DNA of 64,000 nt from Spirochaetales bacterium Spiro_02 (GCA_001604275.1 LVBD01000032.1:1-64000); one strand, 5' to 3'; positions 1 through 64,000 are shown, counted from the stretch's first letter. Numbers and translations are program-made. Notes: generated by a model not told the origin, from the letters alone.

Positions 1-81
1 CCTATGTTTTATGCTTTTGTCACGTACTTTCTGCCAATATTTGCAACTATTTAAAAGAATTATTGAATTCCTAGATATAAT

Positions 82-1092
82 TTGGACGGGAATTTGAGCT
101 CCCTGGCGAAAAGCTTCGACAGGATTCCCCGATTCGCGCTTCGATGTACGCTCGCATCGGTTTCCTCCGATTTTCTGCTGGCCTACTACCGGATCGATCA
201 CGAACTGAAACACGATAAGTTACAGGAGATGCTCGAGACGGTGATCCAGGTGGGAAGGGAAGAGTTCGGAATGGATGTCTCGATTATCGTTTCTTCAGCG
301 TGCGAGGGGGGTGACCGGTTCCTGAACGTGTTCGAGGACCTGCTCGCCAAGCGAGCGATTCTTGATCTGTTCGGAAAGGGTGCTGTGCTCGATCTGGCCG
401 TTTTGCCTGATTGCGACGAGTTGCTCGCCCGCGCGTCGGCGTATCGGAAAGCTGCGAGCGCGTTGTACATCGCGGACGAAAAAGTGATAGCGGAGGAAAA
501 GGATCGTATCGTCGGAAAGCTCCTTGACTGCGACATCTCCGACGGGAGGCTCGAAGTTCTAGGATTCGTGCTGGCCTGCGCAATGCGTTTTCGCGAGGAT
601 TTCGCGACCTTGTCCGATATCCTCGGCGTCCAGGTGGACTACATGGAGAAAGTCCATGCGCTGGAAGACGCTCGCTCCCTCGTCGTATGGCTGAACAATT
701 TCATCTCCCAAGTCTTCGAGTACTCTCTCGGCATGCTGGACCTCGTTCGTACGGACAGCGTCTCGAAGGCGAAACGATATATCGCCGACAACTATATGCG
801 GCCGAATCTCTCGCTGGGCGATGTGGCGGAGTACGTCGGATTGAATGAAAAATATTTTACGACGAAATTCTCGGGGGAGGCCGGCGAAACGTTCCAGTCG
901 TATGTGACCGGATTGCGGATACAGAAGGCGAAGGAATTGATCGGCACCACCTCGTTCAAGATGTACGAGATATCGCAGATGGTCGGCTATTCCAATGCGG
1001 AACACTTCAACAGGATTTTCAAGAAAGAAGTCGGAATTAGCCCGAATACCTATCGAAAAAGCCGAAACTCTGAAGTTTTTTCAAGAAATTGA
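82..1092 (+). CDS. AraC-family transcriptional regulator (YesN-like, no receiver domain)
   Basis: 336 aa from a TTG start. The last ~100 residues form an AraC-type double helix-turn-helix (SLGDVAEYVGLNEKYFTTKF and MYEISQMVGYSNAEHFNRIF), which binds DNA. The ~220 residues before it resemble the linker region of YesN-type response regulators, but there is no N-terminal receiver domain. A stop at 64-66 closes the frame upstream, the DNA before it is AT-rich and non-coding, and no good Shine-Dalgarno precedes the TTG at 82 or the next TTG at 94, so the start is uncertain. It could be a genuine receiver-less regulator or the 3' part of a decayed gene. It is followed by a sugar ABC transporter and beta-galactosidase, which it probably controls (inference). 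Confidence 0.75.
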   Translation: MDGNLSSLAKSFDRIPRFALRCTLASVSSDFLLAYYRIDHELKHDKLQEMLETVIQVGREEFGMDVSIIVSSACEGGDRFLNVFEDLLAKRAILDLFGKGAVLDLAVLPDCDELLARASAYRKAASALYIADEKVIAEEKDRIVGKLLDCDISDGRLEVLGFVLACAMRFREDFATLSDILGVQVDYMEKVHALEDARSLVVWLNNFISQVFEYSLGMLDLVRTDSVSKAKRYIADNYMRPNLSLGDVAEYVGLNEKYFTTKFSGEAGETFQSYVTGLRIQKAKELIGTTSFKMYEISQMVGYSNAEHFNRIFKKEVGISPNTYRKSRNSEVFSRN

Positions 1093-1141
1093 GGCTGATT
1101 CGCCTTGTTCTTCAGGTCTGTATCTGACGAAATATCAAGAA

Positions 1142-1170
1142 TTGTGAACTATTGCCTATGGCGCTATCCT
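1142..1170 (+). promoter_or_regulatory. Candidate promoter of the sugar ABC/lacLM operon
   Basis: TTGTGA (1142-1147), a 17-base spacer and TATCCT (1165-1170) lie about 50 bases upstream of the binding-protein start. Seen by eye only; the -10 is a weak match. Confidence 0.35.
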
Positions 1171-1218
1171 TCATTTCCGGCCTAGGCTGAGTGTATCGAA
1201 AATGAGGGAGGTGCTCTT

Positions 1219-2526
1219 ATGACAAAGAGACGAATCGTAATCGCACTGGTCGTCATGCTGGTATTCGGCATTGCGACCGTATTTGCTTCAGGCGGGAAGG
1301 AACAGGCATCCGACGGTCTGTCCGGAACCATAACGTTCACTATCTGGGACAATAATCTGAACGATTTCATCGAGGCGAACGACATGGTCGGCAAGTTCAA
1401 GGAATCCTATCCGAACGCCGATATCGAAGTCGAGAAGATCAAGGACGACAGCGAATACTGGAATTCGATGAAGATGCGTGCTTCAGCGAACCAGTTGCCC
1501 GACGTCATGTTCAACAAACCGTTCACTCTTTCCAGGTTCAAGGATTTCCTGCTGGATCTCTCGGGGACGGAAGCGGCGAAGAACAACCTGCTTGCGTCGG
1601 GGTATGCGATAGACGGCAAGATTCTCGGTATTCCGATGACCTCAGGGTATGAGTACGTGTTCTACTGGAAGGACCTGTTCAGAGAAGCCGGCGTCGAGGT
1701 ACCGACCACTTGGCCGCAGTTCGTCGAAACGGCGAAAAAACTCCAACAGCATTATGGGAAGAACAATCCCGACTTCATGGCGCTGGGTGTCGGTCTGAAG
1801 GATGAATGGCCGGACTATCCCTTCATGGAGTTCATGCCCGCATTGATTTCCGGCAACGGTCAGAATTGGAACACGATGGCCGGGCAGGACGCTCCGTTCG
1901 CCGCCGGCTCCGATGTGAACACCGCATATACGAAAGTCTACGACCTATTCACGTCCGGAGTGTTGGGCAAGGATCCTCTCGGGCTGGGAAACGATCAGGT
2001 GACGTCGCTGTTCGCCGTCAAGGATGTGGCTATCTTCGCATCCGGCGACTGGTCCTTGCAGAACATCGCCAATGGCACCGACGATTTGTCCGAGCTCGGT
2101 ACGTTCTATCTGCCGGTGCGTGACAGCGAGTCCGATCCGTACAATGTCATCGTCCAGGGCGACAGCTTCATGGGGGTTACGACCCATTCGAAGAATCCCG
2201 AGCTCGCAAAGGCGTTCGTCGAGTGGTTCTATTCCGATGCATGGTATCCGCAGTACATCGCATATGTTTCTTCGGCTTCCTCCATGTCGAACTTCCCCAA
2301 GGAGAAGGATCCGATTCTTGCCGAAGCGGACGAGAACTGCCCCGACATGCGGCTTGTGATGTATGACGGCGGCGGGGATGCGTTCACCGCGATCCAGAAC
2401 GAGACTTCGTTCGATTACAAAAAGCTCGGTGCGCAGATGCTGACGCCTGCGTTCGATCTGGACAAGACCCTTTCCGAACTCAACGCGAAATGGGCCGCCG
2501 CACGGACCAAGCTCGGAATCAACTAG
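1219..2526 (+). CDS. Sugar ABC transporter substrate-binding protein (family 1)
   Basis: 435 aa. A Lys/Arg-rich start and ~20 hydrophobic residues end at VFA, followed by SGGKEQ: a signal peptide with an AxA-like cleavage site and no lipobox cysteine, so a periplasmic protein. The mature part has the family-1 extracellular solute-binding pattern (FTIWD near the start, GIPMTSGYEYVFYWKDLF in the middle, DWSLQNIANG later). GGGAGGTG ends 7 bases before the ATG. It heads an operon with two permeases and the beta-galactosidase lacLM, so a galactoside is a likely ligand (inference). The ATPase is not encoded here and is presumably a shared MsmK/UgpC-type subunit elsewhere. Confidence 0.93.
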   Translation: MTKRRIVIALVVMLVFGIATVFASGGKEQASDGLSGTITFTIWDNNLNDFIEANDMVGKFKESYPNADIEVEKIKDDSEYWNSMKMRASANQLPDVMFNKPFTLSRFKDFLLDLSGTEAAKNNLLASGYAIDGKILGIPMTSGYEYVFYWKDLFREAGVEVPTTWPQFVETAKKLQQHYGKNNPDFMALGVGLKDEWPDYPFMEFMPALISGNGQNWNTMAGQDAPFAAGSDVNTAYTKVYDLFTSGVLGKDPLGLGNDQVTSLFAVKDVAIFASGDWSLQNIANGTDDLSELGTFYLPVRDSESDPYNVIVQGDSFMGVTTHSKNPELAKAFVEWFYSDAWYPQYIAYVSSASSMSNFPKEKDPILAEADENCPDMRLVMYDGGGDAFTAIQNETSFDYKKLGAQMLTPAFDLDKTLSELNAKWAAARTKLGIN

Positions 2527-2550
2527 TTCGTTTGCACGAATCATCGTTTC

Positions 2551-2583
2551 CATGCAAGGCATGTCGGACACATGCCTTGCATG
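2551..2583 (+). terminator. Perfect 14-bp stem-loop between binding-protein and permease genes
   Basis: The arms at 2551-2564 and 2570-2583 are exactly complementary, with a 5-base loop. There is no U-tract after it, so it looks less like a full terminator than a 3' mRNA-stabilising or attenuating hairpin that would raise binding-protein output over permease, as in maltose operons. The mechanism is inferred. Confidence 0.65.
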
Positions 2584-2602
2584 CGTCCACTGGGAGGGAA
2601 GC

Positions 2603-3496
2603 ATGGGGTTGCTGGAAAAACAGAAAACCAAGTTCATCGTCATTTCGCTACTGGTGCCGGTGACCTTGCTCGTGGCGTTCGTCGTTGTTCCCGGCATCGA
2701 TCTGTTTCGGTTGAGCGCCACGGATTGGGACGGTCTGTCGCGGAACATGAAATACATCGGATTCGACAACTATGCGTCGATGTTCCGCGATAAGGATCTT
2801 TGGATTTCTCTGAAGAACAACATGGTCTATTTCTTCGTCCATCTGCTGATGATTCCGGTGGAACTTGCGTTCGCCGTGCTGCTGACGAGCAAACTGCGTG
2901 CGGCGAAGTTCTACAAGACCATGGTGTTCATGCCGTATATCATCAACGGCGTGGCGATCAGCTATGCCTTTTCCTATTTCTTTTCGCCGATCAACGGAGC
3001 GTTCGATGCGATTCTGTCCGCAGTGCATCTGGAAGGCTTGATCCGGAGCTGGCTATCCGACGCAAAAATCGTCAACTATGTTTTGTCGTTCGTTTCGCTG
3101 TGGCGGTTCAGCGGCTATCATGTGATCCTGTTCATGGCGGCGTTGCAGTCGGTTCCTCAAGACATTCATGAGGCGGCGCTTGTCGATGGGGCCAATGCAT
3201 GGCAACGTTTCCGCTACATTCAGATACCGTCCATCATGCTGATGGTCGATTTCGTTCTATTCGACAACATCCGCGGAGCGTTGCAGGTGTTTGATATCCC
3301 GTTCGTCATGACCAACGGAGGGCCGGGATATGCCTCGTCGACGTTCACGCTCTATACGATCAATACCGCATTCAAGTTTTCACGGTTCGGTCTCGCCGCG
3401 ACGATGGCCGTGGCGATCATGTTCATGATCGTGCTGATATATTTTATCCAGAACTTCCTGATCCACAAGGTCATGCTGCGGGAGGGCCGAAGATGA
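2603..3496 (+). CDS. Sugar ABC transporter permease (MalF-like)
   Basis: 297 aa, about six transmembrane segments, first at residues ~10-30. The EAA-loop region near residue 195 (DIHEAALVDGANAWQRFRYI) is the site that contacts the ATPase, typical of binding-protein-dependent transport inner-membrane components. The start at 2603 is chosen because GGGAGG lies 6 bases before it; an in-frame ATG at 2552 falls inside the preceding hairpin and has no ribosome site. The stop overlaps the next permease start by 4 bases, so the two are translationally coupled and should form the heterodimeric channel. Confidence 0.92.
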   Translation: MGLLEKQKTKFIVISLLVPVTLLVAFVVVPGIDLFRLSATDWDGLSRNMKYIGFDNYASMFRDKDLWISLKNNMVYFFVHLLMIPVELAFAVLLTSKLRAAKFYKTMVFMPYIINGVAISYAFSYFFSPINGAFDAILSAVHLEGLIRSWLSDAKIVNYVLSFVSLWRFSGYHVILFMAALQSVPQDIHEAALVDGANAWQRFRYIQIPSIMLMVDFVLFDNIRGALQVFDIPFVMTNGGPGYASSTFTLYTINTAFKFSRFGLAATMAVAIMFMIVLIYFIQNFLIHKVMLREGRR

Positions 3497-4341
3497 AGAC
3501 ACTGAACATTCGCCGATCTTTCTGGATACAGCTTCTCAAGCAACTGCTCTGTCTTGCGATGGTGGCGATTGTCGTCGCTCCGATAGCGTTGACCCTTTTC
3601 GCCGCGTTCAAGACAAAAGCTGATATGGTACGGACATCCCCGTTGCGGTTGCCGCCGTTCGACCGGATTACTTTGGAAAACTTCAAGGCCGTCCTTTCCA
3701 ACAAGTATCTCTTCGTCGGCTTTCGAAACACGATCGTGATCCTGGTATTCAGCCTCTTTTTCAACGTGATGTTCGGAACCGTCACGGCGTATGTCGTAGA
3801 ACGTTTCCAGTTCCGGTTCAAGAAAGTCGTCGTGTCGCTTTTTTTCCTCGGAATGCTGATTCCGACCTTTGTCACCGAGATCGCGCGCTTCAAGATCATA
3901 TCCGGTCTTGGTTTGTACAATACGCTTGGCGCGCCGATCGTGATCTATGTCGCTTCCGACTTGATGCAACTGTACATCTACCGTCAGTTCATTTCCCGGA
4001 TTTCGGTGTCGCTGGATGAATCGGCGATACTCGACGGATGCTCATACTTCGGGGTGTTCGGCCGCATCATCTTCCCGTTGCTTGCTCCGGCGACTGCGAC
4101 GGTCTGCATCATCAAGTCGATCAACATCATCAACGACATGTACATACCGTACCTATATATGCCGAAGAACCAACTGCGGACGCTGACGACGTTCCTGATG
4201 AATTTCGCCAATGCGCAGCAAGGCTCTTGGCAGAAGCTCGCCGCAGGCATTATCATCATCATGTTGCCGACGATACTCCTGTATGTCTTCTTCCAGAAGT
4301 ATATTCTGGCCGGAGTGATAGCCGGCGCTGTCAAGGAATAA
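3493..4341 (+). CDS. Sugar ABC transporter permease (MalG-like)
   Basis: 282 aa with about six transmembrane helices. The first spans residues ~12-38 (LLCLAMVAIVVAPIALTLFA). The conserved cytoplasmic loop reads ISVSLDESAILDGCSYFGVF, the EAA motif of MalG-type permeases with a less common SLDESA. The start overlaps the previous permease stop (ATGA) and is preceded by GGGAGGG. It is the partner of the permease upstream; lacL follows after 11 bases. Confidence 0.92.
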   Translation: MKTLNIRRSFWIQLLKQLLCLAMVAIVVAPIALTLFAAFKTKADMVRTSPLRLPPFDRITLENFKAVLSNKYLFVGFRNTIVILVFSLFFNVMFGTVTAYVVERFQFRFKKVVVSLFFLGMLIPTFVTEIARFKIISGLGLYNTLGAPIVIYVASDLMQLYIYRQFISRISVSLDESAILDGCSYFGVFGRIIFPLLAPATATVCIIKSINIINDMYIPYLYMPKNQLRTLTTFLMNFANAQQGSWQKLAAGIIIIMLPTILLYVFFQKYILAGVIAGAVKE

Positions 4342-4352
4342 GGGGGGGATGC

Positions 4353-6215
4353 ATGAAACCATCGTTGTCCTGGCTGACCGATCCGGAGGTGTTCCGGGTC
4401 AATCAATTGCCCGCCAGATCGGATCATGTCCATTATGCCGACGAACAGGACCTGAAAAGCGAGAGCGAAAAGCTCTACCAGTCGCTGGACGGAACATGGG
4501 CTTTCCTCTGGGCGAGGAATCCCAAGGAACGGGAGAAGGATTTCTTCCTGATGGAGTATCCCGACGACCGGTTTCGGACGATCCAGGTTCCCGGCCATGT
4601 GGAATTGCAGGGCTACGGCAGGATCCAGTACATCAACACGATGTATCCGTGGGAAGGGCATGCTGCGCTCAGACCTCCCCAAGTTGATATGTCGGACGAT
4701 CCTGTGTCCAGTTACGTCAAGTGGTTTGATCTGGAAGCACCGTTGATCGGAAAGCGCGTGCATATCCGTTTCGAGGGCGTGGAGCAGGCGATGTACCTGT
4801 ACTTGAACGGAACGTTCATCGGATACGCGGAGGATAGTTTCACTCCTTCTGAGTTTGACTTGACGGACTGTATCAGGCCCACCGGCAACAAACTTGCGGT
4901 CGAGGTGTACAAACGATCGAAGGCCGCATATTTCGAAGATCAGGATTTCTTCCGGTTCTCCGGAATATTCAGGTCCGTGCGGTTGTATGCGTTGCCACAG
5001 GCTCATGTCGAGGATCTGTGGGCAAGACCGGTTCTCGCCCGTGGCGGACAAGGGCGGTTCAGTCTGGAACTACAGTTCAGCTACGAACCAGGGTTCCTCG
5101 GTTCCGTCGAGGTTTCCTTGCAGGATGCGGAAGGCCTTCCCGTTCTCAACGACCGGGCTGAGATCGACGATTCGGTTTCTCGCCTGGAATTCGCTTCCCG
5201 GGACATAGGTGCCGTCCATCCTTGGTCGGACAAGACACCGTATCTCTACTTGCTGACCGTCAGGATCCGTGACGCGGCAGGCCGGGTGGTCGAGATCGTG
5301 CCGTATCGGATTGGATTTCGGGATATCAGGATCCAGAACGGCGTGATCAAATTCAACGGAAAACGGCTGATTATCGCCGGAGTCAATCGCCATGAATGGA
5401 ACGCTGAGAATGGAAGAGCCATCACCGTCGATGATATGCGGTGGGATATCGAGACGCTCAGGCGCAACCATATCAATTTCGTGCGGACCTGCCATTATCC
5501 GGATCAGATTGCGTGGTATGGGTTGTGCGATGAAGCCGGGATATGCCTGATGGCCGAGACGAATCTCGAATCCCACGGCTCCTGGCAGAAAATGGGGACC
5601 GTGGAACCAAGCTGGAATGTGCCCGGTTCGGACCCGCGGTGGCTTCGGATCGTGCTCGACAGGGCACGGACCAACTTCGAGACGTTCAAGAATCATCCGT
5701 CGATCCTATTCTGGTCCCTCGGCAACGAGTCCTATGCCGGGGAATGTATCAAGGCGATGTACGATTTCTTCAAGGATCGGGACGATTCCCGTCTGGTCCA
5801 TTACGAGGGCGTGTTCCATCGTCCGGAATATCGTCCGTCGATATCCGATGTGGAAAGCCAGATGTACGCCCCTCCGAGCAGAGTAGGGCAGTATATGGAA
5901 TCGGATGGAACGAAACCATTCATTCTCTGCGAATATATGCACTGCATGGGCAATTCGCTGGGGGGTATGCAGTACTACGATCGGTTGTTCGATCGCTATC
6001 GCAGCTATCACGGCGGTTTCATCTGGGACTTCATCGATCAGGCGTTGTTCGTGACGGACGATGTGACCGGCGAACGGGTGCTGCGCTACGGTGGTGATTT
6101 CGACGATAGGCCGTCCGACTACGAATTCTCCGGAGACGGTCTTGTATTCGCGAACCGGGTCGAGAAGCCCTGCATGCAGGAGGTGAGGTATTATTATGGA
6201 CGTCGTATACGGTGA
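4353..6215 (+). CDS. lacL: Beta-galactosidase large subunit (LacL type, GH2)
   Basis: 620 aa. The N-terminus (WLTDPEVFRVNQLPARSDH) and the sugar-binding, immunoglobulin-like and TIM-barrel order match glycoside hydrolase family 2. The acid/base Glu is E459 in LGNES, the nucleophile E527 in LCEYMHCMGNS. LacZ is normally ~1000 aa. This chain stops where the barrel ends, and the remaining domain is encoded by the next gene, exactly the LacL/LacM arrangement known from lactobacilli. The start at 4353 follows a run of G residues acting as ribosome site; the frame is open further upstream but only antisense-free over the permease gene. It cleaves beta-galactosides in the cytoplasm, fed by the transporter upstream. 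Confidence 0.93.
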   Translation: MKPSLSWLTDPEVFRVNQLPARSDHVHYADEQDLKSESEKLYQSLDGTWAFLWARNPKEREKDFFLMEYPDDRFRTIQVPGHVELQGYGRIQYINTMYPWEGHAALRPPQVDMSDDPVSSYVKWFDLEAPLIGKRVHIRFEGVEQAMYLYLNGTFIGYAEDSFTPSEFDLTDCIRPTGNKLAVEVYKRSKAAYFEDQDFFRFSGIFRSVRLYALPQAHVEDLWARPVLARGGQGRFSLELQFSYEPGFLGSVEVSLQDAEGLPVLNDRAEIDDSVSRLEFASRDIGAVHPWSDKTPYLYLLTVRIRDAAGRVVEIVPYRIGFRDIRIQNGVIKFNGKRLIIAGVNRHEWNAENGRAITVDDMRWDIETLRRNHINFVRTCHYPDQIAWYGLCDEAGICLMAETNLESHGSWQKMGTVEPSWNVPGSDPRWLRIVLDRARTNFETFKNHPSILFWSLGNESYAGECIKAMYDFFKDRDDSRLVHYEGVFHRPEYRPSISDVESQMYAPPSRVGQYMESDGTKPFILCEYMHCMGNSLGGMQYYDRLFDRYRSYHGGFIWDFIDQALFVTDDVTGERVLRYGGDFDDRPSDYEFSGDGLVFANRVEKPCMQEVRYYYGRRIR

Positions 6216-7128
6216 TGTCACGCTCGGCGTGCATGGCAAGGATTTCGACTATATCTTTTCCTATCAGACCGGTGGCCCTGAGTCTTTTGTCGCAGGCGGG
6301 CTGGAATGGCTCTATCGCACTCCAAAGCCGACATTCTGGCGTGCGACCACTTGCAATGACCGGGGAAGTCATTTTCCCCACAAAGCAAGCATGTGGATGG
6401 GTGCCGACATGTTCATAGAGACGACCGGGGTGGAAGTGCTGGTCGACGACGCTCCGCTGACGGGGTTCCTCGCCCCTGACAATTCCCGCTTGATTGGTTC
6501 GGGATATGAACATCCTGCTTCGGTGGAGGTCCGGTATACCTATGCGACCACGACCGTTCCGAGCGCCACGGTGACCGTCGGCTACAGGGTTGTCAGAACG
6601 GGGGATGTGCTGGTCTTGGTCCGCTACGAGGGGGTTCCCGGGCTTCCTGAACTTCCTGCTTTCGGCATGCGGTTCGTGATGCCTTCGCTTGCGACCGGGT
6701 ACGATTATCGAGGGTTGGAAGGGGAGACGTATCCTGACCGGATGGCGGGAGCTCGCCGAGGGACGTTCTCCGTTTCCGGAGTGCCTCTGACACCATACCT
6801 GGTTCCCCAGGAATGCGGCATGCATATGGATACGGACTTTGTGATCGTATCTAGGACGGGAACTGGCGACCGGACCGCTCGGCTGACGTTCCGGCGCCAT
6901 GACCGGCGGTTCGCATTCAGCCTCCTGCCGTATACAGCGCTGGAATTGGAGAATGCGACGCATCAGGAGGAACTTCCTCCTGCCAGAAGGACCGTGCTGT
7001 GCGTCATGGGCGCTGTGCGGGGAGTAGGAGGGATCGACAGTTGGGGTAGCGATGTGGAGCCGGCTTATCGTATCCCTTCGGATCAAGACATCGTTTATTC
7101 GTTCGTGATCTCGCCGAGTCAACGGTGA
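6196..7128 (+). CDS. lacM: Beta-galactosidase small subunit (LacM type)
   Basis: 310 aa, the C-terminal beta-sandwich domain of LacZ (Bgal_small_N). It begins MDVVYGDVTLGVHGKDF and contains GLEWLYRTPKPTFWRATTCNDRG, the segment that in LacZ contributes to the active site of the neighbouring chain. GGAGGTG lies 10 bases before the ATG, inside lacL. The two genes overlap by 20 bases, similar to the short overlap in Lactobacillus lacLM. Both subunits should be needed for activity. There is no sign of a single frameshift in an ancestral lacZ, because lacM has its own ribosome site and start. Confidence 0.9.
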   Translation: MDVVYGDVTLGVHGKDFDYIFSYQTGGPESFVAGGLEWLYRTPKPTFWRATTCNDRGSHFPHKASMWMGADMFIETTGVEVLVDDAPLTGFLAPDNSRLIGSGYEHPASVEVRYTYATTTVPSATVTVGYRVVRTGDVLVLVRYEGVPGLPELPAFGMRFVMPSLATGYDYRGLEGETYPDRMAGARRGTFSVSGVPLTPYLVPQECGMHMDTDFVIVSRTGTGDRTARLTFRRHDRRFAFSLLPYTALELENATHQEELPPARRTVLCVMGAVRGVGGIDSWGSDVEPAYRIPSDQDIVYSFVISPSQR

Positions 7129-7171
7129 TGCGCCGCTGAACGGCTCCTTGCGGTGCTCCAAAGCGGCGGAA

Positions 7172-7969
7172 TCACCAGGTCGGGAGCAAAAGCGTGGCGC
7201 CCGTGGCGGGATCCGTCACTTCGTGGACATCGATGCGGTAGGTTTCCTTGAGCGACCGGGGGGTCAGCACCTGCCTCGGCGTGCCCGTGGCTACGATCCT
7301 CCCTTCGTGCATCAGCACGACATGGTCGCTGAATACCTGCACCGCATCGAGCGCATGAAGAACGCATATGACGGTCAGTCCGTTCCTATCGACCAACTGC
7401 CTGAGCAGACGCATGATGTCTCGCTGATGGAACGGATCGAGGTGATTGATCGGTTCATCCAGCGCGATGACGTCCGTATCCTGACAGAGCGCCCTCGCCA
7501 GCAGAACCCGTTGCGCTTCTCCGCCTGACAGTTCTGTGATCAGCTTGTCCCGCATCGTCCGTATCCCGGTGGCTTCCAACGCATATTCAATGCTATCGCG
7601 ATCCTCTTTCGTGAGACTTGAAAACCGTTTGATATGCGCGTACCGTCCCATCGCGACACTATCGAATACGGTAAATTCATAGTCCGATGTACCGTTCTGC
7701 GCCACCATGGCCACATGGCGGGCGAGCAGTCGCTGCCGAAGCGTCGAGACATCATGGTCGGCGATATAGACAGTTCCTGTCTGCGGAAGAAGCACCTTGA
7801 CCAGATATTTGAGCAACGTGCTTTTCCCTGCCCCGTTGGGGCCGATGATCGAGGTGAACCTCCCGGCCGGGATGTCAAGGCGTACGTCGTGGAACAGTAC
7901 CTTCGTTCCATAACCTCCGGAGAGATGGTTGAAGCGGACGGCGTTCGATTCCTGCGTAGGATGTGTCAT
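7172..7969 (-). CDS. btuD: Corrinoid (vitamin B12) ABC transporter ATP-binding protein
   Basis: 265 aa ABC ATPase of the FecE/BtuD family. Walker A is GPNGAGKST, the signature is LSGGEAQRVLLARAL, and Walker B is VIALDEPINHLD (Ile where Thr is usual). AGGAGGCGCC precedes the start at 7969. The open frame runs on upstream, but that part is antisense to the permease and has no family match. It overlaps the permease gene by 4 bases and belongs to an operon headed by a cobalamin riboswitch, which assigns the substrate as B12 rather than a siderophore. It energises import at the inner membrane. Confidence 0.92.
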   Translation of the reverse strand: MTHPTQESNAVRFNHLSGGYGTKVLFHDVRLDIPAGRFTSIIGPNGAGKSTLLKYLVKVLLPQTGTVYIADHDVSTLRQRLLARHVAMVAQNGTSDYEFTVFDSVAMGRYAHIKRFSSLTKEDRDSIEYALEATGIRTMRDKLITELSGGEAQRVLLARALCQDTDVIALDEPINHLDPFHQRDIMRLLRQLVDRNGLTVICVLHALDAVQVFSDHVVLMHEGRIVATGTPRQVLTPRSLKETYRIDVHEVTDPATGATLLLPTW

Positions 7970-9021
7970 CGGCGCCTCCTCGAGATGGTATGTCTCAACA
8001 GGATGATGAACAGGGGAGCTCCTGCGATGGAAGTCACTACACCGACCGGAAGTTCCGTAGTTCCCATCACGGTGCGTGCAAGCGTATCGGATAAAAGCAT
8101 CAGAAATGCCCCGACTATCATGGAGCATGGCAACAGCCGCTTGTGTCCGGGGCCGATGGTCATTCGAACGAGATGCGGCGCCATGAGTCCGATGAAACCA
8201 ATGACGCCGCAGAAAGAAACGACGGAGGCCACCGATGCTGTCGCGATGGCCAGAAGCAGCATCCGCCAAGCTCGTGTGGAGAGTCCCGAACTGGTGGCGG
8301 TCGTCTCGTCGAGGAGCATCATATCTAGTTCCCTGTGCATCGAAAGAAGCGGGACGCAGGTCACCACGGCGAAGGCCGCCATGACGGACAGCTTTGTCCA
8401 GTCGCTGGAACCGAACGAGCCAAGCGTCCAGAACAGCACTCTGTCCAGATGCTCCTGGTTCAGGTACATGAGCAGCGTGATCGCCGCGGAGAGCAGATAG
8501 TTCATTGCGACGCCGGTAAGCAACAGCGATGTTTTCGACCATCCTCCGCCGCCTGCGAGGAACATGATCAGCGCGGCGGTCGCCATTGCCCCGAGCCATG
8601 CGCTGACTGGGAGTCCCCATGAGCCTGCCCAGGCAGGGATCATGCCGCCAAGCGATGCCAGCGCTACGCCGAACGACGCCCCGGACGATATGCCGAGGAC
8701 ATATGGATCGGCCATCGGGTTACGGAATACCGATTGGAATACCGCACCACTGACGGCTAGTACCGCTCCGGCTACCAATGCGCTGAGGATGCGGGGGAGT
8801 CTGAGGTTCATAACGATGTATGCCTGGGATGCGGAATAGGCTCCGTCCGTGGATACTCCGTGCCGCAGGCTGTCGGCTATGATGGCAAGCGCTTGCCCCG
8901 GGCTGATTTCCGCCGGTCCCATCATGACCGAAACGAATGCCAGCGCCACGATCAGGATCGATGTGACGATGATCAGTACGAGCGTCAGTTTCCGCTGGAG
9001 GCCGCCTGCGGTCGATTCCAT
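7966..9021 (-). CDS. btuC: Corrinoid ABC transporter permease
   Basis: 351 aa FecCD/BtuC-family permease with about ten hydrophobic segments. Family motifs include LRLPRILSALVAGAVLAVSG, QSVFRNPMADPYVLGISSGA and GVIGFIGLMAPHLVR. The start at 9021 (MESTAGG) is preferred to an upstream in-frame codon at 9108, because the extra 29 residues would overlap the binding-protein gene and look unlike a membrane protein. One base separates it from the binding-protein stop, and it overlaps the ATPase start, so the three are translationally coupled. Confidence 0.92.
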   Translation of the reverse strand: MESTAGGLQRKLTLVLIIVTSILIVALAFVSVMMGPAEISPGQALAIIADSLRHGVSTDGAYSASQAYIVMNLRLPRILSALVAGAVLAVSGAVFQSVFRNPMADPYVLGISSGASFGVALASLGGMIPAWAGSWGLPVSAWLGAMATAALIMFLAGGGGWSKTSLLLTGVAMNYLLSAAITLLMYLNQEHLDRVLFWTLGSFGSSDWTKLSVMAAFAVVTCVPLLSMHRELDMMLLDETTATSSGLSTRAWRMLLLAIATASVASVVSFCGVIGFIGLMAPHLVRMTIGPGHKRLLPCSMIVGAFLMLLSDTLARTVMGTTELPVGVVTSIAGAPLFIILLRHTISRRRR

Positions 9022-9022
9022 G

Positions 9023-9973
9023 TCAGTGTTCCATCGCTTGCGGATGGAAGATTCGGGCGAAGTCTTCGATCGCCTGCGCGGTCCTCGGCCCCTGCCTATC
9101 GACAGCATCGCTATCGATGGGGTAGACTGCGCCGTTCTTTACGGCTGAAAGATCCCGATAGACGCTGCTGGTGGTGAACAGCCGTTTCGTATCCTCATAG
9201 TCGGAGCCCCAGTGGGAAGACAGCACGATGATCTGCGGGTCTTTTTCGGCGAGCGACTCCTTGCTGTATGTCCAGTATTTTCCGTCTTTCGCTACGTTAT
9301 CACCACCTGCGATTTCGATCATTTCGTTGATATATGTGTCGCCGGTGGCGGTGGAGTCGAACTGTCCGAAGTCGATTACGTAGTAGCAAGTGGGGCGGGG
9401 CAGTCCCGCGACTTTCGCCTCGACGGCCTTGATACGCTCTTCCATATTGTCAGCGAGCCGTTCGCTCTCGTTCTGTTTTCCACACAGCAGGCCGATGTCG
9501 CGGATCATTTCCATTGTTCCTGCGAGCGAGGACTGCTTGTTGATGATTGCCAGCGGAATTCCTGTCTTGCGCAATGCGGAAAGAACGTCTTCGTTAGCGA
9601 GGGAGCTTACCACGATCAGGTCGGGATCGAGGGAAAGTATCTTTTCGATGGAGGGTTGCCAGAGCGTACCGATGCTGTCGATTTCGAGTACTTGGCGCGG
9701 GTAGTCGCAATAATCGGTCCTTCCGACCAGCGATGCTCCGGCTCCGAGCGCGAAGATCGTTTCCGTGACGTTCGGCCCCATGCTGACGATCCGCCCGGGA
9801 ATCTTGTCGAGCTCGATGGTCGTTCCGGTACTGTCCGTATAGACGATCGACTGACTTCGCTCTAGAGATACCGCCGACGTCGGTTCCTTGACCGGTTGCG
9901 CCGAAAGCGAAACTGCGATCGCCAGTAGCAATGCGGCCAGCTTGATGGTCCGTAGTGACGAAGGGCCTTTCAT
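9023..9973 (-). CDS. btuF: Corrinoid ABC transporter substrate-binding protein
   Basis: 316 aa periplasmic-binding protein of the BtuF/FepB class. A signal peptide (LAALLLAIAVSLSA, cleaved before QP) is followed by two lobes: GRIVSMGPNVTETIFALGAG and LEIDSIGTLWQPSIEKILSLDPDLIVV. There is no lipobox, so it is probably free in the periplasm. AGGAGG lies 8 bases before the ATG at 9973. Upstream in-frame codons to 10156 run into the riboswitch and are not used. It is the first gene of btuFCD and captures corrinoid for the permease. Confidence 0.92.
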   Translation of the reverse strand: MKGPSSLRTIKLAALLLAIAVSLSAQPVKEPTSAVSLERSQSIVYTDSTGTTIELDKIPGRIVSMGPNVTETIFALGAGASLVGRTDYCDYPRQVLEIDSIGTLWQPSIEKILSLDPDLIVVSSLANEDVLSALRKTGIPLAIINKQSSLAGTMEMIRDIGLLCGKQNESERLADNMEERIKAVEAKVAGLPRPTCYYVIDFGQFDSTATGDTYINEMIEIAGGDNVAKDGKYWTYSKESLAEKDPQIIVLSSHWGSDYEDTKRLFTTSSVYRDLSAVKNGAVYPIDSDAVDRQGPRTAQAIEDFARIFHPQAMEH

Positions 9974-10020
9974 GCCTGCGCCTCCTCTCTGGCCTCCGTC
10001 GAAACCGCGGTCCGGTTTCC

Positions 10021-10039
10021 GGTCCATACGCCGTGGACC
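10021..10039 (-). promoter_or_regulatory. Hairpin between B12 riboswitch and btuF (possible expression platform)
   Basis: GGTCCA and TGGACC at the two ends can pair over a 7-base loop. It sits between the aptamer's B12 box and the btuF ribosome site. No U-tract follows, which would favour control of translation or an antiterminator role, but this is a guess. Confidence 0.35.
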
Positions 10040-10059
10040 CCGATTCTTTACTCGGACGA

Positions 10060-10285
10060 AGGTGCGCGACCTGGCAGGTCTCCTGGCTTGGCAAGGTATC
10101 GGAAAAGCCTTCCCGGAGTCGGCAGAGACCCCAGTGGCCGTACCGTGACATTCCATAACGGTACATCGTATCCGATGCGTTCCGGCGTTGTCCGCCCATA
10201 TGCCTTACAGTGGCGGGACCGCATGGGATTCTCACCCATTTCCCTTTCGCGTCTCCGACGCATACCGACCGCGCATGCTGTCACT
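10060..10285 (-). ncRNA. Cobalamin riboswitch upstream of btuFCD
   Basis: Read on the minus strand, the region carries the hallmarks of the adenosylcobalamin aptamer in order: AAAGGGAA then GGGTGAGAATCCC (around 10222-10248), CGGTCCCGCCACTGTAAG (10203-10220), and the full B12 box AGCCAGGAGACCTGCC (10073-10088). The 5' end is approximate. B12 binding is expected to shut down btuFCD, whose first codon lies about 90 bases downstream. This element is what identifies the ABC system as a corrinoid importer. Confidence 0.95.
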
Positions 10286-10398
10286 CTAAAGTGCCGGACC
10301 GCCGCTGTCAAGTGTCGCCGACAAGTCCCCCCGGACCACTTTCCAGCGGTATCCGCACACCCTTGGCAACGGATCGTCCACCCTCCACCGCCCACACA

Positions 10399-10431
10399 AT
10401 GACCCTGATATGACCCTGCAATGACCCATAC
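10399..10431. repeat. Three tandem 11-bp direct repeats (ATGACCC iterons)
   Basis: ATGACCCTGAT, ATGACCCTGCA and ATGACCCATAC start at 10399, 10410 and 10421, an exact 11-base period. They lie between the rnhA promoter and the start of the riboswitch transcript, so a regulator binding one face of the helix could control either direction. No regulator is encoded beside them. Confidence 0.7.
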
Positions 10432-10443
10432 CTTTTCCGGCCG

Positions 10444-10473
10444 TTGACCCCTCGTACCTTCGTGTTGTATCAT
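10444..10473 (+). promoter_or_regulatory. Promoter of rnhA, placing +1 at the start codon
   Basis: TTGACC (10444-10449), an 18-base spacer and TATCAT (10468-10473). The expected transcription start, about 7 bases on, coincides with the ATG at 10480, and no Shine-Dalgarno is present. Confidence 0.55.
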
Positions 10474-10479
10474 CGCCCC

Positions 10480-10932
10480 ATGGCACAGAACGAACTGATC
10501 ATCTATACGGACGGAGGGTGTTCCGGCAATCCCGGCCCCGGAGGGTGGGCGTACGTCATACAGGCCGACGGCAAGACGCTCGCACAAGGAAGCGGGGGCG
10601 AGGCGCAGACCACCAACAACAGGATGGAGTTGACAGCCGTCATCGAGGCGCTGAAGCAAGCGGGGGCGTTCAAGCCGGATTCCATCGTCCTGCATACCGA
10701 CAGCCAGTACGTCAAGAACGGAATCACCACCTGGATACATACCTGGAAGCGCAACGGCTGGCGCACGGCGTCGAAGGATCCCGTCAAGAACAAGGAATAC
10801 TGGATTGCGCTGGACGCGATCAACGCGGTGATGCCGGTGACCTGGCAGTGGGTGAAAGGACACGCCGGAGTGGAGCTGAACGAGTTATGCGATAGTCTGG
10901 TCCGTGTCGAAATGGACAAGTTTCTCCAGTAG
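10480..10932 (+). CDS. rnhA: Ribonuclease HI
   Basis: 150 aa, the usual length. It degrades the RNA strand of RNA/DNA hybrids in the cytoplasm. The metal-binding acidic residues are D11 (YTDGGCSGNPG), E50 (NNRMELTAV), D74 (HTDSQY) and the Asp in ELCDSL near the C-terminus; WVKGHAG carries the conserved His. The start at 10480 gives the standard N-terminus; the 12 codons before it are part of the promoter. No ribosome site is seen and the mRNA may be leaderless. It converges with the TPR gene after 5 bases. Confidence 0.95.
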   Translation: MAQNELIIYTDGGCSGNPGPGGWAYVIQADGKTLAQGSGGEAQTTNNRMELTAVIEALKQAGAFKPDSIVLHTDSQYVKNGITTWIHTWKRNGWRTASKDPVKNKEYWIALDAINAVMPVTWQWVKGHAGVELNELCDSLVRVEMDKFLQ

Positions 10933-10937
10933 GTGCG

Positions 10938-11570
10938 TCATTTTGTGGAAGGCGAGGGAAAACCCGCCTGCTCCAGCGTCGCCCATGGTTCTCCTGTTCC
11001 GCCCCGGCTCTTGTCCGCTTGGACGAGGACTCGGAGCGCGGATGCCTCGGAACGTTTCCGCTCCAACAGATACATCGCCTGCTGCTCCGCTTCGTCGTAT
11101 CGCTCCATGTTCGCAAGAAGTTCCATCAGGTGGGTACGGCTGTCAGAATCCCCGGGATCGAGCTCGACGATCGTCGTCCATGCATCGACTGCCGCCGCGT
11201 TGTCGCCGTTCAACTCCAGCGCCGCGGCCTGCGCCTTCGCGAACCGTATCAGATGCGGAAATGACGAAAAGGAGGATGCCGCAAGCGAGGCGGCCTCGTC
11301 GAACCGTTTCGCTTTGATCAGCGCCAGAACCTTGTTGTACAGCAGTTTCTCGTTGTCCGGGCTGATCGACAATCCCCGATCGTAGACCTCGATCGCCTCG
11401 TCGAATTTTCCGTCGAGATGATACAGGCGCCCGAGCTCCAGCGCGGCATTTGTCTCGGCAGTACGGTCGGCTTCCGCCCCGCTCGCGCACGACACGGCGG
11501 CAAGCAGGCTTGCTGCAAGGCAAACGAACCCCGCCGCCATCCTCATCCGTCGGCCGGCACCCCGCCTCAT
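10938..11570 (-). CDS. TPR-repeat lipoprotein
   Basis: 210 aa. A basic start and hydrophobic stretch end in the lipobox LAAVSC, so it should be lipidated and membrane anchored, facing the periplasm. Residues ~40-190 contain about four tetratricopeptide-like repeats (for example ALELGRLYHLDGKFDEAIEV, LLYNKVLALIKAKRFDEAAS), which act as protein-binding scaffolds. GGAGG sits 5 bases before the ATG at 11570, overlapping the end of the gene upstream. It is probably co-transcribed with the uracil phosphoribosyltransferase-like gene. The partner is unknown. Confidence 0.8.
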   Translation of the reverse strand: MRRGAGRRMRMAAGFVCLAASLLAAVSCASGAEADRTAETNAALELGRLYHLDGKFDEAIEVYDRGLSISPDNEKLLYNKVLALIKAKRFDEAASLAASSFSSFPHLIRFAKAQAAALELNGDNAAAVDAWTTIVELDPGDSDSRTHLMELLANMERYDEAEQQAMYLLERKRSEASALRVLVQADKSRGGTGEPWATLEQAGFPSPSTK

Positions 11571-11572
11571 GC

Positions 11573-12637
11573 CTACCTCCCCAAGACCGTCTGTTCGATT
11601 TCCTTGACCTGCGCGCGGTAGAGGTTCGTGATCGTGCTGCCGTAGTCGGCGATCAACTGGATCATGTTCCTCGGATTGTCCTCCGTGTCGCAGCCGTTGA
11701 GCCGGTCACCAGCATCCCCGAGACCGGGAAGGATGTACGCCTTTTCGTTGAGCACCGGATCCATCCAGAGCGTATAGACTTCCGCGCCTTCGATCGCCCG
11801 CGCGATCCGCAGCGCACCCTTGAGCGCGCTGATCACATTGATGAACTTGATGGATTTCGGCTTGACGCCCTGGCTAGTCAGATACTTGACGATCGTAACG
11901 AGGGAGCCTCCGGTCGCATTCATCGGATCAGCGAAGATCAGGTCCTTTCCGTCCAGCTGTTCCGGCGTGAAGAACGAACGGTCCAGATCCAGGATATAGT
12001 CCATGTTCATTTCTTTCTTTGTGTCGTCGCGCTTGATCCTGAACAGCGCGAACGGAGTGATATAGTCGTTGGACGAATATTCCTGGATCTCCTTACTAAT
12101 GATCATGGACGGCAGCAACGCGCCGCGGAGCATGACGCACATGACGCTGTTGTGGATCAGACTATCGACGTCGGGAATCCGGTGTACCGCATAGTTTCTG
12201 ACGGGGATCGTCACCGGCGTGGCGGTGATGATGCTCCGCTTGCGCGGAAGCGCCGCATCTGCATAAACATGGGAGAACAGCAGTTCATACGCCCGCTGGA
12301 TGAAATATAGGAACTCTTCGTGGGGCGTCTTCGGATCCCGAAGCTTTGCTATCAGCCTGGAAGCTCCGCCATGCTGTTCCTGCGGCGTTTCGAATGAATA
12401 TACATGGATGTCTGGCTCATCAGCGCAGACCTGTTTGAGAAACTTGCCGATTTCCGCCGCACTTTCCACAAGTCCTTTTCGCGCGTCTTCCAACTGCATG
12501 ACATCGGTGGCGGTGTCCAGCGTCGAACAGAATCCAAGCGATTTCCGGTACAGTCCGTCTACATGAGAAAGTTTTTCCTTGTCGCTATCGAGCAGAAAAC
12601 CGTCCAAATCCGTGGCATGCAGTATGATCTTGTTCAT
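11573..12637 (-). CDS. Uracil phosphoribosyltransferase-like protein with N-terminal extension
   Basis: 354 aa. The C-terminal ~210 residues carry uracil phosphoribosyltransferase features: the PRPP loop FADPMNATGGSLV and the uracil-binding end YILPGLGDAGDRLNGCD, close to the Upp consensus. Upp is normally ~208 aa; here ~145 additional residues precede the catalytic fold, with no domain I recognise. It should convert uracil plus PRPP to UMP (pyrimidine salvage), though substrate is inferred. The start at 12637 has AGAGGAACG upstream. The gene is followed directly by the TPR lipoprotein. Confidence 0.8.
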   Translation of the reverse strand: MNKIILHATDLDGFLLDSDKEKLSHVDGLYRKSLGFCSTLDTATDVMQLEDARKGLVESAAEIGKFLKQVCADEPDIHVYSFETPQEQHGGASRLIAKLRDPKTPHEEFLYFIQRAYELLFSHVYADAALPRKRSIITATPVTIPVRNYAVHRIPDVDSLIHNSVMCVMLRGALLPSMIISKEIQEYSSNDYITPFALFRIKRDDTKKEMNMDYILDLDRSFFTPEQLDGKDLIFADPMNATGGSLVTIVKYLTSQGVKPKSIKFINVISALKGALRIARAIEGAEVYTLWMDPVLNEKAYILPGLGDAGDRLNGCDTEDNPRNMIQLIADYGSTITNLYRAQVKEIEQTVLGR

Positions 12638-12710
12638 TTTCGTTCCTCTTGAAAGTGTGTAGGGCCGATCGCGATGCCTCGGATGGGCGGTGACGTTCCG
12701 GCTATCCGTC

Positions 12711-12739
12711 ATACTAGCGTAAAGCGACGCTTTTCGCAA
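12711..12739 (-). promoter_or_regulatory. Promoter of the uracil phosphoribosyltransferase-like gene
   Basis: Minus strand TTGCGA (12734-12739), 17-base spacer, TAGTAT (12711-12716). It leaves a 5' leader of roughly 65 bases. Confidence 0.5.
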
Positions 12740-12802
12740 TGTCGCTGACTGGAGGCAAAGGGGCTTTTTCTTGAAGGTGCTTCTATGATTTTTCCCGTAA
12801 TG

Positions 12803-12831
12803 GAGACAAAACCTGGACAATCTGCTATGAT
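12803..12831 (+). promoter_or_regulatory. Possible adk promoter
   Basis: GAGACA (12803-12808), a 17-base spacer and a good TATGAT (12826-12831), about 80 bases before the adk start. The -35 is poor. Confidence 0.35.
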
Positions 12832-12917
12832 TCTGTCCGTGCGACCTGCCCGTCAGACGATCTTTGCCGATACGGCAGGCTTCGTCCGGAAGAATACGTA
12901 TTGTATGAGGTGACATC

Positions 12918-13550
12918 ATGAAGCTAGTTTTTCTTGGCCCTCCCGGAGCAGGAAAGGGGACCATCGCGACTCGTGCGAAGGAATTTTATTCGATTCCTCA
13001 CATTTCCACTGGAGACTTGTTCCGGCACAATATCAAGAACGAGACCGAATTGGGCAAACAGGTCAAAGCGATCCTCGCAGCCGGGGATCTCGTTCCCGAT
13101 TCGATCACCATCGCCATGGTCGAGGACCGCTTCAAGGATGATGACGCGAAGGGCGGATTCATTCTCGACGGGTTCCCTCGGACGATTGCGCAAGCCGAGG
13201 CATTGGAACAGATGGCGGACTTGGATGCGGTGGTGAACTTCGTTCTCGACAAGGAGCGGATCGTCAAACGTCTGAGCGGACGGCGCATGTGCAAGAGTAC
13301 CGGGCGGATCTACCATATCGAATACGATCCTCCGAAGACCGACGGCATCGACGACGAGACCGGCGAACCACTGATTCAGCGCGACGATGACAAAGAGGAC
13401 GCGATCATGAATCGTCTCGACGTCTACGATGCCCAGACCGCTCCTCTGATCGAATACTACAGAGGCAAAGGACTACTGGTCGACATCGATGCAAGCAAAA
13501 GTCCGAAAGAAGTGTTCGAGTCTGTCAAGAAAGCGTTGGCAAAGAAATAG
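12918..13550 (+). CDS. adk: Adenylate kinase
   Basis: 210 aa. It interconverts ATP + AMP and 2 ADP in the cytoplasm. The P-loop is GPPGAGKGT at residues 7-15, followed by ISTGDLFR (AMP binding), GFILDGFPRT (NMP-binding/core) and a LID beginning RRMCKSTGRIYH. The LID has a Cys but not the four-Cys zinc knuckle, so it is the non-zinc long form. GAGGTGACATC precedes the ATG. The gene stands alone, divergent from the phosphoribosyltransferase. Confidence 0.96.
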   Translation: MKLVFLGPPGAGKGTIATRAKEFYSIPHISTGDLFRHNIKNETELGKQVKAILAAGDLVPDSITIAMVEDRFKDDDAKGGFILDGFPRTIAQAEALEQMADLDAVVNFVLDKERIVKRLSGRRMCKSTGRIYHIEYDPPKTDGIDDETGEPLIQRDDDKEDAIMNRLDVYDAQTAPLIEYYRGKGLLVDIDASKSPKEVFESVKKALAKK

Positions 13551-13627
13551 CGCTCTCTCCTGTCGGCGGCTCCCGGCGGACGTTCCGTTTCGAGCCGTCG
13601 ATGTATGTTCGAAAAGGATTGATCGGC

Positions 13628-14617
13628 ATGATCCGTACACAGCTAACAAGAAAAGCGGCCTGTATCGCCGAAGCCGCCCACCATGGACAGATCGACAAGG
13701 GGTGCTGGCCGTATATCATGCACCCGCTGGCTGTGGCGGAGCGGATGACGGACGAAGTATCATGCGCGGTGGCGTTGCTGCACGACGTGGTGGAGGACAC
13801 TTCGGTCACCTTCGAGGATCTGTCCCGGCAAGGGTTCCCTCCCGAAGTGCTGGAACCGCTTCGGCTCCTCACCCATGACAGGAATGTCCCGTATATGACA
13901 TATATCGAAACCATCAAGTCCCATCCGGTGGCGCGGGCGGTCAAGATCGCCGATCTCAGGCATAATCTTGATGCCACCCGGGTCGAAGACGCGGAAACGG
14001 TGGATCGTCGCAAGTATGGAACGGCACTGTCGTTGCTGCTTGATGGTGCGGGCTTGGCCCGTTCCTACGAGACCGACCGTCTCGTCCTTCTGTCGTCCGA
14101 CGTGGAGCTGGCGGTCCCTGTCGTCGACTATCTCGTCCGCAACAGGGCGTTCCTGGAATCGTTTGAGCCGCTCCGTCCCGAAGTCTATTTCACCCTCGAA
14201 GGACAAAGGACCGAACTAGCGAAATATGCCGAGCAGGCGGAGGCGGGGACGGAGTATCGGTACTGGATATCGCTGAAGAACGATCCGTCTCGGATCATCG
14301 GCATGGTCGGAGCCAGCGGCATCGTCATGGGGGCGTTCCGCTCATGCTATCTGTCCTACAAGCTGGACAAGACGCTGTTGCGACGGAATCTGATGACCGA
14401 GGCGCTCGGTAGGTTCGTCCGCGCCTTGTTCGACGATGCTGCCCTGCATCGCGTGGAAGCGAACATCATGCCACGCAATCTGCCTTCGCTCGCCGTCGCC
14501 AGGAAACTAGGCTTCGTCGAAGAAGGGCTTTCCCCGAAGTATCTGAAGATCAACGGAACATGGGAGGATCATGTGCACATGGTTCTGCTCAGCGATGACG
14601 AGGAGGTTCGGCGATGA
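13628..14617 (+). CDS. HD-domain alarmone hydrolase-like / GNAT acetyltransferase fusion
   Basis: 329 aa, two domains. Residues 1-~140 are an HD-type phosphohydrolase like the SpoT/MESH1 hydrolase: H32, H52-D53, E56-D57 and D109 in KIADLRHN supply the metal ligands and the catalytic ED pair. Residues ~150-329 are a RimJ/RimL-type GNAT N-acetyltransferase (GMVGASGIV, LRRNLMTEALGRFV, HRVEANIMPRNLPSLAVARKLGFVEEG). The start at 13628 has AAAGGAT upstream; an ATG at 13601 lacks one. Its stop overlaps the next gene by 4 bases. (p)ppGpp hydrolysis plus acetylation would be a novel coupling; both substrates are inferred. Confidence 0.82.
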   Translation: MIRTQLTRKAACIAEAAHHGQIDKGCWPYIMHPLAVAERMTDEVSCAVALLHDVVEDTSVTFEDLSRQGFPPEVLEPLRLLTHDRNVPYMTYIETIKSHPVARAVKIADLRHNLDATRVEDAETVDRRKYGTALSLLLDGAGLARSYETDRLVLLSSDVELAVPVVDYLVRNRAFLESFEPLRPEVYFTLEGQRTELAKYAEQAEAGTEYRYWISLKNDPSRIIGMVGASGIVMGAFRSCYLSYKLDKTLLRRNLMTEALGRFVRALFDDAALHRVEANIMPRNLPSLAVARKLGFVEEGLSPKYLKINGTWEDHVHMVLLSDDEEVRR

Positions 14618-14994
14618 CGATCCAGACGCTTTCCCAGATGTTTACCGTCTGCCGGTTGTCCGATCTATCCGGTATCGACCTTTCGATCCCGTTCCAGTTT
14701 CTTTCCGTGACAGACCGAGAACTATCGCTGGTCTGTCCGACGGAGCGTGTTCCTGCCGCTACCGTGGAGCGTGAGGACGGATGGCGCGCCTTTCGCATCG
14801 CCGGACAGCTTGATTTTTCTCTGGTCGGCGTTATTTCGGCGATTACGACGTTGCTCGCTTCCCGGAAGATCGGCGTGTTCGTCGTTTCTACGTTCGAGAC
14901 AGACTACGTGCTGGTCAAGCAAGAGCATCAGGAAGCGGCGCTTTCCTTGTTGTCCGATGCGGGACATGACGTCGAACGGGAACCCCTCCGGTAG
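14614..14994 (+). CDS. ACT-domain (CASTOR-like) protein
   Basis: 126 aa. The N-terminal half is a short beta-rich segment; the C-terminal half (FRIAGQLDFSLVGVISAITTLLASRKIGVFVVSTFETDYVLVKQEH) fits the ACT_7/CASTOR fold that binds amino acids. The ATG overlaps the stop of the HD-GNAT gene (ATGA), so the products are probably made together; a regulatory, ligand-sensing role for the fusion enzyme is possible but not shown. It ends 27 bases before convergent malQ. Confidence 0.75.
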   Translation: MTIQTLSQMFTVCRLSDLSGIDLSIPFQFLSVTDRELSLVCPTERVPAATVEREDGWRAFRIAGQLDFSLVGVISAITTLLASRKIGVFVVSTFETDYVLVKQEHQEAALSLLSDAGHDVEREPLR

Positions 14995-15021
14995 CCGTCG
15001 CGCCGAAGTACCGGCGCAACG

Positions 15022-16641
15022 TCATTGCTCGCATTCGGCTTCTTCCTTTCGTTCCTTCTGCCGCTCCATTCTCCACGCGGCTTGTTGAGCCAGATGTTCC
15101 TGTTCCGTTTCCTGCCAGCTTTTCCCGTTGCGGGCGTAGATTCTCACAAGTTCGGACATTCGATGCGCGATTTGCTGGGAATAGTCCTTGCGTTCCATTC
15201 TCCATGACCAGTTGTGAGGTCCGCAGGTCGAAGGAACGTTCATCCGGGCCTCAGAGCCTATGTCAAGGATGTCCTGCATGGGAAAGATCGCGTATTTCGC
15301 ATGCGAAGCCATGACCGCGCGGATCATCGCCCATACCAGTTCGTGGTCGTTGCACGCCAGATAGCGCCGCACCATATCCCTGTCGTCTTCCGACAGCTTC
15401 GTGTACCATCCTCTGGTTGTATCGTTGTCATGGGTCCCGGTATAGGCCACCGAATTGTATTCATAGTTGTGGGGCAGGAACATGTCGAACGGGTTCGGCC
15501 AGGAGGCCGTGTCCCGGCTGAAACCGAACTGGCAGACCTTCATTCCGGGAAAGCCATTGCTATCCCGCAGTTCTTCCACCGATTGCGTCATGAAGCCGAG
15601 ATCTTCGGCGAGGATCGGTAGTTGCCCCAGCTCCTTGCGCACGATAGTGAAGAACTCCTTGCCCGGTGCCTTGACCCATGTGCCGTGCTCCGCCGTCTTG
15701 TCTCCGTAGGGAACCTCCCAGTATGCGTCGAATCCTCTGAAATGGTCGATTCTGAGGATATCGGTCTGCGAAAGCAATCGTTTGATCCGCTGGATCCACC
15801 ATGCATAGCCATCGGCCTTGATCGCGTCCCAGTCATAGACTGGATTGCCCCAAAGCTGTCCTGTGGAGCTGAAACAGTCGGGAGGTACGCCGGAAACCGC
15901 CGAATAGTGTCCTTCCTCGTCGGTCTTGAACAGCTCGATATGGCTCCATGTATCGACGCTGTCCGGAGCGACGAAGATCGGAATATCCCCGATGAACTTG
16001 ATACCATGGCCGTTGACGTAGGAGCGGAGTTCCTGCCATTGGCGCTCGAAGAAGTACTGGAGCACCTTCCGAATTTCAATCTGATCGCCATAGCGGTTCA
16101 TGATGTCCTGGAGCGCCCTTGGCTCGCGATCTCCGATCTCCCGATCCCAGACGCTGAACCATCTTGCGTCCTGATACCGTTCATAGAGGACCATGAACAT
16201 GGCGTAGTCATCAAGCCAGAAAGCGTTTTCCATGCAAAACGCATCGTAGTCCGACGCATGCTGTCCGCATGTGGCGAGGAAGTTTCTTGCAGCCTTCTTC
16301 AGCAACGGCATCTTCCATGCGTCGACCATCGAATAATCGACGCCGCAACAGGGAAACGGGGGAGGGGACGACAAGTCGGAGTCTTCCAGCAGGCCGTCCT
16401 CTCGCAGTTTGTCGAGGCTGATCAGCAGTTCGTTGCCGGCAAAGGTGGATCTGGCCGCATATGGACTGTTGCCGAATCCTGTCGGTCCGAGAGGAAGTAT
16501 CTGCCACAGGCAGACATCGCTTTCCGCCAGATAATCGGCGAACGCGTAGGCTTCGGGCCCCATGTCTCCGATTCCGTAGGCCCCCGGCAATGATGTAGGA
16601 TGCATCAGAATGCCGCAATATCGTCGTTGGGTGGTGTTCAT
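15022..16641 (-). CDS. malQ: 4-alpha-glucanotransferase (amylomaltase)
   Basis: 539 aa GH77 enzyme that disproportionates maltodextrins in the cytoplasm. Diagnostic stretches are GILMHPTSLPG at the N-terminus, LPLGPTGFGNSPY, ILRIDHFRGFDAYWEVP (nucleophile Asp in RIDHF), PILAEDLGFMTQSVEELR (acid/base Glu) and YTGTHDNDTTRGWY (third Asp). The start at 16641 follows GAGAGGG at 9 bases; a GTG at 16659 would overlap the lacI stop but lacks a ribosome site. It is the last gene of the minus-strand maltodextrin operon. Confidence 0.95.
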   Translation of the reverse strand: MNTTQRRYCGILMHPTSLPGAYGIGDMGPEAYAFADYLAESDVCLWQILPLGPTGFGNSPYAARSTFAGNELLISLDKLREDGLLEDSDLSSPPPFPCCGVDYSMVDAWKMPLLKKAARNFLATCGQHASDYDAFCMENAFWLDDYAMFMVLYERYQDARWFSVWDREIGDREPRALQDIMNRYGDQIEIRKVLQYFFERQWQELRSYVNGHGIKFIGDIPIFVAPDSVDTWSHIELFKTDEEGHYSAVSGVPPDCFSSTGQLWGNPVYDWDAIKADGYAWWIQRIKRLLSQTDILRIDHFRGFDAYWEVPYGDKTAEHGTWVKAPGKEFFTIVRKELGQLPILAEDLGFMTQSVEELRDSNGFPGMKVCQFGFSRDTASWPNPFDMFLPHNYEYNSVAYTGTHDNDTTRGWYTKLSEDDRDMVRRYLACNDHELVWAMIRAVMASHAKYAIFPMQDILDIGSEARMNVPSTCGPHNWSWRMERKDYSQQIAHRMSELVRIYARNGKSWQETEQEHLAQQAAWRMERQKERKEEAECEQ

Positions 16642-16655
16642 TCTTTCGTACCCTC

Positions 16656-17744
16656 TCACGGTGTTTCGTCAAGACGTTCAGGAACCGGACCAAGCGAATT
16701 CCTAATGATGGTCCTGTACGGGATGATTAGCCTCGTGTCCTCGCAGTCCTCGCCGTTGATCATCCTGAACAGCACCTCGGCCGCCATATACCCTTTGTCC
16801 GCCGCCGGTTGGTCGACGGTCGTCAGACGAGGGGTGACGAGAACGGATTCCTGGATGTTGTCGAATCCGACGATGGAAATGTCGCCAGGAATCGAGTATC
16901 CATGTTCATCGAGATACAGGATGCATCCGATCGCGACGATGTCGCTCATCGTCACGATGGCGGTCGGCCGGGTCTTGAGCTTGGTGATCAGATGCGCGGT
17001 ATGCTTGCCGTCCTCCAGCGTGCATTCGCTGACCATCGTCTCGACAGACGGACTTTCCAGCGAGAGCCCGACTTCCCCCAGCGCCCGTTCGTATCCGCGT
17101 TTGCGCAGGGTGGGGACGCTTGTGTCGTCGCTGGCTCCGGTGGTGAACGCATCGTCTGGCAAAGAGACGATCACCATATCCCGATGTCCCTCCGCCAGAA
17201 CCTGCCGCATGATGCTGTATGCCGCCGCCTCATCGTCGATGTTCACGCTCGGCATCATCTGCGACGGAGTTCCGTCGATCGTTACGAACGGCAGTTTCCG
17301 CTGCCGCATGATATCCACGATCTCCATTTCCACCTTCATGCCGATGGTGATCAGGCCGTCCACAGCTGCATTTCGTACCGCTTCGGTGATGCTTTCGTTC
17401 AACGGCGGAATCAGCGTCAGCGTATAGCCGTATTTCTGACATACCGATCCGATGCCCTGGATCACCTGCATCATGTACGGGTTCCTCAATGTATAGTGGA
17501 TGATCTGTGGGAGCAGGAAGCCGATGCTCCGATGCCGTCGCAGGGAGAAGTTCCGCGCCATCGGATCCGGAATGTATCCGATCTGGGCCGCCACCGCAAG
17601 GATCTGTTCCCGCGTTTTCTGGCCGATCCTCGTGGGATCGTTGAACGCGAACGATACGGCGGTCTTTGAATATCCGGAAAGCCTCGCGATATCGTTGATC
17701 GTCGGTCGTTTATCCTTCGCATCTTTTGATCTTGCAGTTGCCAT
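16656..17744 (-). CDS. LacI-family repressor of the maltodextrin regulon
   Basis: 362 aa. The N-terminal helix-turn-helix and hinge (PTINDIARLSGYSKTAVSFAFNDPTRI) is followed by a periplasmic-binding-protein-like ligand domain ending DISIVGFDNIQESVLVTPRLTTVDQP. AGGGAG precedes the ATG. It lies between the permeases and malQ. The twin AAACCGGT boxes in the divergent promoter at 21188-21210 have the central CpG symmetry of LacI-family operators and are its likely targets, giving autoregulation and maltodextrin induction (inference). Confidence 0.92.
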   Translation of the reverse strand: MATARSKDAKDKRPTINDIARLSGYSKTAVSFAFNDPTRIGQKTREQILAVAAQIGYIPDPMARNFSLRRHRSIGFLLPQIIHYTLRNPYMMQVIQGIGSVCQKYGYTLTLIPPLNESITEAVRNAAVDGLITIGMKVEMEIVDIMRQRKLPFVTIDGTPSQMMPSVNIDDEAAAYSIMRQVLAEGHRDMVIVSLPDDAFTTGASDDTSVPTLRKRGYERALGEVGLSLESPSVETMVSECTLEDGKHTAHLITKLKTRPTAIVTMSDIVAIGCILYLDEHGYSIPGDISIVGFDNIQESVLVTPRLTTVDQPAADKGYMAAEVLFRMINGEDCEDTRLIIPYRTIIRNSLGPVPERLDETP

Positions 17745-17867
17745 CAGTGCACTCCCTGTCTGTCGTTTCTGTCGGCGAAGCTTCCCAGCCGTCGGTTCTT
17801 CATGCCGGCCGTATCTGCGGATTCGTACGACGGCTCCGGTACTTCGCGCGGGTATTTCGCCTGCGGA

Positions 17868-18707
17868 TCATCCCTTTACCGCTCCGGCGAGCACTCCCTT
17901 GATGATGTGCTTCTGTCCCAGAAGGTAGAACACGATGACGGGAATCATGGCCAGGACCAGCATCGCCATCATGGCCCCCATGTCGACGGAACCGTATCCG
18001 CCCCTCAGATACTGAATCGCGACGGGAATGGTCCGATATGTGGTGCCGATCGTCAGGTAGGGGAGCAGGTAGTCGTTCCAGACCCACATCGTATTGAGGA
18101 TCGCTATGGTGACGCTCATGCTCTTGAGCATCGGCATCACCACTTGGAAGAATGTCTGTACCGGCGTAGCCCCATCGATCATCGCCGCCTCTTCCAGGGC
18201 AAGGGGGATGCTCTTGATGAATCCCGCGAACATGAACGTGGCCATGCCCGCGCCGAACCCAGCATACAGTACGACAATGCCGACCGGATTGTCCAGATGC
18301 AGCATGTTCGCGAATTTGCTCATGGTGAACATCACCATCTGGAACGGCACTATCATACTGAAGACCAGCAGATAGTAGATCAGCGTGGTCACCGTTCCTT
18401 TCACTCTGGTGATATACCATGCGAGCATGCTTGTCAGCAACTGTATCAATACGACCGAAGCCACGGTGATCCACAAGGAGATGAAGAACGAATGGAAGAA
18501 TTTGATCTTCTGGATTCCCGACGTGTAGTTCTCCATGCCGATGAACGTTTCGGAATTCGGAAAGATGAATGGTTCGCTGGAGATATAGAACCGGGATTTG
18601 AACGAGTTCATCAGCACGACGAGGATCGGCATGATGACGAACGCTGCGACGCAGAGCAACAGGACGAAGATGACCCAGCGGGTGCTTTTGCGGCGTACTT
18701 GGCTCAT
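17868..18707 (-). CDS. Maltodextrin ABC transporter permease (MalG-like)
   Basis: 279 aa, about six transmembrane helices, the first at residues 12-34 (VIFVLLLCVAAFVIMPILVVL). The EAA loop is SIPLALEEAAMIDGATPVQTFFQVVMPMLK, matching MalG-type subunits closely. AAGGAGGTCGAATC precedes the ATG. The start overlaps the upstream permease stop by 4 bases. A 123-base gap separates it from the repressor gene, so lacI-malQ may also have internal expression. Confidence 0.93.
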   Translation of the reverse strand: MSQVRRKSTRWVIFVLLLCVAAFVIMPILVVLMNSFKSRFYISSEPFIFPNSETFIGMENYTSGIQKIKFFHSFFISLWITVASVVLIQLLTSMLAWYITRVKGTVTTLIYYLLVFSMIVPFQMVMFTMSKFANMLHLDNPVGIVVLYAGFGAGMATFMFAGFIKSIPLALEEAAMIDGATPVQTFFQVVMPMLKSMSVTIAILNTMWVWNDYLLPYLTIGTTYRTIPVAIQYLRGGYGSVDMGAMMAMLVLAMIPVIVFYLLGQKHIIKGVLAGAVKG

Positions 18708-19549
18708 GATTCGACCTCCTTGGAACGGGTTACGAACAGCTGGCTGATAGCGATGGCCGCGACCAGTAGCGTAAAGATGACAGCCTTCGCCTGTCCGACT
18801 CCTTCGAACCCGATCCTGCTGTAGAACGTGGAGAAGATGTTCAAGGCGAGCATTTCCGTAGTATGGTTCGGCGCCCCTGCGGTTAGCGCCAGGTTCTGGT
18901 CGAACAGCTTGAAGCCATTGGTCAGCGTCATGAACAGACAGATCGTGATGGAAGGCGCCACCGACGGAATCGTGATCCTGAACAACGTGTTGAAATATCC
19001 CGAACCGTCGATCGAAGCGGCTTCCAGCATGTCGCTGGATACGTTCTGCAGCGCGGCGACGTAGATTACCATCATGTAGCCGACGTTCTGCCAGTTCATC
19101 AGTACCACCAGCCCCCAGAATCCATAGCGTGTCTGAGAAAGAATCGTCGCGTCATATTTGGCAAGCACACCATTGATGATCACCTGCCATATCCAGCCGA
19201 GCACGATGCCTCCGATCAGGTTCGGCATGAAGAATATCGTCCGGAACGTATTCGTGCCAGGCACATCCCTTGTCAGGAAGAGGGCGAGGATGAAAGCGAA
19301 TACATTGATCGAGACGACCGTGACGATGGTGAACAGGAGTGTGAACCAGAACGAGTGGATGAAATATCCGTCGACCGTGAACGCCTTGATGTAGTTGTCC
19401 AGCCCGACGAACGTGGCGTTCGTGATATTGGTGAATTCGCAGAAAGAGAGGACCAGGCCCCAGACCATCGGTATCAGGAACGCGATGCAGAAACAGATAA
19501 GGCCTGGTAGCGCAAACAGCGCGAAGTACTTTTTCAGAGTCTTTTCCAT
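18704..19549 (-). CDS. Maltodextrin ABC transporter permease (MalF-like)
   Basis: 281 aa with about six transmembrane segments. The EAA loop reads VSSDMLEAASIDGSGYFNTLFRITIPSVAPS. The start at 19549 has AGGAGACC upstream; the frame is open to 19600, but the extra 17 residues run through the intergenic hairpin. It pairs with the downstream MalG-like protein. No cognate ATPase is in the window. Confidence 0.92.
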   Translation of the reverse strand: MEKTLKKYFALFALPGLICFCIAFLIPMVWGLVLSFCEFTNITNATFVGLDNYIKAFTVDGYFIHSFWFTLLFTIVTVVSINVFAFILALFLTRDVPGTNTFRTIFFMPNLIGGIVLGWIWQVIINGVLAKYDATILSQTRYGFWGLVVLMNWQNVGYMMVIYVAALQNVSSDMLEAASIDGSGYFNTLFRITIPSVAPSITICLFMTLTNGFKLFDQNLALTAGAPNHTTEMLALNIFSTFYSRIGFEGVGQAKAVIFTLLVAAIAISQLFVTRSKEVES

Positions 19550-19585
19550 GATGGTCTCCTCATGTGTGATCGACTCGCAGGAGAA

Positions 19586-19611
19586 GACCGGCCGCTGCAA
19601 TGCGGCCGGTC
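19586..19611 (-). terminator. Perfect 10-bp GC-rich stem-loop between binding-protein and permease genes
   Basis: Arms 19586-19595 and 19602-19611 are exact complements with a 6-base loop and no U-tract. It holds the same position as the 2551-2583 hairpin in the other sugar operon, after the binding-protein gene, where it could protect the upstream mRNA and limit permease expression. Confidence 0.65.
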
Positions 19612-19627
19612 GAAAGCTGGTTTGTGG

Positions 19628-20980
19628 TTACCTTCCTGCGATCTTCGCTTCCTTGGTCCAGGAATCCTGGGCGGTCTTCACGACATTCGCCCAACTTGTC
19701 GAGCCCTGGATGTACTGCAGCAGCGCGCCGCCGAAATCGGACTTCCACTGCTCGGAGGGAATCGCGGAGAACGTCCATGGAATCGAACTCACTCCATCCT
19801 TGTTCATCCACTGCACGACTTGCTTCGCCAGCGGATCGCTGGGCATCTCGCTTTCGGAGAACGTATTGAACGGAGTGATGAATCCCAGCTGCTCCTTGAC
19901 GATCTTCTTGCCGGTGGCGGAGGAGAAGAGCCATGTGAGGAACTTGTCGGCGTTCGCCTGCGCTTCGGCGGACGCATGTCTGTTGATCGACAGGTAGTTC
20001 TCGGTGCCTACGCACAGCCCATAGCCGCTTTCACCGGGAAGCCCCATGTACAGAGGCAGGAACTTGATGTCGCTGTCGGCGACCTTGTTGCCCGGCACCC
20101 CGAGGATCTGCGAGGCTCCCCAGTTGCCGTTCTGAACCATCGCCGCCTGTCCGAGGGCGAACTCGGCCATGGAATCGTCGACGCTCTTGCTTCCGACAAG
20201 ACCGGGTGCGGTCGTGCTGTTGTTCAGATAGAGATCGAACAGTTGCTTGTACTGGTCGGCGTACGTAAAATCGAACGTTTTGGCGGCGAGGCCGGTCAGC
20301 GTCGCGTCCGCGGGGCTCGACTTGTCAGCGAATTCCTGATAGAGGGGGACGTTGAACAGGTGCGTCTGCCATCTCCAGTCATTGCCCGGAGCCATGGATG
20401 TGGATGCGAACACGCCTTTGATGCCGAGTTGGGATTTCTTAGCGGTCATGTCTTCGACGACTGCCTTGAGCGTGGCGAAGTCCTTGATCTGATCCATCGA
20501 GGTGGCCTTCGCTCCGGCGGTGGCGAAATACTTGTTCATGATCGCCTGGTTGTAGATGATGCCGTATCCTTCGACTGCATACGGTATGGCCGCGACGTGT
20601 CCGTCGATGGAAAGCGCCATCGATTTGTCGGCAAGGATCTTGTAGAACTCGGTGTTTTCAAGCGGAGCGACATCGGTTCTGGATCCCTGCAATCCGACAG
20701 GTCCGTTGGTCTGGAATATTACCGGCGGGTTGCTCGTGGCCATTTCGCTCTTGAGCGTGGTGGCGTACTGATTCGATGCTGCGGTCACGACCTTCAGCTT
20801 GATACCGGTCTCCGCTTCGAATGCTGGAGCGACCGTATCGGTATATACCGTCGCGATCTCAGGCTTGAAATTCAGAAAATACACTTCGGGAGTCGATGCT
20901 TTTTCCGAAGCGCCCTGCGCCGCCAATGGTCCTGCGACTGCCAGCATGACGATGAGAATGAGGCCCAAAGTCTTTTTCAT
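19628..20980 (-). CDS. Maltodextrin ABC transporter substrate-binding protein (MalE-like)
   Basis: 450 aa. The signal peptide MKKTLGLILIVMLAVAGPLAA is cleaved before QGASEK; no lipobox. The mature protein is a family-1 solute-binding protein (ADVAPLENTEFYKILADKS; AVEGYGIIYNQAIM; GQAAMVQNGNWGASQIL). GGAAAGGAG lies just before the ATG at 20980; the open frame extends upstream to 21160 without ribosome site. First gene of the operon with two permeases, LacI regulator and MalQ, hence an alpha-glucoside ligand (inference). Confidence 0.92.
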   Translation of the reverse strand: MKKTLGLILIVMLAVAGPLAAQGASEKASTPEVYFLNFKPEIATVYTDTVAPAFEAETGIKLKVVTAASNQYATTLKSEMATSNPPVIFQTNGPVGLQGSRTDVAPLENTEFYKILADKSMALSIDGHVAAIPYAVEGYGIIYNQAIMNKYFATAGAKATSMDQIKDFATLKAVVEDMTAKKSQLGIKGVFASTSMAPGNDWRWQTHLFNVPLYQEFADKSSPADATLTGLAAKTFDFTYADQYKQLFDLYLNNSTTAPGLVGSKSVDDSMAEFALGQAAMVQNGNWGASQILGVPGNKVADSDIKFLPLYMGLPGESGYGLCVGTENYLSINRHASAEAQANADKFLTWLFSSATGKKIVKEQLGFITPFNTFSESEMPSDPLAKQVVQWMNKDGVSSIPWTFSAIPSEQWKSDFGGALLQYIQGSTSWANVVKTAQDSWTKEAKIAGR

Positions 20981-21153
20981 GTGTGTCTCCTTTCCTACCG
21001 GGATGAGCGTCGAGACCTCGATGGATTGCGTCGTGCCGTGCCCGATTTCTCCATCTTCCAGCCCTCTCCGTCCCGTTCGGTAGTGCGTTTCCGCTATGCA
21101 ATGCCCCCTACGGGGCAAGTTCCCGTTGCCGCGGCGGAATGCGAGGATACCGC

Positions 21154-21182
21154 TTGACAACCCCCGCTTCCCGTCGTGTAAT
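21154..21182 (+). promoter_or_regulatory. Promoter of the GH13 gene
   Basis: TTGACA (21154-21159), 17-base spacer, TGTAAT (21177-21182). The operator boxes at 21188-21210 would cover its transcription start. Confidence 0.6.
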
Positions 21183-21184
21183 CT

Positions 21185-21213
21185 ATACTAAACCGGTTTT
21201 CTAAACCGGTCAA
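21185..21213 (-). promoter_or_regulatory. Promoter of the maltodextrin transport operon
   Basis: Minus strand TTGACC (21208-21213), 17-base spacer, TAGTAT (21185-21190). The AAACCGGTT box fills the spacer, so bound repressor would block polymerase directly. It leaves about 200 bases of untranslated leader before the binding-protein gene. Confidence 0.6.
21188..21210. promoter_or_regulatory. Twin LacI-type operators (CTAAACCGGT repeated)
   Basis: CTAAACCGGT occurs at 21188-21197 and 21201-21210, 13 bases apart. Each contains the palindromic core ACCGGT with the central CpG usual for LacI-family sites. They overlap both divergent promoters. The regulator is probably the LacI protein at 16656-17744. 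Confidence 0.65.
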
Positions 21214-21342
21214 CAAAAAAGTTCCGGATTCTTGACGGCCCGCTCGGCGTCTTGGAAAGATGTCGACATGGTGGTATCGTCTGATGCGGCTGACCGACAT
21301 CCTGCGACGGTCGGTTCTGGAAGGGACGGAGGAGTACGGTGT

Positions 21343-23265
21343 ATGGACTGTGATTCGGGAGACGATTTCAAAGCGGTGTCCACGGAGTGGATGCGGCTGG
21401 TTGATTTTCAGGTCGCGGAGCAATTCGTCGAGCCGATATGGCCGAGAGCGGGAGAGACAGTGCGACTGTCCATCCGTATCCCCGCAGGCTCTCCTGTCCA
21501 GGAGGGGTTCGTCGTCGCATACCTGCTCGGCAGGGTGTCCCGGTTCCGGTTGAGATCCGATGTCGACGCATGTGAAGGGCGTCGGGGCGCCGTGACGTAT
21601 TGGCGGACGGAACTGACGATGCCGAAAACCGAAGGACTGTATTGGTGGTTCGAGCTAAAGACGGGCGATTGCGTGCGATACTATGCGTCCGAAGGGTTCC
21701 GTTCCTATGTTCCGCCGCTACGGGAGTGCTTCCGGCTCGAAGCGGATCTCGATCTCCCCGGTTGGGTTCCCGGCTCGGTCTGCTATCAGATATTCCCCGA
21801 TCGTTTCCGCAAGGGCGATCCTTCCGTCGGCGTCAGACCGGGACAGTACGAGTTCGATGGCGGAAAACCCCGGGTTCTCGACTGGAACGATCCTCCGTTG
21901 GATTTCGAACAGGGCAGATGCCTTGATTTCTATAACGGCGATCTGAAGGGGATCGAACGGAGCGTCGAGCACTTCAAGCGGCTGGGAGTTTCCGTCCTCT
22001 ATCTCAATCCGATCGGTGTCTCGCATACGACACACCGCTACGATTGCTGCGATTTCTTCCATGTCGACGACAAGCTCGGCGGCGACGATGCCCTCGTCGA
22101 GCTGATCGAGACGATGCATGCCAATGGAATCCGTGTGATCGTCGATATTTCCATCAACCATACGGGGACTGGACATCCGTGGTTCATCGCCGCGAGGGAG
22201 AATCCCGACGGCGAGGAGGCCTCGTTTTATTACCGCGAGCCTGACGGGAGCTTCGCCTTCTGGGAAGGAGTGCCGACCTTGCCCCAGCTAAACTATGGGA
22301 GCGGACGCCTGCGGGATGTGATGTATCGGAATTCCGACTCCGTGTTGCGCAAATTCCTCGAGCCCCCGTTCAACCAGGATGGATGGCGGCTCGATGTGGC
22401 CGATGTAGTCGGCCGGCGCAAGGACGACCAGTTCTGTCATGAAATCTGGAGGGAGGTACGAAAGGCTGTCAAGGCTACATCATCCCAGGCGTATCTGGTA
22501 GCGGAGGATTGGATCGACGCTTCCGATCATCTGCAAGGGGATGAATGGGATGCGACGATGAACTATTACGGTTCCTCCCGTCCGATTCGTCGCTGGATGG
22601 GGGAGACCGATCGGTTCCAGCTTCCAGGATGGGGGCATGATCCTGTTCCGGGGTCATATTTCAGCGGAAGGGACCTCGCCGAGGCGCTGGATCGTCAGCT
22701 GAAGTCGCTTCCGCCGCAAATGGTCTTCCAGCAGTTCAACCTGATCGACAGCCACGACACGCCCCGGTTGCATACCAATGAGTTCGTGGCGGATCGGAAC
22801 CTGTACCGAGGCGCGGTCATGCTGCTGTTCCTGCTTCCCGGCATGCCGAGCGTCTACTATGGGGATGAAGTCGGTCTGGAAGGGAAGATCGGCTCCGTCG
22901 AAGCTTCCCGGTATCCTATGCAATGGGATCGGGCGCAGTGGGACATGGATGTCTACCGTCTGTATCGCGATCTCGGGCTGTTGAAACGGTCCGAACCTGC
23001 GTTGGCGTTCGGAGCGTGGAAGATTCTTCATGCCGATGAAGATGCCATGGTGTTCGCCCGATACGACGGCAAGCGGGCCATCGTGCTGGTTCTGAACAAG
23101 GATCCGAAGCCGAGTGATATCATATTCGATGCCGGCGTGCTATCTCCGACCAATGTCATCCGATGGTCCGACGGAACGCTTGTCGAAGTTTCCGATTCCC
23201 GTAAGATACGCATATCGCTCAAGCCAAAGGAAAGCGAGCTTCTGCTCGTCGATCAGGAGAGATGA
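21343..23265 (+). CDS. GH13 alpha-glucosidase (neopullulanase/cyclomaltodextrinase type)
   Basis: 640 aa. An N-terminal beta domain (~120 residues) precedes the TIM barrel that starts PGSVCYQIFPDRFRKGD. Catalytic residues are nucleophile D351 (GWRLDVADVV), acid/base E388 (LVAEDW) and D472 (IDSHDTPR); other GH13 motifs include VDISINHTG and MPSVYYGDE. There is no signal peptide, so it acts on imported dextrins in the cytoplasm. The start at 21343 follows GGAGGAG at 10 bases; upstream in-frame codons to 21232 are less likely. It is divergent from, and shares operators with, the maltodextrin transport operon. Confidence 0.9.
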   Translation: MDCDSGDDFKAVSTEWMRLVDFQVAEQFVEPIWPRAGETVRLSIRIPAGSPVQEGFVVAYLLGRVSRFRLRSDVDACEGRRGAVTYWRTELTMPKTEGLYWWFELKTGDCVRYYASEGFRSYVPPLRECFRLEADLDLPGWVPGSVCYQIFPDRFRKGDPSVGVRPGQYEFDGGKPRVLDWNDPPLDFEQGRCLDFYNGDLKGIERSVEHFKRLGVSVLYLNPIGVSHTTHRYDCCDFFHVDDKLGGDDALVELIETMHANGIRVIVDISINHTGTGHPWFIAARENPDGEEASFYYREPDGSFAFWEGVPTLPQLNYGSGRLRDVMYRNSDSVLRKFLEPPFNQDGWRLDVADVVGRRKDDQFCHEIWREVRKAVKATSSQAYLVAEDWIDASDHLQGDEWDATMNYYGSSRPIRRWMGETDRFQLPGWGHDPVPGSYFSGRDLAEALDRQLKSLPPQMVFQQFNLIDSHDTPRLHTNEFVADRNLYRGAVMLLFLLPGMPSVYYGDEVGLEGKIGSVEASRYPMQWDRAQWDMDVYRLYRDLGLLKRSEPALAFGAWKILHADEDAMVFARYDGKRAIVLVLNKDPKPSDIIFDAGVLSPTNVIRWSDGTLVEVSDSRKIRISLKPKESELLLVDQER

Positions 23266-23426
23266 AATATTTTCCGGTGATATCGAAAAAAAAACGACTT
23301 TCTGATAAAAATGGCCACCTGACATATGTATGGCCTTGGGGTTCCATGCGATAATTTTTGAAACGGCGCAACAATACGGAATGGGCATCAACGCTTCGCC
23401 GAGAACAAAGTCGGGTGGGACTGGTT

Positions 23427-25100
23427 ATGGCTATTGGGCGTAGATGTCCTGGATGGATGCTGTTCCTTGTAGGCGCGATATGTGTTCTTTCACTGTTTCT
23501 TGTTTCAGTTCTCTTCGATTCCCGGCTTCAGGTGGAGCCGATCGACGATGGAACCTGCGTGCTGTTCGACACAGGCTGGTCCCTGTTCGTCGACGGAGAG
23601 TTGAAAGCGGAGGAGATGGTTCTTCCCATGAGCGTACGCGTTCCGCGGCGTTCTTCGGTGGTGCGGATCGACAACATGCTCCCGGATCCGCTTCCGACGA
23701 GCAATGCTTGTCTCTCTATCGGATTGGGGATGAGTCTTCTCGAAGTATTTGTCGACGGAGTGTCCGTGTATCGGTTCGATGCGGAAGGTTCCCCATGGCG
23801 GCTTCCGTTCTACGGAGGGAGAATGCCCCATTTCGTCAGGATCGCCGACGATGCCGCCGGCAAGCCGATATCGCTTGTAATGGAGTCCTCGGCGGCGAGC
23901 TTCGTCTCTCGGAATCTTTCGGCGCCCGTTCTGGGGACGAAGGTATCCGCGCTGTTCATGCATGCGAACCAGGAATGGCTATCTTTGTTCTTCGGTTTCA
24001 CGTTCAGCATCGTGGGGATCGCCTGCCTGTTCGGCGTTGTGTTTGTCAAGAGAGTCGAGGACCGTCGAAGCCTCAAAAGTTTCGGAGCGCTGGAACTGGT
24101 GCTCGGAATCTGGGTGCTGACGCAGGGGAGGAGCAAATTCCTCTTTGTCCGGAATCCGGCGGTGCCGATGGATTTCAGCTGCCTCGCCTTGTTCCTGCTG
24201 CCAGTATGTCTCGCCGGATTCTACAGCCATACCTACCGGACGGAGAAATCCGGGGATCTGTTCCTGCGCATTTCCTTCGTGTTCCCCGTTGCATATTGCG
24301 TGATCGGTATCCTGCAGCTGTGCGGTGTGCTGCTCTATTGCGATACATTGATGTTCGCGGGAGCCGCATTGGGACTGTATGTCTTTTCAATGCTCCTTGT
24401 GTCGATCCTGCATCTAGCGAGGGGGGCGCGGAGCCTGCTCTCGTTCGTCGTGGCGCTTTCGTTGCTGTTCGCTTCGGTTCTTGCGGATGAAATCCTGCTC
24501 GTGGAGGGTGTGGTCCTGGACAATGCCACGTTGCTGCATCTAGCCATGACCATCGGTGGCATCGTCATGTTCGGGCAGTCGTTGCGGAACATCACATCCG
24601 GCAATCGGGGGGAAATACGGGACCGGATGCTGTTCGAGCTGGCCTATACGGATGCGCTGACAGGTCTGGGCAACCGCGCGCTGTACGACAAGAAAATCAT
24701 CGAGCTCGAGCAGGAAAGGAAGTGCGCGACAGGAATCATCGTAGCCGACATCAACGACTTCAAGGTTGCCAACGATGCATTCGGTCACGACCACGGCGAC
24801 CATGTGCTGCAGGAAATTGCACAAGAGCTGAGGGAGATGGTTCCTCCTGGCGTCTTTCTATTCAGGACCGGCGGCGATGAATTTGTCATTATGCTTCCCG
24901 GAATCGACGCACGGCGGCTTGCCTCCCTTGAGTCTGAGCTTTACTCCAGGTTCCACGACACGGAACGCATCGTTGTCGCGATCGGTTCGTATCTGTACGC
25001 TCCTGCGAATGATGAGTCGATGATCGACGCGATCTGCCTCGCCGACGATGCCATGTATCGGGACAAAGCTTGGTTGAAGGGGCGTTCCCGACAAGGATGA
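23427..25100 (+). CDS. Membrane 7TM-DISM diguanylate cyclase (GGDEF), copy 1
   Basis: 557 aa. A TM anchor (residues ~10-32) leads to a ~170-residue periplasmic sensor domain, then about seven transmembrane helices (from WLSLFFGFTFSIVGIACLFG) as in 7TMR-DISM proteins, and a C-terminal GGDEF domain with the intact active site RTGGDEF at residue ~482. It should make cyclic di-GMP from two GTP in response to a periplasmic ligand. The RxxD inhibitory site five residues before GGDEF is absent. The start at 23427 is chosen for a GGGTGGGA upstream; TTG at 23358 is an alternative. A TGCGATAAT extended -10 lies at 23347-23355. Confidence 0.88.
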   Translation: MAIGRRCPGWMLFLVGAICVLSLFLVSVLFDSRLQVEPIDDGTCVLFDTGWSLFVDGELKAEEMVLPMSVRVPRRSSVVRIDNMLPDPLPTSNACLSIGLGMSLLEVFVDGVSVYRFDAEGSPWRLPFYGGRMPHFVRIADDAAGKPISLVMESSAASFVSRNLSAPVLGTKVSALFMHANQEWLSLFFGFTFSIVGIACLFGVVFVKRVEDRRSLKSFGALELVLGIWVLTQGRSKFLFVRNPAVPMDFSCLALFLLPVCLAGFYSHTYRTEKSGDLFLRISFVFPVAYCVIGILQLCGVLLYCDTLMFAGAALGLYVFSMLLVSILHLARGARSLLSFVVALSLLFASVLADEILLVEGVVLDNATLLHLAMTIGGIVMFGQSLRNITSGNRGEIRDRMLFELAYTDALTGLGNRALYDKKIIELEQERKCATGIIVADINDFKVANDAFGHDHGDHVLQEIAQELREMVPPGVFLFRTGGDEFVIMLPGIDARRLASLESELYSRFHDTERIVVAIGSYLYAPANDESMIDAICLADDAMYRDKAWLKGRSRQG

Positions 25101-25378
25101 TGCGTCGAAAGCGCATACTTGACTCGAAGATGCGGGCGGGAGGCCTTGCTTTTTTCCAGGTGAAAGGGCACTATGTCCTTGACCGGCGGGGAGACGACTT
25201 CCATTACCGCAAAAGTCCGACCGCACCGCTTCCTTCCTCGGTTATCGTTTTGCGTCGCATATCCTTGACTAGTTATTCCGTTCGTATTTTGTGTGGCGGA
25301 TATCACGACGGAATCATCGGATGTCTGCTATTGCGTCGTCATACGGGTCGTCGGGAATGGATACGCAGGGGATTTGAC

Positions 25379-27061
25379 ATGAAAAGAATCCATGGACGAA
25401 AACTCGGGGTTGTATCAGTCGGTGCGCTGGCGCTTCTGGTCTTCTTGATATTCTCCATTTCCGTCACATACGACTCGAAACTGAACGTCGAACCGTTGGA
25501 TGACCGATCCTATCAGCTTTTCGAGCGCGGATGGACCGTTTATATGGACGATGTCCTTGTCGCATCGGATGCGACTCTTCCTTTGCAGTTGACTGTGCCC
25601 TCCCGCGGCGTGCCGATCAGAATCGTCAATACGCTTCCCGATCCATTGCCCGTGAGCAACTCATGCATCGCGATCAGTCTTGCGATGAGTACGCTGGATG
25701 TCAGCATCGATGGTCGGCCGGTGTACTCGTTCAACGCCGATGATTCTCCTTGGAAGCTTCCGTTCCTCGGCGGTGCCATGCCCCACTTCGTCAGGGTGCC
25801 GGAGTGGGGAGCTGGCAAGGAGATATCTTTGGAGATGTCGTCCACCGCCACGCCGCGTATGGCGAGGGTGGTCTCAGCGCCGGCGCTGGGGACAAAGATA
25901 TCCACCATGTTCTGGCAGCTTGACAGCGAATGGCTTTCCCTCTTTTTCGGCTATACTTTCTTCTTCATCGGCGTCGCGTGTCTTGCGGCGTCGCCGTGGA
26001 TCAAAAAAATCGCTGATCGGAAAAGTCTCCTGTGGTTCGGCGTCTGTGAATTGTTTCTCGGCATCTGGGTGCTGATGGAGGGCAAAAGCAAGTTCCTGTT
26101 CTTCCGTAATCCAGCGGTTCCCATCGACTTGTGTGTATTGGTGCTGTATCTGGCGCCGATGTGCCTCGCGGAGTTCTTTACCTCCGCCTATCAGCCCGGA
26201 AGGGCGGCGGTCGTGTTCCGACGCATCTCCGCGCTGTTCGTCTGCGGATATTGTGTCGTAGGCGCCCTGCAGTTCTCCGGGAGGCTGCTGTTCTCCGATA
26301 CCATGCCGGTGGTCGGGTTCCTGCTGGGGCTGTATCTGCTGGCGATGTTCGTCGTGTCGTCGGTACTGCTGGCGAAGGGGAACAAGGGGTTGCTGTCGTT
26401 CATCCTCGCGCTGGCGATATTGTTCCTATCCGCGTTTTTGGAAGTGGCGCTGTTTGTCTCCGGCGTCGTTCTCGATAGCGTCACCTGGTTGCATGTGTCC
26501 TTGTCGCTCTGCTGGCTGATCCTGTTCGTCCAGGTTTTCAGGAACATTACTTCCAGCAACCGGGATCTGATCCGGGAGCGGATGCTTTTGGAAATGGCAT
26601 ATACCGATGCTTTGACAGGGTTCGGAAACCGGGCCGCTTACGACCAGAAGCAGTTGGAACTGGACAGGAGCCATCGGGGTGCGATCGGCATCCTCGCCAT
26701 GGACATGAACGACCTCAAGTCCGCCAACGATACGCAAGGCCATCTGTTCGGAGATAAGTTGCTTCATGAATTCGCGATGAATCTCAAGAGCCTGCTTCCG
26801 GAATCCGCTCTCGCATACCGGATCGGTGGAGATGAGTTCATCGTGTTCGTCGAAGGATGCGATGCTTCGGAACTCGCCAAGCTGGTGGATCGGATCGTAA
26901 GCAATTTCGCACCTGGAGCCGGTTCGGGCTACAGTGTTGCGGTCGGTTCCTCCCTGTTTGTTCCAAGCGAGGGAGATATCGTTTCCTCCATCCGTGCCGC
27001 TGATCGTGACATGTATGCCTGTAAGGCGAAAATGAAGGGGGACGCCTCCTCGATCCGATGA
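25379..27061 (+). CDS. Membrane 7TM-DISM diguanylate cyclase (GGDEF), copy 2
   Basis: 560 aa, a close paralogue of the preceding gene over its whole length: same N-terminal TM, sensor domain (compare [18 protein letters not shown] with DDGTCVLFDTGWSLFVDG), seven-helix region and GGDEF domain ([10 protein letters not shown]). It too lacks the RxxD inhibitory site. The sensor halves differ more than the membrane and GGDEF parts, which suggests different ligands. AGGGGA precedes the ATG at 25379. The 278-base gap from copy 1 holds no gene and no clear promoter or terminator, so the pair may be co-transcribed. Confidence 0.88.
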
Positions 27062-27197
27062 TTGTTGCATTTTTGTGCGGGATTGCGGAGGATTCGCTTT
27101 CACCGGGATGGTTCGGTATTGCTTTTTCTGTGTCGATGCGGCATTATGCATCCAATTTACCGAAAAAAACATACCCGTCCTTTGGAGGAGCGCAATC

Positions 27198-28706
27198 ATG
27201 GCCATGTACTATGAGGAACCGTCGCATACATTTAGCGAATATCTGCTTGTCCCCGGCTATTCTTCTGCGGAATGCATTCCGCAGAATGTCAGTCTGAAGA
27301 CTCCTCTGGTCAAGTTCCACAAAGGGGAGAAGAGCCGGATCGTCTTGAATATTCCCATGGTCAGCGCGATCATGCAGTCGGTCAGCGGAGAGAAGATGGC
27401 GGAAGCTCTGGCAAGGGAAGGAGGGTGTTCGTTCATCTATGGCTCCCAGTCCATCGAGGACGAAGCGGCCATGGTGGCCCGGGTCAAGGCGTTCAAGGCG
27501 GGCTTTGTCCCCAGTGATTCCAATATCCGTCCCGATCAGACGATGTCCGAGGTTATGGCGCTCAAGGCCGCCACAGGGCATTCCACCATCGCCGTGACCG
27601 AGGACGGTACGAACACCGGCAAACTTGTCGGCGTCGTCACCAGCAGGGACTATCGTCCGAGTCGGATGGATTCGTCCACTCCTGTCAGCTCGTTCATGAC
27701 TCCGTTCGAAAAACTGGTCTATGCGAAGGATGGAATCACGCTCTCCGAAGCGAACGATATTATCTGGGATCATAAGCTGAACGCGCTTCCTGTCATCGAT
27801 GACGCCGGCCGGTTGAAATATTTTGTATTCCGCAAGGACTACGACAGCCATAAGGAGAATCCGAACGAGTTGCTTGACAGCCACAAGCGGTATATCGTCG
27901 GCGCGGGGATCAACACTCGGGACTACTCCCAACGGGTTCCCGCGCTCGTCGAGGCTGGGGCCGATGTCCTGTGCATCGATTCTTCCGAAGGTTTTTCGGA
28001 ATGGCAGAAACGGACGCTTGGCTGGATACGCCGGACATACGGCGATTCCGTTCTGGTCGGCGCCGGCAACATCGTCGATAGGGACGGCTTCCGATTCCTC
28101 GCCGAAAGCGGCGCCGACTTCGTCAAGGTCGGCATCGGCGGTGGTTCCATCTGCATCACCCGCGAGACCAAGGGGATCGGGAGGGGCCAGGCTACTGCGT
28201 TGATCGAGGTAGCCAAGGCTCGCGACGAGTATTTTGAGGAGACCGGTGTGTATGTTCCGATCTGTTCCGACGGTGGACTGGTCTATGACTATCATATGAC
28301 CCTCGCATTGGCCATGGGTGCCGACTTCCTGATGCTTGGAAGGTACTTTGCCCGGTTCGACGAAAGTCCGACGGAGAAGGTCAATATCGGCGGAAACTAT
28401 GTGAAGGAATACTGGGGGGAGGGTTCCGCCCGCGCCAGAAACTGGCAGCGCTACGACCTCGGAGGTTCCGAGAAGCTTTCCTTCGTCGAAGGTGTCGATT
28501 CTTATGTTCCGTATGCCGGTCCGTTGAAGGACAATGTCCAACTGACGCTGAGCAAGGTCAAGTCGACGATGTGCAATTGCGGGAGTCTGACGATTCCCGA
28601 ACTACAGCGGAAGGCTCGCCTGACGTTGGTCTCGTCGACAAGTATCGTCGAAGGTGGCGCACACGATGTCATTCTCAAGGATAGCCGCGAAAACAAGGTG
28701 AAGTGA
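27198..28706 (+). CDS. guaB: Inosine-5'-monophosphate dehydrogenase
   Basis: 502 aa. It oxidises IMP to XMP with NAD+, the committed step to GMP. The catalytic Cys is C319 in [20 protein letters not shown]. Two CBS motifs (Bateman module) lie at residues ~105-225 ([22 protein letters not shown] and [21 protein letters not shown]). The phosphate-binding segment is [11 protein letters not shown]. The Gly-Gly-Gly before the Cys loop differs slightly from the usual GPGS. GGAGGAG lies 8 bases before the ATG. It stands alone, followed by tRNA-Val. Confidence 0.93.
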
Positions 28707-28737
28707 ATTGTAAAACTCCGGAGAATCGTCCGGGCAC

Positions 28738-28766
28738 TTGTCTTTTCTCGTCGAAACAGGTATAAA
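28738..28766 (+). promoter_or_regulatory. Promoter of tRNA-Val
   Basis: TTGTCT (28738-28743), 17-base spacer, TATAAA (28761-28766), about 50 bases upstream of the mature tRNA. Confidence 0.5.
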
Positions 28767-28820
28767 GTTATCCGGTGGTTGCGGTCGCGGTCGTTTCGAC
28801 GATTCGCGTCAGCGCCGTAT

Positions 28821-28892
28821 GGCGGTGTAGCTCAGTGGGAGAGCGGTTGCCTTACACGCAACTGGTCGGGGGTTCAAATCCCTCCGCCGTCA
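28821..28892 (+). tRNA. tRNA-Val (anticodon UAC)
   Basis: 72 bases fold as a cloverleaf: acceptor GGCGGTG/CGCCGTC, D-arm GCTC...GAGC, anticodon arm GTTGC-CTTACAC-GCAAC giving TAC, T-arm with GGTTCAAATC. The 3' CCA is not encoded. Confidence 0.95.
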
Positions 28893-28899
28893 TATGAGT

Positions 28900-28941
28900 A
28901 GCACGATATGGTCGTTGTGTCGGTCGTATCGTGCTTTTTTT
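28900..28941 (+). terminator. Rho-independent terminator after tRNA-Val
   Basis: AGCACGATA (28900-28908) pairs with TATCGTGCT (28927-28935), followed by seven T residues. The stretch from here to 29140 shows nothing I can support. Confidence 0.8.
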
Positions 28942-29145
28942 GTGCTCGGTGCAGAAAGCCAGATGTGTCCATGTCTGATGAAGCGCTCCTCGGATGTATC
29001 CCTCCTCCACGTGTCCTCAGCCGATGCCTTGCCCCTCCGGAAGTGCCGCCCGACATCCAGCCGATGATCCGGGCGGACGATGCCGCAAGGCTCCGGACGG
29101 TGACGTGACCGTGTTTCCTGCAAGGCCGATGATTCGATATTTTTA

Positions 29146-29160
29146 GTTTAGTAACTAAAC
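29146..29160. promoter_or_regulatory. Palindromic operator before the MarR-suf operon
   Basis: GTTTAG-TAA-CTAAAC, a 6-bp inverted repeat immediately upstream of the -35 box at 29165. The location and size suit a MarR-family dimer, so the neighbouring regulator is the natural candidate. Confidence 0.55.
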
Positions 29161-29164
29161 ATTA

Positions 29165-29194
29165 TTGACATGCCCCATCAGTTTTCCCTATGAT
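29165..29194 (+). promoter_or_regulatory. Promoter of the marR-sufCBDSU operon
   Basis: Consensus TTGACA (29165-29170), an 18-base spacer and TATGAT (29189-29194). The leader is about 30 bases. Confidence 0.65.
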
Positions 29195-29230
29195 CGGAGT
29201 AGGAAAAAAGATGGACGATCGAGGGAGACC

Positions 29231-29716
29231 ATGTATTGTACGGTAACGATGCAACTGCTTTCCGTATTGAAGACGATACAGGACGAACAAAAGAAACCGA
29301 AGCTCTACGGACCTGGCCAGATGTTGTTCCATGCCGAGATCAATGTCCTGCTGAACATCGACAGGAACGAAGGCTTGAAGGTGGGCGACCTTGCCAAGGC
29401 TCTGGGCATTACCAAGGGGGCTGCGACGCAGCAAGTGTCGAAACTGGAGGAAAAGGGACTGGTCGAGGTGTACATGGTGGGGCAGAACAGAAAGGAGAAG
29501 CATCTTCGGGTATCTCCGTTGGGGCGGGATGTTCTTGCGGAACATGAACGGATGCACGATCAGGCGAATGCGAAGCTTCGCAATTTTTTTTGCGGTCTCG
29601 ATGAATCGGACTTGCGGGTGATCAGGGAATTCTTGGCATTGCTGGACGAAAATCCTTCGTTCTGTGATTTCGTTTGTGAGAACAACAGGTCGTCGTGCGA
29701 CCGTAGGAAGGAATAG
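29231..29716 (+). CDS. MarR-family regulator with C-terminal cysteine cluster
   Basis: 161 aa. A winged helix-turn-helix (LKVGDLAKALGITKGAATQQVSKLEEKGLVEVYMVGQNRKEKHLRVS) is flanked by dimerisation helices. C121, C145, C149 and C156 lie in the last 41 residues (SFCDFVCENNRSSC), a possible iron-sulfur or metal site. GAGGGAGACC precedes the ATG at 29231; an in-frame codon at 29165 lies in the -35 box. It is the first gene of the suf operon, 14 bases before sufC, and has a palindrome at its promoter. I infer that it senses Fe-S status and controls suf. Confidence 0.85.
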   Translation: MYCTVTMQLLSVLKTIQDEQKKPKLYGPGQMLFHAEINVLLNIDRNEGLKVGDLAKALGITKGAATQQVSKLEEKGLVEVYMVGQNRKEKHLRVSPLGRDVLAEHERMHDQANAKLRNFFCGLDESDLRVIREFLALLDENPSFCDFVCENNRSSCDRRKE

Positions 29717-29730
29717 GAAGGAAGTAGGAG

Positions 29731-30480
29731 ATGGCGAAGACGTTACTGAAGATCGAGGATCTCCATGCAGGATTGGAAAGCGGACAGGAAATCATCCGGG
29801 GAATCGATCTTGTCGTGCGCACCGGTGAAACGCATGTGCTGATGGGCCCCAACGGAGCGGGCAAATCTACGCTGGCCCATGTTGTGATGGGGAATCCCGA
29901 ATACACCGTCACCCAAGGACAAATCGTGTTCGACGGAGAAGATATCACCGAGGCGAAGACGGACGAACGGGCACGTAAGGGATTGTTCCTGTCGTTCCAG
30001 TCCCCCGAGGAAGTCGAGGGGATCACGGTCGAGGACTTTCTGCGGACGGCGAGCACGGCGATATCGGGGGTCACCGCCCGATCGTTCGCATTTCGGAAGT
30101 TCCTCGATGAAAAGATGCGGATACTGGGGATGAACGAATCCTATGCGAAACGATATCTGAATGTCGGATTTTCCGGCGGAGAGAAGAAAAAGAACGAAAT
30201 TCTCCAGATGCTGGCGCTTGAGCCAAAGCTCGCCATTCTGGACGAGACGGACTCCGGTCTCGATGTCGACGCAGTAAAGACAGTGACGCAGGGGGTGCGC
30301 GGCTACAAGACCGCTGACAATGCGCTGGTCGTGATTTCCCATAGCGCGAAACTGCTGGAGAATCTCGAAGTCGATTACGTGCATATCCTCGTCGATGGCA
30401 TGATCGTTCAGACCGGGAGCAGGTCTTTGATCGATACCGTGAATCGCGACGGATTCGGCGCGTTTCTTGATGCACGCTGA
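29731..30480 (+). CDS. sufC: Fe-S cluster assembly ATPase SufC
   Basis: 249 aa ABC-type ATPase without membrane domain. Walker A is GPNGAGKST, the signature NVGFSGGEKKKNEILQML and Walker B LAILDETDSGLDVDAVK, all typical of SufC. It works with SufB and SufD as the SufBC2D scaffold in the cytoplasm. AGGAG lies just before the ATG. It is followed by sufB after 22 bases. Confidence 0.96.
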   Translation: MAKTLLKIEDLHAGLESGQEIIRGIDLVVRTGETHVLMGPNGAGKSTLAHVVMGNPEYTVTQGQIVFDGEDITEAKTDERARKGLFLSFQSPEEVEGITVEDFLRTASTAISGVTARSFAFRKFLDEKMRILGMNESYAKRYLNVGFSGGEKKKNEILQMLALEPKLAILDETDSGLDVDAVKTVTQGVRGYKTADNALVVISHSAKLLENLEVDYVHILVDGMIVQTGSRSLIDTVNRDGFGAFLDAR

Positions 30481-30502
30481 GACGTGCGTGAGGCAAAGAA
30501 CT

Positions 30503-31909
30503 ATGGCGAAGCAAAAGACCCGGGTCGAAGAATTCAATCGCGACATATATGACGTGTACGACCATGATACGACCGAGTATCAGATGGAACAGGGGCTGAA
30601 CGAGGAGATCGTCAGAAGCATATCCAAGGAAAAGGATGATCCGCAGTGGATGCTCGACCTTCGCTTGAAGGGGCTTGCGTTGTTCCAGAAGATGCCGATG
30701 CCCTCATGGGGACCGTGGCTGGGGGAGCTGGACATGTCGAAAGTCGTCACCTATGTGCGGCCCAATGCGAAGATGACCGACGACTGGAAGGAGCTTCCTC
30801 CCGATATCCGTCGGACGTTCGATCGTCTGGGGATTCCGCAGGCGGAACGGACGAGCTTGTTCGGGGTCGGAGCCCAGTATGATTCGGAAATCGTGTACCA
30901 TAGCGTCCAGCAGGAGATGCGGGACAACAATGTCGTCTATACCGACATGGAGAGTGCGATGCACGAGTACGAAGACATCGTGCGCGCCCATTTCATGAAA
31001 CTGCTGACGATGGACGAGCATATCTTCCTTGCCCTTCATGCCGCGGTCTGGTCCGGAGGGTCGTTCGTCTATGTCCCGAAGGGAGTTAAGGTGCGAATGC
31101 CGTTGCAAAGCTATTTCCGGCTCAATGCGCCCGGCGCCGGTCAGTTCGAGCATACGCTGATCATTTGCGAGGAGGGCTCCGAGCTTCATTTCATAGAAGG
31201 CTGTTCGGCGCCAAGGCACAATCGGTTGAACCTGCATGCGGGTTGCGTCGAACTGTTCGTCCATGAAGGGGCGAAACTTCGGTATTCCACGATCGAGAAC
31301 TGGTCGAAGAACATGATGAACCTCAACTCGAAGCGAGCCCGGGTGGAGAAGGACGGCACGATCGAATGGGTCTCGGGCACGTTCGGTTCCCATATCACGA
31401 TGCTCTATCCTTCCAGCATGCTGGTCGGAGAGGGGGCCCGAAGCGAATACACGGGTATTTCATTCTCAGGGAAGGGGCAGATCATCGACACGGGGGCGAA
31501 GGTCGTCCATGCGGCTCCTCATACGTCATCGACCACGACATCCAAGTCGATATCGCGAGACGGAGGGCAGGCCGTATTCCGTAGTTCCGTCAAGATCGCT
31601 CCTCGGGCGACTGACAGCAAATGCAGCGTGATCTGCGAATCCCTGATGATGGACAACGATTCGCGTGCGGATACGATTCCTGTGATGGACGTCCGTAACG
31701 ATACGTCGGATATCGGCCATGAAGCGAAGATAGGACGTATCAGCGAAACTGCGGTCTATTATCTGATGACCAGAGGTTTGAGCGAAGAAGAGGCGAAGGC
31801 CATGATCGTCCGCGGTTTTGTCGAACCTGTCACGAAAGAACTCCCGCTCGAATACGCCGTAGAGATGAACAGGCTCATCAGCCTTGAGCTGGAAGGTACC
31901 ATAGGGTAG
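30503..31909 (+). CDS. sufB: Fe-S cluster assembly scaffold SufB
   Basis: 468 aa, full length. The core beta-helix family signature is clear (FVYVPKGVKVRMPLQSYFRLN; TGISFSGKGQIIDTGAKVVHAAPHTSSTT; HEAKIGRISETAVYYLMTRGLSEEEA). The start at 30503 follows GTGAGG; 12 in-frame codons before it overlap sufC. It is the main scaffold on which clusters are built. It shares its C-terminal end pattern with SufD downstream. Confidence 0.95.
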   Translation: MAKQKTRVEEFNRDIYDVYDHDTTEYQMEQGLNEEIVRSISKEKDDPQWMLDLRLKGLALFQKMPMPSWGPWLGELDMSKVVTYVRPNAKMTDDWKELPPDIRRTFDRLGIPQAERTSLFGVGAQYDSEIVYHSVQQEMRDNNVVYTDMESAMHEYEDIVRAHFMKLLTMDEHIFLALHAAVWSGGSFVYVPKGVKVRMPLQSYFRLNAPGAGQFEHTLIICEEGSELHFIEGCSAPRHNRLNLHAGCVELFVHEGAKLRYSTIENWSKNMMNLNSKRARVEKDGTIEWVSGTFGSHITMLYPSSMLVGEGARSEYTGISFSGKGQIIDTGAKVVHAAPHTSSTTTSKSISRDGGQAVFRSSVKIAPRATDSKCSVICESLMMDNDSRADTIPVMDVRNDTSDIGHEAKIGRISETAVYYLMTRGLSEEEAKAMIVRGFVEPVTKELPLEYAVEMNRLISLELEGTIG

Positions 31910-31916
31910 GGAGGAT

Positions 31917-33041
31917 ATGATGCATATACGACTTGCTTCGTTGAACCGGCTTCCGGTCCGGACATGGAGCTGGCTTTCGGTCAACGAGTCGGCGCTTGAA
32001 ATTCCGTCGTTAGGAGCCATGTATCACGGCGATCCTTTCGCGGATGTGCCTGTCGGCGTGACTATTCGGTCCGATGTTTCCGATGTCGACTTCCGATCCT
32101 CCGTTCCTCCCCGGTTCCATGCGGCTGAGGGAAACCTGCACGAAGTGGTCGATGATACAGCTCGGTTCGTTGAACAGCGGGCCTCCTACAGGGCCGTCCT
32201 CGAAATCGGGGAGGATGTGTCGGTGGAAGCGCCGATGACCGCGACCTTCGACCTGGGGGCAGGCGAACAGTTGTTCGACAGGATCCATGTCAGAGCCCTG
32301 CGCGGCAGCAACGCCAAAATCGTTTTTCGCTATCTCGGCGGAAGGCCGTCAGCGGACGATGTGGTTCCCTGTCATGGCGGCTTCGTTTCGTTTGAAATCG
32401 AAGAGGGGGCTTCTCTGACCTTCATCCAGATACAGGCATTGTGCGACAGGGCGGTGCATCTCGATGCGATCGACGCCGTGGTAGCCCGGGAGGGAAAGTT
32501 CGAAGTCCTCCTTTCTGAAATCGGCGGACAGGAGGCGATGGCTTCCTGCAACGTGGAGTTACTAGGAAAGAGCGCCGAATCGACTGTCAACGGACTGTAT
32601 CTTGCAGGAAACGATTCCGTGAGGGATCTGAACTATCGCATCGGATTCGCGAAGCCCGAGACAATCGGCTTGATCCGTGTCAGGGGCGCCTTGAACGGAA
32701 AGGCGCGCAAGACAATGAAAAGTACGATCGATTTCATCCGTGGCGCAAGTAAGTCGCAAGGCCGCGAGGAGGAATCCGTTCTGGTGCTCGGTGACGAGGT
32801 CGTGAACGTCTCCACGCCGTTACTCTTGTGCGGAGAGGACGATGTCTCCGGCGAGCATGCCACCAGCATCGGCCGTCCGAATTCGGAGAAGCTGTATTAT
32901 CTGATGTCCAGAGGGTTCACGGAGAAGCAGGCGCGTATCCTGCTCGTCGAAGCGAGCATGTCGACGATGCTGGACATGATCCCGGACACGGACGGTCGTG
33001 CCCGCGTCCTTGCCGCGCTCAGGGAGGTCGTGGAAGCATGA
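31917..33041 (+). CDS. sufD: Fe-S cluster assembly protein SufD
   Basis: 374 aa, related to SufB in its C-terminal half (GRPNSEKLYYLMSRGFTEKQARILLVEASM). The N-terminal half is divergent. Two ATG codons follow GGGAGGAT; the second, at 31920, has the better spacing. It completes the SufBC2D complex. The stop overlaps the sufS start by 4 bases. Confidence 0.9.
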   Translation: MMHIRLASLNRLPVRTWSWLSVNESALEIPSLGAMYHGDPFADVPVGVTIRSDVSDVDFRSSVPPRFHAAEGNLHEVVDDTARFVEQRASYRAVLEIGEDVSVEAPMTATFDLGAGEQLFDRIHVRALRGSNAKIVFRYLGGRPSADDVVPCHGGFVSFEIEEGASLTFIQIQALCDRAVHLDAIDAVVAREGKFEVLLSEIGGQEAMASCNVELLGKSAESTVNGLYLAGNDSVRDLNYRIGFAKPETIGLIRVRGALNGKARKTMKSTIDFIRGASKSQGREEESVLVLGDEVVNVSTPLLLCGEDDVSGEHATSIGRPNSEKLYYLMSRGFTEKQARILLVEASMSTMLDMIPDTDGRARVLAALREVVEA

Positions 33042-34267
33042 TACAAGGATCGAAAGCGGATTTTCCTTTTTTTGCGGAACATCTGCAGGAAGGTCGTCCG
33101 GTCGTCTACTTGGACAATGCCGCGACGACGCAGAAACCGTACCCCGTCATCGATGCCGTGCGACGATATCTGACGGAGTCCGTGGCGAATCCCCATCGAG
33201 GGGCGTACCAGCTCAGCGGGGAAGCCACGTCGCGCTATGAGGCTGCCAGGAGCCGTGTCGCGGCGTTTCTCAATGCGACTTCCTCCGATACGGTCGTGTT
33301 TACGAAGAATGCGACCGATTCGCTGAATCTGGTGGCGGAGAGCTATGGACGACGGCATGTCGGCGAAGGGGACGAAATCATCATCTCGATCGCAGAGCAC
33401 CACAGCAACCTGCTTCCCTGGCAGCGGCTTGCCCAGGAGAACGGCGCCCTTCTCAAGTATGTCTATCTCGACGAGACGGGGATGTTCGACATGGAACAAT
33501 TTCGCCAAGCGCTGACGGATCGGACAAAGATCGTCGCGGTCACGCAGGTGTCCAACGTTACCGGAATCGAGTTTCCTGTAGCCGAAATCGTTCGCGCCTC
33601 GCATGACGCCGGTGCGGTGGTCGTCGTAGATGCCGCGCAGAGCGCTCCTCACATTCCCATCGACGTGCAGGCTTTGGGCGCGGACTTCCTGGCGTTTTCC
33701 GGCCATAAGCTGTACGGCCCCGACGGGGCGGGTGTACTGTATGGTGCGACCTGTCTGTTGCAGGACATGCCTCCGATATCCGTCGGCGGCGGTATCGTGG
33801 AGGAAGTGACCGAACGGACGGTACGGTATATGGATCCTCCGCTGAGATTCGAGGCGGGAACCCCGAACGTGGAAGCTGCGGTCGGCCTTCATGCGGCGCT
33901 TGACTATGTCGACGCCGTCGGTTTCTCACGTATCCGGCGGCAGGAACAGGAGCTGACCGGGTATCTGGTGCGGACGCTGCAGGCGATTCCGGGTGTTTCG
34001 CTGTATGGCGGAACTGAGGGTGTGGCCAGGCATGGCGTAGTTTCGTTCAATGTCGGTTCGGTCCATCCCCACGATGTAGCTACCATTCTGGATTCGCAGG
34101 GAGTGGCTATCCGGGCAGGGCATCATTGTGCGCAGCCGTTGCTGAACTTTCTTGGCATCCGGTTCTGTTGCCGCGCAAGTCTCTCGTTCATGAATACGAA
34201 GGAAGATATCGATGCACTGTCGGATGCCATTATCAGCGTTGGGAGGTGGTTCGATGGATCTGCATGA
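33038..34267 (+). CDS. sufS: Cysteine desulfurase SufS
   Basis: 409 aa group II cysteine desulfurase. It removes sulfur from cysteine as a persulfide. PLP is bound by K224 (FSGHKLYGP), and the catalytic Cys is C364 in AIRAGHHCAQPLL; YLDNAATTQKP near the N-terminus is typical. The start at 33038 (MIQGSK) has AGGGAGG upstream; the open frame before it overlaps sufD. The last 14 bases overlap sufU, consistent with the SufS-SufU sulfur-transfer pair. Confidence 0.95.
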   Translation: MIQGSKADFPFFAEHLQEGRPVVYLDNAATTQKPYPVIDAVRRYLTESVANPHRGAYQLSGEATSRYEAARSRVAAFLNATSSDTVVFTKNATDSLNLVAESYGRRHVGEGDEIIISIAEHHSNLLPWQRLAQENGALLKYVYLDETGMFDMEQFRQALTDRTKIVAVTQVSNVTGIEFPVAEIVRASHDAGAVVVVDAAQSAPHIPIDVQALGADFLAFSGHKLYGPDGAGVLYGATCLLQDMPPISVGGGIVEEVTERTVRYMDPPLRFEAGTPNVEAAVGLHAALDYVDAVGFSRIRRQEQELTGYLVRTLQAIPGVSLYGGTEGVARHGVVSFNVGSVHPHDVATILDSQGVAIRAGHHCAQPLLNFLGIRFCCRASLSFMNTKEDIDALSDAIISVGRWFDGSA

Positions 34268-34694
34268 TCTGTATGGCGATATCGTCCGCGAGCACAGCAT
34301 GTCGGGCCACAACCTCCGGCATCTCGAGCATCCGTCCGTCGTCGTGCCGGGGCGCAATCCTAGCTGTGGCGATGAAATCGATCTGGAGCTCTCCGTCGAA
34401 GGGGATCGGATCAAGGATGGTTCGTTCACCGGTGTGGGATGCGCCATCTCTCGGGCTTCGGTTTCGATCATGCTCGATCTTGTCCGGGGCCGGACGCTCG
34501 ACGAGGCGGCGGAGCTGGCCCGGTTGTTCCTTGCTATGGAGCAACGAGAGCCGCTGACCGACCGCCAGCTCGATGCTCTCGAAGAGGCTGTGGCGCTGAA
34601 AGGGGTGTCGAACATGCCCGCTCGCGTCAAGTGCGCCACGATGCCCTGGCATACTCTGCTCAATGCGGTGGAGGTCGCGCGGGGTACGGACTGA
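34254..34694 (+). CDS. sufU: Zinc-dependent sulfurtransferase SufU
   Basis: 146 aa, IscU-like fold. Ligands match SufU: Cys and Asp in NPSCGDEID, Cys in GVGCAIS and Cys in VKCATMPWHTL near the C-terminus; the ~18-residue insertion between the second and third Cys that marks SufU over IscU is present. It accepts sulfur from SufS. GGGAGGTGG precedes the ATG. As in Gram-positive suf operons, the order is C-B-D-S-U collapsed behind one regulator. Confidence 0.92.
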   Translation: MDLHDLYGDIVREHSMSGHNLRHLEHPSVVVPGRNPSCGDEIDLELSVEGDRIKDGSFTGVGCAISRASVSIMLDLVRGRTLDEAAELARLFLAMEQREPLTDRQLDALEEAVALKGVSNMPARVKCATMPWHTLLNAVEVARGTD

Positions 34695-34776
34695 CTTGTG
34701 CCGCCGGTTGGCGTGCGCCAGGCCACAGGCGCCTGACAGGGTGGATTTTTCCTGTGCGTCGCGCTATGCTTCAGCC

Positions 34777-35364
34777 ATGGGCAGGACGAACGAATCATCC
34801 GAAACAGCGAAGTATTGTTTCGCCGAAGCGATCAAGCAATTGATGGCGACGACCGCTTTGGACCGGATTCCCGTTACGGCGATCGTCGCTCGCAGCGGGC
34901 TGGCGCGCCAGACGTTCTATCGCAACTTCCGTGACAAATATGCGTTGGTAAATTGGTATTTCGAGCGATTGGTCGTAGATTCGTTCCACCAGATGGGGAT
35001 CAGCTGCACGTTGCAGGAAGGGTTGGAACGGAAGTTCATGTTCATTCGCCAGGAATACGTTTTCTTCCTCCAGGCGTTCCGTTCCCAGGATTCGAACAGC
35101 CTCGTCCGGTACGACTTTGATATGATCTACGGGTTCTACCGTGATGTCATCGTTAGGAAGACAGGTGTCGCGTTGTCCGACGATGTGGATTTCCTGCTCC
35201 GATTGTACTGCCATGGTTCGATTCGGATGACGGTAGAGTGGGTGCTCGACGGAATGCCGCTTTCCCCCCGCGATATCTCGATCCTACTCGTTGAGGCGCT
35301 TCCCGAGCGACTGAAATCTCTCTTGTCCGATCTTGCCGTCGAAATTCCTCAAATCCCCCGGTGA
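34777..35364 (+). CDS. TetR-family regulator
   Basis: 195 aa. The N-terminal helix-turn-helix is IPVTAIVARSGLARQTFYRNFRDKYALVNWYFERLV, the DhaS-like TetR subclass; the rest is an all-helical ligand domain. The start at 34777 gives a standard length, but no Shine-Dalgarno precedes it, and TATGCT at 34764-34769 would put +1 at about the ATG. Upstream in-frame codons to 34663 overlap sufU and are not used. It precedes the FucO-like dehydrogenase and may control it (inference). Confidence 0.85.
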   Translation: MGRTNESSETAKYCFAEAIKQLMATTALDRIPVTAIVARSGLARQTFYRNFRDKYALVNWYFERLVVDSFHQMGISCTLQEGLERKFMFIRQEYVFFLQAFRSQDSNSLVRYDFDMIYGFYRDVIVRKTGVALSDDVDFLLRLYCHGSIRMTVEWVLDGMPLSPRDISILLVEALPERLKSLLSDLAVEIPQIPR

Positions 35365-35432
35365 CTTCCGTCGCCGGATGTTTCTCATCATGCACGCATC
35401 CAGGAAAGTGACAAACCGAACGAGTTGTAACT

Positions 35433-35487
35433 TGCAATTCGATTCTTTTTTATCGAATAATTTTGTCGATGGATGATGAACCATCGA
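35433..35487 (+). promoter_or_regulatory. fucO promoter with two 22-bp palindromes
   Basis: TTGCAA (35433-35438), 17-base spacer and AATAAT (35456-35461) form the promoter. ATTCGAT/ATCGAAT (35437-35458) lies across it and TCGATGG/CCATCGA (35466-35487) lies just downstream; both have 7-bp arms and 8-base spacers. They may be operators for the TetR regulator next door, or the second may be an RNA hairpin beside the ribosome site. Confidence 0.5.
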
Positions 35488-35499
35488 AGGAGCAAGGAT

Positions 35500-36648
35500 A
35501 TGGCGCAAAGATTCGTTCTGAATGAAACTTCCTATCATGGCGCTGGAGCCATCAAGGAAATCGTCAATGAAGTGAAAGTCCGCGGATATAGGAAAGCGTT
35601 CGTCTGTTCCGACCCTGACTTGATCAAGTTCCATGTCACGTCGAAAGTGACCGATCTGCTCGATTCGGCGGGGCTTCCGTTCGAATTGTACAGCGACATC
35701 AAGCCAAATCCGACGATCGAGAACGTGCAGAGCGGCGTGGAGGCTTTCAAAAAGTCGGGGGCCGACTATCTGATCGGGATCGGAGGAGGGTCGTCGATCG
35801 ATACCGCCAAGGCGATCGGGATCATAGTCGCGAACCCGGAACATGGGGATGTACGGAGTCTGGAGGGGGCAGTCGTCACAAGAAAGCCGAGCATTCCGTT
35901 GATCGCGGTTCCGACCACCGCTGGAACCGCGGCGGAGGTAACGATCAACTATGTCATTACCGATGTCCAGAAAAATCGCAAGTTCGTCTGTGTCGATCCT
36001 CACGATATTCCAGTGGTCGCGGTCATCGACCCCGACATGATGAGCAGCATGCCGAAGGGATTGACTGCGGCGACCGGAATGGATGCCCTGACGCATGCGA
36101 TCGAAGGGTACATTACCAAGGGCGCATGGGAACTGAGCGATATGTTCCATCTCAAAGCGATCGAGATCATCGCACGCTCGCTTCGCGGCGCTGTGGCCGA
36201 CACGCCGGAAGGACGTGCGGGAATGGCGCTCGGACAGTATGTCGCCGGAATGGGGTTTTCGAACGTCGGACTGGGCGCTGTGCATGCCATGGCGCATCCG
36301 CTGGGTGCTGTGTACGATACGCCGCATGGAGTGGCGAATGCGATTCTGTTGCCGACTGTGATGGAATACAACGCTCCCGCCACCGGCGAGAAATATCGGG
36401 AGATCGCTCGGGCGATGGGTGTGGAGGATGTCGATTCGATGTCCCCTGACCAGTATCGCAAGGCGGCTGTCGACGCTGTGCGGACGCTCAGCCGGGACGT
36501 AGGGATTCCTGCCGACTTGAAGCAGATCGTCAAGGAAGAAGATGTCCGGTTCCTCGCTGAATCCGCCTATGCCGACGCATGCCGGCCAGGCAACCCTCGC
36601 GATACTAGCGTCGAGGATCTTGCGGCGCTATACCGCTCGTTACTGTAG
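35500..36648 (+). CDS. fucO: Iron-containing alcohol dehydrogenase (lactaldehyde reductase-like)
   Basis: 382 aa, the length of FucO. The NAD-binding motif is GIGGGSSIDTAKA; the metal site uses Asp and His from TGMDALTHAIEGY and His residues in HAMAHPLGAVYDTPHG. It reduces short-chain aldehydes such as lactaldehyde with NADH in the cytoplasm. The start at 35500 follows GAAGGAGCAAGG; codons before it fall in a palindrome. No fucose or rhamnose genes are nearby, so the physiological substrate is uncertain and the symbol is by similarity only. Confidence 0.85.
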   Translation: MAQRFVLNETSYHGAGAIKEIVNEVKVRGYRKAFVCSDPDLIKFHVTSKVTDLLDSAGLPFELYSDIKPNPTIENVQSGVEAFKKSGADYLIGIGGGSSIDTAKAIGIIVANPEHGDVRSLEGAVVTRKPSIPLIAVPTTAGTAAEVTINYVITDVQKNRKFVCVDPHDIPVVAVIDPDMMSSMPKGLTAATGMDALTHAIEGYITKGAWELSDMFHLKAIEIIARSLRGAVADTPEGRAGMALGQYVAGMGFSNVGLGAVHAMAHPLGAVYDTPHGVANAILLPTVMEYNAPATGEKYREIARAMGVEDVDSMSPDQYRKAAVDAVRTLSRDVGIPADLKQIVKEEDVRFLAESAYADACRPGNPRDTSVEDLAALYRSLL

Positions 36649-36687
36649 ACGCATGTTGTTCCGTCAGGGGCGCAGGGGGGGATATTC

Positions 36688-36720
36688 GTGGCCGGGAAAA
36701 GGTTTTTCCGGCCACATTCT
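36688..36720 (+). terminator. Terminator after the FucO-like gene
   Basis: GTGGCCGGGAAAA and TTTTTCCGGCCAC form a stem of up to 13 pairs (36688-36715) followed by ATTCTTT. Confidence 0.75.
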
Positions 36721-36818
36721 TTGTCCCGGTTCCTGGGAATTACCGCGACGGAAAACTGTGTCTATTCGATAGTTACTTGCAGTGTATTGAATTGTATTGT
36801 TGCTGTTCATTTTGTAAG

Positions 36819-36909
36819 CGAACGTATTTTGCGTTCGTGGGCGATGTCCGGTGTCCCGTGGAAATACCGTATCTTTGATAATAATTTGTTATTATAATAA
36901 CATAATGTT
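36819..36909. repeat. Cluster of AT-rich palindromes upstream of dapB
   Basis: The 317-base gap before dapB holds a small hairpin CGAACG/CGTTCG (36819-36837), ATAATAA-TTTG-TTATTAT (36878-36895), the perfect palindrome TTATTATAATAA (36889-36900) and AACATAATGTT (36899-36909). The last three overlap and sit just upstream of the dapB promoter, so they could be regulator sites or a curved UP-element. I see no lysine riboswitch. Confidence 0.5.
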
Positions 36910-36915
36910 AAGATG

Positions 36916-36944
36916 TAGACATAATATTTACAACCTGCTATAGT
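36916..36944 (+). promoter_or_regulatory. Promoter of the dap-lysA operon
   Basis: TAGACA (36916-36921), 17-base spacer, TATAGT (36939-36944); the leader to dapB is short (about 15 bases). Confidence 0.55.
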
Positions 36945-36965
36945 AGACGGCACTGGAGGATAGTG

Positions 36966-37730
36966 ATGAAGATCGGTGTCGTTGGATATGGAAGGATGGG
37001 CAGGATGATTCGTAATGTCGCCCAGGAGACCGGACATGAAGTCGTTGCAATCATCGATCCCGTTTCATCCGCGCCTGAAGTCAGCGGAGTCGAGTTGACC
37101 GTGGATTCGTTGGGTGGCTGTGACGCGGTCATCGATTTCAGCGTCCCTTCCTGCGCGGTGGACCACATGCTGTTCTATGCCCGGACGGGGATTCCCGCGG
37201 TGATCGGGACGACAGGGTGGTATGATCGGCTCGAGGAAGTCGTCTCCTCTCTCAAGGACTATCCCGAATGTTCGATCGTCTGGTCCGGCAATTTCTCGAT
37301 CGGCGTCCATCTGTTTTTCGAAGTGGTCAAGTACGCATCTGGATTGTTCGCCTGGTTCGACGACTATGACGTTCTGGTCCATGAGATCCATCATGCCGGC
37401 AAAGCCGATAGCCCTTCCGGCACCGCGAAGATGATCGGAGACATCCTGTTGGAACGCATGACGGGGAAGACTTCCTTGGAAACCGCCCGGCTGGACCGCA
37501 GGCGGGAGTCGTCCGAGATACATGTGTCGTCCAGCAGGGGCGGTTATTTTCCGGGCGTCCACGAAGTCTACTTCGACAGTCCTGTGGATACTGTATGCAT
37601 TTCCCATAGCGCAAGGAGCCGGGAAGGGTTCGCCCGGGGTGCCGTCCGAGCGGCGGCATGGGTATCGGACGGCAGGAAGGGTTTCTTTTCGCTTGACGAC
37701 ATGATGGCCGACCTGTTGCCCTCCGTGTGA
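36966..37730 (+). CDS. dapB: 4-hydroxy-tetrahydrodipicolinate reductase
   Basis: 254 aa. It reduces the DapA product with NAD(P)H. The N-terminal nucleotide loop is GVVGYGRMGRMI, and the substrate/catalytic signature is EIHHAGKADSPSGTA (catalytic His, Lys and the SGTA loop). GGAGG lies 6 bases before the ATG at 36966; a GTG directly before it is in frame but too near. First gene of dapB-dapA-dapL-lysA, a complete run from aspartate semialdehyde to lysine. No ACT or lysine-sensing domain. Confidence 0.95.
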   Translation: MKIGVVGYGRMGRMIRNVAQETGHEVVAIIDPVSSAPEVSGVELTVDSLGGCDAVIDFSVPSCAVDHMLFYARTGIPAVIGTTGWYDRLEEVVSSLKDYPECSIVWSGNFSIGVHLFFEVVKYASGLFAWFDDYDVLVHEIHHAGKADSPSGTAKMIGDILLERMTGKTSLETARLDRRRESSEIHVSSSRGGYFPGVHEVYFDSPVDTVCISHSARSREGFARGAVRAAAWVSDGRKGFFSLDDMMADLLPSV

Positions 37731-37772
37731 ACCGCATTGAATCGATTATGAACGAATAGGAGCATCATACCA

Positions 37773-38681
37773 ATGAAAGAGAAGCAATTTCGTGGAGTCT
37801 ACACGGCGCTGATCACACCGTTCACGGAAGATGGATTCGTGGATGAGCTGGCGCTGGAGCAGTTGGTCGAATACCAGATCGCGAGTGGTATCGACGGATT
37901 GGTACCCTGCGGAACGACAGGCGAAAGTCCAACGTTGTCGCATGCTGAGCATGACCGGGTCATCGAGCTGACCGTCCGCTATGCGAAAGGCAGAGTTCCG
38001 GTTATCGCCGGAACCGGCAGCAATGCGACCAGCGAGGCCGTCCGTCTTTCCAAGCATGCTGAGGATCATGGCGCGGATGCCGTGCTGTTGGTGAATCCGT
38101 ACTACAACAAGCCGACGCAAAAGGGGCTGTATCTGCATTTCAAGACGATCGCCAATGCAGTGGGCGTGCCGTGCATCCTCTACAATATCAAAGGACGCAC
38201 CGGTGTCAACCTCGAGACAGATACGCTGACCCGTCTTGCGCAGGAATGTCCGAACATTGTCGCGGTCAAGGAAGCCTCCGGTTCTCTGGATCAGATGAAA
38301 CAGGTGATCGGGCGAAATCTGGATGGTTTTTCCGTCCTCTCCGGCGACGACAATCTTTCCCTCGATCTGATTGAAGCCGGCGGAGATGGCGTCATATCCG
38401 TCGCCTCCAATCTCATCCCCTCGTTGATGAGCGATATGATCCATCATGCGCTTTCCGGAGACCGGAGCGGGGCGCGGGCGATCAATGATCGGTTGCAGGA
38501 TTTTTTCAAGGTGTGCTTCATCGAGACAAACCCGATTCCGATCAAGACCGCCATGGCCCGTTACGGATGGTGTCTCGAGACGTTCCGACTACCGATGTGC
38601 ACGTTGGAATCCGAAGAGCACCGCACGACATTGTACGAAGTGCTTGATGCGTTGCAGTTGCCTGCAAGTGTGAAAGCGTAA
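37773..38681 (+). CDS. dapA: 4-hydroxy-tetrahydrodipicolinate synthase
   Basis: 302 aa TIM-barrel aldolase condensing pyruvate with aspartate semialdehyde. Motifs: GVYTALITPFTEDGFVD, VPCGTTGESPTLSHAEHDRV, LLVNPYYNKPTQKGLY (catalytic Tyr), ILYNIKGRTGVNLE and IVAVKEASG (Schiff-base Lys). Here the usual YNVPGRT is YNIKGRT, a small change near the active site. AGGAG lies 10 bases before the ATG. Confidence 0.95.
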   Translation: MKEKQFRGVYTALITPFTEDGFVDELALEQLVEYQIASGIDGLVPCGTTGESPTLSHAEHDRVIELTVRYAKGRVPVIAGTGSNATSEAVRLSKHAEDHGADAVLLVNPYYNKPTQKGLYLHFKTIANAVGVPCILYNIKGRTGVNLETDTLTRLAQECPNIVAVKEASGSLDQMKQVIGRNLDGFSVLSGDDNLSLDLIEAGGDGVISVASNLIPSLMSDMIHHALSGDRSGARAINDRLQDFFKVCFIETNPIPIKTAMARYGWCLETFRLPMCTLESEEHRTTLYEVLDALQLPASVKA

Positions 38682-38692
38682 GGAGTTTTTCG

Positions 38693-39922
38693 ATGGCGAC
38701 AGTCAATTCAGATTTTAGAAAGATAGCCGCTGGCTACCTGTTCCCCGAAGTGGCGAGGCGGACGGCGGCATGGCAGGGGAAAAATCCCGGTGTGAAGATC
38801 CTTCGCCTCGGAATCGGCAATACGACGGAGGCCCTCTGTCCTTCGATCATAGAGGCGATGCACCGGCAGGTGAACAAGCTGGCGGATCGCGCCACATATA
38901 CCGGCTATGGCGACGAGCAGGGCAACACCGACCTTCGCAAGGCGTTGGCCGGTTACTATCGCTCGTTCGGCGTCGAGCTTGCTGACGATGAGTTCTTTGT
39001 CAGCGACGGGGCAAAGGCCGATGCCGGGAATATTCAGGAAATCTTCGGGCGGGACAATGTCGTCGCAGTCCAGGATCCTGCATATCCGGTCTATGTCGAT
39101 AGCAACGTGGCGGGGGGGCGCACCGGTTCATTCAATCCGGAAAAAGGATGCTACGATGGGTTCGTCTATCTACCCAGCACCGAGGAGAACGGCTTTATCC
39201 CGATTCCGCCGGACGGGAAAGTCGACCTGATCTATCTGTGCAGTCCGAACAATCCCACGGGAGCGGTGGCGACGCACGAACAGCTCAAGGCGTTCGTCGA
39301 CTATGCGAACGCATGCGGCGCGGTCATCATATTCGATGCCGCATACTGCGAATACATCAGCGATCCTTCCTTGCCCCGCAGCATCTATGAGGTGGATGGA
39401 GCGAAGCGTTGCGCAATCGAGATCAACAGTTTCTCCAAGTTCGCCGGGTTTACCGGCGTCCGGCTCGGCTGGACGATCGTGCCCCACGATCTGATGTGCG
39501 AGAACAGCGCTCCCGATGAATTGCATCGGCTCTGGAACAGGCGGCAGTGCACATTCTTCAACGGTGCGTCGAACATCGCGCAGGCTGGCGGCGTCGCCGT
39601 ACTGTCCCCACAGGGGTTGCGTGAGTGCCGCGATTTGATCGGATACTACATGGGAAACGCAAAAATCATCCGTGAAGGACTGCGCGGCATAGGGCTGACG
39701 GTCCATGGGGGTGTGAACAGTCCGTACATCTGGGCCCGAACGCCGGACGGAATGGGAAGCTGGGAGTTTTTCGATCTGCTGCTGGAAAAGTGCCACGTGG
39801 TGGTTACTCCCGGTTCCGGGTTCGGCCCGGCAGGCGAAGGATATGTGCGAGTCTCTTCCTACGGACATCGGGAGGATATCGAGGCCGCGATGGCTTCCAT
39901 CATCCGGAATCTGAAGAAATAA
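38693..39922 (+). CDS. dapL: LL-diaminopimelate aminotransferase
   Basis: 409 aa fold-type I PLP enzyme that converts tetrahydrodipicolinate directly to LL-diaminopimelate using glutamate, bypassing succinylated or acetylated intermediates. Motifs: RLGIGNTTEALCPSI, YTGYGDEQGNTDLRKALAGYY, LCSPNNPTGAVA, IIFDAAYCEYI and the PLP Lys in NSFSKFAGFTGVRLGWT. The length matches DapL. The window lacks dapF, which would be needed to make the meso isomer. AAGGAG precedes the start. Confidence 0.95.
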   Translation: MATVNSDFRKIAAGYLFPEVARRTAAWQGKNPGVKILRLGIGNTTEALCPSIIEAMHRQVNKLADRATYTGYGDEQGNTDLRKALAGYYRSFGVELADDEFFVSDGAKADAGNIQEIFGRDNVVAVQDPAYPVYVDSNVAGGRTGSFNPEKGCYDGFVYLPSTEENGFIPIPPDGKVDLIYLCSPNNPTGAVATHEQLKAFVDYANACGAVIIFDAAYCEYISDPSLPRSIYEVDGAKRCAIEINSFSKFAGFTGVRLGWTIVPHDLMCENSAPDELHRLWNRRQCTFFNGASNIAQAGGVAVLSPQGLRECRDLIGYYMGNAKIIREGLRGIGLTVHGGVNSPYIWARTPDGMGSWEFFDLLLEKCHVVVTPGSGFGPAGEGYVRVSSYGHREDIEAAMASIIRNLKK

Positions 39923-39932
39923 GGAATACGAA

Positions 39933-41198
39933 ATGAGTGATAAGAAACTCCCTTGCAGTTCCGCGCATATGCGGGAACTGGCGGATCGGCTGCCTACGCC
40001 GTTCTATCTGTATGACGAGCGGGGCATTCTGGATGCCGTCCGCGACATGAAGGTCGCGTTTGCCTGGGCGCCTGGTTTCCGCAACTACTTCGCCGTGAAA
40101 GCATGTCCGAATCCGACGATTCTTTCTCTGCTTGCGAAGGAAGGTTTCGGCGCCGACTGTTCGTCCTTGCCTGAACTGCTGCTCGCAAAAAGCAGCGGGA
40201 TCACCGGCGAAATGATCATGTTCACGAGCAACGATACGCCCGACGAAGAGTTCTCCGAGGCTGTGAGGCTCGGGGCCATCGTCAATCTGGACGATATCAC
40301 TCATATCGAGGCTCTGGAGCGATCCGTCGAAAAACTTCCCGAGCTGATCTGCTTTCGCTACAATCCAGGACCGAAACGAACGGGCAATGCGATCATCGGC
40401 AATCCCGTCGAAGCGAAATACGGCGTGACCGACGACCAGATCGTCGAATGCTACAGAATCATGAAGGAAAAAGGGTGCAAGCGCTTCGGTCTTCATACGA
40501 TGGTCGCGTCGAACGAACTGGATGGTTCCTATATCGTGGAGACGGCGCGCATGCTGTTTTCCCTGTGTGTCAGGATTCAGCGCGAGGCCGGCGTCCGGAT
40601 TGAGTTCATCGACATGGGCGGCGGTATCGGTATCCCGTACCGTCCTGATCAGGATGCCATGGATCTCAAAGCCGTTTCGACCGGGATGCGCGCCTTGTAT
40701 GAACAGATTGTCGTTCCTGCGGGGCTCGATCCGCTGAACATCGTCTTCGAATGCGGAAGAGTCGTTACCGGACCGTATGGATACCTGGTTTCGAAAGTCC
40801 GGCATGTCACCCGCAAGTACAAGGACTACGTCGGTCTGGACGCCTGTATGGCGGATTTGATGCGCCCTGCGTTGTACGGTGCATACCATCATATCTCCGT
40901 AGTGGGGAAGGAAGCCGATCCGTTCGACCATGTATATGACGTGACCGGGTCGTTGTGCGAGAACAACGACAAGTTCGCGATCGACAGGAAGTTGCCTCTG
41001 ATCGAGCGGAACGATATTCTCGTCCTCCATGATGCTGGGGCCCACGGTTATGCGATGGGGTTCAACTACAACGCCAAGCTACGGCCTGCGGAATATCTGC
41101 TGAAAAGCGATGGTTCCGTCGTCATGATCAGAAGAGCCCAGACGTACGACGACTATGTCGAGACATTGCGTTTTTCCGGCGCACCGGTGGAGGTCTGA
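39933..41198 (+). CDS. lysA: Diaminopimelate decarboxylase
   Basis: 421 aa fold-type III PLP decarboxylase giving lysine. PLP Lys is in YFAVKACPNPTIL, the glycine loop in DMGGGIGIPYRPDQ, and the second-subunit Cys/Asp region in HDAGAHGYAMGFNYN. FYLYDERGILDAV is the N-terminal signature. The sequence is somewhat divergent from classical LysA, but the operon supports the role. AAGGAATACG precedes the ATG. Confidence 0.88.
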   Translation: MSDKKLPCSSAHMRELADRLPTPFYLYDERGILDAVRDMKVAFAWAPGFRNYFAVKACPNPTILSLLAKEGFGADCSSLPELLLAKSSGITGEMIMFTSNDTPDEEFSEAVRLGAIVNLDDITHIEALERSVEKLPELICFRYNPGPKRTGNAIIGNPVEAKYGVTDDQIVECYRIMKEKGCKRFGLHTMVASNELDGSYIVETARMLFSLCVRIQREAGVRIEFIDMGGGIGIPYRPDQDAMDLKAVSTGMRALYEQIVVPAGLDPLNIVFECGRVVTGPYGYLVSKVRHVTRKYKDYVGLDACMADLMRPALYGAYHHISVVGKEADPFDHVYDVTGSLCENNDKFAIDRKLPLIERNDILVLHDAGAHGYAMGFNYNAKLRPAEYLLKSDGSVVMIRRAQTYDDYVETLRFSGAPVEV

Positions 41199-41201
41199 CC
41201 A

Positions 41202-41636
41202 ATGGCTTTCCGTTTTCCTGTCCGCGTCTATTTCAGCGATACCGATGCCGGCGGTATCGTCTATCACGGGAGATATCTCGATTTTGCGGAGCATGCCCGT
41301 ACCGAGCTGTTCCGCAAGGCTTGTTCCCTTGTGGCGGAGCGGGACGGAGATGCTTCGGACGAAGTCTCCCAGCGCGAGTTGCTTTCCCGCGATACGGCGT
41401 TCGTCGTCAAGTCCGTCAGTATCGACTACAAGAAGCCGGGGCTTCTTGACGATCTGTTGGAGGTCGTGACCGAGATAGAGGATTGCAAGCGGTTCTCGAT
41501 GACGTTCCTGCAGCAGGTGACGCGCGATGGCGAAGTGCTCGCCGAACTACGTGTCCGAGTCGCTTCGATCAGCGTGTCTACGCATCGTCCCCAGTTGATT
41601 CCTTCGTGGTTGCCGGAGATCATCGAAGTCCTGTAG
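41202..41636 (+). CDS. Acyl-CoA thioesterase, YbgC/4HBT family
   Basis: 144 aa hot-dog-fold thioesterase. The active-site motif is YFSDTDAGGIVYHGRYLDFAEHARTE with the catalytic Asp in SDTDAGG; YKKPGLLDDLLEVVTEIED and the Arg-rich strand after it fit the family. GGAGGTCTGACC precedes the ATG, 3 bases after the lysA stop, so it travels with the lysine operon though no pathway link is known. In other bacteria YbgC partners Tol-Pal; no tol genes are here. Confidence 0.88.
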   Translation: MAFRFPVRVYFSDTDAGGIVYHGRYLDFAEHARTELFRKACSLVAERDGDASDEVSQRELLSRDTAFVVKSVSIDYKKPGLLDDLLEVVTEIEDCKRFSMTFLQQVTRDGEVLAELRVRVASISVSTHRPQLIPSWLPEIIEVL

Positions 41637-41642
41637 CTACCG

Positions 41643-42917
41643 CTATCGGACGACGGGAATGTCGCTCCATCTGGTGGTGTAGCGGGGAGACAGGTGGAGC
41701 TGTCTGGATAAATCGAGCTTGAGCTTCATGTCCCCGGAGCCGCACAGCAGGGCGCGACGACCATGGTCGTGCTCGATTTGAGCCAGCGCTTGCGTCATGC
41801 GGTCCTGCCGATCGAGCTCGGCTTGGACATGTTCGGAGTCGAATAGTCCGAATTGTCGTTGTCCCGCCGGAACAAGTCCCGTGACCCATATCCGGCTGCC
41901 GGCATATTCGTGTCCTTCCCGCCAGATGATGTGTAGCGCTTGTTTCGCCGCCTGATAGAGCGCCGGCGGATATGCCGTCGGAAACGCCAACGGTTGAGGC
42001 TGGACCGCGGAGTAACGGTTCGCTTTGAATCTGTTCGTGAAGAGATGCACCGCCAGGTCGGTCGCCTGGACGCCTCGCTTCCTGAGCTTTTCGGACAGCG
42101 CCATGCAGTGGCAGGAAAGCGTCCTTGCGACGGTTTCGAATTCGGTCAGCGGTTCGGCGAACGTGATGCCGCTGCACAACGTTCGCATACGGCTCGTCTC
42201 CACGTCGATTTCTTCACGGCCTCGCAGTTCCCATGCGGTCTGCAACCCCGTGACCGTGAAGTGTCGTTCTATCCATCTGTCGTCCCGGACCGTCAGATCC
42301 CAGGCCGTCCTCAGCCCGTAGCGATACATTTGCGCCGCTCGTCTGGGGCCGATGCCCCAGACATCTTCGAGTCGGATTCTCCGAAGCAGATCCTCCTCAA
42401 GTTCCGGCCTTAGCACGTAACAGCCTCCGTATCGCACCGGATCCTTGCCGATGTGGTTCGCCAGTTTCGCCAAGGTCTTGCTCCTTGCCATTCCGATGGA
42501 TACGGGGACTCCTGACAGTCGTTCGATGCGGCGGTGGATCCGCCTGATCTCCTGCTCATAGGAGCGCCATTGTCCTTCCGTCTGCGAAAGGGCGCCGAAC
42601 GTGAAAAATGCCTCGTCGATGGAATATGGCGCGACGCCTTCCACCGATTCGGAGAGCAGCGCCATCACTCTGTCCGAGATGTCCTGATAGAATGGATAGT
42701 TCGACGAGAAGACCGCCACGCCGTTCCTCTCCAGCGTTTCCTTGACGGAACCGTAGGAAGCGCCTCTCGCGATGCCCAGAGACTTCACTTCGGCCGTAGC
42801 GGAGACAATGCATCCGTCATTGTTCGAAAGGACGACTACCGGCTTCCGTTTTAAATCCGGCCGGAACAGGCGTTCGCACGATGCATAGAAGGAATTGCAG
42901 TCGCAGAGTCCGATCAC
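41643..42917 (-). CDS. umuC: DNA polymerase V catalytic subunit UmuC (Y family)
   Basis: 424 aa, the length of UmuC. Palm carboxylates are in GLCDCNSFYASCERLF and YSIDEAFF; RYGCYVLRP-like finger and little-finger regions follow. The start is a GTG at 42917 with GCAGGAGG upstream; longer frames to 43424 run antisense through umuD. It overlaps umuD by 4 bases. It performs error-prone bypass of DNA lesions with processed UmuD. Confidence 0.93.
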   Translation of the reverse strand: MIGLCDCNSFYASCERLFRPDLKRKPVVVLSNNDGCIVSATAEVKSLGIARGASYGSVKETLERNGVAVFSSNYPFYQDISDRVMALLSESVEGVAPYSIDEAFFTFGALSQTEGQWRSYEQEIRRIHRRIERLSGVPVSIGMARSKTLAKLANHIGKDPVRYGGCYVLRPELEEDLLRRIRLEDVWGIGPRRAAQMYRYGLRTAWDLTVRDDRWIERHFTVTGLQTAWELRGREEIDVETSRMRTLCSGITFAEPLTEFETVARTLSCHCMALSEKLRKRGVQATDLAVHLFTNRFKANRYSAVQPQPLAFPTAYPPALYQAAKQALHIIWREGHEYAGSRIWVTGLVPAGQRQFGLFDSEHVQAELDRQDRMTQALAQIEHDHGRRALLCGSGDMKLKLDLSRQLHLSPRYTTRWSDIPVVR

Positions 42918-43387
42918 GAGATCCTCCTGCGGGATGCTTTTTCTCCCGTTCGCGGCCATGACCGATCGATGCGTTTGACAACGGCGGATACGACGCCGAA
43001 TATAGTCAGCTCCGCGTTCTCGGAGACATGGATATCGTCGTAATCGGGATTTTCCGGATGGAGGATCGCCTTGCAGTCCTGACTGTCCGGCCGGAGCAGA
43101 CGCTTGACCGTGAATCCTCCATCGTATTCGGCAACCACGATATCGCCGAACACGGGACGGATCGATCGATCCACGACGAGGATGTCGCCGGCAAAAATTC
43201 CAGCGCCCATCATGGAGTCCCCGCCTGCGCGGATGCAGTACGACGCCGCACGATGCGGAACGAGCAGTTCGTTGAAATCCAGAGGCTCCTCCCTGCAATC
43301 GCTTCCCGGGGAGGGAAATCCGCATGGAACCTTTTCTGTGAAGAACGGGATTCCCGTTGGAGAACAGATCGACGGCATATCGTTCAT
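42914..43387 (-). CDS. umuD: SOS mutagenesis protease UmuD
   Basis: 157 aa LexA/UmuD S24 peptidase without a DNA-binding domain. The self-cleavage site is C22-G23 (PCGFPSP), and the Ser-Lys dyad is S58 (GGDSMMGAGI) and K95 (FTVKRLL), nearly the E. coli numbering. Three ATG codons (43396, 43387, 43378) are in frame; the first falls in the -10 box. I chose 43387, 1-3 bases from the predicted +1, as none has a Shine-Dalgarno. Expected to be induced by DNA damage. Confidence 0.9.
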   Translation of the reverse strand: MNDMPSICSPTGIPFFTEKVPCGFPSPGSDCREEPLDFNELLVPHRAASYCIRAGGDSMMGAGIFAGDILVVDRSIRPVFGDIVVAEYDGGFTVKRLLRPDSQDCKAILHPENPDYDDIHVSENAELTIFGVVSAVVKRIDRSWPRTGEKASRRRIS

Positions 43388-43424
43388 ACTTAACATTTGT
43401 ATAGTAGTTTTGGGTAGTTGTCAA
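43388..43424 (-). promoter_or_regulatory. umuDC promoter with overlapping 18-bp imperfect palindrome
   Basis: Minus strand TTGACA (43419-43424) and TACAAA (43396-43401) with a 17-base spacer. ACTTAACATTTGTATAGT (43388-43405, plus strand) is an imperfect inverted repeat (6 of 8 arm positions) across the -10, a candidate LexA box for this lineage. Confidence 0.45.
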
Positions 43425-43565
43425 GGCTGCGATTCAGCTCGAGCGCAGGATGCCGGGAGAAAGCGGCCTGCGGGACTCGATTCAATGACCATGATGCTAT
43501 ATACTCATACCCGTTTGTTCCGGGCCGTCCTCGCCCGGTCGATCCATATGTTTTCGGAGGTTGTC

Positions 43566-44228
43566 ATGGATGCAGTCGATGATCGTTTCGTCAGGACCGT
43601 GCGGGTTCCCAGACGAGATGTGGCGGATGGCGCCATGGTACCCGTCATGGAAAGTCCTTGGCCGGGGTTCGAACCGGATCCGCTGTATCCTGTGACGGTT
43701 TTTGCGAAAGTCGCGCACGACGGACGGAACCTCAATGTTCTGTATCATGTGGTTGAACCGGAATTGAGAAGGATGTGCACGAACCACAACGGCGATGTCT
43801 GGACCGACAGTTGCGTCGAAGTGTTCCTCCTCAATCCTGCGATCTCCGGCAATGCGTATGTGAATTTCGAATTCAGCGCTTCTACCTATGCGCTGGCGGG
43901 AAGGGGGACCGGACGGACAGGAAGAGAGCTCTATCCCGTCGAGCAGGTCGCCGCCTTGCCGGTCGAATTCCATCTGCTGCGCAATACCGCTACGTTCGAA
44001 GGGATGTCCTGCGGAAGCGAATGGACTCTGTCCGTCAGCCTTCCGCTCGCCCGGTTCGGTCTTGCTCCCGCCGATTCCGATATCGGAGGACTTCGGCTGA
44101 AAGGAAACTTCTACAAATGCGGAGACGGCCTGGACCGTCCGCACTATCTGATGTGGAATCCGATCGATACCGCCAGGCCTGAGTTCCATAGCCCGGCCTG
44201 TTTCGGGTTCATTGAACTTGAGCCTTGA
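43566..44228 (+). CDS. CBM9-like carbohydrate-binding domain protein
   Basis: 220 aa, one domain of the carbohydrate-binding-module family 9 / DOMON-like group (NVLYHVVEPELRRM; DVWTDSCVEVFLLNP; YVNFEFSASTYALAGRG; RPHYLMWNPIDTARPEFHSPACFGFIELE). No signal peptide or catalytic domain is attached, so it appears cytoplasmic, unlike most CBM9 modules. CGGAGG lies 6 bases before the ATG at 43566; the frame is open far upstream across umuD but not coding there. Function unknown; divergent from umuDC. Confidence 0.75.
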   Translation: MDAVDDRFVRTVRVPRRDVADGAMVPVMESPWPGFEPDPLYPVTVFAKVAHDGRNLNVLYHVVEPELRRMCTNHNGDVWTDSCVEVFLLNPAISGNAYVNFEFSASTYALAGRGTGRTGRELYPVEQVAALPVEFHLLRNTATFEGMSCGSEWTLSVSLPLARFGLAPADSDIGGLRLKGNFYKCGDGLDRPHYLMWNPIDTARPEFHSPACFGFIELEP

Positions 44229-44240
44229 CTTGTTCCGATG

Positions 44241-44258
44241 GAAGAACTGCAGTTCTTC
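44241..44258. terminator. Bidirectional hairpin between convergent genes
   Basis: GAAGAACTGCAGTTCTTC is a perfect 18-base palindrome (7-bp stem, TGCA loop) that includes part of the tcdA stop codon, in the 28-base gap between two convergent genes. The T-tract on the plus side is weak (ATTTCT). Confidence 0.5.
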
Positions 44259-45060
44259 ATTTCTCGGTCCCCGCCACGGGATTCCAGGCGGCTTCTCCAT
44301 GAAGCGCATCTCCCCCTACCAGATTATCGAGGGCGAGGTGGGCCAGCGTCAGACCGAATATCCCGGTGACTGTCGGTAGGCTGCCCAGGACGTTCCGCCG
44401 TCTACCTCGGTCGATGATCTGCTCGTTGAAGTCGGCATGCTCCTCTTCTTCCGGCGGCCGATATGCGAACCTGACCAGTTCCGGAGAGAATACGACCTGG
44501 ATGCCTCGTCCGACCCCTCGTTTGCGGAGGTTCGTCCTGACTTGCCGGGCGAGCGGACACCCCCAGGTATCCATCAGATCCGCGGTCCGTACCAACGATG
44601 GATCCCTGCGTAACGCTGCTCCCATCGAAGAAATGAGGGGGATGCCCCGTTCGTACGTTCCTTGGAGCAATGCGCATTTCGGATTGAGGGAATCTATGGC
44701 GTCGATCACTAGATCCGGTTCCCCCGCGAGGATTTCGGACAACGTCTGTTCATGTGCGAAAGCTTCCAGCGCCTGGACCTGCGCCTCCGGATTGATGTCC
44801 AGCACCCGTTCTTTCGCGACATCGACTTTCTTTCGTCCGATGGTCGATTCCAAGGCTAATATCTGTCGGTTGAGGTTCGTCACCGATACCGTATCGAAGT
44901 CGACAAGCCGCAGTCGTCCGATGCCGCTACGAGTCAACGCTTCCAGAGCATACCCGCCGACAGCTCCGAGTCCTACGATGACGACGAACTTTCCGTGCAG
45001 AATTTCGACGACATCCTCACCGAGGAGTCTGCTGATTCGTAAGAAGCGTTCCGATTGCAT
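44257..45060 (-). CDS. tcdA: tRNA threonylcarbamoyladenosine dehydratase (TcdA/ThiF family)
   Basis: 267 aa E1-like ATP-dependent enzyme that cyclises t6A37 of tRNAs. The start RISRLLGEDVVEILHGKFVVIVGLGAVGG is diagnostic for the YgdL/TcdA branch, with ATP loop GLGAVGG and LVDFDTVSVTNLNRQILA. VIDAIDSLNPKCALL and SSMGAALRRDPS follow. GGAGGAACG lies 9 bases before the ATG at 45060, inside the tatD gene; the two overlap by 44 bases. Confidence 0.92.
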   Translation of the reverse strand: MQSERFLRISRLLGEDVVEILHGKFVVIVGLGAVGGYALEALTRSGIGRLRLVDFDTVSVTNLNRQILALESTIGRKKVDVAKERVLDINPEAQVQALEAFAHEQTLSEILAGEPDLVIDAIDSLNPKCALLQGTYERGIPLISSMGAALRRDPSLVRTADLMDTWGCPLARQVRTNLRKRGVGRGIQVVFSPELVRFAYRPPEEEEHADFNEQIIDRGRRRNVLGSLPTVTGIFGLTLAHLALDNLVGGDALHGEAAWNPVAGTEK

Positions 45061-45763
45061 CAATACGTTCCTCCAGTCGTTCTTCATTGGTGTCCATGGC
45101 GGCCGCCAGTCGGCTCGCATGGGCTGACAGCATCTCTTCGTACGGGAGCTGCCTCCAAGGTTCCGGCAGCCATCCTTCCGGCCAGTCGGTCTCCCAGACG
45201 AACGGCATATCGCGTAGCTCAGCCAGTCGTGCGGCCAGTTTCAGGTGCGGTCTCCACAGCGATGGTCCGAACGAGAGAATGCCTCCGGTGGCAACGAACC
45301 GTTTCGCAGTTTCGACGCTGCCAGTGTATCCATGCCAGATCATGAGCGGTAGTCTTCCTCGCTTCGCCTGGAGAATGTCGAACAGGATCCGTTCATTCCC
45401 GACTATGTGGAGTGTGACCGACCGATGTCTCCGATATCCCAATTCCAAGGCATCGACGAGAAACTCACGCTGCGCTGCGATAGGCGCCGCATCCTGGAAC
45501 CGGCGGTCGAGTCCGACCTCTCCGATCTGGACGGAGGGCGCATGGTCCAGTATCCGTTCCATCCGTTCGATCATATGCAGCGGCGGAGAGCCTTTCCCCG
45601 ATGGAAGCGCTCCGATCGCGCCTGTCATGCCGAGCGACGTTTCCACCGTCATGAGCAGGGATGTCCATTCCTCCTGCCGGGACGTACAGACGAGTCCGCG
45701 CCAATCCGACGGAATTTCCCGAATCTGTGCGGGTGATGGAATATGGCAGTGTGCGTCGAACAT
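45017..45763 (-). CDS. TatD-family metal-dependent hydrolase
   Basis: 248 aa TIM-barrel hydrolase. Metal ligands appear in order: DAHCH at the N-terminus, Glu in IGEVGLDRRF, His in VTLHIVG and WHGYTG, and Asp in WETDWPEG. TatD proteins are DNases or deacylases; substrate not assignable. It overlaps tcdA by 44 bases and follows azlD after a 54-base gap. It is shorter and more divergent than TatD proper (~260 aa). Confidence 0.85.
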   Translation of the reverse strand: MFDAHCHIPSPAQIREIPSDWRGLVCTSRQEEWTSLLMTVETSLGMTGAIGALPSGKGSPPLHMIERMERILDHAPSVQIGEVGLDRRFQDAAPIAAQREFLVDALELGYRRHRSVTLHIVGNERILFDILQAKRGRLPLMIWHGYTGSVETAKRFVATGGILSFGPSLWRPHLKLAARLAELRDMPFVWETDWPEGWLPEPWRQLPYEEMLSAHASRLAAAMDTNEERLEERIDAIGTLLTNQQTPR

Positions 45764-45817
45764 GATGCAATCCTACGCGACATGGCCGAACTTGTACAAG
45801 TGGATGTCGTCCGAGCC

Positions 45818-46120
45818 TCAGAAGCAGGTCAGCGCGAACCATGTAGCCAGCACGCTGCCGATGATGGGCAGGACTATCGTCCCTTTCCACCAGGCAAGAG
45901 CCGCCGCCACGGCGACCCCCAGCAGTCCTGCGTACCACTGCGGCGAAAAATCGACGATGGTCCCTGGAAACAGCAATGCTCCCAGCGCCGCGACCGGCAT
46001 GACCAGCATGCATTTTCTGGCGAAGCGGGGGAGCTTCCTCAGGAATTTCGCATAGTACGGAACCACGCGCGGAAGGAACGTGGCGAATGCGGACAGGACG
46101 ATCATCAGCCAGATGTTCAT
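45818..46120 (-). CDS. azlD: Branched-chain amino acid exporter small subunit AzlD
   Basis: 100 aa with four hydrophobic segments (LMIVLSAFATFLPRVVPYY; MLVMPVAALGALLFPG; YAGLLGVAVAAALAWW; VLPIIGSVLATWFAL), the AzlD family pattern. It pairs with AzlC to export branched-chain amino acids across the inner membrane. The start overlaps the azlC stop by 4 bases. Confidence 0.9.
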   Translation of the reverse strand: MNIWLMIVLSAFATFLPRVVPYYAKFLRKLPRFARKCMLVMPVAALGALLFPGTIVDFSPQWYAGLLGVAVAAALAWWKGTIVLPIIGSVLATWFALTCF

Positions 46121-46881
46121 ACAAGGGCCTCCGATTTCGCATCCGGCTGGATTTCTTCACATTTCTCCTGGCCGTCTTCATCGGAGTCGGGCATCACCCA
46201 GGCTCCGAATATCGTTCCCCCCAGCATCGCCAGGACGAACGACCATCCGACAGGCATTCCTGCGATACAGACGAACAGCGAGTTGAGAATCGCCGAAAGT
46301 CCGGCTACCAGAATCGCTGTACGGTTCGTTTTCACTTCCTGGACAAGCAAGGAGGCGAACATCGCATAGATCGTTACCGCCGCCGCCCGCTGCACCGCAT
46401 AGGGGAGGATCGTTCCGACAAGGAACCCGACTGCCGTTCCCGCCACCCAGCCTGCATATGCGATCCCCTCCAGGCCCATCATGTACGGGAACGTGAGCTT
46501 GCCCGGCCGCAATGCGGAAACAGAGAATACTTCGTCGGTGGTTCCGAATGCGATCGGCAGCCGTTTCCCGCCGATGGCATCTTCGGCGAGCCTTCCTGCG
46601 ATCGCCGCCCCCATGAACATGTATCTGAGGTTGATCATCAGTACTCCGAGAAACAGTGCGGCGGCGGTCGCCTTCGCAGCGATGAGGTTGACGGCGAGGA
46701 ACTGGCCGGAACCTGCGAAATTCGTCAAGGAGAATGTCACTGCCTGCGCGAGGCTCAGGCCGATGTCACGGCATACCAGCCCGAACGCCATGGCGGTGGG
46801 GAAATACCCGACTCCGATAGGGACTCCCGCCCGGAAGCCTTGCCCCAGAGTCGGCGCATAGGATGGATTGTAGTGGTTCAT
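46117..46881 (-). CDS. azlC: Branched-chain amino acid exporter large subunit AzlC
   Basis: 254 aa with about seven transmembrane helices. The AzlC signature is GFRAGVPIGVGYFPTAMAFGL...FAGSGQFLAVNLI, then LMINLRYMFMGAAIA. The start at 46881 (MNHYNPS) is preferred; the frame opens to 47025 without hydrophobic or family sequence. Only a weak GGAA precedes the ATG, and a -10 lies 10 bases before it. It heads azlC-azlD-tatD-tcdA. Confidence 0.9.
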   Translation of the reverse strand: MNHYNPSYAPTLGQGFRAGVPIGVGYFPTAMAFGLVCRDIGLSLAQAVTFSLTNFAGSGQFLAVNLIAAKATAAALFLGVLMINLRYMFMGAAIAGRLAEDAIGGKRLPIAFGTTDEVFSVSALRPGKLTFPYMMGLEGIAYAGWVAGTAVGFLVGTILPYAVQRAAAVTIYAMFASLLVQEVKTNRTAILVAGLSAILNSLFVCIAGMPVGWSFVLAMLGGTIFGAWVMPDSDEDGQEKCEEIQPDAKSEALV

Positions 46882-46890
46882 GGTGTTTCC

Positions 46891-46920
46891 ATAGTACCCG
46901 AAATGCGGAATCCTGGGCAA
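46891..46920 (-). promoter_or_regulatory. azlC promoter close to the start codon
   Basis: Minus strand TTGCCC (46915-46920), 18-base spacer, TACTAT (46891-46896). The expected +1 is only 2-4 bases before the azlC ATG. Confidence 0.45.
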
Positions 46921-47170
46921 CCGGGGCGGCGATGCATTCCTTTTTTGAGAAAGGAAAGGACGGCCGCGATCGGCGCATTGGGGCAGGGGCGCATGAATTA
47001 GCGATACCGTAGCGGATCGGAACATGATGGAAAAGAATATGCAAGAATAAAGTTATGATGGTGTTAAGTTGTTGTTAAATAATAAAATATATACGAAGAA
47101 AAGATAATGGTTCGTGATATTTTCGTCGTTTTGCATAACTTTCGGTGCTTTGGGCGACGATACTAATGAA

Positions 47171-47199
47171 TTGCTAGCTTGTTTTTCACGTGATATTCT
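47171..47199 (+). promoter_or_regulatory. Candidate promoter of the histidine kinase gene
   Basis: TTGCTA (47171-47176), 17-base spacer, TATTCT (47194-47199), putting +1 next to the ATG at 47207. The AT-rich stretch at 47050-47100 may hold another promoter. Confidence 0.4.
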
Positions 47200-47206
47200 C
47201 TCCAGC

Positions 47207-48646
47207 ATGGGGAAAAGGAATTTCAGCTTCAGATTCGTTTTGACAGGATCGTTCCTGTCCATTCTCTTGCTGTTCACGCTACTGGTGCTTGTTTCCTTCC
47301 TCTCTTTGTTCTCCACGACCAGCAAGATGCAGGCGCGGATCAATCGCTACATGAATCTCAATGCGTTGACCAAGGAGATCGAATCTTGCCGTCTATCCTT
47401 TTCCTCGTATTTCGACAGCCTGACCGACGGTCCTTCATCCAGTCTGATGGAGGCTGCGCAACTGCGCGGCGGGCTCGTGAGATCCCGGCTTGTCCTCAAA
47501 TCCATCGGAGAACCGGCAATGGAGGACGGCGAGGCGTATTTCACCCATCGGGCGATCCTCAACGGTCTCGAGTATCTGGAAAAACGGAGTTTCAGAGTCA
47601 AGGAGACGGACTATGTGGAATACTATCGTCTGCTCAAGATATTCGATTATCTGAACGAATACAGCTCCTCGGATTATCTTTCCTACGCCATAGCGAACGA
47701 TACGTCAGCGGCTCATGCGACGTGGGTGTATCTGACGAAACTGGGAAGCGGCGTCGTTATCAGCACCATCGTGCTGTTCCTGCTGGTCATTCTGTTCCTT
47801 GTGTTCTTCTCCGGATACATGTCCAAGCCGATCCAATCCATGGCGAATGCCGCGACGCAGCTGACGCTGGGCAACTACGATATCCCGGAGCTTCCCGCCG
47901 AAGGGCCGCGCGAGCTGGCGAGCCTGGAAGAAAGCCTCAACCAGATGAAGCGGTCGATCAAGGAGCGCGATGAACTCGCTCGAGAACTGTACGAAGAGAA
48001 TCTGAAGAATAGCGAGATGGCCCGGAACCTCAGCAGAGCGCATTATCAGGCGCTTCAGGCGCAGATCAATCCGCATTTTCTGTTCAATGTCCTCAACACG
48101 CTTTCCCATACAGCGTTTCTGGAGAATGCGGAGAAGTCGGTCCTTCTGACGAATACCATAGCTTCCTTCTATCGGTATACGCTGGATTTCCAGAATGAAG
48201 TGATGATCAAGGAGGAACTTGAGTTCTGTCGTCTGTATCTGGTGATCCAGCAACAGCGTTTCGGCGGACGACTACGGTTCGTGATCGAATGCGACCCGAA
48301 TTTGTCCGAGCTGTTCATCCCCCCTGTCGTCATCCAGCCGTTCGTTGAGAACGCCGTCGTCCATGGGTTGGAACCGACGGAGGACGGAGGAATCGTGCGC
48401 GTAACTGTCCTGCGGGACTCCTGGCAGCGTGTCGCGGTGGTTGTGCAGGATGACGGGATCGGAATCGATCCGTCAGGTAGGAAGAAGGATGATGGAGGAA
48501 GAGTCCACATCGGCATTGAAAATGTCTATGAACGGTTGCAGGTGTATTTCGAGAGTCAGGCGACAGTGACGGTGGAGCGGGCTTCGCAATCCGGAGGAAC
48601 CAGAGCCGTCCTGCTTTTCCCGGCCAGGAGGGAGCGATGGGCCTGA
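47207..48646 (+). CDS. Sensor histidine kinase (YesM/LytS-type His_kinase)
   Basis: 479 aa. TM1 at residues ~12-35, a helical periplasmic sensor of ~150 residues, TM2 (VVISTIVLFLLVILFLVFFSGY), HAMP, then the His_kinase domain with phospho-acceptor H290 in QAQINPHFLFNVLNTL and an HATPase_c domain (IQPFVENAVVHGL, VQDDGIGID). ATG at 47207 has no ribosome site; a GTG at 47114 is the alternative. Its gene overlaps the response regulator by 10 bases, and the TRAP transporter next to them is the likely target, with its substrate as signal (inference). Confidence 0.9.
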   Translation: MGKRNFSFRFVLTGSFLSILLLFTLLVLVSFLSLFSTTSKMQARINRYMNLNALTKEIESCRLSFSSYFDSLTDGPSSSLMEAAQLRGGLVRSRLVLKSIGEPAMEDGEAYFTHRAILNGLEYLEKRSFRVKETDYVEYYRLLKIFDYLNEYSSSDYLSYAIANDTSAAHATWVYLTKLGSGVVISTIVLFLLVILFLVFFSGYMSKPIQSMANAATQLTLGNYDIPELPAEGPRELASLEESLNQMKRSIKERDELARELYEENLKNSEMARNLSRAHYQALQAQINPHFLFNVLNTLSHTAFLENAEKSVLLTNTIASFYRYTLDFQNEVMIKEELEFCRLYLVIQQQRFGGRLRFVIECDPNLSELFIPPVVIQPFVENAVVHGLEPTEDGGIVRVTVLRDSWQRVAVVVQDDGIGIDPSGRKKDDGGRVHIGIENVYERLQVYFESQATVTVERASQSGGTRAVLLFPARRERWA

Positions 48647-50106
48647 AAGTTCTGATCGCCGACGATGAATATCTTGAGCGCGATGTATTGGAATTGTTCT
48701 TGAGGAAATATGATCCGACATGCCGCTGCCTGAAAGCTCCGAACGGAAAGGTCGCGGTCGAGATGGCCTGTGAATATCATCCTGATATCTGTATTCTAGA
48801 TATACAGATGCCATTGCTTGACGGACTTGAGTGCGCCAAGCGGATCAAGGAGTCGCTCCCTGATTCCCTGATTCTGTTCATCACGGCCTGGAGTTCGTTC
48901 GACTATGCGCAGGAGGCGTTGCGCATCGGAGCATCCGACTATTTGGTCAAACCGGTCGACTACGATACGTTCGTGGATCGGATGGATTCTCTGATGGCGA
49001 AATTCCGTGACAGCGAGGAAACTGGTCCGAACCGTGCGAACCAGTTCACACGGGAGTTCTTCGCTTCACTCAAATACGGACTTCTTTCGGAATCTTCCAT
49101 CGAGGCCTGTCTCGATACGTTCGGAATCCATGGAACGCGGGGCGTCGCGTTGGTCCTGAGCGGCATGGACATTGCGGATATTCTTTGCGTGACGTGTGCC
49201 GAGGAAAGGTTCGCAGCCTGCCGGATCTGTTATTTCCCTTCTCCTGACCGGACGACGGTCCTGATGTTTTCTGTGGATGATCTACAAGCCGCCGATTTCT
49301 TTTCCCAGCCGAGATGGAAGGATTGCCGCATCGGTGTCGGTCGTGTGTTCGACACCTTGCTCGATATCCCTCGATCCATCCATACCGCGTCGGTCTGCCA
49401 CACCGACGCGGTGCATTCCTCCCGCCAGATGACGGCGTTCAGGTTCCATGCAGTCTCGCAGGCCTTCGATAGGGCGCTGCTACAGAAACAGTACGGTGAC
49501 CTCGTGGCTGCGATAGCGGCAGGCTCTGCTGAGAACGCGCGCCAGATCCTCCATGAAATGATCGACGGCATCAAGGATGCGGTGGGGGATCAGCGTGAAG
49601 GGATGCGCGAGCTGTATGAGATGGCGTCGGCGGTCCATCATGACATCGAAAGTAGGATACCGCTGTTCCATCGCCCGAAGCCGGAGGCGGGAACGATGAT
49701 GGAAGTGGAGAACTATCTGATGGACTATATCGACGAAGCGACGAAAGCGATCCGTCAGGACCACCAGGACAAATATGCAAGGACGTTTTCCATGTTGCGG
49801 CTCTATCTCGATTCCCACTATATGGAGAATCCTTCCCAGGAAAGGATAGCGGAGTCGATGGGGATCACCGGGGCGTATTTCTGTCGTTTGTTCAAAGAAT
49901 ACAACGGAATGACGTTCAGCGAATATCTGACCGATGTAAAAATGAAACGCGCCCAGGAGATGCTCCGCTTCGGGCATACTGTCCAGGAGACCTCGGATGC
50001 GATCGGGTTCTCCGATTCCAACTATTTCGCTCGGGTGTTCCGTCAGTGTTTTGGCTGTACTCCGACAGAGTATCGCGGGGACAACATGCCGTTGGTAAAA
50101 GAATGA
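48637..50106 (+). CDS. AraC-type response regulator (YesN-like)
   Basis: 489 aa. Receiver domain at residues 1-120 with phospho-acceptor D55 (CILDIQMPLLDG), acidic pair IADDEYLERD and Lys in DYLVKPVDY; a ~250-residue middle; and an AraC double helix-turn-helix at the C-terminus (SQERIAESMGITGAYFCRLFKEYNGMTFSEYL, TSDAIGFSDSNYFARVFRQCFGCTPTEYR). GGAGGGAGCG precedes the ATG within the kinase gene. It probably activates dctPQM, which begins 184 bases on. Confidence 0.93.
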   Translation: MGLKVLIADDEYLERDVLELFLRKYDPTCRCLKAPNGKVAVEMACEYHPDICILDIQMPLLDGLECAKRIKESLPDSLILFITAWSSFDYAQEALRIGASDYLVKPVDYDTFVDRMDSLMAKFRDSEETGPNRANQFTREFFASLKYGLLSESSIEACLDTFGIHGTRGVALVLSGMDIADILCVTCAEERFAACRICYFPSPDRTTVLMFSVDDLQAADFFSQPRWKDCRIGVGRVFDTLLDIPRSIHTASVCHTDAVHSSRQMTAFRFHAVSQAFDRALLQKQYGDLVAAIAAGSAENARQILHEMIDGIKDAVGDQREGMRELYEMASAVHHDIESRIPLFHRPKPEAGTMMEVENYLMDYIDEATKAIRQDHQDKYARTFSMLRLYLDSHYMENPSQERIAESMGITGAYFCRLFKEYNGMTFSEYLTDVKMKRAQEMLRFGHTVQETSDAIGFSDSNYFARVFRQCFGCTPTEYRGDNMPLVKE

Positions 50107-50289
50107 GTCCGATAGGTGGCTTTTGATTTCTTAGCTTTTTCTTTACAAGAAAAGGATGATTTTGAAAAAAAAATATCCCATCTAAAAAATCTCTGGATTT
50201 CTTTCCTGTTGATATCGCTCCATACTGCGTACAGTTTGTACATCCGCCTGTTTTCGTATCTTTCGACTACGGTGGAGATGGAGGTATGC

Positions 50290-51294
50290 ATGAAGAAAGC
50301 TCTTATCGTCCTATTGGTCCTGGCGACCGTGCTCGGCACGGCGTTCGCCCAGGGAGGTTCCGAAGCGTCGCAGAAAACGACGACGCTGATGTTGTCAGAA
50401 GTCCATGCCGAAGGGTATCCGACCACGCTGGCCGACCGAGAATTCGCCCGTCTGGTCGAGGAGCGGACGAACGGCAGAATCAAGGTCGAGGTCTATTCCG
50501 GCGGTACGCTGTACGGGCAGGAGACCGGCGCCATCGAAGCGTTGCAGATCGGAGATCTCGCTTTCGCCCGTGTTTCCGCTTCCCCGGTCGCTTCCTATGT
50601 GCCGAAGATCAATGCGTTGCAGATGCCGTATCTGTACCGTGACGGCGAACACATGTGGAAGGTTCTCAACGGTGAAATCGGACAAGGGCTGCTTGCCGAT
50701 ATCCAGACCTCCGGCTCCGGCTTGGTCGGTCTCGCCTACTATGACGCGGGTTCGAGAAACTTCTATACGAAGAAGCCTGTCAAGAGTCTGGCCGACATGG
50801 CAGGCTTGAAGATCCGTATGCAGAACAACCAGATGATGGTCCGGATGGTCGAGCTGCTCGGAGCCAACGGTGTTACCGGTATCGGACCCAACGATGTGTA
50901 TTCGGCGATCACCCAGGGAACGATCGACGGTGCGGAGAACAACTGGCCGACCTACGAATCGATGGGGGACTATGAGGCCGCTCCGTACTTCTTGCTCGAC
51001 GGTCATACCCGTGTTCCTGAGATCCTGCTCGCTTCCGAGTCTGTGATGAAGAAGCTCGATCCGGCCGACGTACAGATCATCAAGCAGGTGGCAAAGGAAA
51101 CGCAGGCGTTCGAAATCCAGAAATGGGCGGAACGTGAGCAGGCTTCCAAGGCGAAGGTCGTCGCCGCAGGTTCCGTGGTCACTGAGCTGACTTCTGCGCA
51201 ACTGGCTGAGTTCCAGGCGAAGATGGCTCCGCTCTATGAAGAATACGGAAAGGCCTACAAGGATGTCATCACCGCGATCCAGAACGTGAAATAA
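50290..51294 (+). CDS. dctP: TRAP transporter substrate-binding protein DctP
   Basis: 334 aa. Signal peptide MKKALIVLLVLATVLGTAFA, cleaved before QGGSEAS. The mature chain is DctP-like: GTLYGQETGAIEALQIGDLAFARV, DMAGLKIRMQNNQMMVRMVELLGAN with the conserved Arg that binds the carboxylate of ligands, and QGTIDGAENNWPTYES. GGAGGT lies just before the ATG at 50290; in-frame codons to 50116 are AT-rich and non-coding. Captures a carboxylate-type solute in the periplasm (identity not predictable). Confidence 0.93.
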   Translation: MKKALIVLLVLATVLGTAFAQGGSEASQKTTTLMLSEVHAEGYPTTLADREFARLVEERTNGRIKVEVYSGGTLYGQETGAIEALQIGDLAFARVSASPVASYVPKINALQMPYLYRDGEHMWKVLNGEIGQGLLADIQTSGSGLVGLAYYDAGSRNFYTKKPVKSLADMAGLKIRMQNNQMMVRMVELLGANGVTGIGPNDVYSAITQGTIDGAENNWPTYESMGDYEAAPYFLLDGHTRVPEILLASESVMKKLDPADVQIIKQVAKETQAFEIQKWAEREQASKAKVVAAGSVVTELTSAQLAEFQAKMAPLYEEYGKAYKDVITAIQNVK

Positions 51295-51372
51295 TCGTTC
51301 TGAAACGTGAGAATCGTCTCGTTCGGGGGAGTGGGGTGCACCTTCCCCCGTTCTTTGAATATGGAGGAATCG

Positions 51373-52029
51373 ATGGCGACATCTTCATTCTCGGCATGGG
51401 CGTTACGGAACAAGCTTGTGATCGACAGGTCGAAATATCCGTCAAAAGTGCCGTTCAAACAATACATCATCCTATTCAACCATTGGTGCCACAGGGTGTT
51501 GCTCACCATCGCCCAGCTGGCGGTGATAGCGATGCTGGTCATCGTGTTCGCGAACGTGATCCTGCGTTTCGTCTTCAACACGGGTGTCAAGTGGGTCGAG
51601 GAAGTTCCCGGGTTGCTGGTGACGTTGTTCACGTTCATCGCCTGCGCGATCGGCGTGAGGGACCATATGCACATTTCCGTGAGCCTGCTGTACAACCGGT
51701 TCCCGAAGGGGGGCCGGATGCGGAGGTTCATGGACATTCTGGTGGACGTTTCCACCTTTGTGTGCGGGTTCATCCTTTTCTACTATGGAATCCAGTTCAT
51801 GGTGAAACTGCGTCCCGGGATATTGCCGATGACCGGCTGGCCGACGTGGGTGCAGTATGTTCCGGCCCCGATGGGAGGGTTCATCATGATGTTCGATTCT
51901 ATTCTGTTCCTCACAGGAGTGCTGCGGCCGGACGATCTGCTGTACAGCGAGCCTGAAGTGGACTACGAGGAACTGCTGAAGGAACAGGCGAAGGTAGCCG
52001 CGTCGGCGACCGAGGGAGGGAAGAACTGA
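51373..52029 (+). CDS. dctQ: TRAP transporter small membrane subunit DctQ
   Basis: 218 aa, four transmembrane helices. The DctQ motif VNVILRFVFNTGVKWVEEVPGLLVTLFTFIACAIGVRDHMHI is nearly canonical (FANVILRFVF...WVEE). An ATG at 51361 lies on the ribosome site GGAGGAA itself; the next at 51373 is better spaced. It bridges DctP and DctM. The C-terminal ~25 residues are acidic and cytoplasmic. Confidence 0.92.
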   Translation: MATSSFSAWALRNKLVIDRSKYPSKVPFKQYIILFNHWCHRVLLTIAQLAVIAMLVIVFANVILRFVFNTGVKWVEEVPGLLVTLFTFIACAIGVRDHMHISVSLLYNRFPKGGRMRRFMDILVDVSTFVCGFILFYYGIQFMVKLRPGILPMTGWPTWVQYVPAPMGGFIMMFDSILFLTGVLRPDDLLYSEPEVDYEELLKEQAKVAASATEGGKN

Positions 52030-52030
52030 T

Positions 52031-53443
52031 ATGGCTACATCGACACTTGCGACGATCGTGCTGCTCGGCGGGTTCTTCCTGCTGATGGCGTTCAAGATAC
52101 CCGTGACGTTCTCGATGCTGATAGCGACGGTGTGTTCGGCGCTGATCCACGGGACGAATCCGACGACGATGGTGAGGATGATGCTCGACGGGGTGAACAA
52201 TTTCACGATGCTTGCCATCCCGTTCTTCATCGTGATGGGTGAGATCATGGCTGCCGGGGAGATATCTGATAAGATCGTGGATCTTGCGAATCTCGCCGTA
52301 GGACGGTTCCGTGGTGGTCTTGCGTACGTGAACTGTCTGGACTCCATGTTCTTTGGCGGAATTTCCGGTTCCGCGGTAGCCGATGTGTCGTCGCTTGGTT
52401 CCGTAGTGATTCCGATGATGGAGAAACAGGGCTATGACCGTGAGTTCGCCGTCGGACTGACGGTGACGACGGCGTGCCAGGGGGTGCTGATCCCTCCTTC
52501 GCACAACATGGTCATCTATGCACTGGCCGCCGGAGGCGGTATTTCGATCGGCAAGCTGTTCGTGGCGGGGTTCGCCCCCGGTATCGGGCTTGGCGTCGGA
52601 TTCATGATCCTGTGCTTCTTCCTCGGCAAAAAATACAACTTCCCCAAGGGATCGAAGATGTTTCCGCTCGATCCGGTGAGATGGATGAAGTTCTCTCGCC
52701 ATGATCGAAACAGCAAGGCATTCTCCTGCCGAAGCGTCGCATCGACGTGGGTGAAGATTTCGAATCCGCTGTTCGATGTCGAGCTTGGCAAAGCGGTCAA
52801 GATCATCGGAAACGCGATTCTGCCCATGATGACGCTGGTGATCATCATGGTCGGGACCGGCATGGGCGTATTCACCGCGACGGAGAGTTCCGCCGTGGCG
52901 TGCTTCTATACGTTCATCCTGACATATTTCGTGTTCCGTACGGCGCGGATCAGGGATTTCGGTACGATCATCAAGAATTCCCTGAAGACGTTGTCGGTGG
53001 TGCTGACGCTGATCGCCACGGCGAAGGCGTTCGCCTACATGATGACTGCGTTGCGCATTCCCGCGAACATCACCAGCGGTCTGATCGGGCTGACGGACAA
53101 TCCGTTCGTTCTGCTGATGATCATCAACGTGCTGCTGCTGGTGCTGGGGTGCTTTATGGACATGGCTCCGTTGATCATGATCATGACGCCGATTCTGTTG
53201 CCGGTGGTGACGAAGATCGGGATGTCTCCGATCCATTTCGGCATCATGCTGATCTTCAACCTTGCGATCGGGTTGTGCACCCCTCCGGTGGGTTCTGCGC
53301 TGTTCGTCGGTTGCGCGGTCGGCAAGACGCAGCTGGAGAGTACGGCGAAGAAGATGATTCCGTTGTTCCTCTGCATGGTGGTCGTTCTGTTGATCGTCAC
53401 CTACCTGCCGTTCGTGGTGAAAGTTCCGCTGTTCGGATATTGA
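52031..53443 (+). CDS. dctM: TRAP transporter large membrane subunit DctM
   Basis: 470 aa, about twelve transmembrane segments; it carries sodium-driven transport. Signature stretches: FTMLAIPFFIVMGEIM, GGISGSAVADVSSLGSVVIPMMEKQGYDREFAVGLTV, IPPSHNMVIYALA and LGCFMDMAPLIMIMTPILLPV...GLCTPPVGSALFVG. A central loop (residues ~195-260) is longer and more basic than in many DctM proteins. GAGGGAGG precedes the ATG, 1 base after dctQ. A terminator follows. Confidence 0.94.
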   Translation: MATSTLATIVLLGGFFLLMAFKIPVTFSMLIATVCSALIHGTNPTTMVRMMLDGVNNFTMLAIPFFIVMGEIMAAGEISDKIVDLANLAVGRFRGGLAYVNCLDSMFFGGISGSAVADVSSLGSVVIPMMEKQGYDREFAVGLTVTTACQGVLIPPSHNMVIYALAAGGGISIGKLFVAGFAPGIGLGVGFMILCFFLGKKYNFPKGSKMFPLDPVRWMKFSRHDRNSKAFSCRSVASTWVKISNPLFDVELGKAVKIIGNAILPMMTLVIIMVGTGMGVFTATESSAVACFYTFILTYFVFRTARIRDFGTIIKNSLKTLSVVLTLIATAKAFAYMMTALRIPANITSGLIGLTDNPFVLLMIINVLLLVLGCFMDMAPLIMIMTPILLPVVTKIGMSPIHFGIMLIFNLAIGLCTPPVGSALFVGCAVGKTQLESTAKKMIPLFLCMVVVLLIVTYLPFVVKVPLFGY

Positions 53444-53462
53444 TAGTATCGAACGGATGGAT

Positions 53463-53503
53463 GGCCGTTTCCGGGATATCTTCCCTGGATTCGGCCTTTT
53501 TTT
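53463..53503 (+). terminator. Terminator after dctPQM
   Basis: GGCCG (53463-53467) pairs with CGGCC (53492-53496) around an inner CCGGG/CCCTGG stem, followed by seven T residues. Confidence 0.75.
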
Positions 53504-53567
53504 GTATAAGTATTCCGCTGTAGTTCTCCGGCCGTGTTCCGTGCTACTATGGAAAGCAGGAGAAGCT

Positions 53568-54395
53568 ATGCCGGTATTTCTACATAACCTCGGGCTTGAT
53601 TTCATGGCTGAAAAGGGGCGGTTGCTCGATTCGTACATGGTGCCGTTGTTCGACTCCGGTCGCGATCGCATCTGCAGGGAGGGGCGGTATCGAACGGCGT
53701 TGCTGCCCAGTGGGGTCGAATTCATCTTCCATCTGGTCGAGGATGGGGGCGACGTCCGTGTCGTGGGTGTCGATACTCATGTCGGAGGGCCCTGTGTCTG
53801 GTACGGGACTCCGTTCCTGTTGCTCGATGCGGGTTCCGATCCGCTTGCGATGCGGCTCGCTTGCACCAATGAGGCAAAATCAGCGGTATTTGTCGCGAAC
53901 ATCATGAACGCAGGGGTTCTGCCTGCGATCGATGAGTCGACACGATTGGAACTGCAGGTCGCCGGCTTCCCTGCTGCGCTGGAAGTGTATCGGAGCAGGG
54001 CGGACTACGAAGGGGCCATGACCGAAGCTGCCCGCGCCGCTGGCGGCGGAACTCCTGTGATCATTTCCGATGGTCAGCCGCTTCCGTACAATTTCATCAT
54101 AAAGAATAATCCCGAGGCCTCGGATGCCGATCGGGAGCGTGCCGGCCGGGATGATCTGCTGTTGCTGTGCGGGCCGGTCCTGGCGGTCGAAGAACGATCG
54201 CACGGCATATCCGGCCATGAGGATGCTTCGATGGTCGTCGCCACGATCGCCACGGCTTTCGGGCACTTGGATGTCGTCTTCGTCCCGGATATGCTCGCCG
54301 GCAACAGTTGCGCAAAAGGAGACTATCTCGTCACCGAATGCGTTCTGAGTGCCGATGTCGCGTTGGGGCGGTTCGATCGGTGGGAAGACCGCTGA
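53568..54395 (+). CDS. Protein of unknown function
   Basis: 275 aa, soluble, no signal peptide or transmembrane helix. I do not recognise the family. It is alpha/beta in character, with a glycine-rich middle (AARAAGGGTPVIISDGQPLPYN) and two regions where Cys and His cluster loosely (THVGGPCVWYG; HGISGHEDAS). CAGGAGAAG precedes the ATG at 53568, and a TACTAT -10-like box lies at about 53545, so it has its own promoter. It lies between the TRAP operon terminator and tRNA-Pro on the other strand. Codon use looks like its neighbours. Confidence 0.75.
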   Translation: MPVFLHNLGLDFMAEKGRLLDSYMVPLFDSGRDRICREGRYRTALLPSGVEFIFHLVEDGGDVRVVGVDTHVGGPCVWYGTPFLLLDAGSDPLAMRLACTNEAKSAVFVANIMNAGVLPAIDESTRLELQVAGFPAALEVYRSRADYEGAMTEAARAAGGGTPVIISDGQPLPYNFIIKNNPEASDADRERAGRDDLLLLCGPVLAVEERSHGISGHEDASMVVATIATAFGHLDVVFVPDMLAGNSCAKGDYLVTECVLSADVALGRFDRWEDR

Positions 54396-54430
54396 CGCCA
54401 AGTTCCCGAGCATACAGGCAATGTACATAT

Positions 54431-54465
54431 AAAAAAGCTGTTTCGACGAATCTGTTCGAAACAGC
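54431..54465 (-). terminator. Rho-independent terminator of tRNA-Pro
   Basis: On the minus strand GCTGTTTCGA pairs with TCGAAACAGC over a 9-base loop, followed by six T residues (54431-54436). Confidence 0.8.
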
Positions 54466-54478
54466 CTCAACAACCGTA

Positions 54479-54552
54479 TCGGGCAGGCCGGATTTGAACC
54501 GGCGACCCCAAGTCCCCCAGACTTGTACGCTAAACCCCTGCGCTACTGCCCG
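54479..54552 (-). tRNA. tRNA-Pro (anticodon GGG)
   Basis: 74 bases: acceptor CGGGCAG/CTGCCCG with discriminator A, D-arm starting GCGCAG, anticodon arm CAAGT-CTGGGGG-ACTTG (GGG), T-arm GCCGGTTCAAATCCGGC. CCA is not encoded. Confidence 0.95.
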
Positions 54553-54787
54553 GATGTATCGTCCGCCGTCCATAGGCTGACAAGCAAGGAACATACCACA
54601 GTTCCAAGAACATGTCAACAAAACCGACGGACCAGGCCTTTGAAAAGCCATGGAATAGCGAAAAGATCATGCGTATGATTTTTCCCGATACTCTCCTGCG
54701 GCACGGCGTAGTCTGTCGGCGGATGATCGCTGGAGAACGAGAAGGCTTCTCCCCCTTGAGAAATGTTTGTGTTTCTATCAATAGTAA

Positions 54788-54817
54788 TTGACCTTTTGCC
54801 ATGCGCTCTGTTACTAT
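54788..54817 (+). promoter_or_regulatory. Promoter of the trp operon
   Basis: TTGACC (54788-54793), 18-base spacer, TACTAT (54812-54817). The leader before trpE is only about 20 bases, too short for a leader-peptide attenuator or T-box. Confidence 0.6.
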
Positions 54818-54842
54818 ACATAAGAACATCAAGGAGGGCTGC

Positions 54843-56351
54843 ATGTATCCATCCCTTGCAGAGGCGAAGCATATCGCCGGCACAGATGAATTTCGGCGGA
54901 TTCCTGTCAAGCGGGAATTTTTCGCCGATCGTTTTACGACGATCGAGGTCCTGCGGAAGCTCAAGAGCGTCAGTTCCCATGTGTTTCTGTTTGAAAGCGT
55001 CGAACAGAACAGGAGTTGGTCAAGATGGTCATTCCTTGGATTTTCTCCATCGCTGGAACTCAGTTGCTCGGATGGGACGTTGAGGATTCGTAGACGGGAG
55101 AGCGAAGACAGTGTGGTTGAAGAAACGAAGCAGGTCGATAGTCCGAATGAGGAAATCAGGCGAATCTTGGCGGAAAACCGCGCCCCACGACTCAAAGGGT
55201 TCCCCCCGTTTTGTGGAGGATTCGTCGGATATTTTGCCTTTGAATATCTTAAGTATCCGGAACCGAGGCTTTCCTGTCTGACAGAGCTCGATGCTGCCGA
55301 TGATTTCAAGGATGTCGATCTGATGTTGTTCGACACAGTGGTGGCGTTCGATTCCTATCGTCAGAAAATCGTACTCGTCGGGAGCGTCGAGACTGATTCC
55401 ATGGAACAGTCGTATCGTGATGCGGAAAAACGGTTCGACTCGATCGAGCGGCTGCTGTCGCAAAAAGCCGGGTTGGAATTCCCCCGATTGCAGCTCGAGG
55501 AAGATTTGCAACCGATGTTCCCATGTGATCGCTTCCATGCCATGGTGGGCAAGGCGAAGGAATACATCCGCGAGGGGGATATCTTCCAAGTAGTCCTATC
55601 GAATCCGATGAAAGCGAAGGCTCATGGGAGCCTGCTGGATGTCTATCGTGTGCTGAGAACGACCAACCCGTCGCCATACATGTTCTATTTCTCCAGCGAT
55701 GATGTGGAGATCGCCGGAGCATCCCCCGAAACATTGCTCAAGCTGGAGGACGGCAAGCTCCATACCTATCCGCTTGCGGGAACGAGGAGGCGTGGGACGG
55801 ATGAAGCGGAGGATCGTGCGCTGGAGGAGGAACTGTTGCGCGACGAGAAGGAACTCGCGGAACACAATATGCTTGTCGATCTGGGACGGAATGATCTTGG
55901 AAGGATTTCCAAGATCGGAACCGTCCAGGTGGAGAAGTACCTCTGCGTCGAACGATTCTCCCACGTGATGCATATCGCATCGACGGTTTCATCGGTGATC
56001 AGGGACGACAAGGATTCTCTGGATGCCGTCGAATCGATCCTTCCCGCGGGGACGCTCTCCGGAGCTCCGAAAATTCGAGCGTGCGAAATCATTTCGGAAC
56101 TGGAAGGAACGCGACGAGGAATCTATGGAGGCGCGATCGGTTATCTCGATGTTTGCGGGAATGCGGATACATGTATCTCGATCCGGCTGGCATATCTGAA
56201 GAACGGTACGCTCTGCGTCCAGTCTGGCGCAGGGATCGTCGCGGATAGCGTCGAAGAGAACGAGTACCAGGAATGCCTGAATAAGGCGAAAGCGGTTGTG
56301 GATGCCATATCGCTGGCACGGGAGGGATTCGATGATCTTGTTGATCGATAA
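54843..56351 (+). CDS. trpE: Anthranilate synthase component I
   Basis: 502 aa. It makes anthranilate from chorismate and ammonia. The tryptophan feedback site (LFESVEQNRSWSRWSFLGFSP, LLES-like) is at residues ~45-65; catalytic-domain motifs are REGDIFQVVLSNP, ASPETLLKLEDGKLHTYPLAGTRRRG, NMLVDLGRNDLGR and LPAGTLSGAPKIRACEII. AAGGAGG lies 5 bases before the ATG at 54843. First gene of trpEGDCF; overlaps trpG by 20 bases. Confidence 0.96.
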   Translation: MYPSLAEAKHIAGTDEFRRIPVKREFFADRFTTIEVLRKLKSVSSHVFLFESVEQNRSWSRWSFLGFSPSLELSCSDGTLRIRRRESEDSVVEETKQVDSPNEEIRRILAENRAPRLKGFPPFCGGFVGYFAFEYLKYPEPRLSCLTELDAADDFKDVDLMLFDTVVAFDSYRQKIVLVGSVETDSMEQSYRDAEKRFDSIERLLSQKAGLEFPRLQLEEDLQPMFPCDRFHAMVGKAKEYIREGDIFQVVLSNPMKAKAHGSLLDVYRVLRTTNPSPYMFYFSSDDVEIAGASPETLLKLEDGKLHTYPLAGTRRRGTDEAEDRALEEELLRDEKELAEHNMLVDLGRNDLGRISKIGTVQVEKYLCVERFSHVMHIASTVSSVIRDDKDSLDAVESILPAGTLSGAPKIRACEIISELEGTRRGIYGGAIGYLDVCGNADTCISIRLAYLKNGTLCVQSGAGIVADSVEENEYQECLNKAKAVVDAISLAREGFDDLVDR

Positions 56352-56916
56352 TTATGATAGCTTTTCCTATAATCTCTACCAGTTGCTCGGGCAGTTCGGA
56401 GTTCCTGTCGCAGTAGTTCGGAATGACGAAATATCCATCGAAACTATCGAAGAGTTGGCCCCTGCAGCGATTTTCCTTTCTCCAGGGCCCGGTCGGCCTG
56501 AGGATGCCGGTATCTGCATCCCGGTCATTACGGCCTTCGCATCAAGATGTCCGATATTCGGCGTCTGCCTGGGACATCAGGCGATAGCTGTCGCTTTTGG
56601 AGGCGTAGTGACGTATGCTCGCACGCTGATGCATGGAAAGACCAGCGAGATTCTCTGTGATGATGATTCCCGATTGTTCCATGGACTCGGCGAAACGTTG
56701 CGTGCCGCCAGGTACCACTCGTTGGTCGCCTCGGAAGACAGGCTGATCGGTACTGGACTGGTCGTGACGGCGAGGACCCGTGACGGCGAGGTCATGGCAT
56801 TGGAGCATGAGCGGTATCCGGTGTGCGGAGTGCAGTTCCATCCGGAATCCATCATGACTGATGTAGGATATGCGATCGTGAGGAACTATCTATCATCCAT
56901 CGGTATGGAGGTATGA
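56332..56916 (+). CDS. trpG: Anthranilate synthase component II (glutamine amidotransferase)
   Basis: 194 aa class I amidotransferase. It supplies ammonia to TrpE. The start [17 protein letters not shown] and [12 protein letters not shown] are typical; the catalytic Cys is in [10 protein letters not shown], the His-Glu pair in [16 protein letters not shown] lies 5 bases before the ATG, inside trpE. Not fused to trpD. Confidence 0.96.
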
Positions 56917-56918
56917 CA

Positions 56919-57929
56919 ATGATACGGGATGCTATCAAAAAGCTTTCGAAACGGGAAAACCTGACATTCGATGAAGCTCAGGCGGTCATGGATGAGATCA
57001 TGGACGGTAAGACGAGCCAGATTCAGACGGCAGGATACCTGACGGCCCTCGCCATGAAAGGGGAGACAGTCGATGAAATTACCGCTTCCGCAGCCGCGAT
57101 GCGCAACCATTGCGTCAAGCTGCTGCATGACCTACCTGTTCTGGAAATCGTCGGAACGGGAGGGGATGGGGCCAATTCGTTCAATATCTCCACGACGGCG
57201 GCGCTGGTGATCGCTTCGGCTGGCGTCAAGGTCGCCAAGCATGGGAATCGGGCGGCGTCTTCGCGGAGCGGAAGCGCCGATGTCCTGGAGGCGTTGGGCG
57301 TCGATATCTCCGTATCCCCGGAACGAAGCCTGCAGATGTTGCAACGTATCGGAATCTGCTTCCTGTTCGCACAGAACTATCATATCGCGATGAAATATGT
57401 AGCTCCTGTGCGTAGGGAACTGGGAATCAGGACCGTATTCAACATCCTTGGACCTCTGTCGAATCCTGCGGGAGCTCGTATGGAGTTGATGGGCGTCTAT
57501 GACGAAACGCTTGTGGAGCCTCTTGCGCAGGTCATGAGCGCGCTGGGGGTCGAGCGTGGGATGGTCGTGTTTGGAAAAGATCGGCTGGATGAGATATCCA
57601 TGTCGGATGCGACGCATATCTGCGAAATCAAGGACGGTTGGTTCCAGACCTATGATATGACGCCGGAGCTGTTCGGCTATGTCCGATGCGACAAGTCGGT
57701 GCTTGTCGGCGGAACGCCGCAGGAAAACGCACGGATCACGCTGGATATTCTCGATGGCACGGATCAGGGTCCGCGACGAGGCGCAGTCTGTCTCAATGCG
57801 GGAGCGGCGCTGTATATCGCACGCAAGGCGGAGAGCGTCGAAGCCGGAGTCCGTCTGGCGGAACGCCAGATCGATTCCGGACTGGCGCTTGCGAAATTGA
57901 ACGAATTCATCGAGGAGAGCAAGCGATGA
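56919..57929 (+). CDS. trpD: Anthranilate phosphoribosyltransferase
   Basis: 336 aa. It joins anthranilate to PRPP. PRPP loop [36 protein letters not shown], and the second metal/PRPP site GKDRLDEIS are present. Start 56919 has GGAGGT at 7 bases; the ATG at 56913 overlaps the trpG stop but is only 1 base from the ribosome site. Confidence 0.95.
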
Positions 57930-58750
57930 ACATCCTTGCGCAAATTGCGGACAGGACCCGCGACAGGATCGCAAAGCGACGGGCGGCGGTACCGCTTGAA
58001 CGTATCAGGGAATTGGCGGAGGGTGTGCCTGTATCCGATGCCTACCCCTTCGAGGCGGCGATGCGAAAGGACGGGATGTCCGTGATCGCCGAACTCAAGA
58101 AGGCCTCCCCGTCGAAAGGAGTCATATGCTCCGATTTCCCGTATCTTTCGATCGCTCGTGAATATATGCAGGCGTCTTGCGACGCTGTTTCGTGTCTGAC
58201 GGAGCCATTCTATTTCCTTGGCGACGACAGATATCTCTTGCAAGTCGCAGCTGCAGTGGACGTTCCTGTCCTTCGAAAGGATTTTTTCATCGACGAATAC
58301 ATGATCTATGAAGCGAAGTTGTTCGGGGCAAGTGCGATCTTGCTCATTGTATCGCTGTTGGACGACAAGACGCTGACTACATATATGGAAGTCGCCGACT
58401 CTCTCGGCCTGTCTGCGCTTGTCGAATGTCGCGACTCAACGGAAGTGGACCGCGCTGTTTCCGCTGGAGCAAGGATCATCGGCGTCAACAACAGGAATCT
58501 CGGGACGTTCGAGGTCGACATGGAACGGACAGCTCGGCTCCGGGACTTGGTTCCCGGTGATACGATCCTGGTTTCAGAAAGCGGGATATCCTCAGGAAAG
58601 GACTGTGCGAGGCTACGCTCCATCGGAGTTGACGCCGTGCTTGTCGGAGAGGCCCTTGTCAGATCCTCCGACAAAGCGGCGCTGATCAGGGAACTGAAAA
58701 GAGGAGGAAGTCTTGACGGGCATCAAGATTTGCGGCTTGCGACGACATGA
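57926..58750 (+). CDS. trpC: Indole-3-glycerol phosphate synthase
   Basis: 274 aa TIM barrel, not fused to trpF. It ring-closes CdRP to indole-3-glycerol phosphate. Catalytic-site motifs: [15 protein letters not shown] (Glu and Lys), [47 protein letters not shown] and VSESGISSG. The start overlaps the trpD stop (ATGA). The 3' end overlaps trpF by 38 bases, adding ~12 C-terminal residues beyond the usual end. Confidence 0.95.
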
Positions 58751-59336
58751 AGACATCCTGTTTGTCAATGAGTTGGGACCGGAATATGTCGGTTTCGTCA
58801 TCGACGTGCCCTCGAGCCCCAGGAGCATCGATGCAAGGCATCTGACGGGGCTTGTCCAAGAGTTGGACGATGGCATCGTGAAAGTGGGGGTGTTCGTGGA
58901 CGAATCGCTCGATTTCGTCTCCGGCCTGCTCGCCGACGGTCTGATCGACATGGCGCAGCTCCATGGCGACGAACCCGATGCATATGTCTCGGAATTGTGT
59001 TCTGTCGGTAGACCGGTCATCAAGGCGTTCCGATTCTTCGATTTGGATCGAGCGAGCTCCTGTCCAGCGGATTATATTCTGATAGATGGTGCTGTAGCCG
59101 GTTCCGGACACACGTTTCCCTGGGATGCCGTCTCGACTGTGCGAAGGCCGTTTTTCCTAGCCGGTGGTCTTGATAGCGCGAACGTAGGGGAGGCTGTCGC
59201 AAGACTCCGGCCATTCGCCGTAGATGTCAGTTCTTCCGTGGAATCCGGCGGAGTCAAGGATTTTTCCAAGATGGCCGAATTCATCGCCGCTGTCAGAAAT
59301 GCGGAGAAAGTGGGTCCTCGGCACAGCATCGGATGA
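58713..59336 (+). CDS. trpF: Phosphoribosylanthranilate isomerase
   Basis: 207 aa TIM barrel converting PRA to Cd[13 protein letters not shown] carries the catalytic Cys; QLHGDEPDAYV, YILIDGAVAGSGHTFPW (catalytic Asp) and FFLAGGLDSANVGEAV follow; the C-terminus has VDVSSSVESGGVKDFSKM. The start is TTG at 58713 with GAGGAGG 6 bases before it. trpB and trpA do not follow. Confidence 0.95.
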   Translation: MTGIKICGLRRHEDILFVNELGPEYVGFVIDVPSSPRSIDARHLTGLVQELDDGIVKVGVFVDESLDFVSGLLADGLIDMAQLHGDEPDAYVSELCSVGRPVIKAFRFFDLDRASSCPADYILIDGAVAGSGHTFPWDAVSTVRRPFFLAGGLDSANVGEAVARLRPFAVDVSSSVESGGVKDFSKMAEFIAAVRNAEKVGPRHSIG

Positions 59337-59373
59337 GATTATTGCATGTTTCCCATAGTCGATTGATGGAAAA

Positions 59374-59397
59374 TGTACTAGTTTTCAAGTGTACTAT
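59374..59397 (+). promoter_or_regulatory. TGTACTA direct repeats upstream of the second TetR gene
   Basis: TGTACTA at 59374-59380 and 59390-59396, 16 bases apart; the second contains a TACTAT -10-like box (59392-59397). TTGAT (59363) and ATCAA (59396) form an outer inverted repeat. Likely promoter/operator of the regulator gene. Confidence 0.4.
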
Positions 59398-59421
59398 CAA
59401 TGACACGAGGAGTTTGTTTGC

Positions 59422-59982
59422 ATGTCTCAAATGACGAAACACGCGCTTGCGGCTTCGTTGAAGAAGTTGCTTGCGGAAAAAACCCTGGAGAAGATCACAG
59501 TTAAGGAACTCGTCGAAGAATGCGGTGTCAATAGGCAGACGTTCTACTATCACTTCAAGGACGTGTATGATTTGCTTGACTGGGTTTTCACGACCGAAGG
59601 CAAGGCCGTGATGCCTGAAGTCCGCCCGGATGACTGGGAGCAGAACGCTCGGAACTTGTTTTCATATATGGAAGCGAACCAGCAGTTCATCATCAATGCG
59701 TACCATAGCATCGCCAGGGAGCATCTCGAACGGTATGTCTACCGGGAAATGTATCGTTTGCTATATGCCAGAGTGGTCGCGTCTTCCGTCGATCTGGATG
59801 TATCCGAAGCGGACAAGCAGTTCGTGGCGAATTTTTACAAGTTCGCTTTCACCGGTCTCGTACTGGAATGGATACGCTGCGGCATGCAGGAAAATCCGTC
59901 GAAGATCGTCGATCGGCTGTCGATTCTGATGAAAGGCGAATTCCGCGATACTTTGGAAAAATTCGACAAAAGCGGTCGCTGA
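59422..59982 (+). CDS. TetR-family regulator
   Basis: 186 aa. Helix-turn-helix ITVKELVEECGVNRQTFYYHFKDVYDLLDWVFTTEG, the same DhaS-like TetR subclass as the gene at 34777; helical C-terminal domain. GAGGAG lies 10 bases before the ATG. It stands alone between the trp operon and the chaperone gene and may control itself or the fimbrial genes downstream (inference). Confidence 0.88.
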   Translation: MSQMTKHALAASLKKLLAEKTLEKITVKELVEECGVNRQTFYYHFKDVYDLLDWVFTTEGKAVMPEVRPDDWEQNARNLFSYMEANQQFIINAYHSIAREHLERYVYREMYRLLYARVVASSVDLDVSEADKQFVANFYKFAFTGLVLEWIRCGMQENPSKIVDRLSILMKGEFRDTLEKFDKSGR

Positions 59983-60015
59983 TGCATCGCCTTGCGTTGC
60001 ATCAGAAGCTTTTTT
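59980..60015 (+). terminator. Terminator after the TetR gene
   Basis: TGATGCA (59980-59986) pairs with TGCATCA (59998-60004), then GAAGC and six T residues; the stem includes the stop codon. Confidence 0.65.
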
Positions 60016-60402
60016 CGCTCAAAGAAATCGAGTCCGTCTGTAATCTTCTGTCATAACTTTCTTCTCTGAGAGACGAGTTCCATGTATCCCTTGTCGTATG
60101 ATTCCACGGGCGTAAAACCGTTTTTTGATCGGTTTTACCGGAATATTTCGGCATGTCCCAGTACCGAGGCCGTGTCGTTGCGTTCGGTGGAATATGCGGA
60201 TTCCCTTCGGAGTCGGCAAAAAGAAAAAAAAGACGAATAGCCCGTTAATTTTAGTGAAATACAGGAATTCCGAGGCCTGATCCGATCCATCTTCCATAAA
60301 TTTCAATCAAGAAAATCAAAGCGATGAAGGCGAGGACTTGAAAGAAACGGTATGATGGCGTACACTATCTACAATATTTTTGAGAAAATGAGAGAAAAGA
60401 CT
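60016..60402. other. Intergenic stretch with one strong hairpin
   Basis: No gene is supported here. GTAAAACCG (60112-60120) and CGGTTTTAC (60130-60138) form a 9-bp stem with a T-rich loop; there is no T-tract after it. Purine-rich runs (60218-60236) follow. A small minus-strand frame at 60019-60306 has no ribosome site or family signature. An unrecognised leader RNA is possible but not shown. Confidence 0.4.
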
Positions 60403-60431
60403 ATGCAACATAATTGCAATGGTGTTATGAT
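60403..60431 (+). promoter_or_regulatory. Promoter of the chaperone-usher genes
   Basis: ATGCAA (60403-60408), 17-base spacer, TATGAT (60426-60431). The predicted +1 falls at the chaperone ATG (60439), which has no Shine-Dalgarno. Confidence 0.45.
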
Positions 60432-60438
60432 ATGTCAC

Positions 60439-61188
60439 ATGAATGCGACAAAACGGTTAGCTGCTTTACTAATGGTTGGTATCATCTGCGTTTGCAATCT
60501 CGCTGCGTTTCAGTTCTCTCCGCTGGAGCAGACATTTGCCCCCAGTGGTGCGGAAAGTACGAAGACGTATACGATCGTCAATGATTCCGATGATAGCATC
60601 GCGATCGAGATCAGCGTCGAGACCCGCGATCAGGATGAGTTCGGAAATGAACTCAACTCCGACGCATCGGCCTATTTCTCGATCGTTCCTGCGAAAGTGA
60701 TCGTCAAGCCACAGAGCACGCAGATCGTCCGGGTCCAGTACCGCGGACCGAGAACCGTGACCAATGAGCTTTCTTTCCGTCTGCGTGCCACACAGATTGA
60801 ATATTCCCAGGGCAAGAACGCGCAGAACAAGGGGATGTTCAACTTCATGTATGTATATTCGACGAGCCTATATGTGAATCCTTCCAAGCCGATCGCGAGA
60901 GCGGGCGTCCATCGTGTCGCTCCTGTGGTGGCTGAAGACGGGACTCGTTACATGGCGGTCACGATCTCCAATACCGGAAACGTCCACCAGTTGTTGCTGG
61001 ATGCGTCTCTCGAAGTTTCCGACAGTGCCGGAAATGCCGTTACGTTGAAAGGAAATGAAGCGCTTCCCGGTATCGACGGGATGAATATTCTGGCGAAGCG
61101 TGTCGTGACAAAGAATATCCCTTGGCCGGACGCTCTTGCCGTTGGAGAAGGCGTCGGTTACAAGGCTTCGATGACCTATAGCAAATAG
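60439..61188 (+). CDS. PapD-like periplasmic pilus chaperone
   Basis: 249 aa. Signal peptide (LAALLMVGIICVCNLAA) then FQFSPLEQTFAPSGAESTKTYTIVNDSDDSIAIEISVETR, an immunoglobulin-fold strand set typical of pilus chaperones, and VKPQSTQIVRVQYRGP, the basic strand next to the donor strand. The second domain (YMAVTISNTGNVHQLLLDASLEVSD) matches the PapD C-terminal lobe. In known systems it folds pilin subunits and delivers them to the usher encoded next. Start 60439 is chosen from the signal peptide; codons to 60352 look non-coding. Confidence 0.85.
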   Translation: MNATKRLAALLMVGIICVCNLAAFQFSPLEQTFAPSGAESTKTYTIVNDSDDSIAIEISVETRDQDEFGNELNSDASAYFSIVPAKVIVKPQSTQIVRVQYRGPRTVTNELSFRLRATQIEYSQGKNAQNKGMFNFMYVYSTSLYVNPSKPIARAGVHRVAPVVAEDGTRYMAVTISNTGNVHQLLLDASLEVSDSAGNAVTLKGNEALPGIDGMNILAKRVVTKNIPWPDALAVGEGVGYKASMTYSK

Positions 61189-61313
61189 TCGTTCAGCTCC
61201 CTTAGTAGATGCTTCGCGAACTGCGGGCTGTCGGCAGTGTTTTGGAATCTGTCGGCATCCCGCATGTGATATTGACATCCTAAGGTTTTTACGTTGATGA
61301 AAAGGGAGTCGTG

Positions 61314-64000
61314 ATGCAGAACAGACGTGGGCATACCATAGTACTGTTGTTCCTCTTATTTTTAGTCGCTGTTTTTCTTGTTGCGTTCATGAAGACGTGC
61401 GCGGGCCGTTCTGCATCGGTGGTCCACGAAGCTGTCGACGAGAAACCTACTCCTATAGCAGAAACAATTCCTCTCACCTCAGGAGGGGAACCTGTCGCCG
61501 AGCCGCTTCCCGATATCGCATCCTCTGTATCGCCTGCCGCCGCTTCGGAACTTCCCCCGGAGGAAACCCCAGCCGTCTTGCATCCACCCGTCAGGCCTTT
61601 CGCCCCGACATATTCCGGCCCGCCTGCGATCCTGCCCCTGGCCGCTTTGGAACCTTTGGCCGCCGCGTCTTCCCCCGTGGATCCGGAATCTACCGTTTCT
61701 CCCGAATTCCCGCCTCAGGAGCAGGTTTCCGTTCCGAAAGTCCCCGACATGCCGTTCATTTTCGAGCCGAGCGTCTTCACGCTGGACGACTGGTATACGT
61801 TCTTCGTCGATTCAGAACCCGCTCCTTCGTCGAGCGACGATCCGTTCGCTGATTTCTTCGTTTCCGGCGAAGACGCCATGGTGTACGATGACGGATGGTA
61901 CTACATGGGACTGTATATCAACGACGAGTATTCGGGTGACATCGAAGTTCAGCTGGAAGCGGATCAGCAAGCCCTCAACAGTTCCGAGTTGAGCCTGATG
62001 CTGGACACCCTCATTACCGACGATGCATACCGGATGATTTTCAGTGCCGGGGAACAGTACATTCCTCTCGATACGCTGAGGAATCTCGGGATCGGCGTCG
62101 ATTATGATCCGGCGATGTTCACCGTGGGGCTTACTTTCGGCATCGATATGATGCCTGTCAAGAACATTTCTGTCAGCACGAGCTACATCTCCCGCCGCGA
62201 CAGATATTCGCTCAGCGGCTCCCAGGTGCTCGCTCCCGCGAAGTTTTCGTGGATATCGCATCTTTCCCTGTATTCAGCGCTCGATTTCACAGAGGGAGAG
62301 CTGTCGACTTCCCAGTTGTTCTCGCTATCGGTGGCGAACAACCTTTCGATCTTCGGGGTAGGGCTGGATTTCTCCTATCAGCTTTCGCAGAACGATCCAT
62401 ATTTCACGTTCGGTTCCTGGCGGGGATTCTATGATTTCGCTGACAAGAACATCAGAATGTCCTTCGGAAACATCGGAAGCGGAATCGGTAGCTACAGCGG
62501 GACGTATGTCGGGCTCGCGTTCGAGAAAAATTATTCATACGGCACCGGATCGGCGAAAAGCAACCAGTATGAGCGGACCATCACGCTTCCCGTGCGGTCG
62601 AGCGTGGAAGTGATCATGAACGAGCGGTCGGTGTTCAAGCGGGAACTGGCTGCGGGAACGTACCGCCTGAAGGATTTCCTCTTCAGTCAAGGCGCCAATT
62701 CGATCGATGTCATAATTACCCCTGTCAATCCGATGGACGGAGAATCCTATACGATCCATGTTGACATGGGCTACGATTCCCGCCTGCTTGCACGCAATGA
62801 ATCGTTGTGGGGGATGAGTTTCTCCCTGCCAAGGGAAGAAGTGACCGCCGGCAGCGGTATCGGCATCTCCTTGCCATGGATCGGCGGCAAGGAACTTGAC
62901 TATCGACCGAAGCAGTTCTCAGCCCAGTATTGGCAGCAGACGGGAATCACCGATATCTTCACGCTCTCCACGACGTTCTCGGTCACTCCGGGGCTCTTCC
63001 TCTCCAATTTTTCCGGCGTGCTCGCGACGACATTCGGCACCGTCCAGGGCGCTACCGCGTTGAGTTTGAGTCCTTTGGGTGTCGGTTACAGCGGAAAGCT
63101 CAGCCATAGATACTCGGCGTCCAATTCGTGGTTCAATTCGATCGATGCAAGTATCGGATATACCAACGGTACGTATTCGGTCACACCGAGCGAAACGCAG
63201 ATCGCATCGGTCGGACTGCTGACAGGGGCGTTGTCGTTTTCCGGTCGCATCGGCAGTTTCCTGCGGATTTCCGTCGGTAGCAACGTGTCGCTGGCTGTCG
63301 ATACATTCTCTCCCGATTGGTCGATCGTCACATCCCTTGGGATGAGTCCTGCGCAAGGTATGTCTCTGTCGGCGTCCATTGTCGCAACTGCAACCGGCGA
63401 GAAACCGGATAAGCCAGTCGTAAAGGGAAGCTTGAGTTTCAGTTATTCGTTCGGTTCGGCGGCGGCCCTGTCTGTTTCAACGGATTTCAGAACCGGGAAT
63501 TCGATCAATTTCTCCTGGCGTCCGGGCGTCGACCGCCGTGACACCTTGCAGTTGAACCTCAGCGGAATCGATTTCTCCAATCCGATCAGGCATACGCTTT
63601 CGCTGGGATGGTCACATATCGGCGATCTGTATTCGATGACGTTGCGTCAGCAGTTCTCGGATTCCTACCAGAGGGCGGTAACGTACCTTTCCTTGAACAC
63701 GAGCTTCATTTTTGCCGACGGAGTGTTCGGGATGTCCCGCAATATTTCCGACAACTTCCTCCTGATCAAGCCGACCGGCTCGCTCAAAGGAGGCTCCATA
63801 TCAGTAGGAAGATCGATGGATTCCTCCCCATCGGTACTTCCCACGGTCTTCGGCGCCGCTGTATACAACAACATTTCCAGCTATACCAGGAACAACGTGA
63901 TCGTATTCGGTTCGAGCGGATCCTTGTTCGGAAGCGGAGATACGTTCGTCTACGAGATGACGCCGCGTTCCCGGCAGGGCTTCGTCGCGAAGATCAGCAT
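61314..64000 (+). CDS. Outer-membrane usher-like protein with proline-rich N-terminal extension (partial)
   Basis: 895 residues to the window end, no stop. AGGGAG precedes ATG 61314. Residues ~9-28 are a hydrophobic signal or anchor; ~45-160 are rich in Pro, Ala and Glu; then an usher N-terminal domain from ~186 (YDDGWYYMGLYINDEYSGDI; YIPLDTLRNLGIGVDYDPAM), beta-barrel strands with alternating aromatic residues, and an usher plug domain at ~420-480 (TLPVRSSVEVIMNERSVFKR; GTYRLKDFLFSQGANSIDVI), then more barrel. Ushers pass chaperone-subunit complexes through the outer membrane. The extension before the N-terminal domain is not usual for FimD/PapC proteins. Pilin genes may lie beyond the window. 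Confidence 0.82.
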   Translation, partial: MQNRRGHTIVLLFLLFLVAVFLVAFMKTCAGRSASVVHEAVDEKPTPIAETIPLTSGGEPVAEPLPDIASSVSPAAASELPPEETPAVLHPPVRPFAPTYSGPPAILPLAALEPLAAASSPVDPESTVSPEFPPQEQVSVPKVPDMPFIFEPSVFTLDDWYTFFVDSEPAPSSSDDPFADFFVSGEDAMVYDDGWYYMGLYINDEYSGDIEVQLEADQQALNSSELSLMLDTLITDDAYRMIFSAGEQYIPLDTLRNLGIGVDYDPAMFTVGLTFGIDMMPVKNISVSTSYISRRDRYSLSGSQVLAPAKFSWISHLSLYSALDFTEGELSTSQLFSLSVANNLSIFGVGLDFSYQLSQNDPYFTFGSWRGFYDFADKNIRMSFGNIGSGIGSYSGTYVGLAFEKNYSYGTGSAKSNQYERTITLPVRSSVEVIMNERSVFKRELAAGTYRLKDFLFSQGANSIDVIITPVNPMDGESYTIHVDMGYDSRLLARNESLWGMSFSLPREEVTAGSGIGISLPWIGGKELDYRPKQFSAQYWQQTGITDIFTLSTTFSVTPGLFLSNFSGVLATTFGTVQGATALSLSPLGVGYSGKLSHRYSASNSWFNSIDASIGYTNGTYSVTPSETQIASVGLLTGALSFSGRIGSFLRISVGSNVSLAVDTFSPDWSIVTSLGMSPAQGMSLSASIVATATGEKPDKPVVKGSLSFSYSFGSAAALSVSTDFRTGNSINFSWRPGVDRRDTLQLNLSGIDFSNPIRHTLSLGWSHIGDLYSMTLRQQFSDSYQRAVTYLSLNTSFIFADGVFGMSRNISDNFLLIKPTGSLKGGSISVGRSMDSSPSVLPTVFGAAVYNNISSYTRNNVIVFGSSGSLFGSGDTFVYEMTPRSRQGFVAKIS

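Follow-up and report, generated by a model that had tools for sequence, protein, structure and literature searches.

Probable assembly core of a non-classical chaperone–usher pilus in the spirochaete family Sphaerochaetaceae, with a predicted usher tether and dispersed candidate subunits

Chaperone–usher pili are built from subunits that are exported by Sec, complemented by a donor strand of the chaperone and joined by strand exchange at the usher. The pilin genes usually lie in the same operon as the chaperone and usher genes, although this arrangement is not a mechanistic requirement. The archaic (sigma) pili, for example Csu of Acinetobacter, resemble the Sphaerochaetaceae system described here in their PapD-fold chaperone, usher, SCPU-type subunits and two-domain tip adhesin. 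The alternative (alpha) pili, ECP and CFA/I, resemble it in the chaperone, whose profile leads to EcpB alone (Pro60, Arg89), and in the adhesin fold, which leads to CfaE. In contrast to both groups, the usher of the Sphaerochaetaceae has a predicted helix–linker tether, in most genera the subunit genes lie apart from the core, and the host is a spirochaete; the usher studied here also differs from the ECP and CFA/I systems in having no Pfam-detectable usher similarity. The CupB3 P-usher of Pseudomonas reportedly carries an extra N-terminal region with a POTRA-type domain. It is likewise an usher with an added N-terminal region, whereas the Sphaerochaetaceae extension models as a helix and a disordered linker, with no POTRA-like domain. 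In TonB, a signal anchor in the inner membrane precedes a Pro/Glu-rich linker that spans the periplasm. The usher is predicted to share the anchor and the Pro/Glu-rich linker, but its chain ends in its own outer-membrane barrel, and ExbD is mostly absent from the genomes that carry it. Archaic chaperone–usher systems have been listed from Proteobacteria and from phyla including Cyanobacteria (PMC4654587). Our literature search, for which most subscription papers were outside reach, returned no report of chaperone–usher genes in Sphaerochaeta and none of an inner-membrane-anchored usher.

The DNA analysed here (the window, 64,000 nucleotides) is bases 1–64000 of a 78,440-base contig, C32, in a 2.6 Mb assembly. 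An earlier note on this stretch, made from the sequence alone, had found its remainder spirochaete-like, and the host indeed belongs to a spirochaete family, the Sphaerochaetaceae, whose named members include Sphaerochaeta halotolerans. When the sequence was read past 64000, the gene order was chaperone, usher and then a V-ATPase operon (Table 1). We estimate a probability of roughly three in four that this locus encodes the core for assembling a non-classical chaperone–usher pilus in the Sphaerochaetaceae, with a tethered usher and dispersed subunits. The TetR-type regulator gene has orthologues that are likewise upstream of the chaperone in loci of the genus Sphaerochaeta (L015–L019). ORFs that look by eye like trpE, trpG, trpD, trpC and trpF, genes of tryptophan biosynthesis, occupy 54801–59336, just upstream of the regulator.

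Table 1. Features of the chaperone–usher locus and candidate subunit genes of the same genome. Positions without a prefix are those of the window; residues are those of the usher.
Feature	Position	Strand	Basis
TetR-type regulator gene	59422–59982	+	ORF; directly 5′ of chaperone
PapD-fold, predicted non-classical periplasmic pilus chaperone, ordinary signal peptide	60439–61188	+	249 aa ORF; PF00345
Usher gene, 1076 aa	61314–64000 in window, coding on to 64544 (L014:1315–4545)	+	ORF; AlphaFold; Foldseek
Usher N-terminal hydrophobic helix, residues 4–30, predicted inner-membrane anchor	61323–61403	+	Model; no clear signal-peptidase site
Disordered Pro/Glu/Ala-rich linker, residues 31–190	61404–61883	+	pLDDT; composition; ends in D(F/W)ADF...GE
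Usher N-terminal (chaperone-binding) domain, residues 192–290	61887–62183	+	Model strands from residue 194; Foldseek alignment
Usher β-barrel, residues ~311–835	62244–63818	+	DSSP of model; PapC/FimD barrel match
Usher plug, residues ~421–487, inserted after strand 6	62574–62774	+	DSSP of model
Usher C-terminal domains, to ~64253, then conserved tail to 64544	63876–64000 in window	+	Model and sequence
Candidate subunit, two-domain, 358 aa	C45:15474–16547		Profile match, fold; strong
Candidate subunit, 210 aa	C37:80233–80694		Profile match; strong
Two tandem candidate subunits on C31	L322:5507–6160 and 6529–7071		Weaker, E 0.008
Candidate subunit on C24	L106:109–1281	−	Weaker, E 5e-4

The chaperone, whose PapD-like character had been recognised in the earlier note, matches PF00345 with an E-value of 1.7e-8 and 34.9 bits (cut-off 23), as befits the PapD-fold chaperone of a chaperone–usher pathway. 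When a profile of 31 relatives was compared with the PDB, EcpB was the sole match at E≤0.01 (E 9.4e-4). Pro84 and Arg114 are invariant across the 31 chaperones, and they align with Pro60 and Arg89 of EcpB. These two residues (the invariant proline and the super-conserved arginine of strand F1, in EcpB numbering) mark the archaic and alternative chaperones (PMC4654587). On the strength of this correspondence, the chaperone classes as non-classical, of the archaic/alternative type.

The usher had to be identified in a different manner. The window usher has no match in Pfam at E≤1, and a profile of all the ushers found no usher among PDB sequences, only chance matches, so we turned to a comparison of folds. 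A model was predicted with AlphaFold from 44 aligned relatives (mean pLDDT 78). In a Foldseek comparison with the PDB, the top 18 matches of this model were all FimD or PapC chains; the best of these was FimD (3rfz) at E 1.6e-32, and the target TM-score was approximately 0.6–0.7 for the best FimD chains. The first non-usher match followed at E 1.7e-6. The N-terminal domain, the barrel with its plug and the C-terminal domains are all present in the model, and six barrel strands, the plug insertion, the remaining strands and the C-terminal domains succeed one another in the known usher order. The predicted fold is thus decisive in naming the protein an usher. The barrel and plug claimed by the earlier note are upheld by this match. 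The search with usher HMMs that it proposed gave a divided answer: the window usher was not matched, but 8 of the 44 relatives match PF00577 on their own sequence. The frameshift that it named as refuting is absent; the frame runs open to its stop codon, and the C-terminal domains that it sought past 64000 begin at 63876 and continue to ~64253.

The earlier note had also held spirochaetes to be a group not known for chaperone–usher pili. The genes are in fact common in the class. Our first single-protein scan of genomes found nothing, and relatives were found by searching with a chaperone alignment. The class-wide search of 347 genomes then gave ushers in 54 Sphaerochaetaceae and in about 46 further genomes, which belong to about 18 other families of Spirochaetia; some of these genomes have two chaperone–usher copies.

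The most distinctive part of the window usher is its N-terminus. About 190 residues precede the N-domain, and they comprise a helix of about 27 residues (4–30) and a mostly disordered stretch (31–190), with pLDDT below 50 over residues 31–142 and most of 143–190. A hydrophobic segment followed by a Pro/Ala/Glu-rich linker, long enough to connect the usher with the inner membrane, had been described from the sequence. Its length and build fit this description; the extension is real and somewhat longer in the model than the ~150 residues first given. At least one N-terminal hydrophobic segment was found in each of the 40 full-length Sphaerochaetaceae ushers examined, and the linkers of these proteins have a median length of 161 residues (range 67–339) and a median proline content of 13%. 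The linker ends in the short conserved motif D(F/W)ADF...GE, in which Phe181 is present in 40/40. We take this motif to resemble the chaperone-binding N-terminal tail of FimD, and it therefore seems that a normal usher N-terminus was kept and a tether was added in front of it. We also read two dozen usher loci of other spirochaete families, a few of which have an unclear start codon. In most, the N-domain is closely preceded by an ordinary signal peptide, in many cases with xAQ at its end, and in the class-wide search the ushers of these families align with those of the Sphaerochaetaceae from the N-domain region onward only. As judged from these alignments, the helix and linker are a trait of the Sphaerochaetaceae.

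Is the helix retained? To our knowledge, outer-membrane barrel proteins have cleaved signal peptides, and the helix could be an unusually long, cleaved signal peptide, leaving the Pro-rich stretch as a flexible tail of an ordinary outer-membrane usher. By a crude pattern, cleavage-like triplets occur in 8 of 34 single-helix ushers, but there is no consistent site after the helix, and the clear xAQ-type site near the N-domain that most ushers of related families have is missing in the Sphaerochaetaceae. The hydrophobic core of the helix equals that of membrane helices in length, and it exceeds the cores seen in chaperones from the same genomes (p 2e-7) and in the ushers of other families (p 5e-9). 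Furthermore, in one clade of Sphaerochaetaceae ushers the single helix is replaced by several (2 to 7 by a simple hydropathy rule). The multi-helix ushers are monophyletic (19/19 tips), with weak node support. The number of helices is odd in 15 of these 19, and an odd number would place the N-terminus in the cytoplasm and the linker in the periplasm. A start with several predicted helices cannot be an ordinary cleaved signal peptide. From the multi-helix N-termini, the want of a consistent cleavage site and the long hydrophobic core, the N-terminus of Sphaerochaetaceae ushers is most likely a retained inner-membrane anchor, and for single-helix members, the window usher included, we infer the same uncleaved state. 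Cleavage of a long signal peptide is the alternative that survives best, and we regard it as unlikely. We consider it fairly probable that one polypeptide is integral to both membranes through an anchor of 1–7 helices, a TonB-like disordered bridge and an outer-membrane barrel, with the pilus tied to the inner membrane. Roughly half of the ushers have a cysteine where the helix meets the periplasm (near 61398 in the window), through which disulfide-linked dimers might form. A reading of this juxtamembrane cysteine as a lipobox was rejected, since it is usually preceded by T, I, Q, V or Y.

No pilin gene is visible inside the window, as had been stated, and none lies directly downstream of the usher, where the earlier note had proposed to look for pilins; the V-ATPase operon lies there instead. 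The candidate subunits are dispersed, which would explain their absence from this locus. The window genome has five candidate subunit genes on four other contigs (C45, C37, C31 and C24; Table 1). Those on C45 and C37 were matched by a profile for which usher-linked pilins of other families were the main source; generic searches of this genome with PF05229 and PF00345 gave nothing at E≤0.1, and family-specific profiles were needed. The C45 protein was modeled with a pLDDT of 84.8, and all ten of its PDB matches at E<0.001 are chaperone–usher tip adhesins (CfaE, CsuE, FimH and CupB6), with CfaE as the best fold match. These matches are at the level of domains, with whole-chain TM-scores of approximately 0.25–0.33. 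As modeled, the C45 protein folds like the tip adhesins CfaE, CsuE and FimH. CsuE is the first or sole PDB match of two pilin family profiles. The PDB profile matches thus point to two clades, the chaperone being nearest to EcpB (alternative) and the pilins to Csu (archaic).

Across the family, pilin-like genes lie mostly away from the chaperone–usher core, often in tandem; the nearest large cluster is about 37–48 kb from the usher in single-contig genomes of the Sphaerochaeta group. Beyond the family, four loci have SCPU-type pilin genes next to those of the chaperone and usher. Of the 15 chaperone-bearing genera represented in 139 Sphaerochaetaceae genomes, 14 have pilin matches at E≤0.001, as against 0 of the 7 genera without the chaperone (Fisher 4.7e-5, a test that takes genera as independent despite shared ancestry, with chaperone-less genera tending to small genomes). 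In genus g8, an usher is present and no pilin was detected. In good-quality genomes, the corresponding counts are 32/63 and 0/12, and the four pilin-bearing genomes with no chaperone match are all ≤88% complete. Shared ancestry weakens these statistics, but it does not weaken the evidence from the multi-helix clade, the only one in the family with the usual operon arrangement. Here an array of secreted pilin-like genes follows directly after the usher, and it comprises at least eight genes wherever the locus was read to sufficient length. The first ORF after the usher is not a clear pilin by profile; the second gene of the array scores best. These arrays (L311–L321; genus g17, with extra copies in g12) consist of consecutive secreted pilin-like genes of ~180–260 aa and a member of ~420–510 aa, and the pilin-like genes have little sequence similarity among themselves. 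From family resemblance and co-occurrence, the dispersed candidates are probably substrates of the window usher.

Most genera have no subunit gene beside the core, and in a few genomes (e.g. G058 and G037) the usher frame is broken, as it might be if the locus were a remnant devoid of pilins or encoded a secretion pore for non-pilus cargo. We find this improbable, because usher frames are open and conserved across the family, subunit candidates are encoded elsewhere in the genome, one of them with a tip-adhesin fold, pilins and chaperone co-occur across genera, and the multi-helix clade has its pilin-like array. The ushers of G058 (a single-contig genome) and G037 (L112:1954–5273, L123:2087–5210) are split into two overlapping frames, by either disruption or sequencing error.

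V-ATPase genes follow the usher in most Sphaerochaetaceae genera outside the multi-helix clade. The distance from the usher stop to the next gene on the V-ATPase side is <20 bases in several genera and 6–16 bases in some, and this short gap suggests that the chaperone–usher pair is co-transcribed with the V-ATPase operon. The linkage is a strong synteny, and no mechanism behind it was found. Downstream of the window usher, which stops at 64544, the V-ATPase operon follows (L014:4772–13552, and likewise in relatives).

The earlier note had likened the tether to TonB. The likeness holds for the composition of the linker, but not for energising. An energy-coupled device, in which ExbB/ExbD partner the helix and force passes along the linker to gate the usher, would suit the TonB-like anchor and linker, the two ExbD genes of the window genome, the ExbB-ExbD-TonB-like cluster near orphan pilin genes in the genus Sphaerochaeta, and the junction with the V-ATPase operon. 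However, ExbD is detectable in only 8 of the 26 usher-bearing Sphaerochaetaceae genomes searched, the window genome included, and none was detected in the other 18. ExbBD is accompanied by a separate TonB-like gene, the number of helices varies from 1 to 7, and chaperone–usher assembly needs no energy input. A Pfam scan of the usher gave no match to a TonB C-terminal domain, and the usher fold extends over the C-terminal part of the model. TonB-like energisation is therefore very unlikely on the gene content. In the genus Sphaerochaeta, the receptor-ExbB-ExbD-TonB-like cluster is flanked by 1–3 orphan single-domain pilin genes (L323:5692–10330, L324:4595–12700, L330:6902–11534), which are absent at the cluster in the window genome (L325). 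A contaminating or recently acquired proteobacterial locus can be dismissed: the assembly of the window genome has 74 contigs and an estimated contamination of 3.7%, but the same locus with its V-ATPase synteny is present in single-contig, complete genomes of the Sphaerochaeta group, which refutes this origin, there is no close sequence relative in Pfam or the PDB, and the GC content is unremarkable.

In the pilus that we propose, one chaperone and one usher at a conserved locus would serve subunits from several distant loci, both single-domain pilins and two-domain tip adhesins. As in known chaperone–usher pili, the subunits would be kept in the periplasm by the chaperone and delivered to the pore of the usher through donor-strand exchange. 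The N-terminus of the usher would stay in the inner membrane as a transmembrane helix, or as several in one clade, and the disordered linker (usually 110–250 residues) would span the periplasm to the N-domain and the outer-membrane barrel. The role of the tether would most likely be mechanical or positional, anchoring the fibre to the inner membrane and keeping the usher near the sites of subunit export.

Chaperone–usher genes are thus widespread in the Spirochaetia. In the Sphaerochaetaceae, an apparent inner-membrane anchor has been added to the usher, whose gene is mostly no longer linked to those of the pilins. If the anchor is retained, a single protein would be embedded in both membranes, which is rare. 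Such a protein would raise the questions of how the barrel, its N-terminus being fixed, reaches the machinery that inserts it into the outer membrane, how the linker fits the width of the periplasm and whether the tether can replace anchoring to the cell wall. Sphaerochaeta are non-motile, round (non-spiral) spirochaetes, and the locus provides them with a candidate adhesion organelle.
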